From: Thermococcus sp. MAR1
GTDB taxonomy: Archaea; Methanobacteriota_B; Thermococci; Thermococcales; Thermococcaceae
Direction of reading: 5' to 3'
Assembly (NCBI RefSeq): GCF_012027305.1
Contig: NZ_SNUF01000001.1
Coordinates: 62,001-126,000, forward strand
Length of the DNA: 64,000 nt
Shown: piece after piece, positions 1-64,000 of the stretch
Numbering within the stretch: position 1 is the first letter of the stretch
Layout: every line of letters begins with the position of its first letter
Made by a program: the position numbers and the translations under genes
Notes under the pieces: generated by a model
The model's input: only the letters and a program-made list of their open reading frames with translations
Databases searched by the model: none
What the model was told of the DNA's origin: nothing

Positions 1-579
1 GGAATGGACGGCTCGAAACTTTCCCGTTATCTCTCTGTCCTTGGGGAGCTGGAGATAGTCAGGAAAGAATACCCGGTGCTTCCTGGGGTTTCCAGGAAGA
101 GGAAGGGGGCGAGATACAGTCTATCGGACAACTACTTTGCCTTCTACTACTCCTTCGTCTATCCCTTCAAGGAGGAGATAGAGCTCGGCCTCCCCGATGT
201 CCCTCTTGAGAACTTCAGGAAAAAGTTTAACCTATACCTGGGGAGGGTTTACGAGAAGGTGGCCCTTCAGCACATCATGCTCATCAACAGAAATGGAAAG
301 CTCCCCTTCAGGTTCACCCGTATAGGGAGATGGTGGTGGAAGGGGGAAGAAGTCGACCTAGTAGCCTTGGACGAGAAAGAGAAAAAGGCCCTCCTTGTTG
401 AGGTCAAGTGGAGGAAACTGAGCCCCCGAGAGGTCTGGGGAATAAGAAAAGACCTGGAGAGGAAAGCCGCCCTGATGGGACTTGACGGATGGGAGGTTCA
501 TACTGGCATAGTTGCCAGGGAGTTCGTGGAACGGCCGGCTCCCCTGCTCTGGGACATTCATGATATCACCGGTGAATAA
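1..579 (+). CDS. Archaeal ATPase, C-terminal part (DUF234-type), truncated by window edge
   Basis: Only the C-terminal ~190 residues are inside the window and the frame is open to base 1, so the start and the Walker motifs lie outside. The visible part has a short winged-helix-like stretch (LSRYLSVLGELEIV) and then a restriction-endonuclease-like region with the motif VDLVALDEKEKKALLVEVKW, the usual D...E-x-K pattern of the nuclease-like domain that follows the AAA core in archaeal DUF234/DEXX-box ATPases. These proteins are very common in Thermococcales and their role is unknown; some are toxin-like or mobile. The 3' end overlaps the convergent GH4 gene by 14 bases. Confidence 0.8.
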   Translation, partial: GMDGSKLSRYLSVLGELEIVRKEYPVLPGVSRKRKGARYSLSDNYFAFYYSFVYPFKEEIELGLPDVPLENFRKKFNLYLGRVYEKVALQHIMLINRNGKLPFRFTRIGRWWWKGEEVDLVALDEKEKKALLVEVKWRKLSPREVWGIRKDLERKAALMGLDGWEVHTGIVAREFVERPAPLLWDIHDITGE

Positions 580-1873
580 ATCCCTTTATCTCTTCCACAT
601 CACCCTCAGTGAACTGTGGCATCATGTCGAGGTGAGCCCTCATCAGCTCGGCCATGGCCCTCAGCCCAGCCTCGGCGTCGTGGACGACCGGGTCGAGGAG
701 CACAGCTTTTATCACCTTCTCAACGTTTCCTTCTACCGCTGCCTCCGCCGATAACCGCTGTATCTCCGCCTGAACTCTGAGAGGGGCTAAAGCCTCCCGC
801 GGGAGCTCGACGCGGAGCGGCTTCACTCCCTTCGGCGAGACCTCCGCCGGAACCTCTACTATCGTGCCTTCAGGCAGGTCAATATAACTCCTGTTGGGGA
901 CGTTTATGGCCTCCTGGAGCTTTTCTCTGCCCTCAAGTCCCTCAACGACGTTCATGGCAACGTCTGGGAACTTGACGAATCGGTTGAAGGCGAACCTGGG
1001 GACGAGACCGCGGAGGAACAGCCTCAAAAGTCTCCTTACCTCATCCCCCTCCTTCCTGGTTCTCTCTATCCATTTAAGCCCCTTTTTCTCCTCCGGAATT
1101 AACGGCCAGGCGAAGCTCAGGTACTCCCCTATGTGGTTGTCGTCCGGCGAGGGGAAGAGGCCGTACGTCCGGTAGAGAAGCTGGCTCAAAGGCTCGAAGT
1201 CCGGCCTTTTCTTTAAGGCTTCGTCAAGCTGTGGATATGCGTCCTCGCCGTTAATGCGGAGCTCCTTTATCCAGGTGAAGTGGTTCAGGCCGCCGGCGAT
1301 GAGGCTTATCCCCCTCTCGTCGGCCTTCAGCAGGGGGGCCAGCATTTCCTTCCTCTCAAGGTAGCCCGTGCAGAGGCCGTAGACGTTTTTTAAGCTTGTA
1401 TAGTTCAGAACCGCGTAGGTCACCCTTGGCTCCGGGTTGGAGTAAATGAAGACCCGTGCGTCTCTGTTAACGTCCTCTACCCTTCTCGCTATTTCCAGAA
1501 CCAGCGGGACTACTCGTAGGGTATGGGCGAGTCCACCTAAACCACCGTTCTCCCCGAGAACCTGCCTGATGCCGTACCTATGGGGAATCTCGAAGTCCAG
1601 CCTCCAGCGTTCGTACCGCTCCTTCTCGACGGAGATGACCGCGTAGTCGACGCCGTAGTTTTCGAGTCCCTCGACGCTCTCAAGGGAAGTGACGGTGAAG
1701 CCTGCCTTGAAGGTCCTCTTTATCTTCTCCGCTAAGGCCGTTATTAACTTCCTCCGCTCGTCGTCAATCTCGATGAGGTATATCTCGGCGTTCTCCAGAA
1801 CCTCGCTCGTGGCTATCGTGTAGAGGCCCAGAGGGGTGAATATGCTTCCGGCTCCGATGAAGGCTACCCTCAT
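566..1873 (-). CDS. Glycoside hydrolase family 4 (NAD- and metal-dependent glycosidase)
   Basis: A 435-residue protein with an N-terminal Rossmann nucleotide-binding motif (GAGSIF, residues 7-12) and the GH4 features SNPEPR (~145-150), GLCTG (Cys168) and GLNHFTW (His198), which in the family ligate the catalytic divalent metal. GH4 enzymes hydrolyse glycosides, including phosphorylated and uronic ones, by a redox-elimination mechanism using NAD+. The exact sugar cannot be read from sequence. It is the last gene of a five-gene minus-strand operon (galK, GH57, MFS, PIG-L, GH4) and begins directly after the PIG-L stop codon. There is no PTS or obvious sugar phosphorylation other than GalK, so the substrate is probably an unphosphorylated intracellular glycoside. 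Length is normal for GH4. Confidence 0.85.
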   Translation of the reverse strand: MRVAFIGAGSIFTPLGLYTIATSEVLENAEIYLIEIDDERRKLITALAEKIKRTFKAGFTVTSLESVEGLENYGVDYAVISVEKERYERWRLDFEIPHRYGIRQVLGENGGLGGLAHTLRVVPLVLEIARRVEDVNRDARVFIYSNPEPRVTYAVLNYTSLKNVYGLCTGYLERKEMLAPLLKADERGISLIAGGLNHFTWIKELRINGEDAYPQLDEALKKRPDFEPLSQLLYRTYGLFPSPDDNHIGEYLSFAWPLIPEEKKGLKWIERTRKEGDEVRRLLRLFLRGLVPRFAFNRFVKFPDVAMNVVEGLEGREKLQEAINVPNRSYIDLPEGTIVEVPAEVSPKGVKPLRVELPREALAPLRVQAEIQRLSAEAAVEGNVEKVIKAVLLDPVVHDAEAGLRAMAELMRAHLDMMPQFTEGDVEEIKGFIHR

Positions 1874-2671
1874 TCACAGCACCCCCGCAAGCGGGTTTGC
1901 GTGGAAGAGAACCGTGGGGAGAATCTTCAGCCCCTCGCCGTATTTGAAGCCCGCTATCTCCCCGTAGAACCTGGCTATGCTCTTCACGAAGACCTCCCAC
2001 GAACTCCACTCGCTCCCGAACTGGCTCTTGTGGGCTTTCAAGGCCTTCAGCTTGAGCTTGAGGAAATCTCCTATGTCCTCAATGTAGTTTGGATTGTCCG
2101 TGTAGTAGAAGCCGAGTGACTTTACCTCCCAAGGCTCCCCCTCCCCGACGCTTGGAAGGGCGGAGAAGAAGGCCGCCTCCCCCGTTGAGAACCCCGCGTT
2201 CCTGTGGTCGGGATGGACATCGTAGGCCAGCCAGGGGTCGGGGGCGAGGACGAGGTGGGGCTTTTCCGAACGGATTATCCGCAGTATTTCATTCCTGAGG
2301 TTCTCGCTGTGGGGGAGCTTTGTATCAGGGTAATCGAGCCAGATGAGCTTTTTGACGCCTATTATCTCCGCCGCCTTCTCCTGCTCCTCTCTCCGGACTT
2401 CCTTCAGCTTCTCTGGCGGAATCTCCCTGCTTCCCGCCGAGCCGTCAGTCAGTGTGAGGTAGGTTATCTCCCTTCCCTCCCGCGAGAGCTTCGCCAGCGT
2501 TCCCCCAACGGCGAGCTCGCAGTCGTCAGGATGCGGCTGGACGCAGAGTATCCTTTCGACGCCCTCGAAGGGCCTTTCCACGTCGAAGCCCAGGGTTTCC
2601 TTCAAAAGCTCCCTGAACTCGCCGGGCGAAACCCCCCTGAGCTTAGCCCTGGCGAGGAGAAAAGGCTTCAA
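1874..2671 (-). CDS. PIG-L/LmbE-family deacetylase, diacetylchitobiose-deacetylase-like
   Basis: A 265-residue protein carrying the zinc-binding motif PHPDD near residue 46 and the second motif HPDH near residue 165, which together define PIG-L N-acetylglucosamine deacetylases. Size and sequence resemble the archaeal Dac enzymes of P. horikoshii and T. kodakarensis that remove the acetyl group from the non-reducing GlcNAc of diacetylchitobiose. No chitinase or glucosaminidase is nearby; instead the gene sits between an MFS carrier and a GH4 glycosidase in an operon headed by galactokinase, so an N-acetylgalactosamine-containing substrate is possible. The start overlaps the MFS stop by 4 bases (ATGA), showing translational coupling. 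The family call is firm, the substrate is inference. Confidence 0.85.
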   Translation of the reverse strand: MKPFLLARAKLRGVSPGEFRELLKETLGFDVERPFEGVERILCVQPHPDDCELAVGGTLAKLSREGREITYLTLTDGSAGSREIPPEKLKEVRREEQEKAAEIIGVKKLIWLDYPDTKLPHSENLRNEILRIIRSEKPHLVLAPDPWLAYDVHPDHRNAGFSTGEAAFFSALPSVGEGEPWEVKSLGFYYTDNPNYIEDIGDFLKLKLKALKAHKSQFGSEWSSWEVFVKSIARFYGEIAGFKYGEGLKILPTVLFHANPLAGVL

Positions 2672-4002
2672 GCTACATCACCCCCCAAAAGTTCCCAGGT
2701 ACGCTTCCTGAGTATCTCCCTGACCTCCTCCCGGTCCTTTGGATACTGATGCCTTATCCAGAACCACACGAGGGCGCAGAGCGTCCAGAAGAGCGAGCCT
2801 ATTATGAGTGTGTACTCGTAGGCCTGGGCGTTGGTGTAGCCCGCTTTTCTGAGCGCCTCAATTAGGAACCCGCCGAAGAGCGGGCCGAGGGCCTTTCCGA
2901 CGTTGTCTATGATGTTGAACACTCCAAAGACCGTCCCCCTGTCCTCGGGTAGGTTAACCTGGGAGATTATCGCCGTAACGTTCGGTCCCGCGAAGCTGAC
3001 GAGCTGGAGGAAGAGTATCGAGTAGACCGTCAGTGCGAGCCAGCCCTTGAGGGAGAGTTCCGGTGGGAGCGGGTAGACTATGACCCCAATCGCCGCTATC
3101 ATCCCGAGGAAGACTGCCATTCCCGTCACCAGCGCCCTGCCCCCGGGGCTTCTCCTCTCGAAGTAGTCTCCCACGTAGCCTCCGACGAGGGTTCCTACCA
3201 CGGTTGCTATTCCGAGGATCAGCAGAACGAAGGTTGCGGTTTCCTTTGCCATCCCCCTCGTCACTATGAGGAACGAGACGAGCCAGTACATCAGGACGCC
3301 CCAGGGGACGGTCCCGGCCAGGCCCTGGAGGAATATGAGGAGGTTCGTCTTCGTCCTGAAGGACTTTCTAACGGCCTCCCAGCTCAGCCGGTAGGTGTAC
3401 TCCACTCCCATCTCGATGAGCTTCCTGACCTCCTCCTCCCCGGCGCCCCTCTTGGGCTCCTCTGCTATAACGTAGAAGAGGGGCGCGAGAATGAAGTTTG
3501 GAACCGAGGCGAGGATGAAGGGGAGCCTCCAGCTCCCGATAAGGCCGGCCATTATCATGCCAAATAGGGTTCCGAAGCCGAAGGCGGTCTGTATGAAGGC
3601 GTAGCCCTTTCCGCGCTCCTCGCTTGGAAACATGTCCGCTATGAGGGAGTATCCTATCGGGATTATGGAGCCGACCCCAATCCCAGTGAAGAGCCTCATG
3701 AGGAGGAGCTCGTAGTAGCTGCTGACGAAGGCCGTCAGGAAGCAGGGTATCTCGCCGAGGAGAACGCCCACAACGAGGAGCTTCTTCCTCCCCTTGATGT
3801 CGGAGAGGAAACCCCAGACTATCGTTATTAGCGCGCTCGTTGCGACGAATATCGTCGAGACGAGCCCCATCTGGGTCTCGCTTATCCCGAACTCGGCCAT
3901 TATCTGCTGGTAGTTTGGCGGTAAAAGGTTCTGGTCGGCCATCAGGAAGGCCGCCATCAGGACGAGAAGGAGTATGGAGAGCTTATTCCTTAGGTTTCCC
4001 AT
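2668..4002 (-). CDS. MFS transporter (probable sugar/glycoside carrier)
   Basis: A 444-residue, strongly hydrophobic protein with about 12 predicted membrane segments and the major-facilitator motif A (GFLSDIKGRKK) in the loop between segments 2 and 3. Its start overlaps the end of the GH57 gene by 20 bases and its stop overlaps the PIG-L start, so it is co-transcribed with the glycosidases. By position it should import the di- or oligosaccharide handled by the GH57, PIG-L and GH4 enzymes. Thermococcales usually use ABC systems for oligosaccharides, so a secondary carrier in a glycosidase operon is notable. Substrate is inferred from context only. Confidence 0.85.
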   Translation of the reverse strand: MGNLRNKLSILLLVLMAAFLMADQNLLPPNYQQIMAEFGISETQMGLVSTIFVATSALITIVWGFLSDIKGRKKLLVVGVLLGEIPCFLTAFVSSYYELLLMRLFTGIGVGSIIPIGYSLIADMFPSEERGKGYAFIQTAFGFGTLFGMIMAGLIGSWRLPFILASVPNFILAPLFYVIAEEPKRGAGEEEVRKLIEMGVEYTYRLSWEAVRKSFRTKTNLLIFLQGLAGTVPWGVLMYWLVSFLIVTRGMAKETATFVLLILGIATVVGTLVGGYVGDYFERRSPGGRALVTGMAVFLGMIAAIGVIVYPLPPELSLKGWLALTVYSILFLQLVSFAGPNVTAIISQVNLPEDRGTVFGVFNIIDNVGKALGPLFGGFLIEALRKAGYTNAQAYEYTLIIGSLFWTLCALVWFWIRHQYPKDREEVREILRKRTWELLGGDVA

Positions 4003-5083
4003 CTACACCCCTCCAGGCTTCATAGATTGCCCTAAACGCGTCGAGCCTCCTCTCGGGCAGGGGCTCCCATCCCCTTGCATCGCTGTTCTCTGCGAGGAAT
4101 GCCTTTTCTCCCCTCAGATTCCGCGAAAGGAAGTTCAGCCTGGCGTTGCCGTCGTCGAGGCTCCATATTGCGAGGCTTTTGTCGGGAGTCCAGCTCGAAG
4201 TCCTCAGGTAGAGCCTCCTTCCGGAGTGGGGGAGCTCGCTCGGAAGCTTTACCTCCCTTCCCAGAGTATCAAAGACTTCGAGGAAAGAATCGGCGGTTAT
4301 CAGGTAGTCCGCCAATGGACGGTAGCCGAGGAACTCTATGTCGGTGCCGTAGAGGATGATGTCGTCGAGGTTTTCCAGCCACTTCGCGGCCTTTCTAGGG
4401 TTCATCAGCGGGAACCTTCCGGCACCGAGCATGACAACGGTGTTCACGTTCACCCATACCGGTATCGCCTCGATCTCCTTAACCGCTTTGAGGGTCACCT
4501 TGCCCGGAAAGACTAGTTCCAGCGACTTTTTCAGCTCCCTCAGGCCGAGGAGGTAGTTGACGTACCTGTTGCCCTCGCCCCGCTGGGCTTTAATGAGGTG
4601 GGGATAGAGGGGCTTCACGGGCTTTATCGCCCTGTTGAGGTGGCTGGAGAGGATGAGGGCTTCTCCGTCAACGAAGACTTCGCTATAGCCGTTGTCCCGG
4701 AGTATAGCCGGCAGGATCGGGTCGTAGGCCAGCTCCGGCGGGAAGAAGAGCTTTGGAGAGACTTCGAGGAGGCTCTCCTTTACTTCCCTGTCCTTTACTA
4801 CCTGGGCTTCAACCCTGTCGAGGCTCAAAAGCGGCAGTATCGCGTGGCTGTAGGCGGTCCCGGTTACCTCTACCAGCCCCGACTCGATTCCATCGCGTAT
4901 GAGCATCAACACGTTCTTCGGAAGGAGTTCGAGCGTGAAACCTGTGATGTTGAGGGCGAAGGGGATCTCCCTTTTGAGGAGCGCCGAGAGGACCGGCACG
5001 TAGGCCTTCTCGATGACCTTTCCTATCTCCCCCTTCGGTATCTCAGCGTACTGCAGGTTGCCGTGGAGGAGGAGAGCGATCAA
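3983..5083 (-). CDS. galA: GH57 alpha-galactosidase
   Basis: A 366-residue protein of glycoside hydrolase family 57, nearly the same length as the P. furiosus GH57 alpha-galactosidase (364 residues), which is also next to galactokinase. The N-terminal half shows GH57-type conserved regions: LHGN at residues 7-10, EVTGTAYSH around 72-80 and FPPELAYDP around 114-122. Glu117 falls exactly where the catalytic nucleophile of the P. furiosus enzyme is reported. It would release galactose for the kinase encoded one base upstream. There is no signal peptide, so it acts in the cytoplasm on imported alpha-galactosides. Family and position support the call strongly; activity is inferred. Confidence 0.85.
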   Translation of the reverse strand: MIALLLHGNLQYAEIPKGEIGKVIEKAYVPVLSALLKREIPFALNITGFTLELLPKNVLMLIRDGIESGLVEVTGTAYSHAILPLLSLDRVEAQVVKDREVKESLLEVSPKLFFPPELAYDPILPAILRDNGYSEVFVDGEALILSSHLNRAIKPVKPLYPHLIKAQRGEGNRYVNYLLGLRELKKSLELVFPGKVTLKAVKEIEAIPVWVNVNTVVMLGAGRFPLMNPRKAAKWLENLDDIILYGTDIEFLGYRPLADYLITADSFLEVFDTLGREVKLPSELPHSGRRLYLRTSSWTPDKSLAIWSLDDGNARLNFLSRNLRGEKAFLAENSDARGWEPLPERRLDAFRAIYEAWRGVDGKPKE

Positions 5084-5084
5084 C

Positions 5085-6182
<1,098 letters not shown>

Positions 6183-6195
6183 AGGGTAGCGAGTC

Positions 6196-6278
6196 TCAGG
6201 CGTTCGTGTATTGTTTTAGCAGGTTGTAGATGTGCTGTGCCGCGTCGGTGTAGAATTTTTGGGTTTCGTCCCTAAAGC
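6196..6278 (-). pseudogene. C-terminal fragment of a lost gene next to the ATPase
   Basis: The minus strand reads an uninterrupted, protein-like tail of about 27 residues (core DETQKFYTDAAQHIYNLL, ending KQYTNA-stop) that begins at the stop codon of the ATPase gene in another frame and has no start codon. Amphipathic helix composition and normal codon use suggest it is the end of a former gene truncated when the ATPase gene arrived or rearranged. It is too short to assign. It could also be chance, but the residue pattern is unlike random antisense translation. Confidence 0.4.
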
Positions 6279-7444
6279 CCGTACAAAAACTCCGGCACGT
6301 TCCTTCCCTCAAGGACGAGGACGTCCCTCGGATAGCCTCTCCTGGACAGCCCTGACTTCACCTCAACCTTCATGCCGCCAGCAATGGCGTCTATCTCGTA
6401 CCAGTCGGTTCTAAAGTAGAAGATCTCGCCGAATCTCCGGTAGAGGTGCTCCTGAACAACCCACTCGTAAAGAACCGCCCTACTTAGCTCCCTCCCGGTC
6501 CACTGGGCCACTGCCCTCGCCAGGAGGGGATCCCTGATTGCGAACTTCCTATCCTTTCTTGGGAGGATTCTTCCCCCAGCATCTATGAAGGGGATGGGGA
6601 GAAGGATGTGGAGTCCCTCGAAGAGCTCCAGGTATTCCCTAACGGTCGGGGCCGAGACGCCGGCTCTCTCCGCGAGCTTCCTGAGTGATACCGGATCTGG
6701 AGCCACATCCAGAATAGCGCCGATGACATCCCTCGCGGCGCTCGTGCTCTTTCCGAGTGCTCTAACATCTGCTTTTATAACCGACACGACCTCATTCGTT
6801 CTGAGCTTTCGATTGAGGTAGGCCAGGTAGCCACCGGTTTCAAGGTATCTCTCAAAGACTTCTTGGCCCTTCGAGGGAAAGAAATCCTCATGGAATAAGT
6901 TATAGTACCCTCGAAAGCTGAGCGGCATGACTTCAACGGTCTTCCCGTTGCCCTGCCTGCCCCCAAACGCCCCTATGTGCCTTTCTGCGGCTATGGTCAC
7001 CGAGCCAGTAATCGTTATCACGTCCAATTTCAGCTTTCTCCTGTCAACCAGGTACTTAACGGCTCTCCACCAATCAGGCACGAGCGTAACCTCGTCCAGA
7101 AAGATGTAGGAGGTTTTTATCCCCTTGCGCTCCTTGATTTTGATGTATTCGTTCACAACCTCAACGATTTCCCTGTAGTTCTCCAAAACCCCGCAGTCGA
7201 AGTAGAATAGGGCATAGGGATTTTCTTCCCTCCTTAAGAGTTCTCTTATGAGAAGTTTCATCCCCATGGTTTTGCCGACCCTTCTCGGCCCAATGACGAT
7301 GTTGAGGGAAAAAGGAACCAGAGATATTTTAGACGTCCACTTGGGCATAACCCTGTATTCAAGCTCTTCGAACTCTTCCCAGTCCGGGTCGGTCTCATGA
7401 AACCACCAGGGGTTTTGTTCCTCCATCATGCTCTCGGACATCAT
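6272..7444 (-). CDS. AAA ATPase with C-terminal DUF4143-like nuclease-fold domain
   Basis: A 390-residue archaeal AAA_14-type ATPase. The Walker A motif GPRRVGKT is at residues 52-59 and Walker B is SYIFLDE near residue 112. A winged-helix stretch (SLRKLAERAGVSAPTVREYL) follows near residue 255, and the C-terminal domain has the DUF4143 pattern WYEIDAIAGGMKVEVKSG (D...E-x-K). Members are widespread in Thermococcales, often as lineage-specific or mobile genes; function is unknown, with DNA or toxin-antitoxin roles suggested for relatives. The ATG at 7444 is about 30 bases from a TATA box, so the mRNA is probably leaderless. A palindrome separates the two (see regulatory entry). It is flanked on the 3' side by a gene fragment. 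Confidence 0.85.
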   Translation of the reverse strand: MMSESMMEEQNPWWFHETDPDWEEFEELEYRVMPKWTSKISLVPFSLNIVIGPRRVGKTMGMKLLIRELLRREENPYALFYFDCGVLENYREIVEVVNEYIKIKERKGIKTSYIFLDEVTLVPDWWRAVKYLVDRRKLKLDVITITGSVTIAAERHIGAFGGRQGNGKTVEVMPLSFRGYYNLFHEDFFPSKGQEVFERYLETGGYLAYLNRKLRTNEVVSVIKADVRALGKSTSAARDVIGAILDVAPDPVSLRKLAERAGVSAPTVREYLELFEGLHILLPIPFIDAGGRILPRKDRKFAIRDPLLARAVAQWTGRELSRAVLYEWVVQEHLYRRFGEIFYFRTDWYEIDAIAGGMKVEVKSGLSRRGYPRDVLVLEGRNVPEFLYGL

Positions 7445-7475
7445 GTAAAATAGTACTTTACAAGTATTTATAAAG
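7445..7475 (-). promoter_or_regulatory. Leaderless promoter with palindromic operator for the AAA ATPase gene
   Basis: The TATA box (minus strand CTTTATAAATA, 7465-7475) is followed by the near-perfect 17-base palindrome GTAAAATAGTACTTTAC (7445-7461), which ends directly before the ATG. A protein bound here would cover the transcription start, the classical arrangement for repression in archaea. The ATPase carries its own winged-helix segment, so autoregulation is possible but unproven. Confidence 0.55.
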
Positions 7476-7615
7476 ATTGCTAATCTAAAGTTTACATGTG
7501 CTCATAAACCATGGAAGGTCATTCTTGCATATGCCCCGAAAGCTATAGCTGGAAGAGCTCCATATAGGCCCCTCTAGAAGAAAAAAGAAGGGAGCTTTTC
7601 CTCTGGATGATGTGA

Positions 7616-7627
7616 GAAAAAGAAAAA
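7616..7627 (-). terminator. T-rich terminator after the proline dehydrogenase operon
   Basis: On the minus strand the beta-subunit stop codon is followed within 5 bases by a TTTTTCTTTTT tract, the oligo-T signal sufficient for archaeal intrinsic termination. No GC-rich stem precedes it. Confidence 0.5.
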
Positions 7628-7629
7628 CT

Positions 7630-8790
7630 TCAGCCCATCTGAATCGCCGTCGTTCTCAGTTCTCCCCTTTCGAAGCGGTACGGGTCATACCACTCGACTG
7701 GGAGGTCCGTTCTTCCCTTCGTCACAAGGTCTGCCATCATTTCGGCAACCGCCGGGGCCATCATGAAGCCGTGCCCGCTGAAGCCGGCCGCTATGTAGTA
7801 GTCGTCCAGCTCCTCTATCCTTCCTATGGCGGCGTTGCTGTCCGGGGTTTTGGCGTAGTAGCCGGCCCAGGTTCTCAGTATGAGCAGCTCCCTCAGTGCC
7901 GGGATGATTTTGGTGAAGTAATAACTTACTTCGCGGAGGAACTCGTAGGTCGGGTTGAGGTCATAGGTTGGCCCCAGCTCGTAGCCGACGCCGCCAACGA
8001 CACCGCCGTGGGCCGTCTGGGTGAGGTATGCGTGGCCGTACTTGAATGATATGACCATTGGGTTTATCGAGCCCTTCTTTATCGGTTGAGTGATGACAGC
8101 TTGGTGCTTGTAGGGCTCTATGGGTATCTGGGTCTTTATCCCGGCCATCGCGTTGATGAGCTTGGCCCATGCGTTGGTGGCGTTGATGACGGTGCCGGTC
8201 TTGATGATCCCCCTGTTCGTTTTCAGTCCCTTTATCTCGCCGTTCTCGATGATGAAGTCCTTGACCTCGGTGTACTCCACCAGTTTTGCCCCGAACTCCT
8301 CCGCGTGGAGGGCGAACTTCGCAGTCGAGTGGAACGGATCGGCTTTCCCGTCTGTCGGGTTCCAGGAGGCAGCTATGACCTCGCTGATGTCGAGGAGAGG
8401 GACTATCTCCTTCGCCTCCTCGGGTGTTATGAGCCTCGTCGGGACGCCGAAGCGGTTCTGTATCGCTATGTTGCGCTTGAACTCCTCGACCTCATCGTCG
8501 TCGTAGAGAAGGAAGAGGTAACCGGTCTGCTCGAAGGAGAAGCCGTATTCCTCGCTGTATTTCTTCCACAGCTCGACGGAGCGCTTCATAACCCTGACGT
8601 TCGCTTCATCGTTGAACTGCTGTCTTATGCCCGTTCCACAGCGGAAGGTGGAGCCGGAACCTATGAAGCGCTTCTCTATTACCGTGACCTCTTCCCCGCG
8701 TTTGGCTAATTCGTGAGCTATGGTGACTCCGATTATTCCTCCACCAATGATGACGATTTCACTCCTCTCGGGAAGTTCTTTGCTCGGCAT
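7630..8790 (-). CDS. Proline dehydrogenase beta subunit (FAD-dependent, catalytic)
   Basis: A 386-residue FAD-dependent amine oxidoreductase of the glycine-oxidase/sarcosine-oxidase-beta (DAO) superfamily. The Rossmann motif GGGIIGVTIAHELAKRG lies near residue 15, and the C-terminal FAD motif GFSGHGFMMAP near 340. It follows the alpha subunit by one base. This pairing matches the alpha4-beta4 L-proline dehydrogenase (PDH1) described from P. horikoshii and P. furiosus, in which beta oxidises L-proline to delta-1-pyrroline-5-carboxylate and passes electrons to alpha. A proline symporter gene lies just upstream, which supports proline as substrate over sarcosine or hydroxyproline. Confidence 0.85.
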   Translation of the reverse strand: MPSKELPERSEIVIIGGGIIGVTIAHELAKRGEEVTVIEKRFIGSGSTFRCGTGIRQQFNDEANVRVMKRSVELWKKYSEEYGFSFEQTGYLFLLYDDDEVEEFKRNIAIQNRFGVPTRLITPEEAKEIVPLLDISEVIAASWNPTDGKADPFHSTAKFALHAEEFGAKLVEYTEVKDFIIENGEIKGLKTNRGIIKTGTVINATNAWAKLINAMAGIKTQIPIEPYKHQAVITQPIKKGSINPMVISFKYGHAYLTQTAHGGVVGGVGYELGPTYDLNPTYEFLREVSYYFTKIIPALRELLILRTWAGYYAKTPDSNAAIGRIEELDDYYIAAGFSGHGFMMAPAVAEMMADLVTKGRTDLPVEWYDPYRFERGELRTTAIQMG

Positions 8791-8791
8791 T

Positions 8792-10282
8792 TCAATCCCT
8801 CCCCGCGGTGACCTTCATCTTAACGTTCTTAAGCGGAGGTCTCGCGACGGGTATGTCGAGCCTGTCCATCGGAGTTCCGGTTCTCTGGGAAACCACGACC
8901 GCGCCGTTGAAGAGACAGAATCTTCCCTGACAGAAGCCCATCGCGAGATGCGTTAAGCGCTTGATTATCTGCAGGTCCGTTATTCCGGCCCTGACCACGT
9001 CGTCCACCTTCCTCAGGGAGACGTCGCAGCCACATATCTGGACGTCCTCAAGGTTGAGGCTTCCGAAGTCTATGCTCTGAATCTGAACCGCTTCCGGTTC
9101 GTACTCATCCAGTTTCTCCGCGTAGATGCACGGCTCGGCGTCGAAGCCGAACTCCCGGAGGATGTATGCCCCGACGAGCCTGCCCTCAAGGTAGTTCGCG
9201 TAGTGGGGCTTTATGCTGACGGCGCTTCCTGCCACGTAGATTCCGTCGCGTATCCTGTGCTGTGAGTCGAGAACCGGGGTGTAGTAGCCGTGTTTGAAGA
9301 TCAACTTTCCTCCTGCCTGGGTAGGCGGGTTGATGTCCGGTCTCCTTCCCTCGGCCATGATGACGGCATCAACCTCGTAGACGTTGCCGTTCGTGTCGAT
9401 GAGCCTCTCGACCTTTTCGCCCCCTTCAACACGCTTGGGATTCGGGACGACGATGTATTCGATACCCCAGCGGTCGAGCTCTGCAGTTATCTCTCCCGGC
9501 TTGCTCCCGACGACGGCGACCTTCCTTCCCGGGGCAACCCCCCAGACGTTGAGAACCTCCAGGAGGTCGGAGCGCCTGAAGACGCCGGGCATGTCGTTGT
9601 TCTCGAAGAGGTGGATGTTGTCAACGGCCCCAACGGCCAGAACAACGCGCTTGGCCATTACCTCGATGAGCCGGTTTTCCCCGGTAACTATCGGCACGAG
9701 GAAGTACTCGCCCTTGTCGAATACACCCAGGGCTATGGTGCCCTTGAAAACTTTGACGTTCTCGTTGAACTTTCCTGTGAGCTCCCTAATGGCTTCCTGG
9801 GGGTTTTTCTGCCCAAACCCTTCCTGGGGAAGGCCCTTGAGCCACATGTCTCCCCCGAGCCAGCCCTTTTCCTCTATAAGCGCAACCGTAAGGTGCTCCT
9901 GAACCTCGAGAACGGTTCCGATTCCAGCCGGGCCGCCTCCGATGACGGCCACATCAACGACCAGCCTTTCAACGGGCTTGTCCTCGTCTATCTCCACGGT
10001 CTCCTGGAAGTCCCCGTAGTTCTGTCTCTCCAGCCTCATACCGTCCCTTACCTTCGTTTTGCGGGCGTTCACGTTCTTTACCCCATCAATTACCATCGGA
10101 ACGGGGCCGAAGGTGAACGCTCCTCTCTTCCTTCCCTCGGTACTGCTGGTAAGCCAGTACACCCCATTGGCGAGGAGTGCGACGGTGATCTTTTCCCCCT
10201 CGTAGGCCTCGTAGGGCTTTCCTTCAAAATAGATCGTGACCTTCTTAGAACCGTCCTTCTCGGTCAGGTCGAGCGGTCTCAT
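8792..10282 (-). CDS. Proline dehydrogenase alpha subunit (NAD(P)/FAD-binding, Cys4 domain)
   Basis: A 496-residue protein. The N-terminal ~85 residues are a ferredoxin-like domain lacking [2Fe-2S] cysteines, as in sarcosine oxidase alpha. The FAD motif GGGPAGIG follows near residue 115, and a second nucleotide-binding region VAVVGSKPGE is near 255. A C-terminal BFD-like motif has four cysteines arranged C-x-C ... C-x4-C (ICGCDVS ... GFCQGRFC, ~420-460) suited to an iron-sulfur cluster. It is the electron-accepting partner of the catalytic beta subunit and is expected to reduce an artificial or natural acceptor, with NADH dehydrogenase activity reported for the family. First gene of its operon; its promoter holds a SurR-type site. 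Confidence 0.85.
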   Translation of the reverse strand: MRPLDLTEKDGSKKVTIYFEGKPYEAYEGEKITVALLANGVYWLTSSTEGRKRGAFTFGPVPMVIDGVKNVNARKTKVRDGMRLERQNYGDFQETVEIDEDKPVERLVVDVAVIGGGPAGIGTVLEVQEHLTVALIEEKGWLGGDMWLKGLPQEGFGQKNPQEAIRELTGKFNENVKVFKGTIALGVFDKGEYFLVPIVTGENRLIEVMAKRVVLAVGAVDNIHLFENNDMPGVFRRSDLLEVLNVWGVAPGRKVAVVGSKPGEITAELDRWGIEYIVVPNPKRVEGGEKVERLIDTNGNVYEVDAVIMAEGRRPDINPPTQAGGKLIFKHGYYTPVLDSQHRIRDGIYVAGSAVSIKPHYANYLEGRLVGAYILREFGFDAEPCIYAEKLDEYEPEAVQIQSIDFGSLNLEDVQICGCDVSLRKVDDVVRAGITDLQIIKRLTHLAMGFCQGRFCLFNGAVVVSQRTGTPMDRLDIPVARPPLKNVKMKVTAGRD

Positions 10283-10319
10283 GCTCCCACCTCGAAAATT
10301 TTACAAAAGGCGTTCTTAT

Positions 10320-10342
10320 CTATACACCGATGCTTATAAATG
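10320..10342 (-). promoter_or_regulatory. pdh promoter: TATA box and proline-operon motif
   Basis: On the minus strand the TATA box CATTTATAAGC (10333-10343) runs into the motif GCATCGGTGTATAG (10320-10333). The same motif with two differences, GCACCGGTGTATTG, lies at 12228-12241 in front of the putP operon. Both are downstream of their TATA boxes, a position suited to a repressor. Sharing between two proline-use promoters suggests one proline-responsive regulator. Confidence 0.55.
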
Positions 10343-10360
10343 TTAGGTTGGCCAAAAACG

Positions 10361-10377
10361 GTTCAAAACCTTTGGTT
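10361..10377 (+). promoter_or_regulatory. SurR-type binding site upstream of proline dehydrogenase
   Basis: The 17 bases GTTCAAAACCTTTGGTT fit the published SurR consensus GTT-n3-AAC-n5-GTT exactly. The site lies about 18 bases upstream of the pdh TATA box (minus-strand gene), the position at which SurR activates. SurR is the thiol-switch sulfur-response regulator of Thermococcales. A second perfect match lies before NfnI at 56635. Confidence 0.6.
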
Positions 10378-10422
10378 TAAAGGCCGTGAGAACCGCTGAC
10401 AAAAATAACAATAAAAAGGGGA

Positions 10423-12039
10423 TCATGCGATTCCCTTGGCAAGGACGAACTCGGCGACGTTTTCGACCTGGCTCTTGGCCCTGGTCTCGGTGATGCTCTT
10501 CCTTCCAGTCTCAACGGGAACCTTCCTGAATATCTCCTCGTGGAGTCTGACAACGTCCTCGGGTGGCTTGGTGAGAAGGCTGACGATTATGATGACTATC
10601 AGTGTTACGAAGAAGTTGATGAAGAACACCGGTATGCCGTTGAACCAGCCGCCTATCGTTCCGAAGAAGCCCGGAGCGTCTGGGTTGAAAGCCCAGCCGT
10701 ATATCTTTGCCTCGAAGATTACCTCGCTGATGAGACCGTAGGCCATTCCGACTATCGCTCCCTCTTTTGTTGCCCTCTTCCACCAGAGGCTGAGCACTAG
10801 TATCGGCCCAAAGCCGACGGCTAAGCCACCCCATGCTGTAGCAACCATCTGGTAGATGACCTTCGGGCCGCTTATGGCGAACCAGAGGCCAACGAGGGCG
10901 ACACCGAAGACGACGAGCCTTGAGATGTTAACCATCTGCTTCTTGCCGACTTCCTTTCCGAGGACCTTGTGGTAGAAGTCCCTGGCTATGGCCGAGGAAG
11001 CAACCAAAAGCTGTGAGTCTGCTGTACTCATGACGGCTGAGATAATACCCGCTATGACGAAGCCCGCCAACCAGCCGGGCATCAGCTCAACGGCCATCGC
11101 TGGAATGACCTTCTCCGGGTCGCTGACGCTCAGAATTCCTGCCTGATACATGGCGAAGCCCAGGAATCCGACGAAGAACGCACCCCAGAGGACGAGTATC
11201 GTCCAGGTTCCGCTGATGAAGATACCCGGCCTTCTGAGCTTCCTCGGGTCCTCAACGCTCATGTAACGGGTGACGATGTGGGGCTGACCCAGGTAGCCGA
11301 CTATCCATGAGGCGTAGCCTATGGCGAAGACTATCGCCGCTAAACCCGTTGCACCGCCGAAGGGATGCAGCTTCGCAGGGTCGGCGCTGGCTATTATCTG
11401 AGTGGCCTTCTCAAAACCGCCAACCCTTGAGAGGGCCAGGAAAGGAACTATCAGGAGGGTCAGCAGCATGAACATCGCCTGAACGACGTCGGTCCAGACG
11501 ACGGCGAAGAATCCACCGGTGATAACGTAGGCCGTCAGGATGATGACGGTTATGAGGATTCCGGTGTTGTCGCTTATGCCGAAACCTTCGGCGAAGGTCT
11601 TTCCTCCGGCCGTGAACTGGGCTGCAACGTAGGCTGTCATGAAGATGACGATTATCAGTGCGCTCAGAATTCTTATCAGCTTGGTGTCGTCTTTCAGACG
11701 AGCCTCCAGGTAGTCGGGCACGGTTATGGCTCTGAATTTACCCGCGTAAATTCTCAGCCTCGGGCCAATGAGGACGTAATCGGCGAGGGTACCGAAGAGA
11801 CAGCCGATTCCTGCCCAGAAGGCACCGAGACCGCTGGAAAAGGCCGCACCTGGATAACCGAGCATCAGCCATCCGGAGAAGTCGCTCGCCTTGTCGGAGA
11901 GGGTCGCAGCTAAAACGTGAACCCTCCTTCCGCCAACGAAGTACTGGTCCTCTGTTTTGGTGTACCTGTTGGCCCACCAGCCTATGTACGCCAGCAGTGC
12001 GAGATACACCAGAAAACCAAACAGTATCCCGCTGTTCAT
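10423..12039 (-). CDS. putP: Sodium/proline symporter (SSF family)
   Basis: A 538-residue sodium:solute symporter with about 13 membrane segments. The N-terminal YWVGGR-like motif appears as QYFVGGRRV near residue 33, and the conserved ADSQLLVASS segment typical of PutP lies near residue 342. It would import proline with Na+ for the dehydrogenase encoded immediately downstream. Its ATG overlaps the TGA of a 59-residue membrane protein gene by 4 bases, so the two are translationally coupled. The C-terminal tail (~60 residues) is hydrophilic and cytoplasmic. A different SSF symporter occurs at 39.8 kb, so substrates may differ between them. Confidence 0.85.
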   Translation of the reverse strand: MNSGILFGFLVYLALLAYIGWWANRYTKTEDQYFVGGRRVHVLAATLSDKASDFSGWLMLGYPGAAFSSGLGAFWAGIGCLFGTLADYVLIGPRLRIYAGKFRAITVPDYLEARLKDDTKLIRILSALIIVIFMTAYVAAQFTAGGKTFAEGFGISDNTGILITVIILTAYVITGGFFAVVWTDVVQAMFMLLTLLIVPFLALSRVGGFEKATQIIASADPAKLHPFGGATGLAAIVFAIGYASWIVGYLGQPHIVTRYMSVEDPRKLRRPGIFISGTWTILVLWGAFFVGFLGFAMYQAGILSVSDPEKVIPAMAVELMPGWLAGFVIAGIISAVMSTADSQLLVASSAIARDFYHKVLGKEVGKKQMVNISRLVVFGVALVGLWFAISGPKVIYQMVATAWGGLAVGFGPILVLSLWWKRATKEGAIVGMAYGLISEVIFEAKIYGWAFNPDAPGFFGTIGGWFNGIPVFFINFFVTLIVIIIVSLLTKPPEDVVRLHEEIFRKVPVETGRKSITETRAKSQVENVAEFVLAKGIA

Positions 12040-12215
12040 AGCTTACCCTCCTCCTTGAGAGTTGTCATGAGGTCTTCGTCGTATGCCAGAATCTCATCGT
12101 CCACGTAGTACTCCTTGCCGGTTATTCTGTCCCAGAAGCCGTACAGCAGCATTGTCAAAATACCCAAAAGTGTCGGTACCAAGAGCGTTGCCCAGGCTGA
12201 ACCACTAAAGCCCAT
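12036..12215 (-). CDS. Small membrane protein (59 aa) coupled to PutP
   Basis: The frame encodes 59 residues: MGFSGSAWATLL, one hydrophobic helix, a WDRITG turn and an acidic C-terminus. The ATG follows GGGGTGAAGC, a good ribosome site, and the TGA overlaps the putP start codon (ATGA). Small one-helix proteins upstream of SSF carriers are known in bacteria (for example with PanF or acetate permeases) and are thought to assist or stabilise the carrier. That role is inferred from position. I cannot name a family with confidence. Confidence 0.75.
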   Translation of the reverse strand: MGFSGSAWATLLVPTLLGILTMLLYGFWDRITGKEYYVDDEILAYDEDLMTTLKEEGKL

Positions 12216-12227
12216 CTTGCTTCACCC

Positions 12228-12289
12228 CAATACACCGGTGCAAACTAAAGGACATCAGACCACATTATGGGCGTTTGAAAATATAAACA
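12228..12289 (-). promoter_or_regulatory. putP operon promoter region
   Basis: The TATA-like element ATGTTTATATTTT (minus strand, about 12279-12290) is followed by a ~60-base leader. Near its 3' end lies GCACCGGTGTATTG (12228-12241), sharing 12 of 14 bases with the motif in the pdh promoter and containing the palindrome CACCGGTG. The motif abuts the GGGGTGA ribosome site of the small membrane protein gene. Confidence 0.5.
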
Positions 12290-12395
12290 TATTGGTTTAA
12301 CAGTTCCCCATTGAGAACGGGATGTTGAGCCACTGTGACAAACAAAGAGTAACAGTTAATAGGCCATGGGGGCATGTAGATTCGGGGGCTGGAAT

Positions 12396-12878
12396 ATGAG
12401 GGTCAACGTCATGAGACCTATATTCAAACCCGAGGTGCCGGATACCGACTTCGTTCTGTATCCCTACCACATATTTCACTTGAGGCTCTTCTACAAGCGT
12501 CTAGGGAGAAGCGACAGGGTCTTTGACTACTTCGCCTACGTCGACCTGTACCGTCTCGGGGCGGAGAGGGGTGACGGCTTCATAGACCTCTACGAGTGGG
12601 ACGTCGAGGAGAAGAAGGTTATGGAACCGCTCGTGGACTACGAGGAGGCAAAGATGAAGGCCTTCGAGAGCGCGATAATCTGGGGCAACTCAAGGGTTGT
12701 CTCGTGGTGGCTCCCGAGGATAGAGATAATCCGCGATGCCCGGGCATACAAGGTCTTCTGGATTTTTGATAGGAACGGAGAAAAGCTCATCATGGACAGC
12801 TTGGATGGCAAGGAGTTCAGCCTTGAGACAATCGTCGGGACGGACGGAAGGAAGTGCAGGGGGCCGTTCTGCCGCTAA
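12396..12878 (+). CDS. Conserved hypothetical protein
   Basis: About 160 residues, soluble, rich in aromatic residues (WWLPRIEIIRD, VFWIFDRNGEKLIMD). No catalytic motif or known domain is recognised. I prefer the ATG at 12396, which follows GGGGGCTGG; an in-frame ATG at 12366 would add 10 residues with a poorer ribosome site. It overlaps the convergent GTPase gene by 4 bases. Possible relatives are uncharacterised Thermococcales proteins. It is likely a real gene because the frame shows coding-type codon use over its full length, but function is unknown. Confidence 0.6.
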   Translation: MRVNVMRPIFKPEVPDTDFVLYPYHIFHLRLFYKRLGRSDRVFDYFAYVDLYRLGAERGDGFIDLYEWDVEEKKVMEPLVDYEEAKMKAFESAIIWGNSRVVSWWLPRIEIIRDARAYKVFWIFDRNGEKLIMDSLDGKEFSLETIVGTDGRKCRGPFCR

Positions 12879-14041
12879 CGAGCGTGAATCTCCACTATAT
12901 CCCCGTCCTCAAGCACGTGGTCGGCACCAACGCGCTGGCCCGGGAACTTGACGCTCCTGCCCCAGACTCTGGCATAGCGGAAGTTCTTGGCGAAGTCCTT
13001 GTGGATCCTCTCCGCCAGATCCATAACCGTTGAACCCTTCTTCAGCGGCACCGGTGGGTAGGCCGGCTCCTCCCCGGGGCTCTTAGTGAAGACGCGAATA
13101 ATCCCTGCCAGCTCATAGAGCTCGTCCTTGAGCTTGTCCAGCTGTATCTTCCTCTTCGCCGAGACGGGGATTATCTTGAACCTGTCCCCGTAGGCTTCAA
13201 CGAGCTTCTCGTAGTTCTCCCTGCTCCCGGGGGCGTCGCCCTTGTTGGCTATGATTATCGCCCTCCTCCAGACGAGGCTTTCATCCAAAGCGTCTGCGAA
13301 GTCCTCCAGCGTTACGGGCTCCTTAACCGTTATCTCCGCTGAGTGAATTCTTTCTTCCCTGAGCATCTTCATGACTTCGCTGATGTCCCCCTTGATGTTC
13401 TCCTGACCGTTGATGACGATTCCGCCCATTGCTGTCCTCTTTATCTCAACCCTCGGGCGGCGCTTGTTCAGCTTTATTCCAGCCCTCTCGAACTCCTTGA
13501 GAAGGGTTTCCATCTGCTTCACAGGGTCTTGGGAGAGGTCGACCACGATGGCTATCGCATCAGCGTTTCTTACGACGCTGAGGAGCTGGGGTCCCATTCC
13601 CTTTCCAAGGGCCGCCCCTTCAACGAGGCCCGGAACCTCAACGAGCTGTATCTGGACATCCTTGTGGTGCATCATGCCCGGTATCGGTTCAACCGTAGTG
13701 AATGCGTAGTCCGCCACGTCTATATCCACGTTGGTTAAAGCCTTCATGAGTGAGCTCTTTCCGACGTTGGGCAGGCCGGCAAGGACTATCTGTGCCGCGC
13801 CTTCCTTCCTCACCGACATCGACGGCCCGCCGCCGCCTTTTTTCATCTGACGCTGCTTCTCCAGCTCCTTCCTTAACTCAGCGAGCTTTCGCTTTATCTG
13901 GAGTCTGAGCTTTTCCGTCCCCTTGTGCTTTGGCACAGTGGCGTACATCTTTTCGAGGGCCCGAATCTTCTCTGGAATAGTCTTGGCGTTTCTGTACTCC
14001 TCCTCCGCCGCTAGGTATTCCGCTGTTACGTTGGTTGGCAT
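12875..14041 (-). CDS. DRG-type Obg-family GTPase with TGS domain
   Basis: A 388-residue GTP-binding protein of the DRG/Obg group. It has an N-terminal basic coiled-coil (~40-70), a glycine-rich linker, G1 GLPNVGKSS near residue 89, G2 TT near 116, G3-like VEVPGL near 135 and G4 NKGD near 267. A C-terminal TGS domain (~310-388) ends in the typical FPGQRVGADHVLEDGDIVEIHAR-like pattern. DRG proteins bind ribosomes and are conserved from archaea to humans. The gene is monocistronic; its TATA box GTTTATAAAAC lies in a palindromic AT-rich stretch facing the Lrp gene promoter. Confidence 0.9.
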   Translation of the reverse strand: MPTNVTAEYLAAEEEYRNAKTIPEKIRALEKMYATVPKHKGTEKLRLQIKRKLAELRKELEKQRQMKKGGGGPSMSVRKEGAAQIVLAGLPNVGKSSLMKALTNVDIDVADYAFTTVEPIPGMMHHKDVQIQLVEVPGLVEGAALGKGMGPQLLSVVRNADAIAIVVDLSQDPVKQMETLLKEFERAGIKLNKRRPRVEIKRTAMGGIVINGQENIKGDISEVMKMLREERIHSAEITVKEPVTLEDFADALDESLVWRRAIIIANKGDAPGSRENYEKLVEAYGDRFKIIPVSAKRKIQLDKLKDELYELAGIIRVFTKSPGEEPAYPPVPLKKGSTVMDLAERIHKDFAKNFRYARVWGRSVKFPGQRVGADHVLEDGDIVEIHAR

Positions 14042-14158
14042 CCCTGACCCTCCCAGAAGCTCTGAAGTAAGAGGCGAGCGGCGTTTTATAAACGCTGTGG
14101 TTCTGAAATCGGCAAGTTTATAAAATCTTCCGAAAATTTTTTACAGGCGGTGATGCTC

Positions 14159-14611
14159 ATGCGAACGGGTTTGGACGACATAGACAGAAAGATCCTCGCC
14201 ATCCTCCAAAAGAACAGCAGAACGCCCCTGAGGGAGATCTCCAAAGAGGTTAATCTCGCCGAGTCGACCGTTTACGAGAGGATTAAAAAACTTAAGGAGC
14301 GGGGCATAATAAAGAAGTTTACCGTCATACTGGATCCCGAGTCCCTCGGCTTCAAGATTCTGGCGTTTATACTGATAAAAGCGAAAGCGGGGGAGTACTC
14401 CCACGTGGCGAGTGAGCTCAAAAAGTATCCGGAGATCGTCGAGATTTTCGAGACCACTGGGGACCACGACATGCTCGTCAAAATAAGAACCAGGGGTAGC
14501 GAGGAGCTCAACGAGTTCCTCGATACGATAGGTGAAATCGAAGGCGTGGTTGCAACCCATACTATGGTCGTCCTGAAGGTTCACAAGGAAACTACGGAGC
14601 TTCCCCTCTGA
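14159..14611 (+). CDS. Lrp/AsnC-family transcriptional regulator
   Basis: A 150-residue protein with the classic layout. The N-terminal helix-turn-helix DIDRKILAILQKNSRT ... AESTVYERIKKL occupies ~5-60, a linker strand follows, and a RAM effector domain (~70-145) contains GDHDMLVKI, the usual G-D-Y/H-D motif. Feast-famine regulators respond to amino acids. The ATG at 14159 is chosen because GGTGATGCTC precedes it; GTG 14150 and ATG 14153 are in frame but overlap that ribosome site. The TATA box AGTTTATAAAAT (14115-14126) is followed by an A/T-rich CGAAAATTTTTTAC that could be an autoregulatory site. The target operon cannot be told from the sequence. Confidence 0.9.
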   Translation: MRTGLDDIDRKILAILQKNSRTPLREISKEVNLAESTVYERIKKLKERGIIKKFTVILDPESLGFKILAFILIKAKAGEYSHVASELKKYPEIVEIFETTGDHDMLVKIRTRGSEELNEFLDTIGEIEGVVATHTMVVLKVHKETTELPL

Positions 14612-14684
14612 ACATTTTTGTCCAAAAAGTCTTATAAGTGTCCTTTTCTATTTTCCTCTAAGCGTTTGGACGGAGGTGTTTGAG

Positions 14685-15185
14685 ATGAAGGTGCTGTTTC
14701 TTAGTGCCGATGGTTTTGAAGACTTAGAGCTTATCTACCCCCTTCACAGGCTCAAGGAGGAAAACCACGAGGTCTACGTGGCGAGCTTCCAGAGGGGCAA
14801 GATAACCGGCAAGCACGGCTACTCCGTCGAGGTTCAGCTGGCATTTGAGGAGGTTGACCCGGACGACTTCGACGCTCTCGTCCTCCCCGGTGGAAAGGCT
14901 CCGGAAATAGTCAGGCTCAACGAGAAGGCAGTTGAGATAACCAGGAGAATGTTTGAAGCTGGGAAGCCGGTGGCGAGCATCTGCCACGGGCCGCAGATAC
15001 TCATCTCAGCCGGCGTGCTGAGGGGCAGGAAGGGAACGAGCACCGTAACCATCAGGGACGACGTAAGGAACGCGGGAGCAGAGTGGATAGACAAGGAGGT
15101 CGTCGTTGACGGCAACTGGGTAAGCTCAAGGCACCCCGGCGACCTCTACGCCTGGATGAGGGAGTTCGTCAAGCTTTTGAAGTGA
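14685..15185 (+). CDS. pfpI: PfpI/DJ-1 family intracellular protease or glyoxalase
   Basis: A 166-residue protein, the same length as P. furiosus PfpI. Starting at ATG 14685 (after GGAGGTG), the nucleophile is Cys100 followed by His101 in the motif ASICHGPQ, with the glutamate of the first motif near residue 12-15 (FEDLEL). PfpI forms a hexameric ring and was described as an intracellular ATP-independent protease; DJ-1 superfamily members also act as deglycases or glyoxalases. Monocistronic, with a TATA box AGTCTTATAAG about 50 bases upstream. Confidence 0.95.
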   Translation: MKVLFLSADGFEDLELIYPLHRLKEENHEVYVASFQRGKITGKHGYSVEVQLAFEEVDPDDFDALVLPGGKAPEIVRLNEKAVEITRRMFEAGKPVASICHGPQILISAGVLRGRKGTSTVTIRDDVRNAGAEWIDKEVVVDGNWVSSRHPGDLYAWMREFVKLLK

Positions 15186-15319
15186 GATGCTTCGTCATTT
15201 TTCCTTGTTTTCTCTCCTCTAACTCTCCTCGTACTTTCGGGCGTTACTGTCCCTGGGCATAACCCCTCGGGGGCGTAAAGTTTATACGGTGAATGATGAA
15301 ATTTTCATCGGTGAGTATG

Positions 15320-16051
15320 ATGCGCAGAATGGCGGGGCTTTTGGGTGCGGTCGTGGGTGTTGTCATGGTTCTGCTCCTCGTTGGTGTAGTTGTAACTGCC
15401 CTGGCCCTTCACGGCGACATCCATATCGAGGGGATAACTCCGAGAAAAGACGCCGGCCCTCTAAGGGAGCTCGGCCGCTTTGACGCCGGAGCTGTAATTG
15501 TTAAGAACGTGGTCGGGGAGGTTCGGCTGATTTCCTCTGACGTTAGCGGGGTTGTGGTTAAAAGCAACCTCCCTGTAAATGCAACCTACCAGAACGGCCT
15601 TCTGACCGTTTACTGCCTCGTTGAAAAGAAGAGAAGCGGGTTTGGGATTAGTACTCACAACCTCTGCGAGGATTACAAAAACGGAAGGATTATCATAGAG
15701 GTTGGGAATGGATTGAGCGACGTCTGGGTTCAGAACACAGTTGGGGACGTTTTTATAGGGGCAAATACCACGAGGATATTCATCGAGGACATCGTTGGGG
15801 ACGTTGTGAGCAGCGCTCCAGCGGAATACATGGTTGACGATGTGGTCGGGGATGTCAGTATCCATGCCGGGGGAGATGTCACCATAAACGACGTCGTGGG
15901 CGACATCGGGATAAGGGTGCCCCCCAACTACACCGTCAGCCTCTCCCTGGACGACGTTCTTGGAAAGGTCGAGAAGGCTCACTCCGGCGAGGGAAGACCA
16001 ATCATAATCAGAATTTCCAACGTTGTGGGCGACGTCTCCGTAGGGCAATGA
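15320..16051 (+). CDS. Membrane-anchored VGDV-repeat (DUF4097-like) protein
   Basis: About 243 residues. An N-terminal signal anchor of ~25 hydrophobic residues (AGLLGAVVGVVMVLLLVGVV) is followed by an extracellular beta-rich domain. The motif V-V-G-D-V recurs at roughly residues 65, 141, 159, 176, 193, 214 and 236, spaced 17-22 residues in the second half, as expected for rungs of a beta-solenoid. Two cysteines around 99 and 116 could form a disulfide. The start is set by GGTGAG before the second of two adjacent ATGs. It begins an operon with PspC and two more genes, similar in layout to bacterial DUF4097/PspC envelope-stress modules. The role in envelope sensing is inference. Confidence 0.75.
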   Translation: MRRMAGLLGAVVGVVMVLLLVGVVVTALALHGDIHIEGITPRKDAGPLRELGRFDAGAVIVKNVVGEVRLISSDVSGVVVKSNLPVNATYQNGLLTVYCLVEKKRSGFGISTHNLCEDYKNGRIIIEVGNGLSDVWVQNTVGDVFIGANTTRIFIEDIVGDVVSSAPAEYMVDDVVGDVSIHAGGDVTINDVVGDIGIRVPPNYTVSLSLDDVLGKVEKAHSGEGRPIIIRISNVVGDVSVGQ

Positions 16052-16091
16052 TTTTTAAAGCCCCCCAATCTTTTCTAACCCGGTGAGAGAC

Positions 16092-16523
16092 ATGGCTGAG
16101 AAGCTCGTGAGGTCAAAAACGGAGCGGATTTTTTTGGGCGTGCTCGGGGGCATAGCCCGGCATCTCAACGTTGACCCAACCCTTGTAAGGCTTATCTTTG
16201 TGGTTCTTCTGGTGTTCAACCCGGTTGCCATGACGCTGCTCTACTTCCTTGCGGCGCTCATAATACCCGAGGAGGGCGGAGAAACTGAGGAACCCCTCTC
16301 GGACAGGCTCGAAAACCTGGTAGATGAGACCGGGGAAAGGCTGGGGGAGGTCTTTTCCGGAAACGAAAACTCGAAGGCAATCGCCCTCCTGCTGATAGTA
16401 CTGGGTGCAATACTGCTGGCCGGCCCCTTCATGCCGTTCCTCGTCCCTGCCGTGGACTTCAGGACGCTGCTGGCGGTGACCTTCCTCGTAATCGGCATAA
16501 TCCTCCTCCTGAGGGGTGATTGA
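16092..16523 (+). CDS. PspC-domain membrane protein
   Basis: A 143-residue protein with an N-terminal PspC domain (residues ~5-60: ERIFLGVLGGIARHLNVDPTLVRLIFVVLLVFNP, then ALIIPEE). A charged linker (EETEEPLSDRLENLVDETGERL) and two more hydrophobic helices follow. PspC family proteins sense membrane stress in bacteria together with PspA-type effectors. The ATG follows GGTGAGAGAC. It lies between the VGDV-repeat protein and a small membrane protein, two bases from the latter, and is probably a partner of both. Confidence 0.9.
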   Translation: MAEKLVRSKTERIFLGVLGGIARHLNVDPTLVRLIFVVLLVFNPVAMTLLYFLAALIIPEEGGETEEPLSDRLENLVDETGERLGEVFSGNENSKAIALLLIVLGAILLAGPFMPFLVPAVDFRTLLAVTFLVIGIILLLRGD

Positions 16524-16524
16524 G

Positions 16525-16752
16525 ATGCGAACCTTCGGCTGGATTCTGGTTTTTCTCGGCCTTCTCCTCCTTATGAGGGAGTTCCAGCCATCTTTCCTGG
16601 ACTGGCTCAGGCCGTACGCGCCGTATATAAGGGACGCTTTCTGGGGCGTTACGCTCATAGCCTTTGGCCTCTACATGCTGACGAGAAGAGCCCTTAGAAG
16701 GGCCGTGTTAATTCTCTACCTCATATACCTGCTCCTGTACCTGGTGGTCTGA
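16525..16752 (+). CDS. Small two- to three-helix membrane protein
   Basis: 75 residues from ATG 16525, immediately after the PspC stop, with GGGGTGATTGAG as ribosome site. It has two long hydrophobic segments (WILVFLGLLLLM and FWGVTLIAFGLYML) and a third at the C-terminus. The pattern resembles LiaF/LiaI-type N-terminal membrane modules that accompany PspC proteins in bacteria. No enzymatic motif is present. Likely a component of the same envelope unit. Confidence 0.75.
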   Translation: MRTFGWILVFLGLLLLMREFQPSFLDWLRPYAPYIRDAFWGVTLIAFGLYMLTRRALRRAVLILYLIYLLLYLVV

Positions 16753-17676
16753 ATGGAGCGGTGGAGAATAGTCCGAGCCTTCACCCTCGGTCCCCTCATC
16801 GAGGCGGCCGTTCCGAAGCCGGGCAACGTGAATCGCTTTAGGGACTTCGACGACCTCACCTTCTACCACTTCCTCTTCGCCGACACGGCCGTTACGGGGG
16901 TTTACTACGAGGCCGTGAAGACGGCGGAACTTCTGAGAAAGGGCATACTGGAACCAAAGGAAGCCGGTCTGGGCGAGCTGATAAAGCGTGCCGTTGGGGC
17001 ATCGCGCGAGGCCCAGGACGCCAACCCCAACTTTGGCATCATCGCCCTATCGCTTCCCCTCATCATGGGGCTGGCAATGGGCCGCAACATGCTCGATGCG
17101 AGGAAAAAAGCGAAACTGCTGATAGAGGAATCAACCGTCAGGGACACGATGGAGCTCTACCGGGCGATAAGGATAGCCAACCCCAAGGGAATCCCGAGCG
17201 GGGTAAAGTACGATGTTTACAGTGACGATTCCTTCAGGGAGCTTTTCCAGGACGGGATAAACTTGGCTAGACTCGCCGAGATGAGCTGTGAAAGGGAACT
17301 CATCTTCTGCGAGTGGCTCGACGGATACGAGCTGAGTTACTCCACCTTCGGAAGGCTCTACGAGCTGATAAAGGAGCTCCCGCTGGAGGACGCCGTCGTG
17401 ATGGCCTTCATCGAACTTTTGGCCAGGAACATCGACACGCTGATAGCCAGAAAGGCCGGCCTTGAGGAGGCGAAGCTCGTTCGGGAGAAGGCAAAAGCCC
17501 TTCTCGCAGGGGAGCTGAGCCTTGAGGAGTTCGATGCCTTCCTGCGCGAAAGGGGCGACCTGAGAAACCCTGGAAGCCTGGCGGACGTTATGGCCGTCTC
17601 TCTCAGCCTGCTCGTTCTCAGGGGATTAAGGATAGAATTGAGAAACGGGAGGGTCTGGGGGCTGTTTCATAAATGA
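16753..17676 (+). CDS. CitG-like triphosphoribosyl-dephospho-CoA synthase family protein
   Basis: A 307-residue protein with the CitG family signature AAVPKPGNVNRFRDFDDLTFYHFLFAD at residues ~17-43 and QDANPNFGIIALSLPL near 92. In bacteria CitG makes the prosthetic-group precursor of citrate lyase from ATP and dephospho-CoA; no citrate lyase genes are seen here. Archaeal members are thought to act in a different nucleotidyl or CoA-related reaction. Its ATG follows the TGA of the upstream membrane protein without a gap, so it belongs to the same operon, yet no functional link to envelope stress is obvious. Confidence 0.8.
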   Translation: MERWRIVRAFTLGPLIEAAVPKPGNVNRFRDFDDLTFYHFLFADTAVTGVYYEAVKTAELLRKGILEPKEAGLGELIKRAVGASREAQDANPNFGIIALSLPLIMGLAMGRNMLDARKKAKLLIEESTVRDTMELYRAIRIANPKGIPSGVKYDVYSDDSFRELFQDGINLARLAEMSCERELIFCEWLDGYELSYSTFGRLYELIKELPLEDAVVMAFIELLARNIDTLIARKAGLEEAKLVREKAKALLAGELSLEEFDAFLRERGDLRNPGSLADVMAVSLSLLVLRGLRIELRNGRVWGLFHK

Positions 17677-17730
17677 TAACAAGCGAAACTTTTAAATATT
17701 TTTGGCACTAATTTCTTTTGGGCGAGAAGG

Positions 17731-18339
17731 CTGAAGCTTTATCGTACTGGTGAAGTCGCCAAGAAACTTGGAGTTTCAAAGATGACGGTTCTGAGATGGA
17801 TTAAATCAGGCAAGCTGAAAGCTCACAGAATTGGAAAAGAATACCGAGTTCCAGAGAGTGAAATTCTGAGAATTCTCGAAGGAAAACTTCCCGATAAAGT
17901 TGTCATTTACGCCAGAGTTTCAAGCAGAGACCAAAAAGAGGACTTGGAGAGACAGGTCGAATACCTCAAAAACTACTGTTCTTCAAAAGGATACCAAGTT
18001 GTGAAAATTCTCACTGACATTTCCTCCGGCCTGAACGAGAACAGAAAAGGCTTAAAACAACTCTTCAAATTGGTTGAGAGCGGAGAAGTTACCAGAGTCA
18101 TCATAACTTACCGGGACAGGCTCACGAGATTCGGCTTCAAATACCTCGAACAATACTTCAACTCACACGGCGTGGAAATTGAAGTAATCTTCGATGACGA
18201 TGAGAAGACGCCGGAAAAAGAACTCGTTGAGGACTTGCTGGCAATCGTAACTTCCTTCGCTGGAAAGCTTTATGGAATGCGTTCTCACAAGAAAAAACGC
18301 CTCGTCGAGGCGGTAAAGAATGCCCTCAGAAACGATTAA
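17731..18339 (+). CDS. tnpA: IS607 TnpA serine recombinase (non-ATG start)
   Basis: About 202 residues. The N-terminal MerR-type helix-turn-helix (LYRTGEVAKKLGVSKMTVLRWIKSGK) is followed by a short linker and the serine recombinase domain beginning VVIYARVSSRDQKEDLERQ, with the catalytic Ser in ARVSS. Homologues begin just before KLYRTGEVA. Here the codon at that position is CTG (17731) preceded by GAGAAGG, and no ATG, GTG or TTG lies further upstream in frame near it. The first ATG (17782) would delete the first HTH helix. Either CTG is used or the gene has lost its start. The rest of the frame is intact. Confidence 0.8.
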   Translation: MKLYRTGEVAKKLGVSKMTVLRWIKSGKLKAHRIGKEYRVPESEILRILEGKLPDKVVIYARVSSRDQKEDLERQVEYLKNYCSSKGYQVVKILTDISSGLNENRKGLKQLFKLVESGEVTRVIITYRDRLTRFGFKYLEQYFNSHGVEIEVIFDDDEKTPEKELVEDLLAIVTSFAGKLYGMRSHKKKRLVEAVKNALRND

Positions 18340-19501
18340 GCTAACAGCAAAATTCAAGCTGAAGGAAACTCCTGAAGGATTAGATGAGCTTTTCCAAACT
18401 TATCGTGAGATTGTGAACCTTCTCATAACTTACGCTTTTGAGAACAACGTTACCAGCTTTTACCGGCTGAAGAAGGAAACTTACAAGGGATTACGCAAAG
18501 AATACCACGAACTCCCAAGCCATTACCTTTACACGGCTTGCCAGATGGCCACTGCAATATTCAAGAGCTTTAGGAAGCGGAGAAAGAAGGGGAAAGCTGA
18601 GGGGAAGCCTATTTTTAAGAAGGAGGTCATAATGCTCGACGACCACTTATTCAAACTCGATTTAGAAAACAAAACCGTAAAACTCTCTACTCCAAACGGG
18701 AGAATTCAGCTGGAGTTTTATCCTGCCAAATACCACGAGAGGTTTAAGGATTGGGAGGTTGGGCAGGCTTGGCTTGTTAGAACGCCGAAAGGTGTTTTCC
18801 TCAACGCTGTCTTCTCAAAGGAAGTCGAGGTTGAAGAACCTAAAGCCTTTGTTGGAGTGGACTTGAACGAGAACAACGTAACCCTCTCCCTCCCAAACGG
18901 GAAATTCGTTCAAATTATCACTCATGAAAGGGAAATTAGGACGGGCTACTTTGTAAAGAGGCGGAAAATCCAGCAGAAAATTCGGAGTGGAAGAAAGAGG
19001 AAGGAACTCCTTGAAAAGTATGGGCGGAGGGAGAGGAACAGGCTTAACGACTTGTATCATAAACTTGCGAATAAAATCGTCGAGTTGGCGAAAAAATACG
19101 GTGGGATTGTCTTGGAGGATTTAACGGAAATCAGGGAGTCAATCAGGTATTCTGCTGAGATGAATGGTCGTTTGCACCGCTGGAGTTTTAGGAAGCTTCA
19201 GAGCATTATCGAATACAAGGCTAAATTGAAGGGCGTTAGGGTTGTTTTTGTGAATCCTGCTCACACTTCCTCCCTGTGCCCGATATGTGGGGAGAAATTA
19301 AGCCCGAATGGGCACAGGGTTTTGAAGTGCTCAAAGTGTGGGTTTGAAGCCGACCGTGATGTGGTCGGGAGTTGGAATATTCGCTTGAGGGCCCTGAAGA
19401 TGTGGGGAGTCTCCGTTCCCCCCGAAAGCCCTCCAATGAAGACGGGAGGAGGGAAGGTTATCCGCTACGATTGGTTCGCACGTTCCAAAAGTAGCGGATA
19501 A
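18320..19501 (+). CDS. tnpB: TnpB RNA-guided nuclease of IS607-type element
   Basis: A 393-residue TnpB, the Cas12 ancestor family that uses an RNA from the element's right end (omegaRNA) as guide. All catalytic features are present. RuvC-I Asp181 is in GVDLNEN, RuvC-II Glu266 in IVLEDL, and RuvC-III Asp345 in EADRDVVGSWNI. The zinc finger cysteines are 320, 323, 337 and 340 (CPIC ... CSKC). The start overlaps tnpA by 20 bases. The stop codon lies inside the right arm of a 13-bp hairpin stem. With every active-site residue retained it is probably functional, or only recently dormant. Confidence 0.92.
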   Translation: MPSETIKLTAKFKLKETPEGLDELFQTYREIVNLLITYAFENNVTSFYRLKKETYKGLRKEYHELPSHYLYTACQMATAIFKSFRKRRKKGKAEGKPIFKKEVIMLDDHLFKLDLENKTVKLSTPNGRIQLEFYPAKYHERFKDWEVGQAWLVRTPKGVFLNAVFSKEVEVEEPKAFVGVDLNENNVTLSLPNGKFVQIITHEREIRTGYFVKRRKIQQKIRSGRKRKELLEKYGRRERNRLNDLYHKLANKIVELAKKYGGIVLEDLTEIRESIRYSAEMNGRLHRWSFRKLQSIIEYKAKLKGVRVVFVNPAHTSSLCPICGEKLSPNGHRVLKCSKCGFEADRDVVGSWNIRLRALKMWGVSVPPESPPMKTGGGKVIRYDWFARSKSSG

Positions 19502-19503
19502 CC
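19456..19503 (+). ncRNA. Terminal hairpin of the IS607 element, probable omegaRNA 3' structure
   Basis: GGTTATCCGCTAC (19456-19468) pairs perfectly with GTAGCGGATAACC (19491-19503), enclosing a 22-base loop that itself contains TTGG and CCAA able to pair. The 13-bp stem covers the last codons and stop of tnpB and lies at the element's right end, where TnpB guide RNAs end. The structure is seen directly; its role as omegaRNA scaffold or as a recombination site is inferred. Confidence 0.6.
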
Positions 19504-19510
19504 AGAACGG

Positions 19511-19792
19511 TTATAGGACGACCTTGAAGCGCTTTGCGCCTCCCAGGCCCAGACCGATGGCCTTGCTGTCAATGACGACGGCGTCACCATCGAGCTCTTC
19601 GACCACACGTATCTTGAGCCCGGAGAGCTCGAAAACCTCCTCATCTCCTCCGAACTCCTCGTTTATCTGCGCCATTATGAACTCGTAGGCCTCCTTTCCA
19701 AGAAGGACCACGTCGGGCTCGTATCCGTCGAGCTTGAGCTCGTTTGCCTTCTCCTCTGCGGTGCTCAGAACACGGATCAAATCCCCACGCAT
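19511..19792 (-). CDS. DUF1884 family protein (P. furiosus PF0899-like)
   Basis: 93 residues from ATG 19792, which follows GGTGTTGAAA; an upstream in-frame ATG at 19804 overlaps that ribosome site. The sequence (RGDLIRVLSTAEEKANELKLDGYEPD, VVIDSKAIGLGLGGAKRFKV) closely follows the small Pyrococcus protein PF0899, whose crystal structure was solved by structural genomics. The Pfam family DUF1884 has, as I recall, been grouped with HK97-like capsid folds; function is unknown. The IS607 element ends right after its stop codon, leaving the gene whole. Confidence 0.75.
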   Translation of the reverse strand: MRGDLIRVLSTAEEKANELKLDGYEPDVVLLGKEAYEFIMAQINEEFGGDEEVFELSGLKIRVVEELDGDAVVIDSKAIGLGLGGAKRFKVVL

Positions 19793-19841
19793 TTTCAACA
19801 CCATTTAGAGAGTTGGTGGGGAAGTTTAAAAGGGTGATTGC

Positions 19842-19940
19842 TCAGAGGGCACTGCTGAATGCGGCCTCATAGGCTTCCACGGTTTCCTCGTCCCCTGTTA
19901 TCATAAGAATCATGAGCAAATTCGTTCTCTTGACCTTCTG
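19842..19940 (-). pseudogene. C-terminal remnant of a paralogue of the secreted Cys-rich protein at 25.4 kb
   Basis: The minus strand reads about 32 residues, KVKRTNLLMILMITGDEETV then EAYEAAFSSAL-stop, that align with the C-terminus of the gene at 25395-26252 (VLMIMGDEKTVKAYAEAF). There is no start codon and the similarity stops at an IS200/IS605-type right-end hairpin. This is the tail of a gene whose front has been removed, probably by insertion or deletion associated with that element. Confidence 0.75.
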
Positions 19941-19975
19941 GGAGCCTCGCCCTTCAGGGCGGGAAAGGGGTTAAG
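19938..19975. repeat. Solitary IS200/IS605-type right-end remnant
   Basis: The sequence contains CGCCCTTCAGGGCG (19948-19961), a 5-bp stem with TTCA loop followed by GGAAAGGGG. This is the pattern found at the 3' end of tnpB genes in archaeal IS200/IS605 elements. No transposase frame adjoins it, so it is a solo end left after loss of the element. It borders the gene remnant at 19842-19940. Confidence 0.5.
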
Positions 19976-20042
19976 CATAGAACGCCCATGGTGTTTAACT
20001 TTTTCGAGTTGTTAAAAATGATGGGGAAGGGGATTTGGTGGG

Positions 20043-20684
20043 TTAAATTCCAAACGCCCCCTTGATGCCGTTTATTATCATCTGCACCGCCATGGACGTC
20101 AGTATCAGACCCATCATCCTGGTCATGACCTTTATTCCCACCCTGCCGAGCTTCCTCTGTATCCTGTTGGAGGAGCAGAGAATCAGCCAGACGGTCAGGC
20201 CTATCGCGAGAATGCTCGCTATCACCGTCGCCTTTTCCGGAACGGAAGTGCTTTTGGCCATGTAGAGCATGACCGTGGTTATCGCACCCGGGCCCGAGAT
20301 AAGGGGTATGGCGAGCGGGATTATGGCAACCTCCTCCAGCGTAACCACTTCCTCGCTGAACTCTTCGGTTTCCTCCTTGCTTATCTTGACCGTTGAGAGC
20401 CGGCCCGAGAGCATGTCCATTGCCATCTTGAAGAGCAAAATTCCTCCGGCTATCGCGAAGGCATCGACGCTCGAGCCGAAGAACTTGAATATCCACTCCC
20501 CTATGAGGGCGAAGACGACTAGGGTCACGATAACAGTGGTGGCGGTTTTTTGTGCTATCTCCCGTCTCTGGCCCCAGGAGAGGTCGTGGGTAACCCCGAG
20601 GAATACTGGAACCGCTCCGACCGGGTTCGTTATTGCGAACAGGCCGCCGTAGAGTATGACGAAGTGCTTGACCAGCCCTATCAC
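20043..20684 (-). CDS. MarC/UPF0056 family membrane protein
   Basis: A 213-residue integral membrane protein with six hydrophobic segments and the family motifs FAITNPVGAVPVFL near residue 16 and IPLAIPLISGPGAITTVM near 121. MarC proteins form their own family; some archaeal members have been reported to transport small neutral amino acids (SnatA-like), while bacterial MarC was misassigned to drug resistance. Monocistronic. The region between it and the DUF1884 gene holds only the gene fragment and IS debris. Confidence 0.88.
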   Translation of the reverse strand: MIGLVKHFVILYGGLFAITNPVGAVPVFLGVTHDLSWGQRREIAQKTATTVIVTLVVFALIGEWIFKFFGSSVDAFAIAGGILLFKMAMDMLSGRLSTVKISKEETEEFSEEVVTLEEVAIIPLAIPLISGPGAITTVMLYMAKSTSVPEKATVIASILAIGLTVWLILCSSNRIQRKLGRVGIKVMTRMMGLILTSMAVQMIINGIKGAFGI

Positions 20685-20723
20685 GTCACCACCCGAAGGC
20701 GGGAAGAAGAGGAGGTTAAAAAC

Positions 20724-21131
20724 CTAACCCCTGATTACCTCGAATGAATACGTAACTTCAGCGCCGCTTAGCTTCATGTGGGCCGAGGCCGAGCAGTACT
20801 TGTCCTGGCTCAGCTCTATCGCCCTCTTCGCCTTCTCCTCCTTCACGTCGCCGTATATCCTGTAGTGGAGGTGGACTTTCCTGTATATCTTCGGGTGCTC
20901 CTCCCTCCTCTCGCCTGAAATCTCGACTTCGAGACCTTCAATAGGCTCGCGCATCTTCTGGAGAATCATGACGACGTCATAGGTGGTGCAGCCGGCAACG
21001 CTCAGAAGGAGGAGCTTCATGGGGCTTATGCCGCCCTCCCCAAGTATGACGGAGCATTTGTCGCTTTCAATCCTGCCGATGAACTGGTAATCCTTGAACC
21101 ACTCGACCTTTCCTTTTACGGGTTCGGTCAT
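20724..21131 (-). CDS. OsmC/Ohr-family peroxide-reducing protein
   Basis: 135 residues from ATG 21131, which follows GGTGATGCTC. It has the two family cysteines in SVAGCTTYDVV (near residue 50) and DKYCSASAHMK (near 112), which in OsmC/Ohr proteins reduce organic hydroperoxides through a Cys pair. The upstream frame extends to 21158, but the ribosome site favours the shorter start. It lies back-to-back with the radical SAM gene, sharing a 59-base promoter region. Confidence 0.88.
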   Translation of the reverse strand: MTEPVKGKVEWFKDYQFIGRIESDKCSVILGEGGISPMKLLLLSVAGCTTYDVVMILQKMREPIEGLEVEISGERREEHPKIYRKVHLHYRIYGDVKEEKAKRAIELSQDKYCSASAHMKLSGAEVTYSFEVIRG

Positions 21132-21190
21132 GAGCATCACCCCTCTCACCTCGGGCAAGGCCTTTAAAGGGGTTTCTGAAACTTAAGGTG

Positions 21191-22033
21191 ATGTACATCA
21201 GGCCCTTCGACCCCTGGAAGGCTAAGCTCTGCACCTGTCCGTTCAAGTACACCCTCAATGTGTACACCGGCTGTGACCACGCGTGCGTTTACTGCTACAT
21301 AACCTCCTACATCCCCAACGCCTTCCGCGTGAGAACGAAGGAGGGGCTTCTTCCAAAACTGGAGCGTGAGTTAAGGCGTTTTGACCGGCGCCACATAATA
21401 GCGCTCTCCTACTCCTCCGACCCGTATCCAACGATTGAGCGTGAGCTGGGCATAACCAGGAGCGTTCTCAAGCTCTTCAAACACTACGACGTCCGCTGTC
21501 TGATCCTCACAAAGTCAGACATCTTCGAGCGAGACCTGGATGTTCTTAGCGAGCTTAAGTGCGCCGTCGGGGTAACCGTCACGACGGTGGACGAGAGAAA
21601 GGCCAAGCTTCTGGAACCCAACGCGCCTTCACCCAAGGCCAGGATACGGGCCCTCAAAAAGGCCAAGGATGCGGGTATTCCAGTTTACGCGAGGATAGAC
21701 CCCATAATCCCCTTCTATACCTGGGAGGACTTCGATGAAACGCTCGACGCTTTAAGCTTTGTGAGCCACATCACCGTTTCGACCCTCAAGCTCAGGCCCG
21801 ACTCAAGGAAGAGAATGTTCGCCAAGTTTCCGGAGCTGATGGAAAGGCTGTGGCCCCTTTACGAGAAGGGTGAGAGGATAGGGGGCTATTACTACCTGCC
21901 TCGCGAGTTGAGATTTGAAATCCTGAGGGAGGCGGAGAGGAAGGTTCTGGGGAAAGGAATCACGTTCGGTTCGTGTCGTGAAGGTTACCGCTCGTTTCCG
22001 AGCTGTGATGGCTCTCATCTTGTTCCTTTGTGA
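21191..22033 (+). CDS. Radical SAM protein (spore-photoproduct-lyase-like subfamily)
   Basis: A 280-residue radical SAM enzyme with the cluster motif in TGCDHACVYCY near residue 28 (C-x3-C-x2-C). It also has the SplB-like pattern ALSYSSDPYPTIERELGITR near 75 and LTKS near 105. The C-terminal TFGSCREG...SCDGSHLVPL is conserved in this group and carries two extra cysteines. Substrate is unknown; the subfamily includes DNA photoproduct lyases and uncharacterised archaeal proteins. The last 74 bases overlap the convergent amidotransferase-like gene. The start is ATG 21191 (GTG 21188 in frame). Confidence 0.85.
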   Translation: MYIRPFDPWKAKLCTCPFKYTLNVYTGCDHACVYCYITSYIPNAFRVRTKEGLLPKLERELRRFDRRHIIALSYSSDPYPTIERELGITRSVLKLFKHYDVRCLILTKSDIFERDLDVLSELKCAVGVTVTTVDERKAKLLEPNAPSPKARIRALKKAKDAGIPVYARIDPIIPFYTWEDFDETLDALSFVSHITVSTLKLRPDSRKRMFAKFPELMERLWPLYEKGERIGGYYYLPRELRFEILREAERKVLGKGITFGSCREGYRSFPSCDGSHLVPL

Positions 22034-22805
22034 GCTCCTCCCTGAGCTCGGCCTCTATCTCTATCTTCTCCATCTCAAGCTTGCCCCTGCGATACTCGGA
22101 GGCGGCTTTGACGAAGGCCTCGAAGACCCTGTCCATCTCGGGCAGGTACTCCGGCTGCCACTGAAGGCCAATTATGAAGCCCTCGGTTCCCTCGATGGCC
22201 TCTATCAGACCGTCCACGGCGTAGGCAACTGGCTTTATTCCCTCACCGACCCTCTTAACCGCTTGGTGATGGAAGCTGTTGACCCTGAGATAAACCTCGT
22301 TGGTTCCCTCTATGTCCAGCTCGTCCTTGAGTATCTCGTAGAGGGTGGAGCTTGTCTTTATCCTGACGCCGTGAACCCTCTGGGTAGGCCCTATCAGCTC
22401 GACGTCCCAATCGTGCTTTATGGCTTTTGGGATGTCGTTCAGGTCCTGATAGAGCGTTCCCCCGAGGGCCACGTTTATCACATGCATCCCGCGGGAGATT
22501 CCGAGTATCGGAACACCCATCTCCACGGCCATCTTCACGAGCCGTATCTCAAACTCGTCTCTGTCAACATCAACGTATTTTATCGCACCCGAGGGATCCT
22601 CTCCGTAGAAGTGGGGATGGACATCTGGCCCCTCGATGAGCAGTACTCCGTCCACGTGCTCAAGGACTTCCTCGGGGGAGGAGTTTATGTTGAAAACCGC
22701 CGGAACGCCCCCGGCAGCGGTGACCTTCTCAACGTGCCTGCGGTCGAGAAAAAGCCTGTTTTTGGATGGGTCAACCTGACCTATTATGCCTATCAATGGC
22801 CTCAT
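21960..22805 (-). CDS. Class I glutamine-amidotransferase-like protein (C26 family) lacking Cys and His
   Basis: 281 residues from ATG 22805 (after GGTGGTGGTACTT). The fold is that of gamma-glutamyl-gamma-aminobutyrate hydrolases (peptidase family C26). The normal nucleophile motif GICRGMQ reads GISRGMH (Ser104, codon TCC), and the normal QWHPE reads QWQPE (Gln217). The NSFHHQAVK motif near 177 is kept. Both catalytic residues are therefore replaced, so classical glutaminase chemistry is not expected. It may be a ligand-binding pseudoenzyme. Its C-terminal ~25 residues overlap the radical SAM gene and are low-complexity. Confidence 0.85.
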   Translation of the reverse strand: MRPLIGIIGQVDPSKNRLFLDRRHVEKVTAAGGVPAVFNINSSPEEVLEHVDGVLLIEGPDVHPHFYGEDPSGAIKYVDVDRDEFEIRLVKMAVEMGVPILGISRGMHVINVALGGTLYQDLNDIPKAIKHDWDVELIGPTQRVHGVRIKTSSTLYEILKDELDIEGTNEVYLRVNSFHHQAVKRVGEGIKPVAYAVDGLIEAIEGTEGFIIGLQWQPEYLPEMDRVFEAFVKAASEYRRGKLEMEKIEIEAELREELTKEQDESHHSSETSGNLHDTNRT

Positions 22806-22873
22806 AAGTACCACCACCTAGTGATGTGTCCACGTCAGAATAAAAAGCTTTGCGGGAAGAAAAAGAAGGGACG

Positions 22874-24115
22874 TCAGCCCTTAAGGGCCTTTATCTCTTC
22901 CTCTATAACCTCTGCTAGTCTCCTGACGCCTTCGCGTATGGTCTCCTCCGGGACGTAGGTGAAGTTGAGACGCATGGTATTCTTAACGTCACGGTTAGCA
23001 AAGAACGCCTCACCGGGTACGTATGCAACGCCCCTGCTTATGGCCTTCTCTGCCATGAGTTTTGTGTCTATGCCCTCAGGTAGGGTCACCCAGATGAACA
23101 TTCCACCATCCGGTTTGGTCCACCTCACTCCTTCTGGCATGTACTCCTCTAGGGCCTCGAGCATGGCATCTCTGCGCGGTTTGTAGAACTCGATTATCTT
23201 GGGGATGTGCTCATCCAGGTGGCCGTCCTCGACGTACTTCCAGGCTATAACTTGGGCGAGGGTGTTAGCACAGAGGTCGACGGCCTGCTTGGCTATCTCT
23301 ATCTTCCTGATGAAATGTGGGTGCGCCGCAATCCATCCGAGCCTGAATCCGGGCGCGAGTATCTTTGAGAACGTTCCGAGGTAGAGGACTCTACCCTCGT
23401 CGTCAAAGTGCTTGATAGGAGGTATTGGCTCGCCGGAGTAGCGGAGTTCACTGTAGGGCCCATCCTCCACGATAAGGAAGTCGTACTCCTTGGCCAGCTC
23501 TATGAGTCTCTTCCTCCTTTCGAGGCTCATAGTCACTCCAGCCGGGTTCTGGAATGTGGAAACGGTGTACACGAACTTTACTTTCTCGCCCCGTTTTCTC
23601 AGCTCTTCCAGCTTCTCTTCAAGGAGGTCAATCCTCATTCCATCATCATCCATTGGAATGGTAACGAACCTGGGGTCGTAGTATTTGAACGCGTTGAGCG
23701 CCGCCAGGTAGGTTGGCCCCTCGACGACGACGATGTCCCCCGGGTTTATGAAGGTTCTCCCGATTAAGTCCAGAGCCTGCTGGCTTCCTGCCACCATCAT
23801 TATCTCCACTTTACTGGTCGGGATACCGTAGCGCTTCTCCATCCATTTCGCCAGCGCCAGCCGGAGGGGCGTGAATCCCTTCGTAGTGCCGTACTGAAGG
23901 GCCTTATCGGCATGGTGGGTTAGAACCTCGGCGGCTATCTTCTTGATGGTCTCAACGGGAAACGTCTCCGGAGCTGGAAGGCCGCCTGCAAGGGAGATGA
24001 CATCCCCCGCCTCAACGAGCTTGAGGAGTTCCCTAATCTCCGACGCCTTCATACCCTTGGCCTTCTCCGAGAAGTAGGCCTCAAAATCCAGTGAGCCAGA
24101 ACCCAGCTTGCGCAT
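22874..24115 (-). CDS. PLP-dependent aminotransferase class I (aromatic/kynurenine/2-aminoadipate type)
   Basis: About 413 residues. The PLP-binding lysine is in LGTFSKILAPGFRLGW, with VVEGPTYLAALNAF and VEDGPYSELRYSG around the cofactor. It closely follows the P. horikoshii PH0207 type aminotransferase, which has broad specificity for aromatic substrates and kynurenine. ATG 24115 is chosen because GGAGG precedes it and the length matches PH0207; in-frame starts at 24166 (after GGTGAC) and 24184 are also possible given a TATA box near 24206-24214. Divergent from the R15P isomerase gene, an order I recall also from T. kodakarensis (TK0185/TK0186). Confidence 0.9.
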   Translation of the reverse strand: MRKLGSGSLDFEAYFSEKAKGMKASEIRELLKLVEAGDVISLAGGLPAPETFPVETIKKIAAEVLTHHADKALQYGTTKGFTPLRLALAKWMEKRYGIPTSKVEIMMVAGSQQALDLIGRTFINPGDIVVVEGPTYLAALNAFKYYDPRFVTIPMDDDGMRIDLLEEKLEELRKRGEKVKFVYTVSTFQNPAGVTMSLERRKRLIELAKEYDFLIVEDGPYSELRYSGEPIPPIKHFDDEGRVLYLGTFSKILAPGFRLGWIAAHPHFIRKIEIAKQAVDLCANTLAQVIAWKYVEDGHLDEHIPKIIEFYKPRRDAMLEALEEYMPEGVRWTKPDGGMFIWVTLPEGIDTKLMAEKAISRGVAYVPGEAFFANRDVKNTMRLNFTYVPEETIREGVRRLAEVIEEEIKALKG

Positions 24116-24344
24116 AAGTTTTTCCTCCACTTCCGTTCCCCCCATTAGATGCACACTTTTGATCATGTCACCAAATCTATACACTTAAGAGGTAGCGGCG
24201 ATTGGTTATAAATCTTTCTGCAATGGTCGTTAGTGGCATTTACGTTTGTAAACTCAACAGCGAGAGTATTTTTAAGAACATCAAAGAACTGAAGGGAACA
24301 TGGGTGAACACAAAATCCCTATAAACCCTCCCGTCATAACCTGA

Positions 24345-25337
<993 letters not shown>

Positions 25338-25340
25338 GGC

Positions 25341-25346
25341 TTTTTT
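25341..25346 (+). terminator. T6 terminator after R15P isomerase
   Basis: GGCTTTTTTCCTTG begins right after the stop codon. A short oligo-T run is the standard archaeal intrinsic termination signal. Confidence 0.5.
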
Positions 25347-25394
25347 CCTTGTCTCTTTATTCTCCGTCCTTTCGATTGTGAAAAGTGAAATGCT

Positions 25395-26252
25395 TTAACC
25401 TCCTCCGCCCACTGCGGTGAATGCTTCCGCGTAGGCCTTCACGGTTTTCTCGTCGCCCATTATCATGAGAACTCTGACCAGGTTCATGTCCTTGACCTCG
25501 GAGAATTCGACGTAGAGGTACTGGTCGTTTTTAACAAATAGGGCCGAGTATAGGGGCTTCAGCGCCTCTGTCTCCAGGACAGTTACTTCCTCGCGCTTCT
25601 TGAAGCCAGCGGATTCTATGCTCCCTATCGTGGTCTTTAGAATGTCCTCTGGGATGCAACTGCAGGTTCCATTCACCCATGAAGTTACTGGAGGACATGA
25701 TCCTGCAGAGGTCAGGTCAAGAGCCTTCCCGCAGAAGGGCATATCGGTTTTCTTCCATCTTCCTTCCCCGATGGGGACGACGAAGGTGGCAATCTTCACT
25801 TCTCCTGACGGAATCATTAGCTCTGTCCTGAGAGTGTATTCCTTGAGGCACTTCTCTCGGAGTGAATCCGTCGGATTCGGATTGTGATGGCAGAGGTACA
25901 TGCCGTGGGAAGCCAGGGCACCCTTTTCTATCTGGACCCTGACCTCTCCGCGCTGGATGTGGCAGGGCGGGGCTATGCCAAGTTGGGTGGCCCACTCATC
26001 GATGACTGAGTAACCGCTTCCCCCGGTGATGGGCCAGGCTCCAAAGGACTCGCTGAAGCTTACCTTGGAGCCGTTCTCGGGATAGTAAGCCACGTTTATA
26101 ACGTGCGGCGACTGAACGATGGGAAAATCCGCGGAAAACACACAGGTCTTTTGAGAAGGTTTATCATTCCCTCCATTGAATAATCCAACAAACACCAGTG
26201 AGAAAAACAAAAATAATAAGAAGACCATTAGGCCCAACCCTTTATTTGCCAC
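25395..26252 (-). CDS. Secreted or membrane-anchored Cys-rich hypothetical protein
   Basis: 285 residues starting at GTG 26252 after GGGGGGAT. An N-terminal hydrophobic anchor (LMVFLLFLFFSLVFVGLF) is followed by an extracellular domain with about nine cysteines, for example CHHNP, EKC, PFCGK, GSCPP and NGTCSCIPE, a disulfide-rich pattern unusual for this window. The C-terminal ~60 residues (YLYVEFSEVKD, VLMIMGDEKTVKAYAEAF) form a separate conserved unit that also survives as a fragment at 19.84 kb. No known family is recognised. It looks like a Thermococcales surface protein with paralogues. Confidence 0.7.
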   Translation of the reverse strand: MANKGLGLMVFLLFLFFSLVFVGLFNGGNDKPSQKTCVFSADFPIVQSPHVINVAYYPENGSKVSFSESFGAWPITGGSGYSVIDEWATQLGIAPPCHIQRGEVRVQIEKGALASHGMYLCHHNPNPTDSLREKCLKEYTLRTELMIPSGEVKIATFVVPIGEGRWKKTDMPFCGKALDLTSAGSCPPVTSWVNGTCSCIPEDILKTTIGSIESAGFKKREEVTVLETEALKPLYSALFVKNDQYLYVEFSEVKDMNLVRVLMIMGDEKTVKAYAEAFTAVGGGG

Positions 26253-26381
26253 TGATTATCCCCCCATTCTCGTTGACTGCCAGGGGTCTCCACGGAGGTT
26301 TACACAAAACAAATACACGCAAGGGTTTAAAACGCCTAACCCTTTTATACTTCGGAGACAAAAACTGAGAGGGTGATGATA

Positions 26382-27653
26382 ATGAAAGCGTACCTTGCCG
26401 AGAACGTCAGGGGCATATACGCCTTTGACGAGAGCGGTAATCTCATTGATCAGAGGGTCTTCTCTGGAAGGCCGGAGGCAAGCCTCGACAGGCTTTTAAA
26501 GGGTGAGCCAAGCGACGAGCTGGTTTCTTTCCTCGACGAGCTTAAGGGGAGGGGCTACGACGAGTTCGTCCTTGAGGACTCGGAGCTGAGCAGAAACCTG
26601 AAGGAGCTTGGCTACAACGCTACCGCCGAGTTCCCCAACATAGCTGGGGAAAAGCTCCGCTCCAGTCCAGAGGAGTTTTTGGGAGAGAAGTGGTTCGACG
26701 AGTACTTCAGCGTCGGCGTTGCCCTGACTAGGCTCCGCATACAGGAGCAGAGCGGCGCGCGCGATAAGATGATAATCCAGGCCATTGAGTCCCTTGACGA
26801 CATTGACAAGGTCATCAACCTTCTCGTTTCCCGTCTGAGGGAGTGGTACAGCCTGCACTTCCCTGAGCTTGATGAAATCCTTCCCAAGCACCAGCAGTAC
26901 GTTGCCTTCGTCAAGGCAGTCGGCCCGAGGGAGAACGTCAGCGAGGAGAAGCTCAAGAGCCTCGGCTTCCCCGAGGGCAAGGTTGAAAAGATTATAAAGG
27001 CAGCGGAAGCCTCGATGGGTGCCCCGCTCGGAAAGTTCGACGCGGACATCATAATGAAGCTCGCGAGCGAGATAAGCGACCTCTACAAGCTCAGGGAGCA
27101 GATAGAGGACTACCTTGAGACGGCAATGGACGAGGTTGCACCTAACCTGAAAGCTTTGGTCGGTGCCAAGCTCGGCGCCAGGCTACTCAGCCTCGCCGGC
27201 GGACTCAGAGAGCTCGCAATGATGCCCGCCTCGACCATACAGGTACTCGGCGCCGAGAAGGCCCTCTTCAGGCATCTGAGGAGCGGTGCTAAACCTCCAA
27301 AGCACGGAGTCATCTTCCAGTATCCTGCCATAAACCGCTCACCGTGGTGGCAGAGGGGTAAGATAGCGAGGGCTTTGGCAGGAAAGCTAGCCATAGCGGC
27401 GCGTGTTGACTACTTCTCCGGCGAGTACATAGCCGAGGAGCTGAAGCAGGAGATAGAGCAGCGCATCCAGGAGATAAAGCAGAAGTATCCGAACCCACCC
27501 AAGAGGAAGGCCAAACCGGAAAAGAAGAAAAAGAAGAAGTTCAAGGGGAAGGAAAAGCGGGGCAAGGGCTTTGGTGGAAAGAAGAAGGAAAAGGCAGGAA
27601 GGGGCAAGAAGGGCGAGAAGGGTAAAAAGAGGAAGAAGGGCGGCAAGAGGTGA
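26382..27653 (+). CDS. nop5: Nop5 (Nop56/58 homologue), box C/D RNP core protein
   Basis: 423 residues from ATG 26382 (after GGGTGATGATA). It has an N-terminal fibrillarin-binding domain, a coiled coil (~120-250) and the NOP domain with the GAEKALFRHLRSGAKPPKHGVIFQ signature (~290-313) that contacts the k-turn RNA and L7Ae. The C-terminal ~55 residues are a lysine/glycine-rich tail, low complexity and probably disordered, binding RNA. It forms the methylation machine with fibrillarin, encoded 5 bases downstream. The box C/D sRNA candidates at 54 kb would be clients of this complex. Confidence 0.96.
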   Translation: MKAYLAENVRGIYAFDESGNLIDQRVFSGRPEASLDRLLKGEPSDELVSFLDELKGRGYDEFVLEDSELSRNLKELGYNATAEFPNIAGEKLRSSPEEFLGEKWFDEYFSVGVALTRLRIQEQSGARDKMIIQAIESLDDIDKVINLLVSRLREWYSLHFPELDEILPKHQQYVAFVKAVGPRENVSEEKLKSLGFPEGKVEKIIKAAEASMGAPLGKFDADIIMKLASEISDLYKLREQIEDYLETAMDEVAPNLKALVGAKLGARLLSLAGGLRELAMMPASTIQVLGAEKALFRHLRSGAKPPKHGVIFQYPAINRSPWWQRGKIARALAGKLAIAARVDYFSGEYIAEELKQEIEQRIQEIKQKYPNPPKRKAKPEKKKKKKFKGKEKRGKGFGGKKKEKAGRGKKGEKGKKRKKGGKR

Positions 27654-27658
27654 GGTAA

Positions 27659-28339
27659 ATGAAGATTAAGAAGCACAAGTTCCCGGGCGTTTACGTCTTC
27701 GTTGATGAGGATGGTAGCGAGAAAATCGCGACGAAAAACCTTGTTCCAGGTCAGAAGGTCTACGGCGAGAGGCTGATCAAGTTCGAGGGCGAGGAGTACA
27801 GGGTCTGGAACCCGAGGCGCTCGAAGCTCGCCGCTGCGATACTCAACGGCCTCAAGAACTTCCCGATAAAGCCCGGCTCAAAGGTTCTCTACCTCGGAGT
27901 CGCGAGCGGTACCACCGCGAGCCACGTCAGCGACATTGTCGGCTGGGAGGGGAAGGTATTCGGCGTCGAGTTCTCGCCGAGGGTTCTGAGGGAGCTCGTT
28001 CCGCTTGTTGAAGAAAGGCGGAACATCGTGCCGATACTCGGCGACGCCACCAAGCCGGAGGGCTACCGCGCGCTCGTTCCTAAGGTTGACGTCATCTTCG
28101 AGGACGTCGCCCAGCCGACTCAGGCGAAGATACTCATAGACAACGCTAGAATCTACCTCAAGAGCGGCGGCTACGCCATGATAAGCGTCAAGAGCAGGAG
28201 CATCGACGTCACCAAAGAGCCCGAGCAGGTCTTCAGGGAGGTCGAGAAAGAGTTAGCCAGCTACTTTGAGGTCGTCGAGAGACTTTCGCTCGAACCATAC
28301 GAGAAGGATCACGCGCTGTTTGTCGTGAGGAAACCATAA
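27659..28339 (+). CDS. flpA: Fibrillarin, rRNA/tRNA 2'-O-methyltransferase
   Basis: 226 residues, the normal archaeal length. The SAM-binding motif [19 protein letters not shown] (~77-95) is followed by [14 protein letters not shown], and the catalytic Lys-Asp-Lys-type residues lie in EDVAQP and ISVKSRSID. It methylates RNA 2'-hydroxyls guided by box C/D sRNAs in a complex with Nop5 and L7Ae. Co-transcribed with nop5, with a GAGGTAAATG start region. A T7 tract at 28362 ends the operon. Confidence 0.97.
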
Positions 28340-28361
28340 AGGCGTCTTTCGTTTTCCGTCC

Positions 28362-28368
28362 TTTTTTT
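28362..28368 (+). terminator. T7 terminator after nop5-flpA
   Basis: The tract CCTTTTTTTATC lies 22 bases after the fibrillarin stop, preceded by another short TTTCGTTTT run, as expected for archaeal oligo-T termination. Confidence 0.55.
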
Positions 28369-28470
28369 ATCGCTAATCGTCGAAAAAACCTTTTACTTTT
28401 ACCGAAAGACTTTTATAACTCGCCCATGAACCTTAGCCGAAGTTACGTTCAACTTTTGTAGGTGATGCCC

Positions 28471-29523
28471 ATGAAAAAGCTCCTGAAGCCGAGGCGCGAA
28501 GTCGGCATCGTCGGCTACGGTGCCTACGTCCCGATGTATAGAATCAAGGCCGAAGAGATAGGAAGGGTCTGGGGAGTTTCCAGCTTCCCCATTGAGGAGA
28601 AAGCCGTTCCCGGTCTCGACGAGGACGCGCTCACGATAGGAATTGAAGCGGCGAGAAACGCCCTCAGGAGAGCAGGAATAGACCCGAAGCTTATTCGCGC
28701 TGTCTGGTTCGGAAGCGAGAGCAAGCCCTACGCGGTCAAACCGACTGGGACAGTCATCGCTGAAGCAATCGGTGCAACTCCCGATGTAAGCACGGCTGAC
28801 TTCGAGTTCGCCTGTAAGGCGGGAACCGAGGCTCTGCAAACCGCTATAGGCTTCGTCGGCTCGGAGATGGCCGACTACGCCATGGCCATTGGCGCTGATA
28901 CAGCCCAGGGAAGGCCCGGCGACCACCTTGAGTTCACAGCCGGGGCGGGAGGAGCGGCCTTCATAGTCGGACCGAAAAGTTCTGAGACTCTCGCTTATTT
29001 CGAGGGAAGCTATTCATACGTCACCGATACGCCTGACTTCTGGAGGCGCCAGCACGAGCACTACCCGAGGCACGGTAACAGGTTCACCGGCGAGCCGGCC
29101 TACTTCCACCACATAGTCAACGCGGCCAACACCCTTATGGAGGAGCTCGGTTTAACGGTGGACGACTTCGACTACGCGGTCTTCCACCAGCCGAACGTCA
29201 AGTTCCCGCTCACCGTTGCCAAGATCCTCGGCATTCCGAAGGAGAAGGTTCTACCCGGCCTGCTTACCGGAATCATTGGGAACACCTACAGCGGTGCCAC
29301 GATGGTCGGAGTTTCTGCCGTTCTCGACATAGCCAAGCCCGGCGACAGGATTCTGTGGGTTTCCTTCGGTTCCGGCGCTGGAAGCGACGCCTTCAGCGTT
29401 GTCGTTCAAGATGCAATAGAAGAGAAGCGCGAGCTGGCTCCGAAGACCATGGACTACGTGAACAGGAAGAGGTACATCGACTACGCCCTCTACGCGAAGG
29501 CAAGGAGGAAGTACATAGTGTGA
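28471..29523 (+). CDS. Hydroxymethylglutaryl-CoA synthase, archaeal type
   Basis: 350 residues from ATG 28471, which follows GGTGATGCCC. The catalytic Cys lies in [15 protein letters not shown] near residue 112, with His in [10 protein letters not shown] near 213 and FHQPN near 236. It condenses acetyl-CoA with acetoacetyl-CoA to HMG-CoA, committing carbon to mevalonate and archaeal lipids. The promoter TATA GACTTTTATAAC lies about 60 bases upstream. The following two genes encode thiolase and a DUF35 protein, the three-part complex structurally described from a methanogen in which DUF35 bridges the enzymes and shares their CoA tunnel. Confidence 0.95.
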
Positions 29524-29533
29524 GGTGGTCGAG

Positions 29534-30694
29534 ATGAGGAAGGCAGTCATAATAGGTGCCGGTATGACCCCGGTTGGCGAGCACTGGAAGCTCGGATTGA
29601 GGGATCTGGCAGTTGAGGCGCTCCTCAACGCGATGGACGACGCTGGAATAGACAGGGTGGATTCGCTCTACGTCGGAAACATGGTTTCCGGTCCCTTCGT
29701 GGAGCAGGAGAACCTCGGTGCGCTCATAGCCGACTGGGCCGGGCTTGGAAACATCCCAGCCGTTAAAATCGAGGCCGCCTGTGCCAGCGGTGGTGCGGCT
29801 GTGCAGGAAGGAGTCAAGGCCGTACTCAGCGGGCTTGAGGATGTGGTTGCGGTAGTTGGAGTCGAGAAGATGACCGACGCCTGGCCGAGCGACGCCACCA
29901 GATACCTTGCCTACGCGGCGGATGCCGAGTGGGAGCTCTTCCACGGGGCGAGCTTTGTTGCCCTCAACGCGCTCGTGATGCGCTACTACATGAAGGCCTA
30001 CGGCTACACCGAGGAGGATTTAGCTTTGTTCGCGGTCAACGCACACGCCAACGGTGCCAAGAACCCCTATGCGATGTTCAAGCGCCCGATTAAGGTTGAG
30101 ACCGTCCTCAAGAGCCCCTACGTTGCCGACCCGCTCAAGCTCTTCGATGCCTCGCCGGTATGCGACGGTGCGGCATCGGTGATAATCACCACGCCCGAGA
30201 AAGCCAAGGAGCTCGGCGTTCCGAAGGAGAAGTGGGTCGAGGTTGCCGGAATGGGGCGCGCCATAGACACCATAAGCCTCGCCAGCAGGGAGGATTTACT
30301 CACCCTCAAGGCGGCAAAGGTCGCTGCCGAGAGGGCCTATAAGATGGCTGGCGTCGAGCCGAAGGACATCGACTTCTTCGAGGTTCACGACGCGTTCACC
30401 GTCATGGCCGCTTTAAGCCTCGAAGCCCTCGGCGCCGCCAAGAAGGGAGAAGGGGCCAAGCTGGCGAAGGAGGGACAGATAGCGATTGACGCAGACTACC
30501 CGATACAGACCATGGGAGGTCTCAAGGCTCGCGGTCATCCGGTCGGAGCCACCGGCGTTTACCAGACGGTTGAGGCGGTACTCCAGCTCCGCGGCGAGGC
30601 GCCGAGCCAGGTGCCGGATGCCGAGGTTGGGGTCACCCAGAACATAGGTGGAACCGGTTCGAACATAACGGTCAACGTTTTTAGGAGGGTCTGA
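29534..30694 (+). CDS. Acetyl-CoA C-acetyltransferase (archaeal thiolase, mevalonate pathway)
   Basis: 386 residues from ATG 29534 (after GAGGTGG). The SCP-x-like archaeal thiolase active site shows Cys in IEAACASGGAAV near residue 86, His in EVHDAFTV near 286 and His in ARGHPVGATG near 338. It makes acetoacetyl-CoA from two acetyl-CoA and hands it to HMG-CoA synthase, encoded immediately upstream. Unlike bacterial thiolases the archaeal type has no obvious second catalytic Cys motif, as usual for this class. Confidence 0.95.
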   Translation: MRKAVIIGAGMTPVGEHWKLGLRDLAVEALLNAMDDAGIDRVDSLYVGNMVSGPFVEQENLGALIADWAGLGNIPAVKIEAACASGGAAVQEGVKAVLSGLEDVVAVVGVEKMTDAWPSDATRYLAYAADAEWELFHGASFVALNALVMRYYMKAYGYTEEDLALFAVNAHANGAKNPYAMFKRPIKVETVLKSPYVADPLKLFDASPVCDGAASVIITTPEKAKELGVPKEKWVEVAGMGRAIDTISLASREDLLTLKAAKVAAERAYKMAGVEPKDIDFFEVHDAFTVMAALSLEALGAAKKGEGAKLAKEGQIAIDADYPIQTMGGLKARGHPVGATGVYQTVEAVLQLRGEAPSQVPDAEVGVTQNIGGTGSNITVNVFRRV

Positions 30695-30695
30695 A

Positions 30696-31100
30696 ATGGC
30701 GCGCCCGATGCAGGTTTCCCGCTACTGGAGGCACTTCCGCGAGAAGTATCGCCTTATAGGTGGAAAGTGCGAGAACGGCCACGTGCACTTCCCGAAGAGG
30801 TCTGTTTGCCCTGTCTGCGGTTCAAGGAACGTCGAGGAAATCGAGCTGAGCGGAAGGGGGAAGGTCATCAGCTGGACGATAGTGAGGAACCCGCCGAGCG
30901 GCTTCGAGTATTACAAGCCCTTCCCGCTGGCTCTGGTTGAGCTTGAGGAGGGGCCAATAGTACTCGCCCAGCTGACCGACGTTGACCCAGAAGAGATAGA
31001 CTTCGGCATGGAGGTCGAGGTCGTCACCAAGAAGATAAGGGAGTTCGAGGAGGACGGAATAATCCTCTACGGCTACAAGTTCAGGCCGGTTTTGAAGTGA
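30696..31100 (+). CDS. DUF35 OB-fold/zinc-ribbon scaffold protein
   Basis: 134 residues. An N-terminal helix (QVSRYWRHFREKYRLIGGKCENG) and a rubredoxin-like zinc ribbon with Cys at ~26, ~38 and ~41 (KCENGH ... VCPVC) are followed by an OB-fold (GRGKVISWTIV ... EVVTKKIREF). In methanogens this protein holds thiolase and HMG-CoA synthase together and allows acetoacetyl-CoA to pass without release, which drives an unfavourable reaction. Gene order and one-base spacing to the thiolase gene support the same role here. Confidence 0.92.
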   Translation: MARPMQVSRYWRHFREKYRLIGGKCENGHVHFPKRSVCPVCGSRNVEEIELSGRGKVISWTIVRNPPSGFEYYKPFPLALVELEEGPIVLAQLTDVDPEEIDFGMEVEVVTKKIREFEEDGIILYGYKFRPVLK

Positions 31101-31164
31101 TTTCCTTCTTTTCCACTCCTCTCGAAGCGTTAGCCTTATAACTTGAACGTCTCTTTTCTCGATC

Positions 31165-32025
31165 ATGAACGTAACACTCGGAGTGATACTGGCCATCTCG
31201 GCGGCCTTCGTCTGGGCCCTCGCCTCGGTTCTCTCGAAGGTCTCCATGAGGGACATCGATCCAATCTCGCTCAACGTCCTCAGGCTAATCCTGAGTGCTC
31301 TCTTCTACGTTCCTCTCGTCATCTACATTGGCTTCCCGCATCTTTCTCCGCTTCAGTGGGCAATCCTCATCGTTTCGGGCATCGTCGGCTTCACCTTAGC
31401 GGACTGGTTCTTCCTCGAGGGCATGAACCTCCTCGGCGTGTCCCGTGCGGCGATTCTCGTCACGTTTCACCCGATACTGACGATGTTCGTGGCCCACTAC
31501 ACTCTTGATAGACCCTTAACCTTTGGCCTCTTGGCCGGAGCGTTCTTCATCGTCCTCGCGGTCGTTGTAATAGCCTCAGAGGGCGGCTCAGATGGTGAAA
31601 CAAGCTGGCGAGGTCTGGCTTATGTCTTCTCGGCCCAGCTCCTCTGGACCTTCGCGGTCATCGTCACCGATTGGCTCGTTAAAGGAGAAAGCGCCTTCGC
31701 GGTAATTGGTCTCAGAATAGGCTTCGGCGCCCTCGCCTCCCTTGTTTTTCTTCCGAGAATCCAGGGAGATGTTGAGAAGCTCGGTGCCAGGGGCTGGGGT
31801 CTGGTGTTCGTCATAACCCTCCTGGGGACAATACTCGGGCAATACTTCTTCGCTTTGGCCTTAAAGCTTGCGGGCTCGAGCATAGCCACGCCGGTGACCG
31901 AGTCGAGCCCGATAATGGCCTCGGTTATAGCGGTGCTCTTCCTAAAAGAGAGATTCACGGAAAAACTCGGCGTTGCCCTTGTCCTGACGAGCCTCGGGAT
32001 CCTGATGATAGCGCTCTTCTCTTAG
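31165..32025 (+). CDS. EamA/DMT superfamily transporter
   Basis: 286 residues with ten hydrophobic segments formed by two EamA repeats. Conserved residues include FVWALASVLSKVSM at the N-terminus and the second-repeat signature PVTESSPIMASVIAVLFLKERF near the end. Substrate unknown; the family includes amino-acid and metabolite exporters. A TATA box CCTTATAACTT about 30 bases upstream makes the mRNA probably leaderless. The stop overlaps the convergent small gene by 4 bases. Confidence 0.88.
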   Translation: MNVTLGVILAISAAFVWALASVLSKVSMRDIDPISLNVLRLILSALFYVPLVIYIGFPHLSPLQWAILIVSGIVGFTLADWFFLEGMNLLGVSRAAILVTFHPILTMFVAHYTLDRPLTFGLLAGAFFIVLAVVVIASEGGSDGETSWRGLAYVFSAQLLWTFAVIVTDWLVKGESAFAVIGLRIGFGALASLVFLPRIQGDVEKLGARGWGLVFVITLLGTILGQYFFALALKLAGSSIATPVTESSPIMASVIAVLFLKERFTEKLGVALVLTSLGILMIALFS

Positions 32026-32273
32026 GCCTTCTCAATCTTCATCCTGTCCCCGTTCTCGAACTCCATCTCCAGTTTTCCGCGCTCGGCGTTGATCTTCACC
32101 CCATCGACGACCGCCTCTATTCTCCCGTTCTGCACCTCAACACCCAGCATCTCGGCTATTTTCTCAACGCTCTTCAGGGAGCCGTTAATGGTAGTTTCAA
32201 TTCGTTCTCCCTCGCTCTCTATGACGACCTTCAGTTTGCCCTTACCTTCGCGTATGAAACTCTCTTCCTTCAA
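32022..32273 (-). CDS. Small hypothetical protein, probable TTG start
   Basis: About 83 residues from a TTG at 32273, preceded by GAGAGGGTGA; the open frame extends to an ATG at 32315 but that part looks non-coding (MPCIRPPQPE). The sequence is strongly charged with alternating strands (KLKVVIESEGERIETTINGS, GRIEAVVDGVKINAERGK, LEMEFENGD), suggesting a small beta-rich domain. The pattern resembles the KEOPS subunit Pcc1/CTAG fold (E-x-x-R then S-x-x-x-L/A), but I could not confirm it. Convergent with EamA. Confidence 0.6.
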   Translation of the reverse strand: MKEESFIREGKGKLKVVIESEGERIETTINGSLKSVEKIAEMLGVEVQNGRIEAVVDGVKINAERGKLEMEFENGDRMKIEKA

Positions 32274-32325
32274 ATTTTTCACCCTCTCAGGTTGAGGTGG
32301 TCTTATGCATGGCATCGACCATCCC

Positions 32326-32823
32326 TCAGCGGTTTTCTATATCTCCTTTTCGCAGGTCTTTCACCATGCGCACCCATATCCCGCTCTGGCCGACGCGCCT
32401 GAAGCCGTAGTCCTTGTAGAACCTTATAGCTTTCTCGTTCTTCTCCCCGACCCACAGCTCTATCCTATCGTTGTGCTTTCCCAGATACTCCAGGCACTTC
32501 TCCATGAGCCTGTGGCCTATTCCGTGTCCCTGGAAGCGCCTGTCTACCACGAACTCGTGGATAGCTCCGACCGTTCTTCCCTCGTACTTGCTGTACCAGT
32601 CGTTGTCGCAGACTATAAAGCCAGCAACCTCGTCGTCGACCTTCGCGATGAAAAAGCCGTCCTTAGCTTTGTCCCAGCACCACCTGAGGTAGCGCTTCGC
32701 GTAGCTCTCCCCTTCACCGCCGTACTCGCGCATTCCCTCGTAGCCCCGCATGTATATCTCAATGAGCCTCTCCAACGTTTCTTGGTCGAGTTTCTTCAGC
32801 TTCTCTATCCTTACCCTGCTCAT
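32326..32823 (-). CDS. GNAT family N-acetyltransferase (RimI-like)
   Basis: 165 residues from ATG 32823, the true start; the open frame runs 135 bases further upstream into the MBF1 gene region. The acetyl-CoA motif A is EFVVDRRFQGHGIGHRLMEKCLEYL near residue 93 (R/Q-x-x-G-x-G/H pattern), with motif B NEKAIRFYKDYGFRRVG. Targets may be protein N-termini or small molecules. A TATA-like TTTTTAAAC lies about 30 bases upstream in the 70-base region shared with the divergent MBF1 gene. Confidence 0.88.
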   Translation of the reverse strand: MSRVRIEKLKKLDQETLERLIEIYMRGYEGMREYGGEGESYAKRYLRWCWDKAKDGFFIAKVDDEVAGFIVCDNDWYSKYEGRTVGAIHEFVVDRRFQGHGIGHRLMEKCLEYLGKHNDRIELWVGEKNEKAIRFYKDYGFRRVGQSGIWVRMVKDLRKGDIENR

Positions 32824-32893
32824 CAATATAAGCTCATCGTGGGGTTTAAAAAGCCTGACTCCGAGCCTTAAGTGTGGCAAGAAGGTGGTTGAG

Positions 32894-33436
32894 ATGGGGA
32901 AAGCCAAGCCTAGATACTGCGAGATATGCGGTGCTCCAATAAGGGGATCCGGCCACAAGATAAGGCTTGAGGGGGCTGAGGTTCTCGTCTGCGACCGGTG
33001 TTACGAGAAGTACGGTGGAAAGAAGCCCGGAACCTTCAGCATAATGCCCACCGGCAGGCAGCCGGTGAGAAGAACCTATCCACGGCCGGCCAGGCCGAGG
33101 CCCTCCTCCAAACCCAGACCCGAGAGGCCGCTGTATACAGAGGAGATAGTTGAGGATTACGCCGAGAGGGTTTACAGGGCCATACAGCGCTCCGGGAAGA
33201 GCTACGAGGAGCTGTCCCACGAGATCGGTCTCTCGATGAACGATTTGAGGGCAATAGCCCACGGCCACCGCGAGCCGACGATAAAGGAAGCCAAAAAGCT
33301 GGAGAAGTACTTCAAGATAACCCTCATCGAGCGCGCCGAGACCGAGATCGAGAAGAAGCCTTCAATACCCAGGGACTACGAACCGACGCTCGGTGACATA
33401 GCCAACATCAAGATCAAGAAGCGGAAGAAGAAGTGA
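32894..33436 (+). CDS. mbf1: MBF1, multiprotein bridging factor 1
   Basis: 180 residues from ATG 32894 after GGTGGTTGAG. An N-terminal zinc ribbon (CEICGAPI ... CDRCYEKYG, Cys4) is followed by a proline/arginine-rich linker (~55-80) and a Cro/C1-type HTH (SYEELSHEIGLSMNDLRAIAHGHREPTIKEAKKLEKYF). A basic tail contains IKIKKRKKK. Archaeal MBF1 binds the small ribosomal subunit and is conserved with the eukaryotic TBP-bridging coactivator. TBP itself is encoded 0.6 kb downstream. Confidence 0.95.
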   Translation: MGKAKPRYCEICGAPIRGSGHKIRLEGAEVLVCDRCYEKYGGKKPGTFSIMPTGRQPVRRTYPRPARPRPSSKPRPERPLYTEEIVEDYAERVYRAIQRSGKSYEELSHEIGLSMNDLRAIAHGHREPTIKEAKKLEKYFKITLIERAETEIEKKPSIPRDYEPTLGDIANIKIKKRKKK

Positions 33437-33437
33437 G

Positions 33438-33860
33438 TCAGAGTTCATCCAGTTCTTCGTTCTTCATCTCTTTCTCCCTCTTCTTCCTCAGCTCCTCTGC
33501 CTTGGTTCTCTTCGGCGGGTGGAAGCCGCGGAGTTTCTCAAAGGTGCTCCAGAGGCGAATCAGCTCCTCCCAGACCTCGCTGTCGGGGGGTATCACGAGT
33601 ATATGCGCCGGGGGGTGGATGTCCATGAGCCTGCCAATAGCCTTCGCCGGCGGTAGGTCTATCTGGGCGATCACATGCGCTCTGAAGCGCCTCCTCGGCT
33701 TCTCGCCGCTTATCTTCTCAAAGGCCCAGTCTGAGAGGGCGGGGGGAATGATCCTGGGGTCGCCGCGTATCTCCATGCCGCCGTAGCGCACCAGGTCGGC
33801 GAGGGCTATGCTAGCCTTCTGGAAGTTGTCGGTCCTTACTAAAACCATCGTGTTTCTCAT
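33438..33860 (-). CDS. Conserved archaeal protein, DUF356-like
   Basis: 140 residues from ATG 33860, which follows GGTGATGCTT. The N-terminus reads NTMVLVRTDNFQKASIALADL and the conserved core DIHPPAHILVIP near residue 85. This pattern recalls the archaeal DUF356 family, whose function is not known. The C-terminus is a charged helix (RTKAEELRKKREKEMKNEEL). It ends one base from the MBF1 stop on the other strand. The family call is from memory of the pattern and moderately sure. Confidence 0.65.
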   Translation of the reverse strand: MRNTMVLVRTDNFQKASIALADLVRYGGMEIRGDPRIIPPALSDWAFEKISGEKPRRRFRAHVIAQIDLPPAKAIGRLMDIHPPAHILVIPPDSEVWEELIRLWSTFEKLRGFHPPKRTKAEELRKKREKEMKNEELDEL

Positions 33861-34003
33861 AAGCATCACCGTGCTCTCCTTGTGCCGGCACCTTTTAAGC
33901 CTTCTCACTCCAAAGTTTCATCTTCGTCGAACCTAAACCTTTAAAAACTCAATCCGCCTCATTTATAAAGGGTTTTTAAACCCACCATCTGGAGGTGTAA
34001 GCC

Positions 34004-34576
34004 TTGGTCGACATGAGCAATGTAAAGCTCAGAATCGAAAACATCGTTGCTTCTGTGGATCTTTTTACGCAGCTGAACCTTGAGAAAGTCATAGAGATAT
34101 GTCCCAACTCCAAGTACAACCCCGAAGAGTTCCCGGGAATAATATGCCGCTTTGAAGAGCCTAAAGTGGCGCTCCTTATATTCAGCTCCGGCAAGCTTGT
34201 CGTTACCGGCGCCAAGAGCGTCGAGGACATTGAGAGGGCTGTAAACAAGCTCATCCAGATGCTCAAGAAGATAGGCGCCAAGTTCGGCCGCGCGCCCCAG
34301 ATAGACATCCAGAACATGGTCTTCAGCGGTGACATAGGCATGGAGTTCAACCTCGATGCCGTCGCTCTGAGCCTGCCGAACTGTGAGTATGAACCCGAGC
34401 AGTTCCCCGGCGTCATATACCGTGTAAAGGAGCCGAGGGCTGTGATACTGCTCTTCTCGTCCGGAAAGATAGTCTGCTCTGGAGCGAAGAGCGAACACGA
34501 CGCCTGGGAGGCTGTAAGAAAGCTCCTCCGTGAGCTGGAGAAGTACGGCCTTATCGAGGAAGAGGAGGAGTGGTGA
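34004..34576 (+). CDS. tbp: TATA-box binding protein
   Basis: 190 residues with the two direct TBP repeats ([17 protein letters not shown] ... and [17 protein letters not shown] ...), each containing PNxxYxPExFPGxIxR and [15 protein letters not shown] or [15 protein letters not shown]. An acidic tail EEEEEW ends the protein. The start is a TTG at 34004 after GGAGGTG, giving MVDMS as in Pyrococcus TBP; ATG 34013 is an internal alternative. It recognises the TATA elements seen throughout this window. The HDAC-family gene begins 8 bases after its stop. Confidence 0.97.
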
Positions 34577-34583
34577 AACCCTC

Positions 34584-35594
34584 TTGCCCCTCAGAATCTT
34601 TTACTCCCCCATTTTCCGCGAGCATAAACCTGAAGGCTACCACCCCGAAAACCCCACCAGACTGGACTACGCGATAAGGGGCCTATCTGAAAACGGGCTG
34701 TGGAATGAGGAGAATGTTCTGGAACCGGTGCCAGCTTCGCCCTCTGACGTGCTTCTGATACACGATGGGGACTACGTAAACCGGATTAGGGAGCTTGCGG
34801 CTGGCTTTACGTACCTCGACCCGGACACCTACGTGTCCCCCGGCACGTGGGAGGCGGCTCTTACGGCCCTTGGTGCAGCAAGGGATGCCGTAAAGTTTGC
34901 GGTGAAGGAGAAAGGGCTGTATCTGGCCCTCGTTAGGCCTCCCGGACATCATGCTGGCAGGTCGGGAAGGGCATTCAACGCCTCAACCCTCGGTTTCTGC
35001 ATCTTCAACAACGCCGCCTTTGCCGCTTACACCCTCAGGGAACTTGAGGGGAACGCCGTGGTGATAGATTTCGACGCCCACCACGGGAACGGGACGCAGG
35101 AGATATTCTGGAACGACCCCGCTGTGGTCCACATCGACCTCCACGAGCGCGACATCTATCCCTGGAGCGGCTACGAGTACGACGTTGGGGGAAAGGACGC
35201 TGAGGGGAGCAAGGTAAACGTTCCCATGCCCCATTACTCTGGTGATGATGACTATATCCTTGCATGGGAGGAAATCGTCCTGCCGATTCTGGGAGAAAGG
35301 GACCCCAGCGTTGTGGTGGTCTCGGCAGGCTTCGACGGCTTTCTTGGGGAGAGCCTGACAACTCTAAGGCTGACGGAGCGATTCTTCAGCTACGCCGGCT
35401 CAACTCTCTCGCGTTATTCGCTCGCGGTCATCTTCGAAGGCGGCTACAACATCGGACTGATGAAGGGACTTCCGGCGTTCATCAAGGGCTATCTGGATGG
35501 TAGAACGGAACGGAGTCCGATAAAGCCTGGCTACGAAACCCTCTCCACTGTTCAAAGGGTGATATCCGTCCACAGGAACTGGTGGGGGCTGTAG
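34584..35594 (+). CDS. Histone-deacetylase/acetylpolyamine-amidohydrolase family protein
   Basis: 336 residues from TTG 34584, preceded by GAGTGGTGA overlapping the tbp end. HDAC-family motifs are complete: RPPGHHAG near residue 115 (tandem His), VIDFDAHHGNGTQ near 160 (zinc Asp and His), SAGFDGFLGE near 250 (zinc Asp) and FEGGYNI near 285. Substrates could be acetyl-lysine of a chromatin protein such as Alba, or acetylated polyamines; the window also has polyamine genes 10 kb away. Coupling to tbp, only 8 bases apart, suggests co-expression. Confidence 0.9.
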   Translation: MPLRIFYSPIFREHKPEGYHPENPTRLDYAIRGLSENGLWNEENVLEPVPASPSDVLLIHDGDYVNRIRELAAGFTYLDPDTYVSPGTWEAALTALGAARDAVKFAVKEKGLYLALVRPPGHHAGRSGRAFNASTLGFCIFNNAAFAAYTLRELEGNAVVIDFDAHHGNGTQEIFWNDPAVVHIDLHERDIYPWSGYEYDVGGKDAEGSKVNVPMPHYSGDDDYILAWEEIVLPILGERDPSVVVVSAGFDGFLGESLTTLRLTERFFSYAGSTLSRYSLAVIFEGGYNIGLMKGLPAFIKGYLDGRTERSPIKPGYETLSTVQRVISVHRNWWGL

Positions 35595-35610
35595 CTTACC
35601 GGGAGGTAAG

Positions 35611-35790
35611 TTGATTTACTTTGGTAAGAAGTTAAAAAAAGTGTTCTTGGAACTCACCCAAAATCAGCTGAAGCTCGCGAAGCCTATCAAGGGAGGGGTT
35701 GTTGATTTAGAGACAAAAACTGGATGGATAAACGAAATAAAAGGATTAAAACAGGGCTTTAAAGCCCCAGTATCTCCTTGGCGGCCTTAA
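35611..35790 (+). other. Possible small gene or remnant (59 codons) after the HDAC gene
   Basis: A TTG at 35611 follows the strong ribosome site GGGAGGT and opens 59 codons (YFGKKLKKVFLELTQNQL ... KTGWINEIKGLKQ). The DNA is clearly more A/T-rich than its neighbours. The last ~30 bases overlap the convergent iorB gene. The composition is protein-like but matches no family I know. It could be a real small protein or the surviving part of a transferred gene. Confidence 0.35.
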
Positions 35791-36367
35791 CCCCAAAGTC
35801 AAAGGCCTTCATGTTCATCTCCACGGCCTTCGGCGGAACGCTGAGCCTTATGACTTCCCTGACGTGTTCCTCGCCGAGGGGGAACTCCGGTATTTGAGTT
35901 AAAGCCCCTATCAGGACGGTGTTGGTTGTGATGACGTGGCCGGCCTTCATGGCGAGCTCTTCTGCGTTGAAGCCTATCCACTTTGCCTTCCACTCCTCCT
36001 CGAAGACTTTTCTAATCTCCTCAAGCTCCGGGTACCTGGCTTGCCCCATTGACACCTGAACCGGAACAATGGGCTTTGTGTTTATGACTGCTATTCCGCC
36101 CTGTTTGAGGTGGTTTATGTAGCGGAGAGCTTCAACCGGCTCGAAGCTGAGGATTACATCGCCTTTTCCCTCGGGAACCATTGAGCCGTAGACTTCTTCT
36201 CCAAAGCGGACGTAGGAAACAACGCTACCAAAGCGCTGGCTCATTCCGTGAACCTCTCCCATCCTCACCTTGTAGCCGGCATGAAGAGCCGCCCAGCCGA
36301 GTATGTTGGCGGCCGTAAGGACACCCTGGCCGCCCACACCGGAGATGACTATATTGTACTCCTTCAT
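35759..36367 (-). CDS. iorB: Indolepyruvate:ferredoxin oxidoreductase beta subunit
   Basis: 202 residues of the POR-gamma type, with the N-terminal [21 protein letters not shown] motif and [18 protein letters not shown] near residue 40. With IorA it oxidatively decarboxylates aryl pyruvates, derived from Trp, Phe and Tyr by aminotransferases, to aryl-acetyl-CoA while reducing ferredoxin. Its ATG overlaps the iorA TGA by 4 bases. It is the last gene of the operon. Confidence 0.95.
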
Positions 36368-38304
36368 TCCTCTCCCTCCTCCACGGGCTTGAAGGCATCA
36401 AACGGACAGATCTGCGCACATCCACCGCAGCCCCAGCACATGCTGGGCTCTATCCTCGCCTGCTTCTTCTCCTCATCCCAGTAGATGGCCGGACATCCGT
36501 AGGCGTTGATACATATCTTACAACCGGTACAGGCCTCTTCGTCCACGTAGTATATAGGCCACTTCATTCCCCTCCGGCGCATCTGGCCTATCTTGTAGAG
36601 GGCACAGACCTGCCTTGACACGACGACGCTGACTCCCTCGACCTCAAGGGCCTTCTTCATGACCTCGTATGTCCTCTTTATGTCGTATGGATCAACAACC
36701 TCAACGAAGTCGGCTCCCATTGCTTTAGCAACGTCCTCTATCGGAATCCTCTTACCCATACCGTGGGGGGTCTGGCCAGTGCTCGGGTTGGGCTGATCGC
36801 CGGTCATGGCGGTAACGAGGTTGTCGAGAACCACTATTAGCACGTTGGAGCGGTTGTATATTGCGTTCGCCAGGGCAGGAAGTCCGGTGTGGAAGAACGT
36901 CGAGTCGCCTATCGTTGCCACGATAACCTTCTTCTCCTTCTTCCTCTGCTCCTCACTTATGGAGCCGTGCTGGGCTATCTCAAGGCCGTGGGCTATGCCT
37001 ATTGAGCCGCCCATGGCGACGGTGGTGTCAACGGCTTTAAGCGGCGGGAGCAGGCCAAGGGTGTAACAGCCTATGTCGCTTGGGTATATTCCCCTCGCCC
37101 TGGTGGCCTTCTTTATGGCGTAGAAGCTGTTCCTGTGCGGGCAGGCAGGACAGAGGCTGGGCGGCCTCGGCGGGACGAGCTGAAGGGCCTTCTCGTATTT
37201 GGCATCGAGTTCCGCATAGTCCAGAGGTACATCAAGTCCGAGGAACTTGGCTATGGCCGTAACAGCTCTTCTCGTCGTCATCTCGTAAACCCTTGGGACA
37301 AGGTCTTTCCCGTGAATCGGGATTCTAAGGCCTTTGTCATAGGCCCAGGTTTTGACCTGCTCCTCAACTACTGGCTCAAGCTCCTCAACGATGAGAACCT
37401 TCTCAAGACCGTCAAGGAACTTCTCAAGCAGGCCGTAGGGGACCGGGAACGGTGTGCCAAGCTTGAGAACCTTGACGTTCTCAACTCCGAGCCAATGGAG
37501 GGCCTCCTTGACGTAGGCGTATGCCAATCCCGGAGCTATTATGCCGACCTTGGCTTTTTCATCGCCCTCTATCCAGTTGAAGGGGCACTCGTTGAGTTCC
37601 TCGCGGATCTTCTCTATCTTTTCCAGGATTATCGGGTGGAACTTTCTTGCGTTGGCAGGAACGTCAACGAACCTGTTCGGGTCTTTTTTGAACTTTCCAA
37701 ACTTCCTCTTTCCTGCCTTTATTTCCTCTGGAAGCTCGCCAAGAACGACGTCACCGCGAGCGTGGGAGGTTCTGGTGGTGGTTCTCAAAATCACAAAGTG
37801 CTTGAACTTCTCGCTGAGCTCGAAGGCGTACTTCGTCATCTCCTTTGCTTCCTGAGGCGAGCTCGGCTCAAGAACCGGTACGTTGGCGAACTTCGCGTAA
37901 ACCCTCGTGTCCTGCTCGTTCTGACTGCTCCACATGCTTGGGTCATCTGCCACCATTATGACGAATCCACCCTCGACGCCCATGCCTACCGAGCTGAGGA
38001 ATGTATCGGCCGCAACGTTGAGGCCGACGTGCTTCATGGCCGTCATGGCACGAAGACCGCTCCATGCGGCCGCTAAAGCCGTCTCAAAGGCGACCTTCTC
38101 ATTGGTCGAGTACTCCATGTAAACACCGGCCTTCTTTGCCACGACCGCCATAGTGTCGGTCAGTTCGGAACTTGGGGTTCCGGGATAGGCGGCGTAAACA
38201 GCTATGTTCGCCTCAAGTGCTCCCCTTGCTATCGCCTGGTTGCCGAGTAGGAGAACCTTTTCCCCCGGCTTGTCCCACAAAACCATGTCTGTAACCTTCG
38301 CCAT
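36364..38304 (-). CDS. iorA: Indolepyruvate:ferredoxin oxidoreductase alpha subunit
   Basis: 646 residues. The N-terminal pyrimidine-binding domain includes YPGTPSSEL near residue 40. The TPP-binding motif [19 protein letters not shown] ... LDN is near 455-490. Two C-terminal [4Fe-4S] motifs are seen, [14 protein letters not shown] and [12 protein letters not shown] (residues ~600-640). It carries TPP and the clusters and forms the active dimer with IorB. Located 11 bases after the acyl-CoA synthetase alpha gene, so aryl-acetyl-CoA made here can be turned into acid plus ATP by the neighbouring product. Confidence 0.96.
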
Positions 38305-38315
38305 CCAAAATCACC

Positions 38316-39692
38316 TCATTCCTCCTTCAAAACTCCCTTAGCCTTCGCAAACTCCACGAGGGCATAAGCCGCGGCGGCAACATCTTCGGGCCTCTCGTAG
38401 CTCGGAATGCCTGCCTTCTCGAGGACTTCCTTTGCGGGCTCGCTCACGTAGCCTGCCATGAACAGACCGAGAACCGGCTTGCCGTTGTTCACCTCTCTAA
38501 CCGCCTTCACGACGCCCTCCGCGTGTTCGATCGGCGTCATGCCCGCGAAGGTCGGAACGACACAGATGCTTATGAGCATGTCAACGTTGGGGTCTTCGAG
38601 GAGAAGCTTTGCTGTCTTGTAGTAGTCTTCTCCGCGGGCACTCGCGATCATATCGACCGGGTTCTTGACTGCCGCCATCGGCGGAAGGAACGAGCGAAGT
38701 CCCTCGATGGTCTCCTCCTCGAGGTCGACCAGCTTCAATCCGCGCTTGTCTATCTCGTCCGCGGTGAGAACGCCCGGGCCACCTGCGTTGGTCATTATGG
38801 CGACGCGCTTGCCCTTGGGCAGCGGCTGGGTGAAAGCCCTCGCCATGCTGAGCATATCATCGATAGTGTCCGCAACGATTATTCCGCTCTGCTTGAAGGC
38901 CGCCTCGTATATCTTGTACGAGCCGGCGAGTGAACCTGTGTGGCTCGAAGCTGCTCTCGCTCCGCTCTCGCTCTTGCCTGCCTTGAGGACTATAACCGGC
39001 TTCTTCTTGGTGACGCGCTTGGCTATCTCCATGAAGGCCCTTCCGTTCTTCAGACCCTCGATGTAGAGCGCGATTGCCTTGTCCTCCTCTGTGTCTGCCA
39101 AATACTCCATGAACTCGGCGAAGTCAACATCAGCCATGTTGCCGATGCTGACGAACTTCGAGAAGCCTATCCCCTCCTTGACGGTCTTGTAGATGATTCC
39201 CGCTCCGAGGGCACCGCTCTGGCTTATGAATGCTATGTCTCCCTTCTTGGCGTCCATAACGAAGGTGGCGTTCATGGCGTTGTGTGTGTTCATTATGCCC
39301 ACACAGTTCGGGCCGACTATGCGCATGCCGTATTTGTGGGCCATCTCAACGAGCTCCCTCTCTTCTTTCTTCCCTTCCTCGCCGACCTCGCCGAATCCGG
39401 CGGTGATGAGGATTATTCCCTTGACGCCCTTCTCGCCGCAGTCAATCATCGTTTGCTTCACGAAGCGCTTTGGAACGACGACAACGGCCAGGTCGACCTC
39501 GTCCGGGATGTCTTTCACGTTCTTGTAAGCCTTGACGCCCTGAACGACCTCGTCCTTGACGTTCACCGGATAAACCTTGCCATCCTTGTAATTCTTAAGG
39601 TTCTTGAAGACCTCGTAGCCAAGCTTGAGCGGGTCGTTGGATGCCCCAATAACCGCTATAGCCTTTGGCTTGAAGAAGTAATCAAACGTCAC
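38316..39692 (-). CDS. ADP-forming acetyl/aryl-acetyl-CoA synthetase alpha subunit
   Basis: 458 residues from GTG 39692 (after GGTGAGCGACAA). CoA-binding domain first (KAIAVIGASNDPLKLGYEV), then the succinyl-CoA-synthetase-like domains with the phosphorylated histidine in ASSHTGSLAGSYK near residue 255. It converts acyl-CoA, ADP and phosphate to acid, CoA and ATP with a separate beta subunit, not in this window. Linkage to iorAB fits the isoform II type in Pyrococcus and T. kodakarensis that accepts phenylacetate and indoleacetate. That specificity is inferred from context. Confidence 0.92.
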   Translation of the reverse strand: MTFDYFFKPKAIAVIGASNDPLKLGYEVFKNLKNYKDGKVYPVNVKDEVVQGVKAYKNVKDIPDEVDLAVVVVPKRFVKQTMIDCGEKGVKGIILITAGFGEVGEEGKKEERELVEMAHKYGMRIVGPNCVGIMNTHNAMNATFVMDAKKGDIAFISQSGALGAGIIYKTVKEGIGFSKFVSIGNMADVDFAEFMEYLADTEEDKAIALYIEGLKNGRAFMEIAKRVTKKKPVIVLKAGKSESGARAASSHTGSLAGSYKIYEAAFKQSGIIVADTIDDMLSMARAFTQPLPKGKRVAIMTNAGGPGVLTADEIDKRGLKLVDLEEETIEGLRSFLPPMAAVKNPVDMIASARGEDYYKTAKLLLEDPNVDMLISICVVPTFAGMTPIEHAEGVVKAVREVNNGKPVLGLFMAGYVSEPAKEVLEKAGIPSYERPEDVAAAAYALVEFAKAKGVLKEE

Positions 39693-39829
39693 TTGTCGCT
39701 CACCGTTACGACATCGGTGGAATCGTATATAAGCTTTCCTAAAGAGGACAGAGAGGCAAATATGGGCATAGAGGGGAGAAAGTAAAGCCCTGATGGGCTA
39801 AAAAGGACATCAATGGATAAAAACAAAAC

Positions 39830-41296
39830 TCAGGCGGTGGCGGCTGCCTCCTTGGGCTTCAGGGCGTAGGTCGCTATCACGGCAACAACCGCCGTCACGA
39901 TGAAGGTCATGAGCCTCGCCGAGACAACCTTCTCAAGCCCCGAGCTGATCCAGAAGATGGTGAACAGCAGTCCCGTTACAATGGTCGGCGGGACGGCCCT
40001 TCCGTGGAACCTCTTCCAGAACAGCGTCATTATGACTATGACTGAGAAGGTGTCCCCTATCCCAGCCCATGTGTAGCCGACGATGGTGTAAATGAGTTTC
40101 GACGGCACAAGGTAGGCTGTAACGAGCGCTATGACACCCAGGGCGACGGTGGTAATTCTCGAAAGCCTGAGGCTTCTCTTAGGGTCGAAGTCGTCCTTGT
40201 AGACGAAGGGCTTGAGCAAGTTTTCCGAAAGTTCGGTGGCGGAGAGGATTAGGAGTGAATCAGCCGTCGAGAGCATGGCAGCTATTGCACCGGTTATGAA
40301 TATCGCCGCGAGGAAGGGCGGGAACAGCTTCAGCATGACCGAGGGCATAACGGCCTCCTGATCCTCGAGGCCGGTCGGGCCGAAGATGGCTATTCCAATC
40401 CATCCTATGAGGAGAGCACCGATGTAGGCCAGAACCGTCCAGCTGACTCCGACGTTCCTGGCGAGTCTGGCGTTCTTCTCGTCCTTGATTGCCATGAACC
40501 TGATGCTGAGCTGGGGCATTCCACCGAGATATCCAAAGAACCAGGAGAACTCGGCTATGACGAAGACGAACGCCGCGCCGCCAACGAGGCCGCCAAGGAT
40601 TGTAGAGTACTCGGGCCCGGACATCTCCAGGGCGCTGGAGACCGAGTGGGCGAAAACATCCGGATGGTTGGCGATGTAGACGAGACCGACTATTGGCGCT
40701 ATGGTGAGGGTGAGTATCATGACTATCGCCTGGACGGTGTCGGTGTAGGCGACGCTCTTGAGGCCTCCTAGGACGGTATAGGGCAGGATTATCACCGCGG
40801 TTATCAGCATTCCGATCTTTGGATCAACGCCGAAGAGAGCGTTCAAAGTCTTTCCGCCGCCGAGGAACTGGGCACCGACGTAGAAGAAAAAGAAGAACAC
40901 CACGGTAACGCTACCGAGGATCCTTATCCACTTCTCGGCGTCGGAGTGGCGCCTGGCGATGTAGTCGATGAATGTGGTAGCGTCGTACTTCTCGGCCTCC
41001 CTCCTGAGCCTTCCAGCGAAGACGGTCCACGCCACGATGATACCGGCCACACATCCAACCGCAACCCATATTGCTGAGAGGCCGGCGGCGTAGGCAAAAC
41101 CGGGGAGTCCCAGGAGTGCCCACGCCGACTCACCGGTGGCGCGCTCTGAGAGAGCTGCTATCCATCCTGGAAGCTGCCTGCCAGCTATTGCGAAGTCCTT
41201 GCCGCTCTTTGCCTTTCTTCCCTGATAAACTCCGAACCCTATCAAAAACGAAAGGTACAGAACCAGAACGATCAGTATTTGAGTCTGGCCCTCCAC
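39830..41296 (-). CDS. SSF-family sodium:solute symporter (PutP-like)
   Basis: 488 residues, about 13 membrane segments, with the motif KDFAIAGRQLPGWIAAL near residue 33 and TADSLLILSATELSENL near 345. It resembles proline symporters and the other SSF protein here (10.4 kb) but shares the operon direction with acs and ior; the two are separated by 137 bases, so a link to aromatic substrates is only possible. The start appears to be GTG 41296. A TATA box GGTTTATAAACA lies upstream, followed by a palindrome (see regulatory entry). A TTTTGTTTTTATC tract ends the transcript. Confidence 0.85.
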   Translation of the reverse strand: MEGQTQILIVLVLYLSFLIGFGVYQGRKAKSGKDFAIAGRQLPGWIAALSERATGESAWALLGLPGFAYAAGLSAIWVAVGCVAGIIVAWTVFAGRLRREAEKYDATTFIDYIARRHSDAEKWIRILGSVTVVFFFFFYVGAQFLGGGKTLNALFGVDPKIGMLITAVIILPYTVLGGLKSVAYTDTVQAIVMILTLTIAPIVGLVYIANHPDVFAHSVSSALEMSGPEYSTILGGLVGGAAFVFVIAEFSWFFGYLGGMPQLSIRFMAIKDEKNARLARNVGVSWTVLAYIGALLIGWIGIAIFGPTGLEDQEAVMPSVMLKLFPPFLAAIFITGAIAAMLSTADSLLILSATELSENLLKPFVYKDDFDPKRSLRLSRITTVALGVIALVTAYLVPSKLIYTIVGYTWAGIGDTFSVIVIMTLFWKRFHGRAVPPTIVTGLLFTIFWISSGLEKVVSARLMTFIVTAVVAVIATYALKPKEAAATA

Positions 41297-41310
41297 TATG
41301 AATCACCGCT

Positions 41311-41345
41311 CATATTCAACATTGTTCATGTTTATAAACCTTGCC
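41311..41345 (-). promoter_or_regulatory. Promoter and palindrome before the SSF symporter gene
   Basis: The minus-strand TATA box GGTTTATAAACA lies at about 41330-41341. Between it and the start is AACATTGTTCATGTT, an inverted repeat AACAT-n5-ATGTT. The 254-base gap up to the MBL gene also holds TTGTACAAAATTG and TGTTACATTGTAC, two related A/T-rich near-palindromes, and on the other side TATA-like GACTTAAGTTAG for the MBL gene. Repressor binding is plausible but not shown. Confidence 0.45.
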
Positions 41346-41550
41346 CTTTTTGTACAAAATTGCCTTTTTATGTCCAACATAGGTGCGTTTTGTTACATTG
41401 TACCTGGTTTACTACAGGAATTCTTGTACTCTATTGTCTTCGTAATTCGAACTATCGAGGGGTGGCCGTACCGCTTGGTGATGGCCGCTGAAGCCTTCAA
41501 CCCGAAAGACTTAAGTTAGCTCAGGTTATTATATCCGTCGGGGTGATACC

Positions 41551-42225
41551 ATGGTGAAGGTGAAGTTTCTGGGACATGCTGCCTTTCTGATAGAGGGAAG
41601 CAAGAGGATCCTGATAGACCCCTTCCTGACCGGCAATCCTGCCGCGGCCCTCAAGGCCGAAGAGGTTGATGCAGACCTGATACTCGTTACACATGCCCAC
41701 GGCGATCACATCGGCGACGCCGCCGCGATAGCCAGGAGAACCGGGGCGAAGATAGTTGCCATGTACGACATAGCCAACTACCTCGTTGAGAGCGAGAGCG
41801 GCATAACGACCATCGGCATGAACTACGGCCCGACTGAAATAGACGGCGTTAAGATCGTCCAGGTTCCTGCCTGGCACTCCAGCAGCGACGGCAAGTACAG
41901 CATAGGAAATGCCAGCGGTTACATAGTCGAGCTCGACGGCGTTAAGATATACCACGCGGGCGACACCTTCGTGTTCAGGGACATGGAACTCTTCGCCGAG
42001 CTCTACGGGCCTATTGATCTGGCCCTGCTGCCGATAGGCGGTCACTTCACGATGGGCGTTAAAGAGGCTGCTAAAGCTGTGGAGCTTCTCAGGCCGAAGA
42101 AGGTTGTGCCGATGCACTACAACACCTGGCCGCCGATTTCAGCGGACCCCGAGGAGTTTAGGAGGCTGGTCGGGGACAAAGCAGAGGTCGTAATCCTTAA
42201 ACCCGGTGAAAGCCTGGAGCTTTGA
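41551..42225 (+). CDS. Metallo-beta-lactamase-fold hydrolase (UPF0173)
   Basis: 224 residues with the MBL signature VTHAHGDHIGDA near residue 48 (H-x-H-x-D-H), a second-sphere His in PAWHSS near 107, HAGDT near 134 and a terminal MHYNTWP near 189. UPF0173 proteins are conserved in archaea and bacteria as metal-dependent hydrolases of unknown substrate. ATG 41551 follows GGGGTGATACC. Followed 45 bases later by a separate membrane regulator gene. Confidence 0.9.
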   Translation: MVKVKFLGHAAFLIEGSKRILIDPFLTGNPAAALKAEEVDADLILVTHAHGDHIGDAAAIARRTGAKIVAMYDIANYLVESESGITTIGMNYGPTEIDGVKIVQVPAWHSSSDGKYSIGNASGYIVELDGVKIYHAGDTFVFRDMELFAELYGPIDLALLPIGGHFTMGVKEAAKAVELLRPKKVVPMHYNTWPPISADPEEFRRLVGDKAEVVILKPGESLEL

Positions 42226-42270
42226 AAAACCTTTTAAGGAGCTTTCCCTACCCTTTTTTCAGGTGATGGA

Positions 42271-43278
42271 ATGGTTAAAAGGGCCTTGACCTTGGCGCTC
42301 ATCCTGCTCGTGTTTTCGTCTTTCCTCGTCCCCCTATCCTCCGCGCAGGGGGCGAAAGGGGAGAAGCCCAAGTACGATTTAATCATCGTTAGAAACGACG
42401 ACATGATTGATTACATCGTCGCGCTCCCCTACGCCAAGATGCTCGACGTTCCTATTCTCCCGGTTAATCCGAAGGAGCTCGACCCGGGGACGATAGCTCA
42501 GCTCCAGAGCTACGCCCAGTTCGGATGGAACCACGTGCTCATAATCGGAGACTCTCAGGCCGTCAGCGACACCGTCCAGGACGAATTGCTCAACATGGGC
42601 TTCATAGTCGAGAGGATCGGCGGTGCGGTTCGAACGGAGACGGCGGCAAAGCTAGCGTTGCACTTTTACCCGAACGGGGCGAACATAGTGGTCGTTGCCA
42701 GTTCCAGCGACTATGGCTCAGCTTTGGCCGCCGCCAGGTGGGCGATGATATACGGCTACCCTCTTCTCCTCACCCAGGAGGACGCGCTCTCTGATTCGAC
42801 GGCCAACGCGATAAAGAAGCTCAATCCCGAGCTCGTGGAGCTGATGGGTGCCGGCATGTCAAAGGACGTCCAGGCCAAGATAGAGGCCATGGGCTACCAG
42901 ACCTACTGGGTCAAGGAGAACCTGGAGATAAGGCTTCCTGAGCAGCCCAAGGAGACCAACTGGGTGCTGATAATAGCCGCAGTAGTGCTTTCGCTGGCCG
43001 TTGCGATTCCGGTTTCACTCTACTACGCCAAGAAGAAGTGGTCCGCCAACAGGGTTCCAATAGAGGTACTCACCGAGAAGGAGCGCATAGTGGTCAAGGC
43101 CATCCTCGAGAAGGGCGGCGTTATCAAGCAGGAGGAACTGCCGGAGCTCACTGGTTATTCCAGGCCGACGATAAGTAGGATCATCCAGGAGCTTGAGAAG
43201 AAGCAGCTGGTGGAGAGGGAGAAGGTTGGGAAGACCTTCATCGTCAAGCTCACGAAGGAGATAATAATCCGGGATTAA
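42271..43278 (+). CDS. Membrane-spanning regulator: CWB2-like sensor, TM helix, winged HTH
   Basis: 335 residues. A signal peptide (~1-26) is followed by an extracellular domain (~35-220) with the cell-wall-binding-repeat-2 pattern RIGGAVRTETAAKLA near residue 115 and DIIVVASSSDYGSALAAARWA-like strand-helix units. One TM helix follows (231-252) with a KKKW stop-transfer. A cytoplasmic winged helix (~266-325) includes GGVIKQEELPELTGYSRPTISRIIQELEKKQLV. The layout is a one-component signal transducer: outside sensing, inside DNA binding. Archaeal proteins of this topology are known but poorly described. ATG 42271 after GGTGATGGA. Confidence 0.82.
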   Translation: MVKRALTLALILLVFSSFLVPLSSAQGAKGEKPKYDLIIVRNDDMIDYIVALPYAKMLDVPILPVNPKELDPGTIAQLQSYAQFGWNHVLIIGDSQAVSDTVQDELLNMGFIVERIGGAVRTETAAKLALHFYPNGANIVVVASSSDYGSALAAARWAMIYGYPLLLTQEDALSDSTANAIKKLNPELVELMGAGMSKDVQAKIEAMGYQTYWVKENLEIRLPEQPKETNWVLIIAAVVLSLAVAIPVSLYYAKKKWSANRVPIEVLTEKERIVVKAILEKGGVIKQEELPELTGYSRPTISRIIQELEKKQLVEREKVGKTFIVKLTKEIIIRD

Positions 43279-43353
43279 CGGTCGGCAAGCCCGAAACCGC
43301 TCATCACTTTTTCAGACCTGGCCGTTCTCCTCATCCCAATGAAAAAGAAAGGG

Positions 43354-43497
43354 TCACTTCTTGAAGAGATGGCCATGGGACTTGTTTACGTGCCTCGTGT
43401 AGTCCTTGGAGTTCCTGAAGAGCATTCCGCAACGCGGGCAGCGGTAGTAGCGGGTGCCGTCGCGGTCGTAGAATATAACCGCCCTCAGCTCCGCCAC
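43354..43497 (-). CDS. Small C2H2 zinc-finger protein (47 aa)
   Basis: GTG 43497 follows GGAGGTGG and opens 47 residues. The core [18 protein letters not shown] continues [14 protein letters not shown]-stop. Cys-x2-Cys and two histidines spaced H-x4-H match a C2H2 finger, with basic residues around it, so nucleic-acid binding is likely. Similar 45-50-residue finger proteins occur across Thermococcales and Pyrococcus. Too short for routine gene calling. Its 3' side is a 75-base spacer after the membrane regulator. Confidence 0.8.
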
Positions 43498-43570
43498 TGC
43501 CACCACCTCCGGCGTTAGGTGAGAAAAGCCCTTTTAAAATTTTACGGATGAGGAAAGCGGGAAAGGGAAA

Positions 43571-44392
43571 TCAAACCCATATCCGGTTGCCCTTGACCTT
43601 CAGGTAGCCGAGCGTTTGAAGCTCCTTGAGGAAGTCCTCTATCGCTTCCTCATCGAAGTATATGTTGAGCCTCTCATTGGAGCTCTCAACGACTATCGGC
43701 TCCCGCTCCAGTAGGGCGTCTATGAGGTCGTTCTTCTTCCTGTGTTTCTCCGCCAACTCTAGGATTACGTCCGCCAGAACCGAGCGGGCTATGCCGTCGA
43801 ACATGGCCTCCACAATGCTCTCCTCGGTTGCGTACTCCTCCGCTATCTCAAGAGCCGCTTCGAGGAGCTCCCTGTCGACCTCCATTACCTCGACGAAGTA
43901 CCTTTTCTCCATCGTGTACTCGGTTATCATTCCTGTTTCAAAGCGCTTCTCAAGTTCTTCGAGATACTCCTCGATCTCGTCTATCGGAAAGCGGAGCTCC
44001 ACCCTAAGGCCGTCGAGAACGGGTTTCTCTATGAGCACCAGCTTTCCATCCTCCTCAACTACGGCGCCGCTCTCCATCAGCGCCGTGAGCACGAGTAGCC
44101 TGCCCAGGTCGGACTCCTCGAACAGGCCATCGAGGGCTTTCCCCGCTCCAACTTCCCAGTCGGATATTATCTCCTCGAAGGCGAACTCAAGTTCGTCCAG
44201 ACTCTCCTGAAGGGGTCCTATCCCCTCGGCCTTCTCCACAAGCTCGGCGTAGGTGCCCTTCACGACCACGTAGTGGGAAATCGCTGCCCTTACCTCTTCC
44301 CTAGTTTTGTTCATAATCCCCGCCCTGCTCAGCTCCCTCGAGAGGGCGTTCATATCGTCCTTGCTTAGAACCTCCAGCCTCAAACCTCTCAC
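43571..44392 (-). CDS. Acidic helical protein of unknown function
   Basis: 273 residues, very rich in Glu and Leu, almost wholly alpha-helical, without membrane segments. The ends may be winged-helix-like: N-terminus MNALSRELSRAGIMNKTREEVRAAI, C-terminus EEAIEDFLKELQTLGYLKVKGNRIWV. No family recognised. The start is GTG 44392 or a TTG nine bases later; GGTGAGAGG could serve either. It is 31 bases after the coiled-coil membrane protein and probably in one operon with it and the creatininase-family gene. Confidence 0.65.
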   Translation of the reverse strand: MRGLRLEVLSKDDMNALSRELSRAGIMNKTREEVRAAISHYVVVKGTYAELVEKAEGIGPLQESLDELEFAFEEIISDWEVGAGKALDGLFEESDLGRLLVLTALMESGAVVEEDGKLVLIEKPVLDGLRVELRFPIDEIEEYLEELEKRFETGMITEYTMEKRYFVEVMEVDRELLEAALEIAEEYATEESIVEAMFDGIARSVLADVILELAEKHRKKNDLIDALLEREPIVVESSNERLNIYFDEEAIEDFLKELQTLGYLKVKGNRIWV

Positions 44393-44423
44393 CGGAGGGA
44401 GAAGGGCGCCATCGGTTATAACC

Positions 44424-45065
44424 TTAGCCCTCGACCAGCGATGAGAGGAGCACTTTGATGGGCTTGTTGCTGACTACCCTTACGGTCTCCCGCACCTCCT
44501 CCTCAAGCTCCGGGCGGTAGGTGGCATAGAGGTACAGTGCGTAGGCCATGACCTTTGGGTCCCCTTCGTTGGTCCTCTCGATGGCCTCCGCTAGGATCGG
44601 GTTGTTCAGGAGGTCCTCGGCCATATCCTCTATCTTTCTCCTGTCGTTCTTTTCAATGGCTTCCCTCAGCGGTCTGTAGAAAAGGGATAAAACAAGTTTG
44701 GCATGTCTTTCTCTCTCTTCTAGCTCATCCATCGGCGTCTTCGGCTCCTCACGCTGGCTCAGGTAGTAGTACACCAGGGGAAGCGCCACAACGATGAGCA
44801 CGACGAGGATATAGGGAAGCAGCGGGAAGCTGAAGCCGTAGGGGAGTCTATGGCTGATGGCCATCAAGGCGAGGAAGCCAAGAAGCACCCAAACGGCCAT
44901 GAGGAGTAGATAGTAAACGGAGTTGTCTTTCCTCCGGAGGGCTTTGTACCTCGACGGGGCATCTATCTCCTCCAGATAGCGTAACCTCTCCTCTGCGAGT
45001 TCAACTTCGGCCTCAAGGCGCTTTATGCGTTTATCCAGTTCCGCGAGAACCTCTTCGCGCCCCAT
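44424..45065 (-). CDS. Coiled-coil protein with two membrane helices
   Basis: 213 residues. An N-terminal coiled coil (EVLAELDKRIKRLEAEVELAEERLRYLEEI, ~4-33) precedes two membrane helices (~52-70 and ~80-103) and a cytoplasmic helical tail. The ATG overlaps the creatininase stop (TAATG). No known family recognised. Helical repeats in the tail (LSLFYRPLREAIEKNDRRKIEDMAEDLLNN) suggest a protein-interaction role. Confidence 0.65.
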   Translation of the reverse strand: MGREEVLAELDKRIKRLEAEVELAEERLRYLEEIDAPSRYKALRRKDNSVYYLLLMAVWVLLGFLALMAISHRLPYGFSFPLLPYILVVLIVVALPLVYYYLSQREEPKTPMDELEERERHAKLVLSLFYRPLREAIEKNDRRKIEDMAEDLLNNPILAEAIERTNEGDPKVMAYALYLYATYRPELEEEVRETVRVVSNKPIKVLLSSLVEG

Positions 45066-45781
45066 TATCCTTCACCCGCTATGAGACGGGCTATCTTCTC
45101 GCTCACAACGCTCAAAATCGCCTCGCCCTTCTCGGCCGTCGCAAGGGATGGGTCGTCGTTCACTCCGTCGGGGAACAGCTCCTTTCCGATGTCCTTCCGG
45201 ATTATCCTCACTCTTGAGCTCCTCCTCTCCCCACGGGCGTTCTCCATCTTCACGAGTTCGGGCCTTACCGCGAGCATCACTGACGTCTCGTCCTGGCCAG
45301 CGTGACCCTGGCTGGAGCATATGCTCAGGATGTCCTCTCTGAAGTCTATCCACCAATTTATGAGCCAGATTTCGACCTCCGGGAACTCCTCCGAGACCTC
45401 TTCCGCTGCCAGAACCAGCGGCGAGTAGTTGCCGCCGTGCCCATTGAGGAGGACTATCCTCCGAAAGCCCTCGGCGGCGAACTCTCGCATTATCTCGCGT
45501 ACGTAGGCCTTCAGGGCATCTGAAGCAACGTTTATCGTTCCGGGGTACACATCAAGAACGAAGGTGTGTCCGTACCACACCGGTGGGGCTATGAAAACAT
45601 CAACCCCCAGTCCACGGAGTTTCTCTTCAACCCTCTTTCCTATCTCCAGCGGAGCAAAGACATCGGTTCCCAGGGGCAGGTGCCTTCCGTGGGCTTCAAC
45701 GCTCCCTATGGGGAGTATGACTGTATCAACATGCTTTTTCAGTTCCTCGAACTCGGGCCAAGTGAGCTCCTCGATCCTCAT
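45065..45781 (-). CDS. Creatininase-family amidohydrolase (ArfB-like)
   Basis: 238 residues from ATG 45781, with GGGGATTACC before it. Metal-binding motifs are LPIGSVEAHGRHLPLGTDVFAP near residue 24, with Glu, His and Asp, then GHTFVLDVYPGTINV near 73 and LLNGHGGNYSP near 112. The family includes creatinine amidohydrolase and the archaeal FAPy deformylase of riboflavin/F420 synthesis. Thermococcales lack creatine metabolism, so a deformylase or peptidase-like role is more likely. First gene of a three-gene minus-strand run. Confidence 0.85.
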   Translation of the reverse strand: MRIEELTWPEFEELKKHVDTVILPIGSVEAHGRHLPLGTDVFAPLEIGKRVEEKLRGLGVDVFIAPPVWYGHTFVLDVYPGTINVASDALKAYVREIMREFAAEGFRRIVLLNGHGGNYSPLVLAAEEVSEEFPEVEIWLINWWIDFREDILSICSSQGHAGQDETSVMLAVRPELVKMENARGERRSSRVRIIRKDIGKELFPDGVNDDPSLATAEKGEAILSVVSEKIARLIAGEG

Positions 45782-45861
45782 GGTAATCCCCATGTGTAGT
45801 GGGGACGAAACCTCATAAGCCTTTTCTATGCGCTGGAGAAAATCGCAAAAAGAGACGAGGG

Positions 45862-46710
45862 TTAGACCCTCTCAAGGAGATCCCTGACGTATTTCGGCAT
45901 CTGGAAGAGCGTCTCGTGCCTCTCCGGGTCGTAATAGTAAAGGTCGAGTTTCTCCGCTCTCTCCACGTCCACCTTGGTGAAGTCTATGTCGCCCTTAACG
46001 CCAACGAGGAAGCTCCAGGGCGAGGCGTAGCCAATTACCGGGAAGCTGAAGTAGTAAACGCGGTCAAAGACGTTCTTCATGGCCTTGTAGGCGTCGAGGA
46101 GCTCATTGGTGAAGAGGTAGACGCTCCCGGCCTGGGTGATGTAGAGTCCCTTATCGTTCAGCTTCTCATAGGCGTCGCGGTAGAACTCCTCAGAAAACAG
46201 TAGCTTTGCCGGGCCGACTGGGTCGGTGGAGTCAGCGATTATGACGTCAAAGCGCTCATCAGTCTCTTTCAGGTACTTCACGCCATCGCCGACCATTACT
46301 TCCGCCCTAGGGTCCTCGAAGGCCCCCCTCGCAACGTTCATGTATATCTTGGAGACCTCCACTACCAGCTCATCTATTTCGACCATCGTGGCTTTCTCAA
46401 CGGTCTCGTGCCTCAGAACCTCCCTGAGGGTTCCGCCGTCGCCGCCCCCGATGATGAGAACTCTTCTCGGGTTGGGATGGGCCAGCATAACTGGATGAAC
46501 CAGCGGTTCGTGGTAGCTCTCCTCACCGACCTCAACGAGCTGAACGGTTCCATCCAGAACAAGGAGCTTGCCAAATCCCTCCGTCTCGTAAAGTTCAAGC
46601 CTCTGATACTTTGTCTGTGTCTCAAACAGTCTCTCCTTGACCTTGAAGCCCACACCGTAACCACGAGGGTACCACTCTATGAATGCCCGCTCCTTCTCGT
46701 TGTATCCCAT
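45862..46710 (-). CDS. speE: Spermidine synthase/aminopropyltransferase
   Basis: 282 residues from ATG 46710 (after GGTGAGAGTT). It has the aminopropyltransferase signature [18 protein letters not shown] near residue 85 (decarboxylated-SAM binding), then [21 protein letters not shown] near 155 with the catalytic Asp. Archaeal enzymes of this type transfer the aminopropyl group to agmatine or N1-aminopropylagmatine in T. kodakarensis. The arginine decarboxylase that makes agmatine is encoded 0.6 kb away, so the pathway fits. Confidence 0.95.
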
Positions 46711-46806
46711 AACTCTCACCGCCCATAGATAGGAGGTTGGGTTTTAAAGCTTGGGGTTAATTCTTCACTGGAAAGACTTTTATACTGCAAGTTATAAATG
46801 ATGACG

Positions 46807-47304
46807 ATGGCCCAGAAGAGCGTTCATAAGGAACTGCTAAAGTTTCTTAAGGACTCTGTTCCGGAGATACTTGAGGGACTGCGCTACGGTGTCCCACACG
46901 TTGTGGGCGAGATAGGCTTCTCTGAGGATAGCCCGCACGTTGAGCTTTCTCTAATAACCTTCAACGGGAGCAGACGTCCGCTGGCATTTAACGACGGGGA
47001 TTCTGCCAAGTTCATGTATCCTGTTGAGGATACCAACCCGTACATGGCTTTTCTGGAGATTATGAGCTTCTTCGAGAAGACGTTCGACGATTCACGCTTC
47101 AGGGTCGTCCTTAGAACCTCCCCCACGGAGTTCCTTAAGAGCATAGGACTTGAGATTCTGTGGACGAATGAGTATCTGCTCGATGGGACTGAGTTCGTTC
47201 AGGTCTGGGCGGTTTCTGGTGGGGTCAAATACAACATCCTGTTTGAACGGGGAGGGAGAGGATACTTCCTCAGGGATATAAAAAGAATAGAGGGCGCTCA
47301 GTAG
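46807..47304 (+). CDS. Conserved hypothetical protein between polyamine genes
   Basis: 165 residues from ATG 46807, which lies about 25-30 bases after a TATA box (CTTTTATACT, 46777-46786), consistent with a leaderless mRNA; two further ATGs at 46798 and 46801 are in frame. The protein is soluble with alternating strands and helices (HVELSLITFNGSRRPLAF, RFRVVLRTSP). No domain recognised. It overlaps the convergent pdaD stop by 7 bases. Position between speE and pdaD may be accidental since it is on the other strand. Confidence 0.7.
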   Translation: MAQKSVHKELLKFLKDSVPEILEGLRYGVPHVVGEIGFSEDSPHVELSLITFNGSRRPLAFNDGDSAKFMYPVEDTNPYMAFLEIMSFFEKTFDDSRFRVVLRTSPTEFLKSIGLEILWTNEYLLDGTEFVQVWAVSGGVKYNILFERGGRGYFLRDIKRIEGAQ

Positions 47305-47771
47305 GGGAACATCACCACGGCCGCTATGGCCGCTGCGGGCTTTTCCTTGACGGTAATGCTTGCGCTGGCAACTTTGAACTCGGCCAGCTTCCAGCCGCGC
47401 ATGGCAAAGCCTTCCTCGACCATCTTTCTGACCATGTCCTCTGCCTCTTCCTTGGTGCAGTATCCGGCGTACTCGTAGATGAGGCCGCCCTCGTTGTTCT
47501 CGCTGATGCCTATTCCCAGGGCAGCGCTGATTGTCATTCCGGGCTCGTCACTCTCGATGTGTGCATAAACTGTCGGGAGGAGCATTCCTATCGGGACGTC
47601 GTGAACCTCTTCTATCCACTCGATGTGGGCCGGAATGACGCTGCTCAGCTTGACGAGGTTGACGTTTCCTATGCCGAGCTTGAGGAGTGCGTTGTCAAAG
47701 GCGTTGAGCTTAGTGCCACCCTCCGCGGAGGCGGCGCCTATAAATGCCCTCTTTGGGGTTGTCCAGCTCAT
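47298..47771 (-). CDS. pdaD: Pyruvoyl-dependent arginine decarboxylase
   Basis: 157 residues. Self-cleavage between Ser43 and Ser44 in NLVKLSSVIPAHIEW would generate the pyruvoyl cofactor and the alpha and beta chains, as in the Methanocaldococcus enzyme. It decarboxylates arginine to agmatine, the first step of polyamine synthesis in Thermococcales. Conserved residues DNALLKLGIGN and GIGISENNEGGLIYEYAG are present. Start ATG 47771 after GGAGGAAGCTGAG. Confidence 0.96.
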   Translation of the reverse strand: MSWTTPKRAFIGAASAEGGTKLNAFDNALLKLGIGNVNLVKLSSVIPAHIEWIEEVHDVPIGMLLPTVYAHIESDEPGMTISAALGIGISENNEGGLIYEYAGYCTKEEAEDMVRKMVEEGFAMRGWKLAEFKVASASITVKEKPAAAIAAVVMFPY

Positions 47772-47938
47772 CTCAGCTTCCTCCTTTCTTTTCTCACGAG
47801 TTAGACGATTATAGCTGAAAGCAACGGTTCGCTTACTCGCTAATTTGCGGGCGGCTTAAAAACGTTTCGCTACATCTAAAAGAAAGCCTGAGGGGTGGGT
47901 TTTGCCTCCAGAACGTCTTGTTGGGGGAGGCGTGGGGA

Positions 47939-49087
47939 TTAGACGGCGCCGCTTAGCTTCTTCGCTTTGTAGTGGTTTACGACCCTCCCCAGTGTGGCCG
48001 AGGTGAAGATTCCCAGCACGCTCGCGAGAGAGGCCATGGCGTACATATGCTCGCTGAGAACTCCGGAGACAAAGCCAATCTCGCCGATCAGCAGGCCGAG
48101 GACGCCAAAGCTCGCTATTCCGGCTCCCCTGACGAGGCTGGTGGAGAGATCTGCCTTTCTCACGGCCAGAACCGACAGGGTTAGCCTTACCACGTATATC
48201 GCGGCGAAGAACTCTATGACCACGAAGGACAGTTCCGTCTCAAAGTTCAATCCACGCCAGGCGAAGAATATCGGGGCGAAGATTCCGTAGGTGACCCCGC
48301 TGACTATCGTGGTCAGCCTGTCGTACTGCTTGGTGCCAACGAGGTCGCTGTGCATCATTAAACCAGCGAGGAAGCCGCCTATGCTGAAGTGCATTCCTAT
48401 CTCCTCGCTGATGAAGGCGAGCGATGTGGAGAACACCATGAACAGCCCGAAGACCGCTTCATCGCTCTTGAGTCTGCGGAGGAAGCGGATAATGCGGACC
48501 TTCTGCTTTATACCGAGGAGGTAGTTGATGTAGAGCAGGGTGCCTACGAAGGCGAGGTCCTTCAGTATGCTCGACAGTATAGGCCCGTAGTCGCCGGGGC
48601 TCTCGTGGAACCTTATGACCATGTAAACGATGAACAGCCCGAATATCTCGCTTATCACCGCGTAGGAGAGGGCCACGTGGAGGAAGTCGCTTCCGAAGAA
48701 CCTCTTGAGGCGAAGCACTATTGGAGCCGAGGCTATTGAGAGTATCGCGGCCGAGATGACGTTGTCCGAGCCGACGGTCCAGCCGGTGAAGGGAAGCGTG
48801 ACGAGGAACATAACAGCGTAGGTGGTGGCGTAGAGGGGGAGGGTCAGCCTTCCCGCGTAGTGCAGCTCCTCCGGCGTCACCTCAAGGCCGGCTGAAATCA
48901 TCAGGAAGAACAGGCCCAGCTCGGCGAGCAACTCCATCTGGTCCCTGGGCATGTCGAGCAGGAGAGCGCTCAGTATCATTCCCGCCGTAATCTCGCCCAA
49001 GAATCCTGGGTAGCCGAACCTCTCGAAGGCCTCCGCCAGGAGCCTTGCAAAGGCTATGATTACGAAGACGTACCCGATGATTTCCAT
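47939..49087 (-). CDS. CPA2-family Na+(K+)/H+ antiporter
   Basis: 382 residues from ATG 49087 (GGGAACC before it) with about 12 membrane segments; the frame runs 21 codons further up but would cover the divergent promoter. Early motif EAFERFGYPGFLGEITAGMILS and GLFFLMISAGLEVTPEEL are typical KefB/NapA-like CPA2 features. It would exchange cations for protons at the membrane. Divergent from the ACT-domain gene with a 61-base spacer. A stem GCCTCC...GGAGGC lies just after the stop (47900-47930). Confidence 0.87.
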   Translation of the reverse strand: MEIIGYVFVIIAFARLLAEAFERFGYPGFLGEITAGMILSALLLDMPRDQMELLAELGLFFLMISAGLEVTPEELHYAGRLTLPLYATTYAVMFLVTLPFTGWTVGSDNVISAAILSIASAPIVLRLKRFFGSDFLHVALSYAVISEIFGLFIVYMVIRFHESPGDYGPILSSILKDLAFVGTLLYINYLLGIKQKVRIIRFLRRLKSDEAVFGLFMVFSTSLAFISEEIGMHFSIGGFLAGLMMHSDLVGTKQYDRLTTIVSGVTYGIFAPIFFAWRGLNFETELSFVVIEFFAAIYVVRLTLSVLAVRKADLSTSLVRGAGIASFGVLGLLIGEIGFVSGVLSEHMYAMASLASVLGIFTSATLGRVVNHYKAKKLSGAV

Positions 49088-49148
49088 GGTTCCCGTATAG
49101 GCGGCGGATTTTAAAAATCCTTTTATTGTCCCGCGCGAATTGGCTATC

Positions 49149-49553
49149 ATGAGGCACTACGAGATAGTCAGGATAAAGAGGGACGGGGCTGTTGAGATTC
49201 CGATGGAGTACGCCTACGAGCTGGGCCTTCTTGAGGGGGCCTACTTCCTCATTGAGGTGGACACGGACCTCAACGAAATCCATATGGAGAGGATAGCTCT
49301 CCCCGGGAAGAGGCTGGCGGAGGTTGAGCTTGTCGTTGAGGACAGGCCCGGTGTGCTGGCGAAGATAAGCGGCCTCTTCGGCAGGCACGGGGTGAACATA
49401 CTCTTCAGCGAGTCAGAGGAGCTCTCCGCCATAAGCCTCGCCGGTATCGTCGCTGTCGTGGACATCAGTGGAGTGGAAAACCTTGAGGAGCTGAGAAAGG
49501 AGCTGGAGGCCCTGGCCGAGGTGAGGGAGGTTGTCCTAAAGCCCCTGGATTAG
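49149..49553 (+). CDS. ACT-domain protein with N-terminal AbrB-like segment
   Basis: 134 residues. The first ~45 (YEIVRIKRDGAVEIPMEYAYELGLLEGAYFLIEVD) look like a swapped-hairpin AbrB-type domain, followed by an ACT domain (~60-134) with VEDRPGVLAKISGLFGRHGVNILF. ACT domains bind amino acids. The pair suggests a small DNA-binding, amino-acid-responsive protein. It starts at ATG 49149, 61 bases from the CPA2 antiporter start on the opposite strand, and its end overlaps the Mrp D-subunit gene by 18 bases. Confidence 0.75.
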   Translation: MRHYEIVRIKRDGAVEIPMEYAYELGLLEGAYFLIEVDTDLNEIHMERIALPGKRLAEVELVVEDRPGVLAKISGLFGRHGVNILFSESEELSAISLAGIVAVVDISGVENLEELRKELEALAEVREVVLKPLD

Positions 49554-51035
49554 TGCTAATAGCAGAATGAAAGCGACCAGCACGGCCGTCAGGCGGTTCA
49601 CCTCCTTTCCTACCTCGCCCCCTTCCGAGGGGAGGCTCTTCTCGAAGAATCCCGTCCTCCCGAGGAGCTGGTAGATGAGAAGGGCCAAAGGGAGGTAGAT
49701 GACGTCCTTTGGGTCTAAGCCGAGGCCCAGGTAAATGCCCCCGGCGAGCGCGGTCAGGGCCAGCCCGAGAACCGGAAGCTTCCACGATGCCGGAACCTTC
49801 CCGCTTCCACCCTTAGCCAGGTGGGAGTTGAGCTTGGTGAAGGAGACCAATGTCCCTACGCTTCCCAGCGGTACCGCCAGCTTCCAGGGCCAGGTAAGGC
49901 CAGAGTAGATGAGCCCCTTTCCGTAGGCGCCGATGAGAGGGGAGACTCCGCCTATTGCTAGGCTGAGAACGATGACCGAGGCCGCCATCACAGCGTCCCC
50001 CCTGTATCCGAAGGTGCCGAGCTTTCTACCCTTACCCATGGAGCCGATGCTCAGGAAAAGGCCGCCCTTGAAAATCGAGTGTGCCATCGCGTAGTATGCA
50101 GCTCCGAGGAAGTTGAGGCTCGCTATTCCAAGGAGCACGTAGCCCATCTGGGAGACGGTGTGGTAGGCCAGCAGTCTCTTGGCGTCCCTCTGTAGAAGGG
50201 CCATCACTATGCCGAAGAAGATTGACGCCACCGCGACAACGAGCAGGGCAAACCTAAGGGTTTCTCCGGTGGGTAGTGTAGAGAGGAGCAGAATCATTCC
50301 ATAGGCAGGTGCCTTGACCACGGCACCGCTCAGGACCGCGCTCACGGGAGTTTGTGCCTTTGAGTGCGCGTCGGGAAGCCAGCCGTGGAGGGGGAAGATT
50401 CCCGCCTTGAGAATAAGCGCCGAGAGGGCTATGCCGAGAGCCACTTGGAGCTCCCTGCTACCCCTGGCATTTTCGGCTATTAGCCCGACGTTCAGGTAGC
50501 CGGTTTCCATGTAGATAATCCCGACCGCGAAGACGAAGAGGTATGAAGCGAGGAGCGAGAGCATTAGGTACTTGAAGGCCGCCCTTTTGGCCCCTTTCTC
50601 CCCTGAGAACGCAACCAGTGCAAAGGCCGAAACCGAGGCTATCTCCATATAAATGTAAAAGTTGAAAAAGTCCCTCGCCAAAAATGCTCCCAGTAAGCCG
50701 GCGTGCATCAGGAGGAACAGGACGAGGGCCTTGGCCGTCTTTTTGTCCCTGAAATCGAAGTACGAGAGGGAATAGAGGGCAACGAGCGTGAAGAGTATGA
50801 GTTCGCCCACGATGAACGGGGCGTTTATTTCACCGATTCCAACCTCTATTCCCGCTGTTTTATTCCATCCGCCAACTATCTCGGACTTTCCAATCTCTGT
50901 CAGGAAAATCCCCGCCGGGAGAACCGCTCCAAGGATGAAAGAGGCCTTTATCAAGACCTTCCTCGCCCGCAGGGTGTCCAGGATGACGATTATGAACCCA
51001 AACAGGAGCGGAAAGGCCACCATCAGCGGGATCAT
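49536..51035 (-). CDS. mnhD: Mrp antiporter subunit D (NuoL/M/N-like, MbhH-type)
   Basis: 499 residues with about 14 membrane helices of the proton-pumping-subunit family. Conserved Glu in IYMEIASVSAF near residue 130, ALILKAGIFPLHGWLPDAHSKAQTPVSAVLSGAVVKA-type core with Lys residues near 213-235 and HTVSQMGYVLLG near 290. It forms the cation/proton translocation unit. It is the last gene of an eight-gene operon lacking an MrpA large subunit, like the antiporter half of membrane-bound hydrogenases. Start overlaps mnhC stop by 4 bases. Confidence 0.92.
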   Translation of the reverse strand: MIPLMVAFPLLFGFIIVILDTLRARKVLIKASFILGAVLPAGIFLTEIGKSEIVGGWNKTAGIEVGIGEINAPFIVGELILFTLVALYSLSYFDFRDKKTAKALVLFLLMHAGLLGAFLARDFFNFYIYMEIASVSAFALVAFSGEKGAKRAAFKYLMLSLLASYLFVFAVGIIYMETGYLNVGLIAENARGSRELQVALGIALSALILKAGIFPLHGWLPDAHSKAQTPVSAVLSGAVVKAPAYGMILLLSTLPTGETLRFALLVVAVASIFFGIVMALLQRDAKRLLAYHTVSQMGYVLLGIASLNFLGAAYYAMAHSIFKGGLFLSIGSMGKGRKLGTFGYRGDAVMAASVIVLSLAIGGVSPLIGAYGKGLIYSGLTWPWKLAVPLGSVGTLVSFTKLNSHLAKGGSGKVPASWKLPVLGLALTALAGGIYLGLGLDPKDVIYLPLALLIYQLLGRTGFFEKSLPSEGGEVGKEVNRLTAVLVAFILLLALIQGL

Positions 51036-51322
51036 GGGCCCTCCCCCCGCATGCGGATTATTATCGCCAGCGCGAGCGACGTTATGGCGACGTCGACGAC
51101 GAGCGTCGTCAGCATCAGCGTCGCCGGGAGCGGGTCGACAGGATCCGTCGGCATTATCGGGACGTCCCTTCCCGGGGAGTATGCCAGGCCGATGAAGAAG
51201 AGCACTAGGCCAAGGGAGACCACGTTTATGGAGAGCACCAGCTTTATAGGCTCCCTCTTCGCCATCAGGCCGTATATCCCTACCAGCATTATGATAACTC
51301 CCGCCTGCTCCGGGCTAATCAC
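51032..51322 (-). CDS. mnhC: Mrp antiporter subunit C (NuoK-like)
   Basis: 96 residues, three membrane helices, with the NuoK-type sequence IYGLMAKREPIKLVLSINVVSLGLVLFFIGLAY containing the conserved Glu/Lys pair region. Overlaps the B-subunit gene by 8 bases and the D-subunit gene by 4, so it is translationally coupled in the operon. Confidence 0.9.
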   Translation of the reverse strand: MISPEQAGVIIMLVGIYGLMAKREPIKLVLSINVVSLGLVLFFIGLAYSPGRDVPIMPTDPVDPLPATLMLTTLVVDVAITSLALAIIIRMRGEGP

Positions 51323-51716
51323 TTTCGACCCACCTCAGCAGTATGTAGAAGACGAAGGTGAAGGCGGCACCGACCTCAAGGCCCACTATGACGTTGAAGG
51401 GGGGTATTATGCCGCCCTCCGTCGGCAGGAAATTAGCGTAAAAGCCCCCGAAGGCCACCCCGGCGATTCCAAGGAGCACGAGCATCGCTCCCGCGGAGCT
51501 CTCTATCAGGCTCGCCCAGTTGAACTTGAACCTCTTCCTGACCTTCTTGTAGCCGTGGGCGGTTATGAGGAGTATCACAGCCACCGCGAGAATCACCCCG
51601 CCCTGAAAGCCGCCCCCCGGGCTCAGATGGCCGTAGAGCATGAGATAAGCGGCGTATGTTACAAGGAACGGGCTTATCATCTTGGTGGTGCTCCTCACGA
51701 CAACGCTCATCTTCAT
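51315..51716 (-). CDS. mnhB: Mrp antiporter subunit B (MnhB)
   Basis: 133 residues with four membrane helices and the MnhB signature GHLSPGGGFQGGVILAVAVIL near residue 29. Conserved among Mrp antiporters and the MbhF subunit of archaeal membrane-bound hydrogenases. Both ends overlap neighbouring genes by 4-8 bases. Confidence 0.92.
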   Translation of the reverse strand: MKMSVVVRSTTKMISPFLVTYAAYLMLYGHLSPGGGFQGGVILAVAVILLITAHGYKKVRKRFKFNWASLIESSAGAMLVLLGIAGVAFGGFYANFLPTEGGIIPPFNVIVGLEVGAAFTFVFYILLRWVESD

Positions 51717-51955
51717 TTCTTCTTCCCCCCGAGGAGCAGGTAAAAGCCTATGACCGCGGTAAAGAGAAGGCTCGCCTCGCCAAGGCTGTCGTAGGCCCTC
51801 CAGCCAGCTAAGATGGCCGAGACAAGGTTGGGTATCCCGATCTCCCCCCAGTTGGCGACGTAGTATGCGTAGCTTCCGCCGTAGGAGGGAGAGTAGCCCA
51901 GGCCAAGCAGGAACGCCCCCAGGGCCAGGGTCAGGGGCAGAGCTATAGTCCTCAC
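51713..51955 (-). CDS. Mrp small subunit MbhE-like (C-terminal MrpA part)
   Basis: 80 residues, two membrane helices around NLVSAILAGWRAYDSLGEASLLFTAVIGFYLLL. The D-S-L-G-E motif is the hallmark of the segment that is the end of MrpA in bacteria and the separate MbhE subunit in Thermococcales hydrogenases. Overlaps both neighbours by 4 bases. Confidence 0.82.
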   Translation of the reverse strand: MRTIALPLTLALGAFLLGLGYSPSYGGSYAYYVANWGEIGIPNLVSAILAGWRAYDSLGEASLLFTAVIGFYLLLGGKKK

Positions 51956-52182
51956 CGCGTCACCTCCTCTATCGTGAAGAGGAAGACGCCTATAACCACC
52001 GCACCGACGACTATCGCCGAGAGTGCTACATCCGGTGCCTTAAGCTCGAAGAGTGCCAAGACGAACAGCAGGCTGAGGAGAGAGTATTTAACGACCGCAC
52101 TAACCAGGTTCTTCTCTTCAACGACTGCTATGGCCAGCAGTATCATCGCTATGAAGACCACGTCAAGGATTGTCCCAAGCAT
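51952..52182 (-). CDS. Mrp small subunit MbhD-like (DUF4040)
   Basis: 76 residues, three membrane helices, including SAVVKYSLLSLLFVLALFELKAPDVALSAIVVGAVV, the DUF4040 pattern that is part of bacterial MrpA and separate as MbhD in archaea. Start overlaps mnhG by 20 bases. Confidence 0.85.
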   Translation of the reverse strand: MLGTILDVVFIAMILLAIAVVEEKNLVSAVVKYSLLSLLFVLALFELKAPDVALSAIVVGAVVIGVFLFTIEEVTR

Positions 52183-52477
52183 ACATATCCACCACTACCT
52201 TAGGCTTCACACCGTATCTATAGGCCCCCCTCGCGATGGCATGGCTCACCATGGGGTTTATCATGGCGATGAGAAAGGCCAGTACCAAGAACTTGGCCCT
52301 GACCACTGCGGGGGCGTCCATTATCAGGATTAGAGCCAGGATTATGCTCATCGCTCCCCCTGTGTCACACTTAGTGGCCGCGTGGAGGCGAGTGTAAACG
52401 TCGGGGAAGCGGAGTATCCCCAGAGCCCCGAAGACCATGACGGCCTCTCCGAAGAGCATAAGGATTATCTCAATCAT
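52163..52477 (-). CDS. mnhG: Mrp antiporter subunit G (MnhG)
   Basis: 104 residues, three membrane helices, with the MnhG signature GALGILRFPDVYTRLHAATKCDTGGAM near residue 18. Overlaps mnhF by 8 bases. Required in Mrp antiporters although it does not resemble the pumping subunits. Confidence 0.93.
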   Translation of the reverse strand: MIEIILMLFGEAVMVFGALGILRFPDVYTRLHAATKCDTGGAMSIILALILIMDAPAVVRAKFLVLAFLIAMINPMVSHAIARGAYRYGVKPKVVVDMYAWDNP

Positions 52478-52721
52478 GTGAAGCCCTCCTCTCCATGTAT
52501 TTCGCCAAGATAAGCCCGCCGACGGCGTTCACCATCAGCAGGACTATCGCGAGGTCTATCAGGTAGTACTCTTCTCTCATGACTGAAACGACAGCTATTA
52601 TGACGACCACCTTCGTCGTTATCGTGTTCAGACCCACTATCCTGTCGGGCAGAGTCGGTCCCCTAACCACGCGGTAGGCTATCAGCATCGCCGTGAAGAC
52701 GAGGACGTAGAAAGCGCTCAC
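52470..52721 (-). CDS. mnhF: Mrp antiporter subunit F (MnhF)
   Basis: 83 residues from GTG 52721, which overlaps the mnhE stop (GTGA); an in-frame ATG at 52742 would add seven residues inside mnhE. Three helices with the MnhF pattern YRVVRGPTLPDRIVGLNTITTKVVVIIAV and IDLAIVLLMVNAVGGLILAKYMERR. Normal family length supports the GTG. Confidence 0.88.
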   Translation of the reverse strand: MSAFYVLVFTAMLIAYRVVRGPTLPDRIVGLNTITTKVVVIIAVVSVMREEYYLIDLAIVLLMVNAVGGLILAKYMERRASHD

Positions 52722-53323
52722 CAGAAGACCTTCTTGAGCCATTCCTCGATGTCCCCCTTTATCTTTTCTCCGGCCTTCTCGCGGTTGAGTGTCTCCAAAT
52801 CTATCCAGTGGACGTAGAGGTAGGTCTCCCCGAGCTTTTTGTTTACGTCGAGCGTCAAAGTTCCGGGGGTCAGGGTAATTGAGTTGGCGAGTATCGTCAC
52901 GCCCGTGTCCGAGTGGAGGTCGGTCTTTATCTTGACTATTCCGGGGTTGATATCCATGAAAATCACGTTCTTTGCCACCTTCAGATTGCTCTCCAACAGG
53001 CGAAAGGCCATTATCACGAGGTACTGCGGAAGGTATATGAATGCGAAGTAGAGGAGTTTCTCGACTATGTGGCCGCTCTTCCTTATGTCCTCGGTTAGGA
53101 GGTCGCGCATGAAGGCCGCTATTATCAGGGTAACGGCCGCACCCACGATCAAATCCCTCACTCTGAAGCTTCCCGATATGACCACCCAGAAGGCCATAAG
53201 GGCCACCCACGTTATGATAACCCTCTCCCATGGGGGGAGCTTCGAGGCCTCGAATTCCTCGTGGAGGACCCTCTCCCTGAGGCTCTCAAGCCTTTCCTTC
53301 AGGTAGAAGGGAACGCGGCTCAT
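52718..53323 (-). CDS. mnhE: Mrp antiporter subunit E (MnhE)
   Basis: 201 residues, longer than bacterial MrpE because of an N-terminal charged extension (VPFYLKERLESLRERVLHEEFEASKLPPWERV, ~3-34). Two or three helices follow, then a cytoplasmic domain with SDTGVTILANSITLTPGTLTLDV, the family signature. First gene of the Mrp operon; minus-strand TATA ATCGTTATAACCC lies about 40 bases upstream. No hydrogenase or formate-lyase genes follow the operon here. Confidence 0.9.
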   Translation of the reverse strand: MSRVPFYLKERLESLRERVLHEEFEASKLPPWERVIITWVALMAFWVVISGSFRVRDLIVGAAVTLIIAAFMRDLLTEDIRKSGHIVEKLLYFAFIYLPQYLVIMAFRLLESNLKVAKNVIFMDINPGIVKIKTDLHSDTGVTILANSITLTPGTLTLDVNKKLGETYLYVHWIDLETLNREKAGEKIKGDIEEWLKKVFW

Positions 53324-53515
53324 GTGGTAATTTAGGGCGAGGAGGGTTATAACGATTTTGCAGACGCAATGATATTGCCCGAAATTGTGAAATCCGTTCG
53401 GATAATGCCTGAAAAATCGGAGGTTTTTGCGTTGCTCTCTCGGGGCCCCATCGTGGAGGGTTCGTTATGGAAAGGTTTAAATCTCCGGCGGTTCTAGAGG
53501 AAAACGGTGATGCTC

Positions 53516-53920
53516 ATGATTGAGGTTGGGGAATACAAGGTCAAGGAAGGTCTTTACTACACAAAGGACCACGAGTGGGTTCAGGTTCTTGATGATGGGA
53601 CTGTTCTCGTCGGAATAAGCGACTACGCCCAGAAGGAGCTCGGCGACCTTGCCTACGTCGAGCTTCCTGAGGTCGGTAAAGAGGTCAGCAAGGGCGACGT
53701 TCTCTGCGAGCTGGAGAGCGTCAAGGCAGTCTCAGAAGTCTACGCTCCGGTGAGTGGCGAGGTCGTTGAGGTCAACGGGGAGCTTGAAGATTCTCCTGAG
53801 CTCATCAACGAGGATCCCTACGAGAACTGGATCGCCAAGCTCAAGCCGAGCAACCTCGATGAGGAGCTCAAGGAGCTCATGGACGCCAAAGCCTACGCCG
53901 AGTACTTGGAGAGCCTCTGA
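53516..53920 (+). CDS. gcvH: Glycine cleavage system H protein
   Basis: 134 residues from ATG 53516 (GGTGATGCTC before it). The lipoyl-lysine is Lys70 in ELESVKAVSEVYAPVSGE, inside the H-protein fold (YYTKDHEWVQVLDDGTVLVGISDYAQKELGD). It carries the aminomethyl intermediate between the P, T and L proteins. None of those are in the window, so the H gene stands alone. TATA AAGGTTTAAATC lies about 40 bases upstream. Confidence 0.97.
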   Translation: MIEVGEYKVKEGLYYTKDHEWVQVLDDGTVLVGISDYAQKELGDLAYVELPEVGKEVSKGDVLCELESVKAVSEVYAPVSGEVVEVNGELEDSPELINEDPYENWIAKLKPSNLDEELKELMDAKAYAEYLESL

Positions 53921-53973
53921 GCGTCTCCTCTCGCTTTTCCCTCTTATAATGGCAATTTTGGAAGAATAGGGGT

Positions 53974-54050
53974 TGAGCTCAGTTCTTGACCGTCATCATT
54001 TTTCCGCGCGGAGCGCGGTCTCAGATACCCTAGAGGTCTTCATCGCCCGC
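53974..54050 (-). ncRNA. Probable box C/D sRNA (downstream copy, hairpin-extended)
   Basis: On the minus strand, boxes appear in order. C box GCGATGA (54046-54040) is followed by a 15-base guide, D' CTGA (54024-54021), a GC-rich hairpin spacer CCGCGC-TCC-GCGCGG, C' ATGATGA (53999-53993), a 10-base guide CGGTCAAGAA and D CTGA (53982-53979). Flanking GC/GC pairs close the k-turn. A TATA-like CTTTTAAC (54072-54079) lies 31 bases before the 5' end. The C box has C for the usual second-position U. A second copy follows the same design next door, which strengthens the call. Spacer longer than usual. Confidence 0.6.
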
Positions 54051-54071
54051 TTTTTCCTCTCATCAAAGGAT

Positions 54072-54079
54072 GTTAAAAG
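54072..54079 (-). promoter_or_regulatory. TATA box of the downstream sRNA
   Basis: Minus-strand CTTTTAAC lies 31 bases before the first base of the C-box stem of the sRNA at 53974-54050. It also gives the T-run that would end the upstream sRNA. Confidence 0.45.
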
Positions 54080-54087
54080 CCTAGCGG

Positions 54088-54148
54088 CTCGGCCAGTATG
54101 CCCTTCATCATATTATCCCTCAGCCACTCTAGGGCTCGTCATCGCCTT
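54088..54148 (-). ncRNA. Probable box C/D sRNA (upstream copy)
   Basis: Minus-strand boxes: C GCGATGA (54145-54139), a 15-base guide, D' CTGA (54123-54120), spacer, C' ATGATGA (54111-54105), a short guide AGGGCATA and D CTGG (54096-54093). The D box departs from CTGA, and terminal GGC/GCC can pair. TATA CATTTATCAAA (54170-54180) lies 32 bases upstream and a TTTT tract follows. The C-guide-D' block is similar to that of the copy at 53974 over 28 bases (about 21 identical), so the two are tandem relatives. Client of the Nop5-fibrillarin complex. Confidence 0.55.
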
Positions 54149-54169
54149 AGAACTACTCCTCTTGGAACT

Positions 54170-54180
54170 TTGATAAATGT
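54170..54180 (-). promoter_or_regulatory. TATA box of the upstream sRNA
   Basis: Minus-strand CATTTATCAAA lies 32 bases before the start of the sRNA at 54088-54148, the normal archaeal TATA-to-start distance. Confidence 0.5.
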
Positions 54181-54204
54181 GCCGCAACTACTGGGGCAGA
54201 AGTT

Positions 54205-54233
54205 AACTACTGGGGTGGTAGTTGAAAAAAGAA
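54205..54233 (-). terminator. T-run and hairpin after the NfnI operon
   Basis: Minus strand after the stop codon: TTCTTTTTT (54225-54233), then an inverted repeat AACTAC-n7-GTAGTT (54205-54223). AACTACTGGGG is also directly repeated at 54186 and 54205. The T-run alone should terminate; the repeat has no known role. Confidence 0.45.
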
Positions 54234-54240
54234 GAGAGGC

Positions 54241-56563
<2,323 letters not shown>

Positions 56564-56606
56564 GATGAACACCTCCGTGCAGGTGGTCAAATTTGGACAT
56601 CTAAAG

Positions 56607-56651
56607 GTTTGCAACCAAAAGTGTTTATAAAGATGTTGCTAACCTTTGGTT
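56607..56651 (+). promoter_or_regulatory. NfnI promoter with SurR-type sites
   Basis: A perfect GTT-n3-AAC-n5-GTT (GTTGCTAACCTTTGGTT, 56635-56651) lies upstream of the minus-strand TATA box CTTTATAAACAC (56622-56633). A second core GTTTGCAAC (56607-56615) lies just downstream of the TATA box. One site in activating and one in blocking position could let SurR set NfnI levels. The 12-mer AACCTTTGGTTT is identical in the pdh promoter. Confidence 0.6.
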
Positions 56652-56733
56652 TAGCTGGGCGAATAGATTTCGGAATAAGCCCTTCCCCACGAGAAATTTT
56701 CAAAAAAGGACCATACATTCAGGAGTACAAGAA

Positions 56734-57495
56734 TCAGAGCTTCCTGATAAACGTTATGTAGCCGGTGTGCGCCAGCATGGTCGTCTTTGGTCTCATACAC
56801 TCCTTCTTGACCTCGTGCTCCCTGACGAGAACCTCAACGACCCTCGGTTTGTAGAAGTGCTCCCTGTACTCCTGAAACGCCTGGAAGAACCTGTGAACTT
56901 GGTTCATGCACGGCGTGTAGGCGACGAAGTAGCCACCCGGTTTCAGAACCTCGACCGCGTGGGGGAGAACGTTCTCCGGCTGGGGCAGGTCGAGAACTAT
57001 GTGGTCCGCGCTTTCCTCGTCTATGCCGTCGTAGATGTTCTTGAGCTTTATCGTGACCCTGTCGGCGAAGCCAGCCATCTCGACGTTCCTCTGGGCTATA
57101 CTTGCAAAATCTTCCCTGAGCTCGTAGCTGATGACCCTGCCCTGGGGGCCAACTATGTTAGCCAGAAATATTGTGAGGGCCCCGCTTCCAACGCCGGCCT
57201 CTATCACGGTGTTCCCCGGGGAAATACCCGCGTAGGCGATTATTATACCGGCGTCCTTGGGATGGACGATTTGAGGGCCGCGACGCATCTTCGCTATGAT
57301 GTCGTTGACGTCCGGCTTCAGTATCCTGAACTCCTCGCCCTTGTGGCTGATGACGCTCTCCCCGTAGTCCTTCTCCACCAGCTCACCGAGGTTGATTATA
57401 CCCAGGTCGGTGTGGAACTCGCCCTTCGAGACCGTCACAAGGTACCTCTTTCCCCTCCTGTCGACCAGAAGAACCCTATCCCCTTCCCGAATCAA
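56734..57495 (-). CDS. trmI: tRNA (adenine-57/58-N1)-methyltransferase TrmI
   Basis: 253 residues from TTG 57495, preceded by GGTGAG, matching the 253-residue P. abyssi TrmI that starts MIREGD; GTG 57504 in frame would add three residues. SAM motif VIEAGVGSGALTIFLANIVGP near residue 103 and IVLDLPQPENVLPHA near 170 are complete. It methylates A57 and A58 in the T loop of tRNAs, important for heat stability. Its start overlaps the DUF257 gene end by 20 bases. Confidence 0.95.
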   Translation of the reverse strand: MIREGDRVLLVDRRGKRYLVTVSKGEFHTDLGIINLGELVEKDYGESVISHKGEEFRILKPDVNDIIAKMRRGPQIVHPKDAGIIIAYAGISPGNTVIEAGVGSGALTIFLANIVGPQGRVISYELREDFASIAQRNVEMAGFADRVTIKLKNIYDGIDEESADHIVLDLPQPENVLPHAVEVLKPGGYFVAYTPCMNQVHRFFQAFQEYREHFYKPRVVEVLVREHEVKKECMRPKTTMLAHTGYITFIRKL

Positions 57496-58114
57496 AAATC
57501 TCACCGCCCTTCTTCACGATAAGCTCATCGTTGGATACGTGGAATACTATCGAGGCCATCTCCTCCAGCATTGCCAGATGGGCCTTGCTGAGCACATCAA
57601 CGTTGAGGAAGTGTATCCCGACCCAGTCTTCCATAGGTATCGTACTTATCCCGGTTATTAGGGCTTTCATGGCCTCGTCCCCGCCGAAGTGGACGTAGTG
57701 GGAGAGCCCGAAGGTCACGAAGTACTCGGGCTTTTTCGGCGAGTGGGTCATCCTGTTAACGACCGTGTGGTAGTTTTTGAGGAAGCTGTGGGAGTCGTAG
57801 ACGGGAACGACCTCCTCTATGACCTCTCCGTAACTGGCCGAGCCGGGTCCTATCTTGACGACCTTTATCTTCTTTATGAGTTCGATCACGTCGGAGTACT
57901 CTTTGCCGGAAATTCTGCGAATGTAGTTTCTGAACAGGAGATCACCGATACCGAAGAAATCTCCTATGACAACGTCCCCTCTCTCTATTAGAGCAGGTAT
58001 GAGAAATCCCCATGAGAGCTCCTCAAGCGGATACGTCGGTCGATACTCTATGAGAACGGTATCGCCTCTCTCGGCCTTTCCGAAGAGGTACTTTTCGAGG
58101 ACCGAGGTCTCCAT
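57476..58114 (-). CDS. DUF257 family protein (Thermococcales-specific)
   Basis: 212 residues from ATG 58114 (GGTGAGTCCT before it). The pattern (GDTVLIEYRPTYPLEELSWGFLIPAL near residue 18, IGDFFGIGDLLFRNYI near 50, VKIGPGSASYGEVIEEV near 90) is that of DUF257, a RecA-like or KaiC-like fold family found in Thermococcales. No Walker A is evident. Function unknown. Overlap with TrmI by 20 bases indicates co-expression. Divergent from srp19. Confidence 0.8.
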   Translation of the reverse strand: METSVLEKYLFGKAERGDTVLIEYRPTYPLEELSWGFLIPALIERGDVVIGDFFGIGDLLFRNYIRRISGKEYSDVIELIKKIKVVKIGPGSASYGEVIEEVVPVYDSHSFLKNYHTVVNRMTHSPKKPEYFVTFGLSHYVHFGGDEAMKALITGISTIPMEDWVGIHFLNVDVLSKAHLAMLEEMASIVFHVSNDELIVKKGGEIFDSGRG

Positions 58115-58172
58115 AGGACTCACCAAAAGGGTTTTTAACGGCTCCTCTTTTAAACCTTGTTAGGTGGAAGGG

Positions 58173-58520
58173 ATGAAACGGTTTGTAGTGTGGCCCAGCG
58201 AACTCGATGTCAGGTTAAGCAGGAGGTACGGCAGGGCCGTTGGAAAGGAATTCGCCGTTGACGGTCCAAAAATCGGGGAGATAGCGGACGCCGCAAGGGC
58301 ACTGGGCATGAAGATCGTCGAGATGGACGAGTCAAAGCTCAATCCCCGTCTGGCGGGCCTGGACGAGGAGTACAGGCTCAGGGGGATGCTCCGCCTTGAG
58401 AGCAAACACTCCAAGGGGAAAAGCCTCAAAATGATAGGTCAGAAGATCAGGGAAATCAGGAAAATCCAGGCTAAAGCCAAGGGCAAGAAGAAGCACAAAT
58501 CCAGGAAGAAAAAGAGGTGA
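58173..58520 (+). CDS. srp19: Signal recognition particle protein SRP19
   Basis: 115 residues from ATG 58173, after GGTGGAAGG. It reads RFVVWPSELDVRLSRRYGRAVGKEFAV, the SRP19 signature, with a lysine-rich tail (KAKGKKKHKSRKKKR). SRP19 folds the SRP RNA so that SRP54 can bind, for membrane protein targeting. It ends directly against the next minus-strand gene. Confidence 0.96.
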   Translation: MKRFVVWPSELDVRLSRRYGRAVGKEFAVDGPKIGEIADAARALGMKIVEMDESKLNPRLAGLDEEYRLRGMLRLESKHSKGKSLKMIGQKIREIRKIQAKAKGKKKHKSRKKKR

Positions 58521-58766
58521 TCACTCCTCCTCTTCCATCTCCACGACTATGGCGGTAGTAGTGTCTATAACACCGTCGATGTTGTGTATGTCGTGGAGTA
58601 TCTTTCTTGTGAGCTCACCGAGGTCCTTGGCCTCGATGTGAACTATCGCGTCGTAGGGTCCGGTGACGGCGTCCGCCCTCGTAACGCCGGGTATCTGCTT
58701 GAGGGCTTCTATAACACTTTCAACCTTCCCAATCTCTACAGTCAATAAAACATACGACCTAACCAT
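58521..58766 (-). CDS. Stand-alone RAM-domain (Lrp/AsnC ligand-binding) protein
   Basis: 81 residues, lacking the HTH. The RAM fold contains SYVLLTVEIGKVESVIEALKQIPGVTRADAVTGPYDAIVHIEAKD with the G-P-Y-D motif. Such proteins oligomerise and bind amino acids, and may modulate full-length Lrp regulators such as the one at 14.2 kb. The leader contains the perfect inverted repeat AAAGGC-n5-GCCTTT. Confidence 0.9.
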   Translation of the reverse strand: MVRSYVLLTVEIGKVESVIEALKQIPGVTRADAVTGPYDAIVHIEAKDLGELTRKILHDIHNIDGVIDTTTAIVVEMEEEE

Positions 58767-58781
58767 TTTCCACCACCGCTG

Positions 58782-58798
58782 AAAGGCTTTACGCCTTT
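58782..58798. promoter_or_regulatory. Inverted repeat before the RAM-domain gene
   Basis: AAAGGC (58782-58787) and GCCTTT (58793-58798) form a perfect 6-bp inverted repeat around TTTAC. It lies 16-32 bases before the ATG at 58766, next to a minus-strand TATA CTAAATAAA. It could be an operator or a hairpin at the RNA 5' end. The remaining ~190 bases up to oppA show only AT-rich promoter elements (AGCTTTATTACGG at 58935). Confidence 0.4.
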
Positions 58799-58994
58799 AT
58801 TTAGCCTTCCATCTCATTTAAGCTTTTCGTAGTTTTTCGAGGAATCCCTGAGATGGCTTCACTCCATTTTCACTGGTCGGTAGCGTTCTGAGGTATTCAT
58901 AATCCCTCACTGTGCTACCAATGGGTACATCGAAAGCTTTATTACGGAATCCGTTGTAGAAATCAACGCCCTTAATGTACAGGGGTGGTTATTA

Positions 58995-61166
58995 ATGAAG
59001 GCAAAGGCTGCAATGGCCCTGCTGGTTGTCTTTTTAGTGGCTTTTTCTGTTGTTGCTAGCGGCTGCATTGGTGGAGGTAAGGGAGAGACCACTACCATCC
59101 CACAGAGCCCGACCACGACTTCTAGTGCTGGTGGACAGACCACCACTTCTCCAGCCGGAACTGGAACCTCAACAACACAGTCCCCCGCTCCCCCGGAGCT
59201 TAAGCCGGGAATAGCCGAGATGGACAACGTCTACGTCATAGTCACTGACAAAAGCGTTGTGATAGTCGGTCCGAAGGGCGCCAGCCCCACCGTGAACATC
59301 CCAAGTGGAAAGAAGGTCATAAGGGTTGAATACGAGGTTGACACTGCCAACACCCCGGACGTTAAGACTCTCATGGAACAGGGCCAGGGATTCGGTGCGA
59401 TTGACCCGGCTTTCTTCCGCGACGAGCACGTGGATGCCCTCATCATTGCGGCAAGGCGCCAGACTGACCCAACCATAAGAACCGAGCTCTTCAAGGCCGT
59501 TTACATACTCGGAAATAAGCTGGTTCCCGAGGTTATCCTCGGTCAGAACAGGCAACTCCGCGTTTACTGGAACTGGGTCAAGGGACGCTACTACCACCCG
59601 ACCCTTGCGGAGCGCTACGACCTCCTCAGCGAGGATCAGAACGCTCCCTCAGTCAAGATAGGTATCAAGGACTACAAGAACGATCCCGAGACCTACACCA
59701 TCGCCACCTTCGGCTGGCCGGAGAGCTTTGACCCGGCGATGACCTACGAGACCTTTGGATGGGAGATATGGCACGAGATAGGTGATACCCTCGTTACCTA
59801 CTGGAAGGAGAACACCGAGCAGGTCAGCCCCGATCTGGCCGTTGCCTGGGCCCACAACAAGGACGGTACTGAGTGGTACTTCCTAATCCGCGGTGGGGTA
59901 AAGGCCTACGACCCGTGGGACGACAAGACCTATCCGATCGACGCCACCGACGTGGCCTTCACGTTCCTCCGCGTTGAGAGGCTCGGCCACAGCGTCAGCT
60001 GGATGGTTGACGCCTTCATGGACGTCAACCACTCTTCAGCTCTCACCGAGGAGGAGTTCGACCAGTACCTCAAGGAGCACCCGCTCATAGCCGAGTTCAA
60101 CGGCAAGAGCACAACCGTGAAGAGCCTCGACGAGCTCAAGCAGTTCTTCGGCTACAGCGGTGACACCGCGGGAGTCTTCAAGCTCGTCCTCCCGGCGCCA
60201 TACGCCCCGGTCCTTGGAATACTCGCCGACCCGTTCCTCAGCGTCGTCCCAATGGAGTACCTTCTCGGTGACAAGTACCAGGAGGCCCTCCAGGCGAGCG
60301 ACAACGGCCACGACCCGAGCGCCTGGTGGAACTACCTAAGCGAGGGCAAGAGTGACCCGACCCACCAGCTTATGCACAACAAGCCCGTCGGAACCGGACC
60401 ATTCTACGTTGCGGACTACCAGAAGGACGCCTACATAGTCCTCGAGTACAACCCGCACTACTGGAACGCCACCGCCAACCCAGGCCACAGGAGGGTCATC
60501 TACATCATAAACAGCGACGCTATGGCGAGGATTAACATATTCAAGACCGGAACCGCGGACGTCGTTGCGATTCCGCCCGAGAAGATGGACACGGTTAAAG
60601 GCCTCGAGCTCAACGGATTCAAGTCAATCGTTCAGACGGACATCCTCCAGCCGATACTGACCTTCCTCGTCTTTAACACCCAGAGGGAACCCTTCAACGA
60701 CCCGCTCGTCAGGGAGGCACTCGCCTACGCCGTTCCGTACGACCAGATATCCAAGATCGTGTACCAGGGACTGCTCGAAAGGAACTACGGTCCGATACCG
60801 AAGCCGTGGCCCGGCTACACCGAGGAGGGCATAACCCAGTACAAGTACAACCTCGCCAAGGCCCAGCAGCTTCTCCAGCAGGCCGGTGTTGACCCGTCCA
60901 AGTACAAGATCGAGCTCATCTACAACGAGGGCAACAGTGCCCGTGAGAAGATAATGACCCTCCTCCAGAACGTCTGGAGCCAGCTCGGCTTCCAGGTCAC
61001 CGTCAACAGCTACAACTGGCCGACCTACCTCGACAAGACCGAGCACGGCGAGTACGACGTCTACGTCGTTGGATGGGTCCCGGACTACCTTGACTCCGAC
61101 AACTGGGTTGGCCCATTCCTCTACGGTGCCACCGAGTTCAAGAGCCTGGAGGTAACCGTGAGCTGA
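58995..61166 (+). CDS. oppA: Oligopeptide ABC transporter substrate-binding lipoprotein
   Basis: 723 residues from ATG 58995 (after GGGGTGG). A lipoprotein signal with Cys24 in VVASGCIGGG is followed by a Thr/Ser-rich linker (~31-65). An N-terminal segment (~138-210: DPAFFRDEHVDALI, DPTIRTELFKAVYILGNKLVPEVILGQNRQLRVY) resembles the usual C-terminal part of SBP_bac_5 proteins. The normal SBP_bac_5 start (YTIATFGWPESFDPAMTYETFG) comes only near 234, and the protein ends early (WVPDYLDSDNWVGPFLYG). This is what a circular permutation looks like. It binds peptides at the cell surface for the OppBC channel. Confidence 0.92.
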   Translation: MKAKAAMALLVVFLVAFSVVASGCIGGGKGETTTIPQSPTTTSSAGGQTTTSPAGTGTSTTQSPAPPELKPGIAEMDNVYVIVTDKSVVIVGPKGASPTVNIPSGKKVIRVEYEVDTANTPDVKTLMEQGQGFGAIDPAFFRDEHVDALIIAARRQTDPTIRTELFKAVYILGNKLVPEVILGQNRQLRVYWNWVKGRYYHPTLAERYDLLSEDQNAPSVKIGIKDYKNDPETYTIATFGWPESFDPAMTYETFGWEIWHEIGDTLVTYWKENTEQVSPDLAVAWAHNKDGTEWYFLIRGGVKAYDPWDDKTYPIDATDVAFTFLRVERLGHSVSWMVDAFMDVNHSSALTEEEFDQYLKEHPLIAEFNGKSTTVKSLDELKQFFGYSGDTAGVFKLVLPAPYAPVLGILADPFLSVVPMEYLLGDKYQEALQASDNGHDPSAWWNYLSEGKSDPTHQLMHNKPVGTGPFYVADYQKDAYIVLEYNPHYWNATANPGHRRVIYIINSDAMARINIFKTGTADVVAIPPEKMDTVKGLELNGFKSIVQTDILQPILTFLVFNTQREPFNDPLVREALAYAVPYDQISKIVYQGLLERNYGPIPKPWPGYTEEGITQYKYNLAKAQQLLQQAGVDPSKYKIELIYNEGNSAREKIMTLLQNVWSQLGFQVTVNSYNWPTYLDKTEHGEYDVYVVGWVPDYLDSDNWVGPFLYGATEFKSLEVTVS

Positions 61167-61171
61167 TTTCG

Positions 61172-61198
61172 AGCTTTCTTTTTTCTTCCTTGATTTTT
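61172..61198 (+). terminator. T-rich leaky terminator between oppA and oppB
   Basis: After the oppA stop, TTTCTTTTTTCTTCC (61175-61189) and GATTTTTAG follow. Partial termination here would give the higher OppA level usual for binding proteins relative to their permeases. Confidence 0.4.
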
Positions 61199-61244
61199 AG
61201 AGTTGTCCCACAGAGGCATTCCAAAGAGTGCAGGGGGGATCGAA

Positions 61245-62246
61245 TTGGCGAACCTGAGGAAGTTCCTTATAAGGAGGCTCCTCACCTTCGTACCAACCCT
61301 CATTGGAGTCACGCTCATAGTGTTTTTGATAGCGTACGTTATCCCCGCGGATGTTGCAAGGGCCTGGGCTGGGGGCGAGAAGGCGAGCCAGGCTTACATG
61401 GAGCAGATACGGAAGGAGTACCACCTCGACGAGCCCTGGTACGACCAGTACTGGTTTTTGATCAGCGGGCTTGCACGGAACAGTATAGTTGATCCGAGGA
61501 CGTCGAACTACGTCTTTGACGACATAAGCGAGAGGTTCCCCATAACGTTTGAGCTGGCGTTGATGGCGTTCTTCTTCATATTGATAATAGGCATCCCGCT
61601 CGGTATAATCTCTGCCCTAAAGCGCAACACTTGGGTGGATACTGTTATAAGGTTCTTTGCCCTCACGGGTGTCTCGATGCCGGTTTTCTGGCTGGGTTAT
61701 CTTCTCATCTACGTGTTCTTTGTTGAGGTGCACTGGATAACGCTGGCCGGCTTTCCAGCTCCCCCTGAGCATCAAATAACCCACATCCCAATGATAGATG
61801 CCCTGCTGACGGGCGACTTCGACACACTCAGCCAGCACATTCACCGGCTCTGGCTGCCCGGATTCACGCTTGGATTCATGGGCGCTGGTGTTCTGGCCAG
61901 GTTTGTTAGGAACAGCTTCCTTGAGGCAATAGGGAGCGATTACGTGGGCTTCCTAAAGGCCAAGGGTGTTCCGAAGAGGGGCATCTACCGCCACGCCCTC
62001 AAGAACGCGATGGTTCCCATAGTTACCGTCCTCGGCCTCCAGTTCGGCGGCCTCCTTGGGGGAACCCCCATCACCGAGACCGTCTTTGGCCTGCCCGGAA
62101 TGGGCTCGTACGTCATAGAGTCCATCAGAAACCTCGACTTCCCGGCAGTTGTTGCGATAACCATGGTCTTCGCCCTGATATTCCTCATAACGAACCTCGT
62201 CGTGGACATACTCTACGCGCTGATAGACCCGAGGGTGAGGTACTAG
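61245..62246 (+). CDS. oppB: Peptide ABC transporter permease OppB
   Basis: 333 residues from TTG 61245, preceded by GGGGGGATC; the frame goes up to 61203 but those residues are not permease-like. Six membrane segments, N-terminal RKFLIRRLLTFVPTLIGVTLIVF typical of DppB/OppB, and the EAA loop near residue 230 (NSFLEAIGSDYVGFLKAKGV). Forms the channel with OppC. Confidence 0.92.
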   Translation: MANLRKFLIRRLLTFVPTLIGVTLIVFLIAYVIPADVARAWAGGEKASQAYMEQIRKEYHLDEPWYDQYWFLISGLARNSIVDPRTSNYVFDDISERFPITFELALMAFFFILIIGIPLGIISALKRNTWVDTVIRFFALTGVSMPVFWLGYLLIYVFFVEVHWITLAGFPAPPEHQITHIPMIDALLTGDFDTLSQHIHRLWLPGFTLGFMGAGVLARFVRNSFLEAIGSDYVGFLKAKGVPKRGIYRHALKNAMVPIVTVLGLQFGGLLGGTPITETVFGLPGMGSYVIESIRNLDFPAVVAITMVFALIFLITNLVVDILYALIDPRVRY

Positions 62247-62258
62247 TGAGGTGGTAAA

Positions 62259-63434
62259 ATGGGGAGAGAAGAATACAAGAAGAACGTCCTCGATAGGCTC
62301 TCCGATGCCTTAGTTGAAGCCCTTGGTTCATTCATCAGTCTCTTCAGAAGGGACTGGAAAAGGAAGAACCGCTCCAAGATGGAAGAGTGGAAGCTCATGC
62401 TCTACGCCCTAAACCGCTCGCCCCCGGGACTTATAGGCTTCGTACTGGTGTTGATGTTTGTGTTCCTCGGCCTCTTCGGCCCCAGCTTAGCGCCCTGGAG
62501 TTATCGCTTCTTCCCGAGCAACTACAACTTTGAGACATACCTCGCTCCCCCGGGTTCAACTTACACCATGAACGTCACCGAACTCCAGGGGGATAACATA
62601 ATCCAGTACACCGCCACGATACACTACGTCCTCGGTGGGGACCACTACGGCAGGGATCTCGTCAGTCTCATCCTCTACGGCGCTAGGGTGTCTTTCGTAA
62701 TATCCATAATCGTTATCGCCTTGGGCGTTCCTTTGGGCATCATCCTGGGTTTGATAGCGGGCTACTATGGTGGCAAGGTGGACGAGCTTGTGATGCGCAT
62801 CACGGACGTTTTCCTCGCCTTCCCGCCGCTCATACTGGCCATAGCTTTCTCCGCCGTGCTCCCCCAGAGGCTTCAGAACTTCATCTCTGCCCATGAGACC
62901 GTTCAGAGCTTTGTGCTGTGGCTCTTCGCGCTCGAACCCCAGGACGCTGGCAACCTCGGAAAGCTCCTCGCGGTCATACTGGCGATGATAATCGTCTGGT
63001 GGCCGGCCTACGCAAGGATCACGCGCGGTTCAACTCTCACCGAGAGGGAGAACCTCTACGTTGAGGCGGCAAGGGCTATAGGTCTGAGCTCAAGAACGAT
63101 AATGTTCAAGCATATACTTCCCAACATCATAGGCCCGATACTCGTCTACATCACCCTCGACTTTGGTGGTGTCATCTTGATGGAGGCTGGCCTGAGCTTT
63201 CTCGGTCTGGGTGCAACGCCGCCCATAGCGGACTGGGGAAGGATAGTCTACGACGGCTCCCAGTACTTCCCGGAGAAGTGGTGGCTGGTCACGTTCTCGG
63301 GTTTCATGATCATGCTCGTTGCCCTCGGCTGGAACCTCCTCGGGGACACGATGAGGGACATCCTCGACCCGAAGACGAGGAGGAGCATAGAGTTCAAGGT
63401 CAAGAAGAGCGAGGAGGGTGAGAACAATGCCTGA
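62259..63434 (+). CDS. oppC: Peptide ABC transporter permease OppC
   Basis: 391 residues, longer than most OppC because of an extracellular loop with NITELQG-like segment before the DHYGRDLVSLILYGARVSFVISI motif (residues ~128-150). The EAA loop reads LYVEAARAIGLSSRTIMFKHILPNIIGP near 270. Ends overlap oppD by 8 bases. Partner of OppB. Confidence 0.92.
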   Translation: MGREEYKKNVLDRLSDALVEALGSFISLFRRDWKRKNRSKMEEWKLMLYALNRSPPGLIGFVLVLMFVFLGLFGPSLAPWSYRFFPSNYNFETYLAPPGSTYTMNVTELQGDNIIQYTATIHYVLGGDHYGRDLVSLILYGARVSFVISIIVIALGVPLGIILGLIAGYYGGKVDELVMRITDVFLAFPPLILAIAFSAVLPQRLQNFISAHETVQSFVLWLFALEPQDAGNLGKLLAVILAMIIVWWPAYARITRGSTLTERENLYVEAARAIGLSSRTIMFKHILPNIIGPILVYITLDFGGVILMEAGLSFLGLGATPPIADWGRIVYDGSQYFPEKWWLVTFSGFMIMLVALGWNLLGDTMRDILDPKTRRSIEFKVKKSEEGENNA

Positions 63435-64000
63435 GCCAATCCTTGAGGTTCGAGACCTGACTGTTCACTTTTACACCTACGCTGGAATAGTCAAGGCCAT
63501 CGAAAGGGTTTCCTTCGACGTTTACCGCGGTGAGACCTTTGCCCTCGTCGGGGAAACCGGTTGCGGAAAGAGCGTCACCTCGAGGGCATTAACCCAGCTC
63601 ATCGAGAGTCCGGGAAGAATCGTCGAGGGGAGCGTGATATACCATCGTGAGGATGGCTCTTCCGTGGACCTGCTGAAGCTTTCTCAGGAGGAGATACGGG
63701 ATATCCGAGGTAAAGAAATCGCCTATATCTTCCAAGACCCGCATGCCTCACTTGATCCCCTCTACACCGTTGGCTATCAGATAGCCGAGGCGATGGTCGT
63801 TCACAACACCGTGAAGGACTGGAAGGAGGGCTTCAGAAGGGCAGTAGACATACTCCGGCGCGTCCTAATCCCGGACCCGGAGAGCAGGGTGAAGAACTAT
63901 CCTCACGAGTTGAGCGGAGGAATGAAGCAGCGTGTTGTTATAGGAACCGGAGTGTCCAACAACCCAAAGATACTCATAGCAGACGAGCCAACCACAGCTC
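63427..64000 (+). CDS. oppD: Peptide ABC transporter ATPase OppD (cut by window end)
   Basis: The first 191 residues are visible. Walker A GETGCGKSV is near residue 42, the Q-loop in FQDPHASLDPL near 102, the signature LSGGMKQRVVIG near 162 and Walker B ILIADEPTTA at the edge. It energises the OppBC channel. The ATG overlaps oppC by 8 bases. The gene continues beyond base 64000. Confidence 0.95.
   Translation, partial: MPEPILEVRDLTVHFYTYAGIVKAIERVSFDVYRGETFALVGETGCGKSVTSRALTQLIESPGRIVEGSVIYHREDGSSVDLLKLSQEEIRDIRGKEIAYIFQDPHASLDPLYTVGYQIAEAMVVHNTVKDWKEGFRRAVDILRRVLIPDPESRVKNYPHELSGGMKQRVVIGTGVSNNPKILIADEPTTA

Follow-up and report, generated by a model that had tools for sequence, protein, structure and literature searches.

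A likely pseudoenzyme branch of the Peptidase_C26 family retained under purifying selection in Thermococcales

The window, by which we mean the whole 64,000-nucleotide stretch of Thermococcus sp. MAR1 DNA that was analysed, contains a gene for a class I amidotransferase-like protein in which the catalytic cysteine and the catalytic histidine both appear to be replaced. An earlier note, made from the sequence alone, had proposed that the protein is either a pseudoenzyme maintained by selection or an enzyme of changed chemistry. The locus thus raises the question of whether the two replacements are a local accident or a property of the family, and what such a protein could be kept for.

The gene and its catalytic positions

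The features on which the analysis depends are the following.

21188..22033, forward strand: convergent radical SAM protein, the 3' end of which overlaps the 3' end of the C26 gene by 74 nt (21960-22033)
21960..22805, reverse strand: Peptidase_C26/PuuD-like pseudoenzyme, 281 aa from the ATG at 22805, with the stop at 21960
22149..22151, reverse strand: codon of Glu219, third member of the former triad, retained in 69 of 73 orthologues (alignment)
22155..22157, reverse strand: codon of Gln217, at the catalytic His position (reading frame and alignment)
22263..22280, reverse strand: N176-S-F-H-H-Q181, invariant throughout the clade of 70 pseudoenzymes (alignment and parsimony)
22494..22496, reverse strand: codon of Ser104, at the catalytic Cys position (reading frame and alignment)
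22632..22634, reverse strand: codon of Glu58, which is Gly in 78 of 78 outgroup C26 proteins (EGPD versus GGxD; alignment)
22840..22850, reverse strand: apparent TATA-like element of the C26 gene itself (AAGCTTTTTAT), about 35-45 nt ahead of the ATG, picked out by eye and not as a scored motif
22874..24184, reverse strand: upstream neighbour, a class I aminotransferase, counterpart of T. kodakarensis TK0186 (Pfam, synteny and the available part of PMC11921379)

The frame at 21960-22805 was open throughout and an RBS-like GGTGGT preceded its ATG, in agreement with the earlier note. In-frame GTG codons lie ahead of the ATG at 22817 and 22814, and a start at 22817 would give a protein of 285 aa. 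The protein matched the PF07722 Peptidase_C26 profile with an E-value of 6.3e-53 (180.2 bits against a cut-off of 20.5) over residues 7-223, counted from the GTG; all other residue numbers are counted from the ATG, which reproduces the positions of the earlier note. The three motifs described previously were all found: GISRGMH, with Ser104 in place of the catalytic Cys; GLQWQPE, with Gln217 in place of the catalytic His; and an intact NSFHHQ within VNSFHHQ (residues 175-181). The Cys-His pair of Peptidase_C26 is therefore absent from the window protein, and Glu219 and VNSFHHQ are both present. Two further changes had been overlooked. The protein has IEGPD, not xGGxD, with Glu58 replacing Gly58, and the Gln found four residues after the elbow nucleophile in 77 of the 78 outgroup proteins is His108. 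In class I amidotransferases the Gln at position 108 contacts the substrate.

The outgroup consisted of 78 C26 homologues, i.e. the best 80 loci of a pattern scan of genome contigs minus two from Thermococci, and it had Cys, His, Glu219, and Gly58 in 78 of 78 proteins each. The scan patterns avoided sites 58, 104, 217, and 219 but included VNS[FY]HHQA or A[LT][GN]G[TS]LYQD, so that outgroup conservation at sites of about 113-121 and 175-182 is partly by construction; this bias does not apply to the 70 inactive proteins described below, which came from a search with the whole protein.

An AlphaFold2 model of the window protein (alignment of 53 proteins) had a pLDDT of 93.1, a pTM of 0.90, and a long C-terminal helix at residues 222-272; since it was built largely from intact-site homologues, the model cannot independently show an altered pocket. 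The closest PDB folds (Foldseek was also run) were PuuD (Z 32.7, rmsd 1.7, 235 residues aligned), Lin1909 (Z 32.6), and SpuA (Z 32.4). PuuD and SpuA, the gamma-glutamyl-GABA and gamma-glutamylpolyamine hydrolases of PF07722, have the same fold across residues 1 to 240-245 of the model (Z 31.0-32.7, rmsd 1.7-1.9, 29-31% identity), and NSIHGQ of SpuA aligns with the NSxHHQ region. Unlike them, the window protein is devoid of the Cys and His and carries the EGPD loop, and it scored 94.2 bits with the PuuD equivalog model NF008471 (NCBIfam), the cut-off of which is 266. The best sequence match among solved structures was the uncharacterised C26 protein Lin1909 (PDB 3fij; E 2e-33), which displays ICRGMQ and QWHPE where the window protein displays ISRGMH and QWQPE.

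Orthologues, copy number, and neighbours

We searched 94 Thermococcales genomes with the whole protein. Matches were found in 77 of them, and 74 were counted as holding an orthologue, distributed over the genome groups as 55 of 61 in g1, 7 of 7 in g5, 9 of 13 in g4, 2 of 3 in g2, 1 of 1 in g6, and 0 of 9 in g3. The first 200 residues of a protein from a named Thermococcus record (L083) are those of L028, which is the basis for reading g1 as Thermococcus; g2 we take to be Palaeococcus, g3 Pyrococcus or Pyrococcus-like, and genome G024 T. kodakarensis. Judged from the gene order after TK0185 and TK0186 in the available parts of PMC9700705 and PMC11921379, the G024 protein would be the one tagged TK0187. 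Three matches in g3 (G004, G006, and G009) were not accepted as orthologues, as they had E-values of 8e-5 to 9e-4 and lay within frames of 540-581 aa; they are presumably CTP synthases. The 20 genomes devoid of an orthologue include all nine of g3 and some that are incomplete, although G068, G075, G079, and G084 are 95-99% complete. Residues were compared in 73 proteins; the copy of G080 in g4 (L075), split by a frameshift, was left out of all residue counts, and L028 is truncated by the end of its contig. The frameshift in L075 may be real decay or a sequencing error.

A convergent radical SAM gene was present at 71 of the 73 orthologue loci, including all three loci with an intact catalytic site. 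The other two are L028, which ends at the contig edge, and L056, which lies in another neighbourhood. Because the radical SAM neighbour is common to both, the dead and the live forms occupy one locus. Tail-to-tail overlap of the two genes was seen at 67 of the 71 loci, 44 of which have an overlap of 71 or 74 nt, and since the conserved C-terminal motif of the radical SAM protein lies there, the shared 3' stretch is constrained. The C-terminal tail of the C26 protein (ESHHSSET...) was rejected as an independent functional element, being the antisense of the conserved CDGSHLV end of the radical SAM gene.

Among the matches listed, no more than three genomes, all of g4 (G077, G078, and G083), had a second full-length C26 gene (L076-L078), with GGGD, GICRGYQ, and QFHPE intact, besides the inactive one. 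A duplicate diverging beside a live copy was thus not seen in most genomes, among the PF07722 matches listed. The other PF07722 matches listed had E-values of about 1e-12 to 5e-11, covered part of the profile, and lay in frames of about 190-220 aa; we take these to be other class I amidotransferases. The retention of a single-copy gene after inactivation at its own locus suggests a further role that was present in the ancestral enzyme.

On a rival reading, the C26 protein would be a regulatory or structural partner of the upstream TK0186-type aminotransferase in one complex of amino-acid catabolism. The aminotransferase gene is the immediate upstream neighbour, in the same orientation, in 54 of the 55 g1 loci, another aminotransferase adjoins upstream in the intact-site genome G093, and TK0186p is described in the available part of PMC11921379 as an aminotransferase that takes a broad range of amino donors and uses glyoxylate as the acceptor. 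However, the gene is present in 90 of the 94 genomes (and in every one of the 74 with a completeness of 90% or more and a contamination of 5% or less), including the g3 genomes that have no C26 gene. It does not precede the C26 gene in the two g2 loci, or in the 14 g4 and g5 loci whose upstream sequence is long enough to judge (that of L062 amounts to 96 bases). The C26 gene also seems to have a TATA-like element of its own, read by eye, and in most of 14 upstream regions inspected by eye an A/T-rich TATA-like stretch stood ahead of the gene (L069 was unclear). In the part of PMC11921379 available, no second subunit of the TK0186 enzyme is mentioned. Since the aminotransferase is widespread and often non-adjacent, and the C26 gene seems to have its own TATA-like element, we rank the partnership as a rival and regard it as unlikely; the aminotransferase at 22874..24184 is probably not part of the C26 function. 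The neighbour in G093 (L066) is a different, paralogous class I aminotransferase, 42-43% identical, and for this reason the adjacency of a C26 and an aminotransferase gene seems to have arisen twice, with different paralogues.

The earlier note had also suggested a sensor of gamma-glutamyl compounds or polyamine conjugates. We saw no extra PuuA-like ligase in nine genomes tested, each of which has a single PF00120 (glutamine-synthetase-fold) gene that we take to be the ordinary glutamine synthetase; these genomes thus offer no gene of that family that could be a PuuA-like ligase. No polyamine gene was recognised by eye among the frames around the C26 gene, five of which were also compared with Pfam, or upstream in eight other loci. 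A sensor as such is possible, but its specific gamma-glutamyl or polyamine-conjugate form finds no support in these results.

Loss of the catalytic pair and the constraint that followed

The states of the catalytic site in the 73 orthologues were Gly (44), Cys (14), Ser (13), and Ala (2) at position 104; Gln (39), Leu (13), Arg (7), Trp (4), Asn (4), His (3), Gly (2), and Cys (1) at position 217; Glu (62), Asp (5), Gly (5), and Gln (1) at position 58; and Glu (69) and Gln (4) at position 219, with His at position 108 in 28. Ser and Gln are accordingly not fixed in Thermococcales, as positions 104 and 217 both vary. With the His missing from 70 of 73 proteins and the Cys from 59, we reject, on the basis of these alignments, a recent local mutation in a family that keeps both residues in most species. 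Cys and His occurred together only in L073 and L074 (g2) and L066 (g6), all three of which also have GGGD. Cys without His was found in 11 of the 73 (ten among L010-L022, and L054), Gly58 without Cys or His in two g1 proteins (L045 and L046), and Gln58 in L044.

A maximum-likelihood tree was built from the 73 orthologues and 20 outgroup proteins with columns 58, 60, 104, 108, and 217-219 excluded. The results showed that, even without these trait columns, the 70 inactive proteins form a single clade (support 100/97), the g2 pair (L073 and L074) being basal and L066 next; many of the outgroup proteins were long-branched. As the 70 unite in one clade, inactivation looks like one event. For the ancestor of the inactive clade, Fitch parsimony reconstructed E58, P60, and G104 and left 217 ambiguous (R or L). 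Inactivation would most simply have occurred once, in the common ancestor of g1, g4, and g5 (Thermococcus in the broad sense, three genera). On that one branch, to which the tree, alignment, and parsimony resolve the changes, His217 was lost, Cys104 was replaced by Gly, and GGxD was converted to EGPD. The reappearance of Cys104 in nested places without the His fits drift among small residues. The change to Gly perhaps relieved a strained nucleophile elbow: the elbow residue of class I amidotransferases has a strained backbone (available part of PMC5871853), and a Gly at 104 after the loss of catalysis would therefore be easy to understand.

To what extent the protein was constrained can be seen from the dN/dS values. 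The C26 core gave 0.053 summed and 0.048 as the median (21 of 22 close-relative pairs). Of its neighbours, the radical SAM gene had a summed value of 0.064 (16 of 21 pairs) and the aminotransferase gene one of 0.054 (12 of 16 pairs). Pairs were kept only at a dS of 0.1-1.5, and by the same rule the aminotransferase pairs L042/L043 and L043/L044, whose values were meaningless owing to misaligned frames, were excluded. The catalytic residues are thus lost across the orthologues under purifying selection, which, with the single inactive clade and the intact outgroup, bears out the reading of the protein as a pseudoenzyme under selection.

Within the clade of 70, parsimony counted eight changes at position 104, eight at 108, and ten at 217, the median site having six, so that 104 and 217 are only somewhat above the median and not the fastest sites (58th and 68th percentile). 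No change was counted at 105, 106, 176-181, 215, and 216, and 45 of 240 sites were unchanged overall. Invariant in all 70 proteins were Q120, H131, H145, N176, S177, H179, H180, Q181, D198, E202, and Q215, which are family-conserved residues around the site. Twenty of the 29 outgroup sites with a conservation of at least 95% were still conserved to at least 95%; the nine changed ones were 6, 58, 104, 108, 115, 217, 218, 219, and 228, although at 218 the three proteins with an intact site have Ala as well. Since these 20 sites persist while catalytic-site positions changed, relaxation affected mainly the chemical apparatus. P60 and P140 (both 70 of 70) and E223 (69 of 70) mark the inactive clade and occur in none of the three proteins with an intact site. 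I125, P126, and R148 of the inactive clade are common to L066 only, and H63, W133, K150, and others are common to all three.

The same data speak on other readings. The changed chemistry at the old site that the earlier note had considered is unlikely, as there is no conserved nucleophile and Gly is both the commonest and the parsimony-ancestral residue at 104. We would likewise give little credence to a different reaction employing the new Glu58 together with H131, H145, H179, and H180. Position 58 is acidic in 67 of the 70 pseudoenzymes and Gly throughout the outgroup, and P60 and the four His residues are invariant; however, the same His residues are found in 77-78 of the 78 ordinary enzymes and represent no new gain, and the inactive L045 and L046 (Gly58) and L044 (Gln58) do without the acidic residue.

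Serine can act as a nucleophile in related folds, and the protein might still be an active hydrolase through substitute residues, e.g. Ser104 in the clade of the window protein or His179, with Glu219 retained as noted. The predominance of Gly at 104 and the 11 proteins that have Cys104 but no His argue against this. In E. coli CPS, Cys and His are essential and Glu is not (available part of PMC5871853), so that the loss of both residues should abolish the chemistry. It is thus very unlikely that hydrolase activity persists. A decaying gene heading for loss is the least probable reading of all: the genomes without an orthologue and the split copy in G080 would be compatible with it, but the gene is as constrained as its neighbours, 70 inactive proteins are found in three genera after apparently one old event, and 45 of 240 sites are unchanged.

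A probable non-catalytic role for a former enzyme

The protein probably has a non-enzymatic job. The explanation that we favour, and consider rather more probable than the others together, is that of a single-copy pseudoenzyme inactivated in place and kept as a binding or regulatory protein with a frozen pocket. An ordinary single-copy C26 hydrolase of the PuuD type would have lost its chemistry in place; under strong purifying selection since then, the nucleophile and His positions have drifted while the family-conserved residues around them stayed. The protein would have a normal fold and would bind a small ligand or show its pocket to a partner, so that it would hydrolyse nothing and act in stoichiometric amounts, either as a sensor or as the regulatory subunit of a partner. 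The ancestral enzyme may have had the non-catalytic role alongside its catalysis before inactivation, because no duplicate was seen taking over before inactivation among the matches listed. Some findings do not sit easily with this explanation. The conserved residues could serve folding at high temperature and not binding; the old ligand may no longer fit, because position 108 is His in 28 of the 73 and Glu58, in the loop next to the oxyanion hole, might block a glutamyl ligand; and the C26 gene is dispensable, being absent from every g3 genome and from some of g1 and g4, and frameshifted in G080.

A more far-reaching form of the pseudoenzyme explanation, which we put forward as tentative and on balance doubtful, is that the only C26 copy was inactivated in place and kept for its prior non-catalytic role, and that the Glu58-Gly-Pro-Asp loop and the frozen His and Asn residues form a new binding (even catalytic) site. 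If this were true, a dead amidotransferase would have given Thermococcales a free-standing regulator that binds a metabolite.

Human CPS1 is, by analogy, a precedent for a dead class I amidotransferase. Its amidotransferase-like domain has the class I fold, carries Ser294 in place of the catalytic Cys, and is inactive yet kept, according to the available part of PMC4655335. The CPS1 domain is fused to the synthetase, whereas the window protein is free-standing, has lost the His too, and has a nucleophile position that is not fixed; in these respects the window family goes further than the CPS1 case. Frog CPS1 retains the triad and is still inactive (available part of PMC4655335), and for this reason residues alone do not settle activity. 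No paper on the present C26 protein was found by title or by the start of the abstract in the open-access literature, the lone match to TK0187 being an insect paper.

What emerges is a known family with a pseudoenzyme branch that extends over three genera, and the interpretation in the earlier note is, as a whole, partly supported. Family models call the protein a peptidase or gamma-glutamyl hydrolase relative, and a name derived from these models would be misleading for 70 of the 73 orthologues. As live-site (g2 and g6) and dead-site (g1, g4, and g5) orthologues share one locus in related organisms, the role of the former enzyme is open to direct test. Gene disruption is possible in T. kodakarensis (available part of PMC11921379), to which one dead orthologue apparently belongs.

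Elsewhere in the window, adjacent frames at 17782-19501 look by eye like an IS607-type element, in which a TnpB-like protein would accompany a serine recombinase (MTVLRWIKSGKLKAHRIG...). The frame at 19511-19804 encodes a 97-aa protein that matched PF08967 (E 7.2e-28), a putative type 4B encapsulin shell protein.

Follow-up and report, generated by a model that had tools for sequence, protein, structure and literature searches.

Evidence for a circularly permuted SBP_bac_5 lipoprotein in Thermococcus and for repeated relocation of its termini

Introduction

Does the gene at the head of an opp-type operon in Thermococcus sp. MAR1 encode an OppA-type binding protein whose segments stand in a changed order, and if so, how and how often did the order change? 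The question was raised by an earlier note, made from the sequence alone, on a stretch of 64,000 nucleotides of contig NZ_SNUF01000001.1 (here called the window). It proposed that the 723-aa product of an open reading frame at 58995..61166 is circularly permuted, with a pattern typical of SBP_bac_5 C-termini lying ahead of the normal N-terminal start. The open reading frame, its coordinates and every motif quoted in that note are present in the sequence. As a rule, circular permutation is inferred from a comparison of distant homologues, at an age at which the event itself can no longer be traced.

Gene and operon setting

The gene for the binding protein is the first of the operon, and all features given here lie on the + strand. 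Its product opens with a signal peptide and the lipobox VASGC, ending at Cys24 (58995..59066), both read from the sequence and kept in homologues. A Thr/Ser/Pro-rich linker of residues 25-71 (59067..59207) follows, and its length varies among homologues. The stop codon lies at 61164-61166, and 36 bases downstream begins the open reading frame of an OppB-type permease (61203..62246), taken from a TTG start, with homology to neighbours beginning a few codons past that start. An OppC-type permease (62259..63434) and an OppD-type ATPase (63418..63999), which runs past the window end, come next, and an OppF-type ATPase follows outside the window. An OppB neighbour was present at 40 of the 42 SBP loci tested, all permutation types included.

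Pfam SBP_bac_5 (PF00496) matched the protein with 234.4 bits against a gathering score of 32.4, over residues 277-712 only. The signal peptide, the lipobox and the Opp components mark the protein as exported, anchored and Opp-linked. Because of its family and its operon, the gene product is most likely the lipoprotein that binds the substrate for an Opp/Dpp-type ABC importer, with peptides as the most likely ligand; its function in transport is predicted from homology and gene context.

Evidence for a permuted segment order

Eight canonical archaeal SBP_bac_5 proteins, among them a paralogue from the same genome, supplied the C-termini for a tail HMM. This HMM scored 36.7 bits (i-E 5e-10) on the native open reading frame, at residues ~143-204, and the best score among 2000 shuffles of the same protein was 7.0 bits. 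In the reverse direction, a profile of residues 72-232 and their relatives matched the C-terminus alone in all eight canonical proteins. Searched against the PDB, the profile of residues 72-232 found the C-terminus of OppA2 (2wok, residues 484-549 of 562; E 0.0025) as its best match, and the C-termini of 5u4o and DppA (5f1q) were also among the matches. Using the single sequence, phmmer aligned the protein collinearly with DppA 5f1q at residues 234-327 and 458-706, and placed residues 148-214 weakly onto the DppA C-terminus (469-535; i-E 330).

In profile-profile comparison, the canonical profile aligned with the native profile of proteins ordered like the window protein (type 1a) in two pieces, canonical 1-450 with a score of 560 and canonical 451-525, found at the N-terminus, with a score of 95 (E 2e-11). 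After rotation of the type 1a profile, a single alignment covered canonical 1-525 with a score of 629. Proteins cut at another point (type 2, see below) gave two pieces (374 + 236) in native order and one alignment (602) after rotation. Against DppA 5f1q, the rotated profile fell into collinear blocks at 3-97, 165-193, 230-487 and 576-641, which map to 5f1q residues 30-125, 163-191, 203-450 and 468-533; blocks two and four, taken alone, are weak.

In the canonical order a tail of ~80 residues comes after the Pfam core, whereas here the tail lies at residues 138-228, before the core. Relative to one canonical protein the two halves are swapped, and rotation restores collinearity. Given the tail HMM, the native and rotated profiles, the collinear DppA matches after rotation and the homologues of the same order described below, the best explanation, which taken as a whole we hold to be highly probable, is that the SBP_bac_5 fold is circularly permuted in the window protein.

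The proposal of the earlier note was thus upheld by profile tests, rotation and homologues. It had located the displaced pattern at residues ~138-200, correctly as to placement but too narrowly, the tail reaching ~228. It had also held that the C-terminus stops where this piece should begin, and the protein indeed ends shortly past the motif GWVPDYLDSDNWVGPFLYG. Two observations were named as speaking against a permutation, namely a canonical tail supplied after residue 640 and a displaced piece that lacks an HMM match to SBP_bac_5 C-termini; no second tail copy was found after residue 640, and the alignment check against those C-termini gave the tail HMM match above.

A structure model computed from an alignment of three sequences, the window protein and two relatives, was of low confidence (pLDDT 44.7, pTM 0.30), and Foldseek with this model returned DppA/OppA matches at TM ~0.2, which are given no weight here. 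The bilobed fold would be expected to be conserved in the permuted protein.

Parts of the permuted chain

The permuted chain runs in the order U-T-N-M. Unit U (residues 72-137; 59208..59405) is a family-specific insertion that is continuous with the C-terminal strand in type 2 proteins, and it contains the equivalent of the cut site of a further type (1b), between strand VVIVGP and the next strand (59271..59303). Segment T (residues 138-228; 59406..59678) is the displaced canonical SBP_bac_5 C-terminus. It is joined to the canonical N-terminus at the T-N fusion junction (59676..59693), which is common to all permutants. Segment N (residues 233-492; 59691..60470), the canonical N-terminal part, is followed by the loop NPHYWNATANPGH (60465..60488), the cut site in the type 2 proteins of loci L040-L042 and of many Thermoproteota. 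Segment M (residues 497-714; 60483..61136), the canonical middle and late part, ends in GWVPDYLDSDNWVGPFLYG, and behind it lies the C-terminal strand (61137..61163; the end of TEFKSLEVTVS), which runs into U in type 2.

Since residues 76-137 of U follow the equivalent of the C-terminal strand unbroken in relatives cut elsewhere, U is, judged by these alignments, an insertion in a loop that in canonical proteins is just a short link, and it is within this loop that the window protein is opened. In the alignment with DppA the U loop falls at about 5f1q residues 446-468. Taken together with the limits of domain I of E. coli DppA, which we take to be 1-260 and 479-507, this position suggests that the U loop, and hence the new ends, would lie in lobe II. 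On this reading the anchor at the new N-terminus would exit from lobe II instead of lobe I. The earlier note had described a changed order of the strands that close lobe I; the changed segment order stands, but by homology to DppA the moved tail would also bring lobe-II helices along with the strand crossing to lobe I. The extra N-terminal unit of ~60 residues (~71-130) that it described is present as well, as part of the family-specific insertion rather than as a separate domain.

Distribution in Thermococcales

Matches at E <= 1e-80 were found in 63 of 94 Thermococcales genomes, mostly full length and in the order of the window protein. The inspection of Thermococcales homologues suggested earlier thus yielded ~60 genomes in which the type 1a order is fixed, so that a sequencing or assembly artefact is ruled out.

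A different order was found in three genomes of one Thermococcales genus (g11), which we guess is probably Palaeococcus. In the residue numbering of the window protein these orthologues read [497-722][76-492], in one open reading frame of ~714-720 aa. BLASTP aligned residues 76-491 of the window protein to 292-706 of the g11 type 2 orthologue P0002 at 73% identity and residues 498-720 to 57-279 at 75%, so that the proteins are 72-75% identical. The Pfam SBP_bac_5 match is itself split in type 2, with profile positions 149-364 falling at residues 58-271. Between the window and a g11 genome (G062) the flanking genes are collinear over ~20 kb and the SBP gene alone is permuted. Because both flanks are collinear and only this gene is rotated, the comparison indicates that the g11 re-permutation, which took the ends out of the U loop and into the NPYYW loop, occurred in place at its operon position.

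Several other loci deserve mention. In G007 (L052) the orthologue lies in two overlapping frames (1777-3261 and 3012-3863) with a break in the N segment, which may reflect a frameshift, decay or a sequencing error. Degraded orthologues with several frame breaks were seen in G075 (L050; 2456-3762) and G102 (L051; 1613-2989), and it seems that some Thermococcales are losing or have lost the SBP gene. Other Thermococcus genomes (L026-L035 and L047, from G033, G019 and others) carry a second type 1a group, ~53% identical and with its own OppB neighbour, which may be either a replacement or a paralogue of the window system. A second type 1a copy in G068 (genus g12) spans the start of a circular record (C1:1860551-1861318 and 2-1360).

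Relatives in Thermoproteota and the three cut types

A profile of U and T together found strong relatives in ~30 of 349 genomes of another archaeal phylum, which we took as Thermoproteota. These genomes carry the type 1a and type 2 orders and a third cut as well. In type 1a the cut lies between the C-terminal strand/helix and the first strand of U. In type 1b the halves of U stand at opposite ends of the chain, the cut falling between two U strands. In type 2 the chain is cut in a loop, between NPYYWN..YG.KP and H..VIY. Viewed as a closed ring, the chain therefore has its termini at one of three loops: the T-N boundary (canonical), the U loop (types 1a and 1b) or the NPYYW loop (type 2). The anchor and linker stand at the new N-terminus in all permutants examined.

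Among the members found, none combined U with canonical ends. No relatives were matched in 152 + 23 genomes of two other archaeal phyla, searched without a positive control, and none in a scan of viral contigs. Some canonical SBP_bac_5 proteins were seen to carry added N-terminal units of other kinds: the 802-aa protein of L124 (G381) has, by eye, two apparent PKD-like repeats at residues ~60-265, between anchor and binding domain, and that of L122 (G516) has an N-terminal CARDB domain at residues 62-130.

Relocation of the termini and its origin

A tree was built from rotated sequences with canonical SBPs as outgroups. All permutants form one clade with support of 100/100. Within it type 1b is basal, followed by the type 2 clades and then type 1a; support for this rooting of the permutants is weak (81/64), and long branches are involved. 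The g11 type 2 proteins fall inside type 1a, a nesting that is strongly supported. On this tree at least four relocations of the termini are needed. A single type 2 origin was rejected (AU p = 0.00031), as were a type 1a clade excluding g11 (p 1e-4) and Thermococcales type 1a alone (p 5.5e-7). In the OppB tree, which has little resolution, g11 stays within Thermococcales, and this tree disagrees moderately with the SBP tree over the nearest thermoproteal group; for this reason the plurality of changes appears surer than their exact number and direction. The permutation is judged to be old, since the family spans Thermococcaceae and part of the searched Thermoproteota.

We think it likely that, starting from the canonical order, the termini moved at least four times among the three loops, with the same cut made twice independently and one orthologue re-permuted within its operon. 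In the first permutation T, the canonical C-terminus, became joined to N, the canonical N-terminal part, and the chain was opened anew in the loop bearing U, probably in lobe II. The new N-terminus carries the signal peptide, the lipid anchor and the Thr-rich linker, so that the anchor exits from a non-canonical loop; further permutations most likely followed. The two main models for such events are permutation by duplication and fission/fusion (PMC3320104). We lean towards the former as the most likely route, in which tandem duplication of the gene would be followed by in-frame fusion and loss of redundant ends, since it accounts for both the common T-N junction and the in-place event. Among the fetched loci no tandem-duplicate intermediate was found, and neither a second tail nor remnants of other segments turned up in their surroundings. 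A 1297-aa frame in G457 was considered as a duplicated gene and rejected, as it reads through an N-gap/assembly gap into an unrelated gene.

What might have driven the relocation? The permutation may have been selected because it shifted the anchor to another face or lobe and oriented the protein better towards the permease on a surface without an outer membrane. The surface anchor and linker are kept at the new N-terminus throughout the permutants examined, and the same idea has been put forward for TpMglB-2 (PMC4990184). Repeated switching between two cut points, however, argues that the anchor position is not critical, as does the fact that the same genome also carries lipoprotein paralogues of canonical order (L002), and we regard selection of this kind as rather unlikely.

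Less probable still is that the order changed only once and that lineages each kept a different window of one ancient tandem duplicate. The shared T-N junction would fit this, as would the end YG[YF]KP of the Thermococcales type 2 proteins, which resembles the type 2 end in Thermoproteota; yet the YG..KP loop also occurs inside Thermoproteota type 1a proteins. Moreover, the g11 type 2 proteins are nested within type 1a and the tree tests reject one common origin of type 2, the genomes examined hold no doubled gene or relic of one, and such a gene would need to have persisted across two phyla.

Two further explanations we consider very improbable. Acquisition by g11 of a type 2 gene from Thermoproteota through horizontal transfer would explain the same order and the similar C-terminal end, but both pieces of the g11 protein are 72-75% identical to the window protein, against ~60% (N) and 46% (M) between the latter and the closest thermoproteal type 2 proteins, local gene order is conserved, and the tree, with g11 nested in the Thermococcales clade, disfavours it. 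An added N-terminal domain that does no more than look like an SBP C-terminus, the true one being degenerate or lost, would suit the very weak single-sequence tail match and the limited Pfam span, but is refuted at the level of sequence: profile tests tie residues 138-228 to canonical C-termini, no other tail exists anywhere in the protein, and in type 2 orthologues this tail comes immediately behind the M segment and U, in a canonical-like place.

Comparison with known systems and implications

The window protein resembles known SBP_bac_5 proteins (E. coli DppA 1dpp, OppA2 2wok, OppA) in sequence family, operon partners and the homology of all its segments, and differs from them in segment order, in the addition of U in a lobe-II loop and in an anchor at another loop. 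A circularly permuted glucose-binding lipoprotein is known from Treponema pallidum (TpMglB-2, Tp0684; PMC4990184). It too is a natural permutant, a binding lipoprotein of an ABC importer, and anchored at its new N-terminus. It belongs, however, to the unrelated Type I/Cluster B sugar-binding class, whereas the best families for the window protein were SBP_bac_5/DppA, and it is one permutant whose permuted portion is, according to its authors, poorly conserved in sequence (PMC4990184). The family described here shows clear homology of the moved part and three cut points. Natural permutants with several orders are known among DNA methyltransferases and swaposins (PMC3320104), which share with this family the presence of several permutants and the model of permutation by duplication. 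Here, in contrast, the relocation is between orthologues at one collinear locus, and the protein is a large, presumably bilobed, binding protein.

Members of the family may already have been seen in proteomes. In a secretome of P. furiosus, PF1408, a 79.4 kDa lipoprotein, was detected with 52% coverage (PMC3824201). Its size and lipoprotein type would fit the permuted family rather than canonical SBPs of ~520-570 aa, which makes it a candidate member; the entry in that study annotates it simply as a 'putative dipeptide-binding protein' and does not mention a permutation (PMC3824201). In T. kodakarensis, the peptide-transporter SBP YP_184217 appears in a stationary-phase proteome with a value of -4.88 (PMC4870337). 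A search of the open-access literature found no description of permuted OppA-type proteins.

Current annotation of these proteins is misleading, as the first ~230 residues are left unassigned and the Pfam core is split in type 2. Syntenic orthologues that are 72-75% identical and differ by a permutation make the path and the selective effect of the change directly testable, and a wider family with three cut points adds to this. The family also indicates that a binding protein of an ABC importer can have its anchor relocated to different places on the fold.
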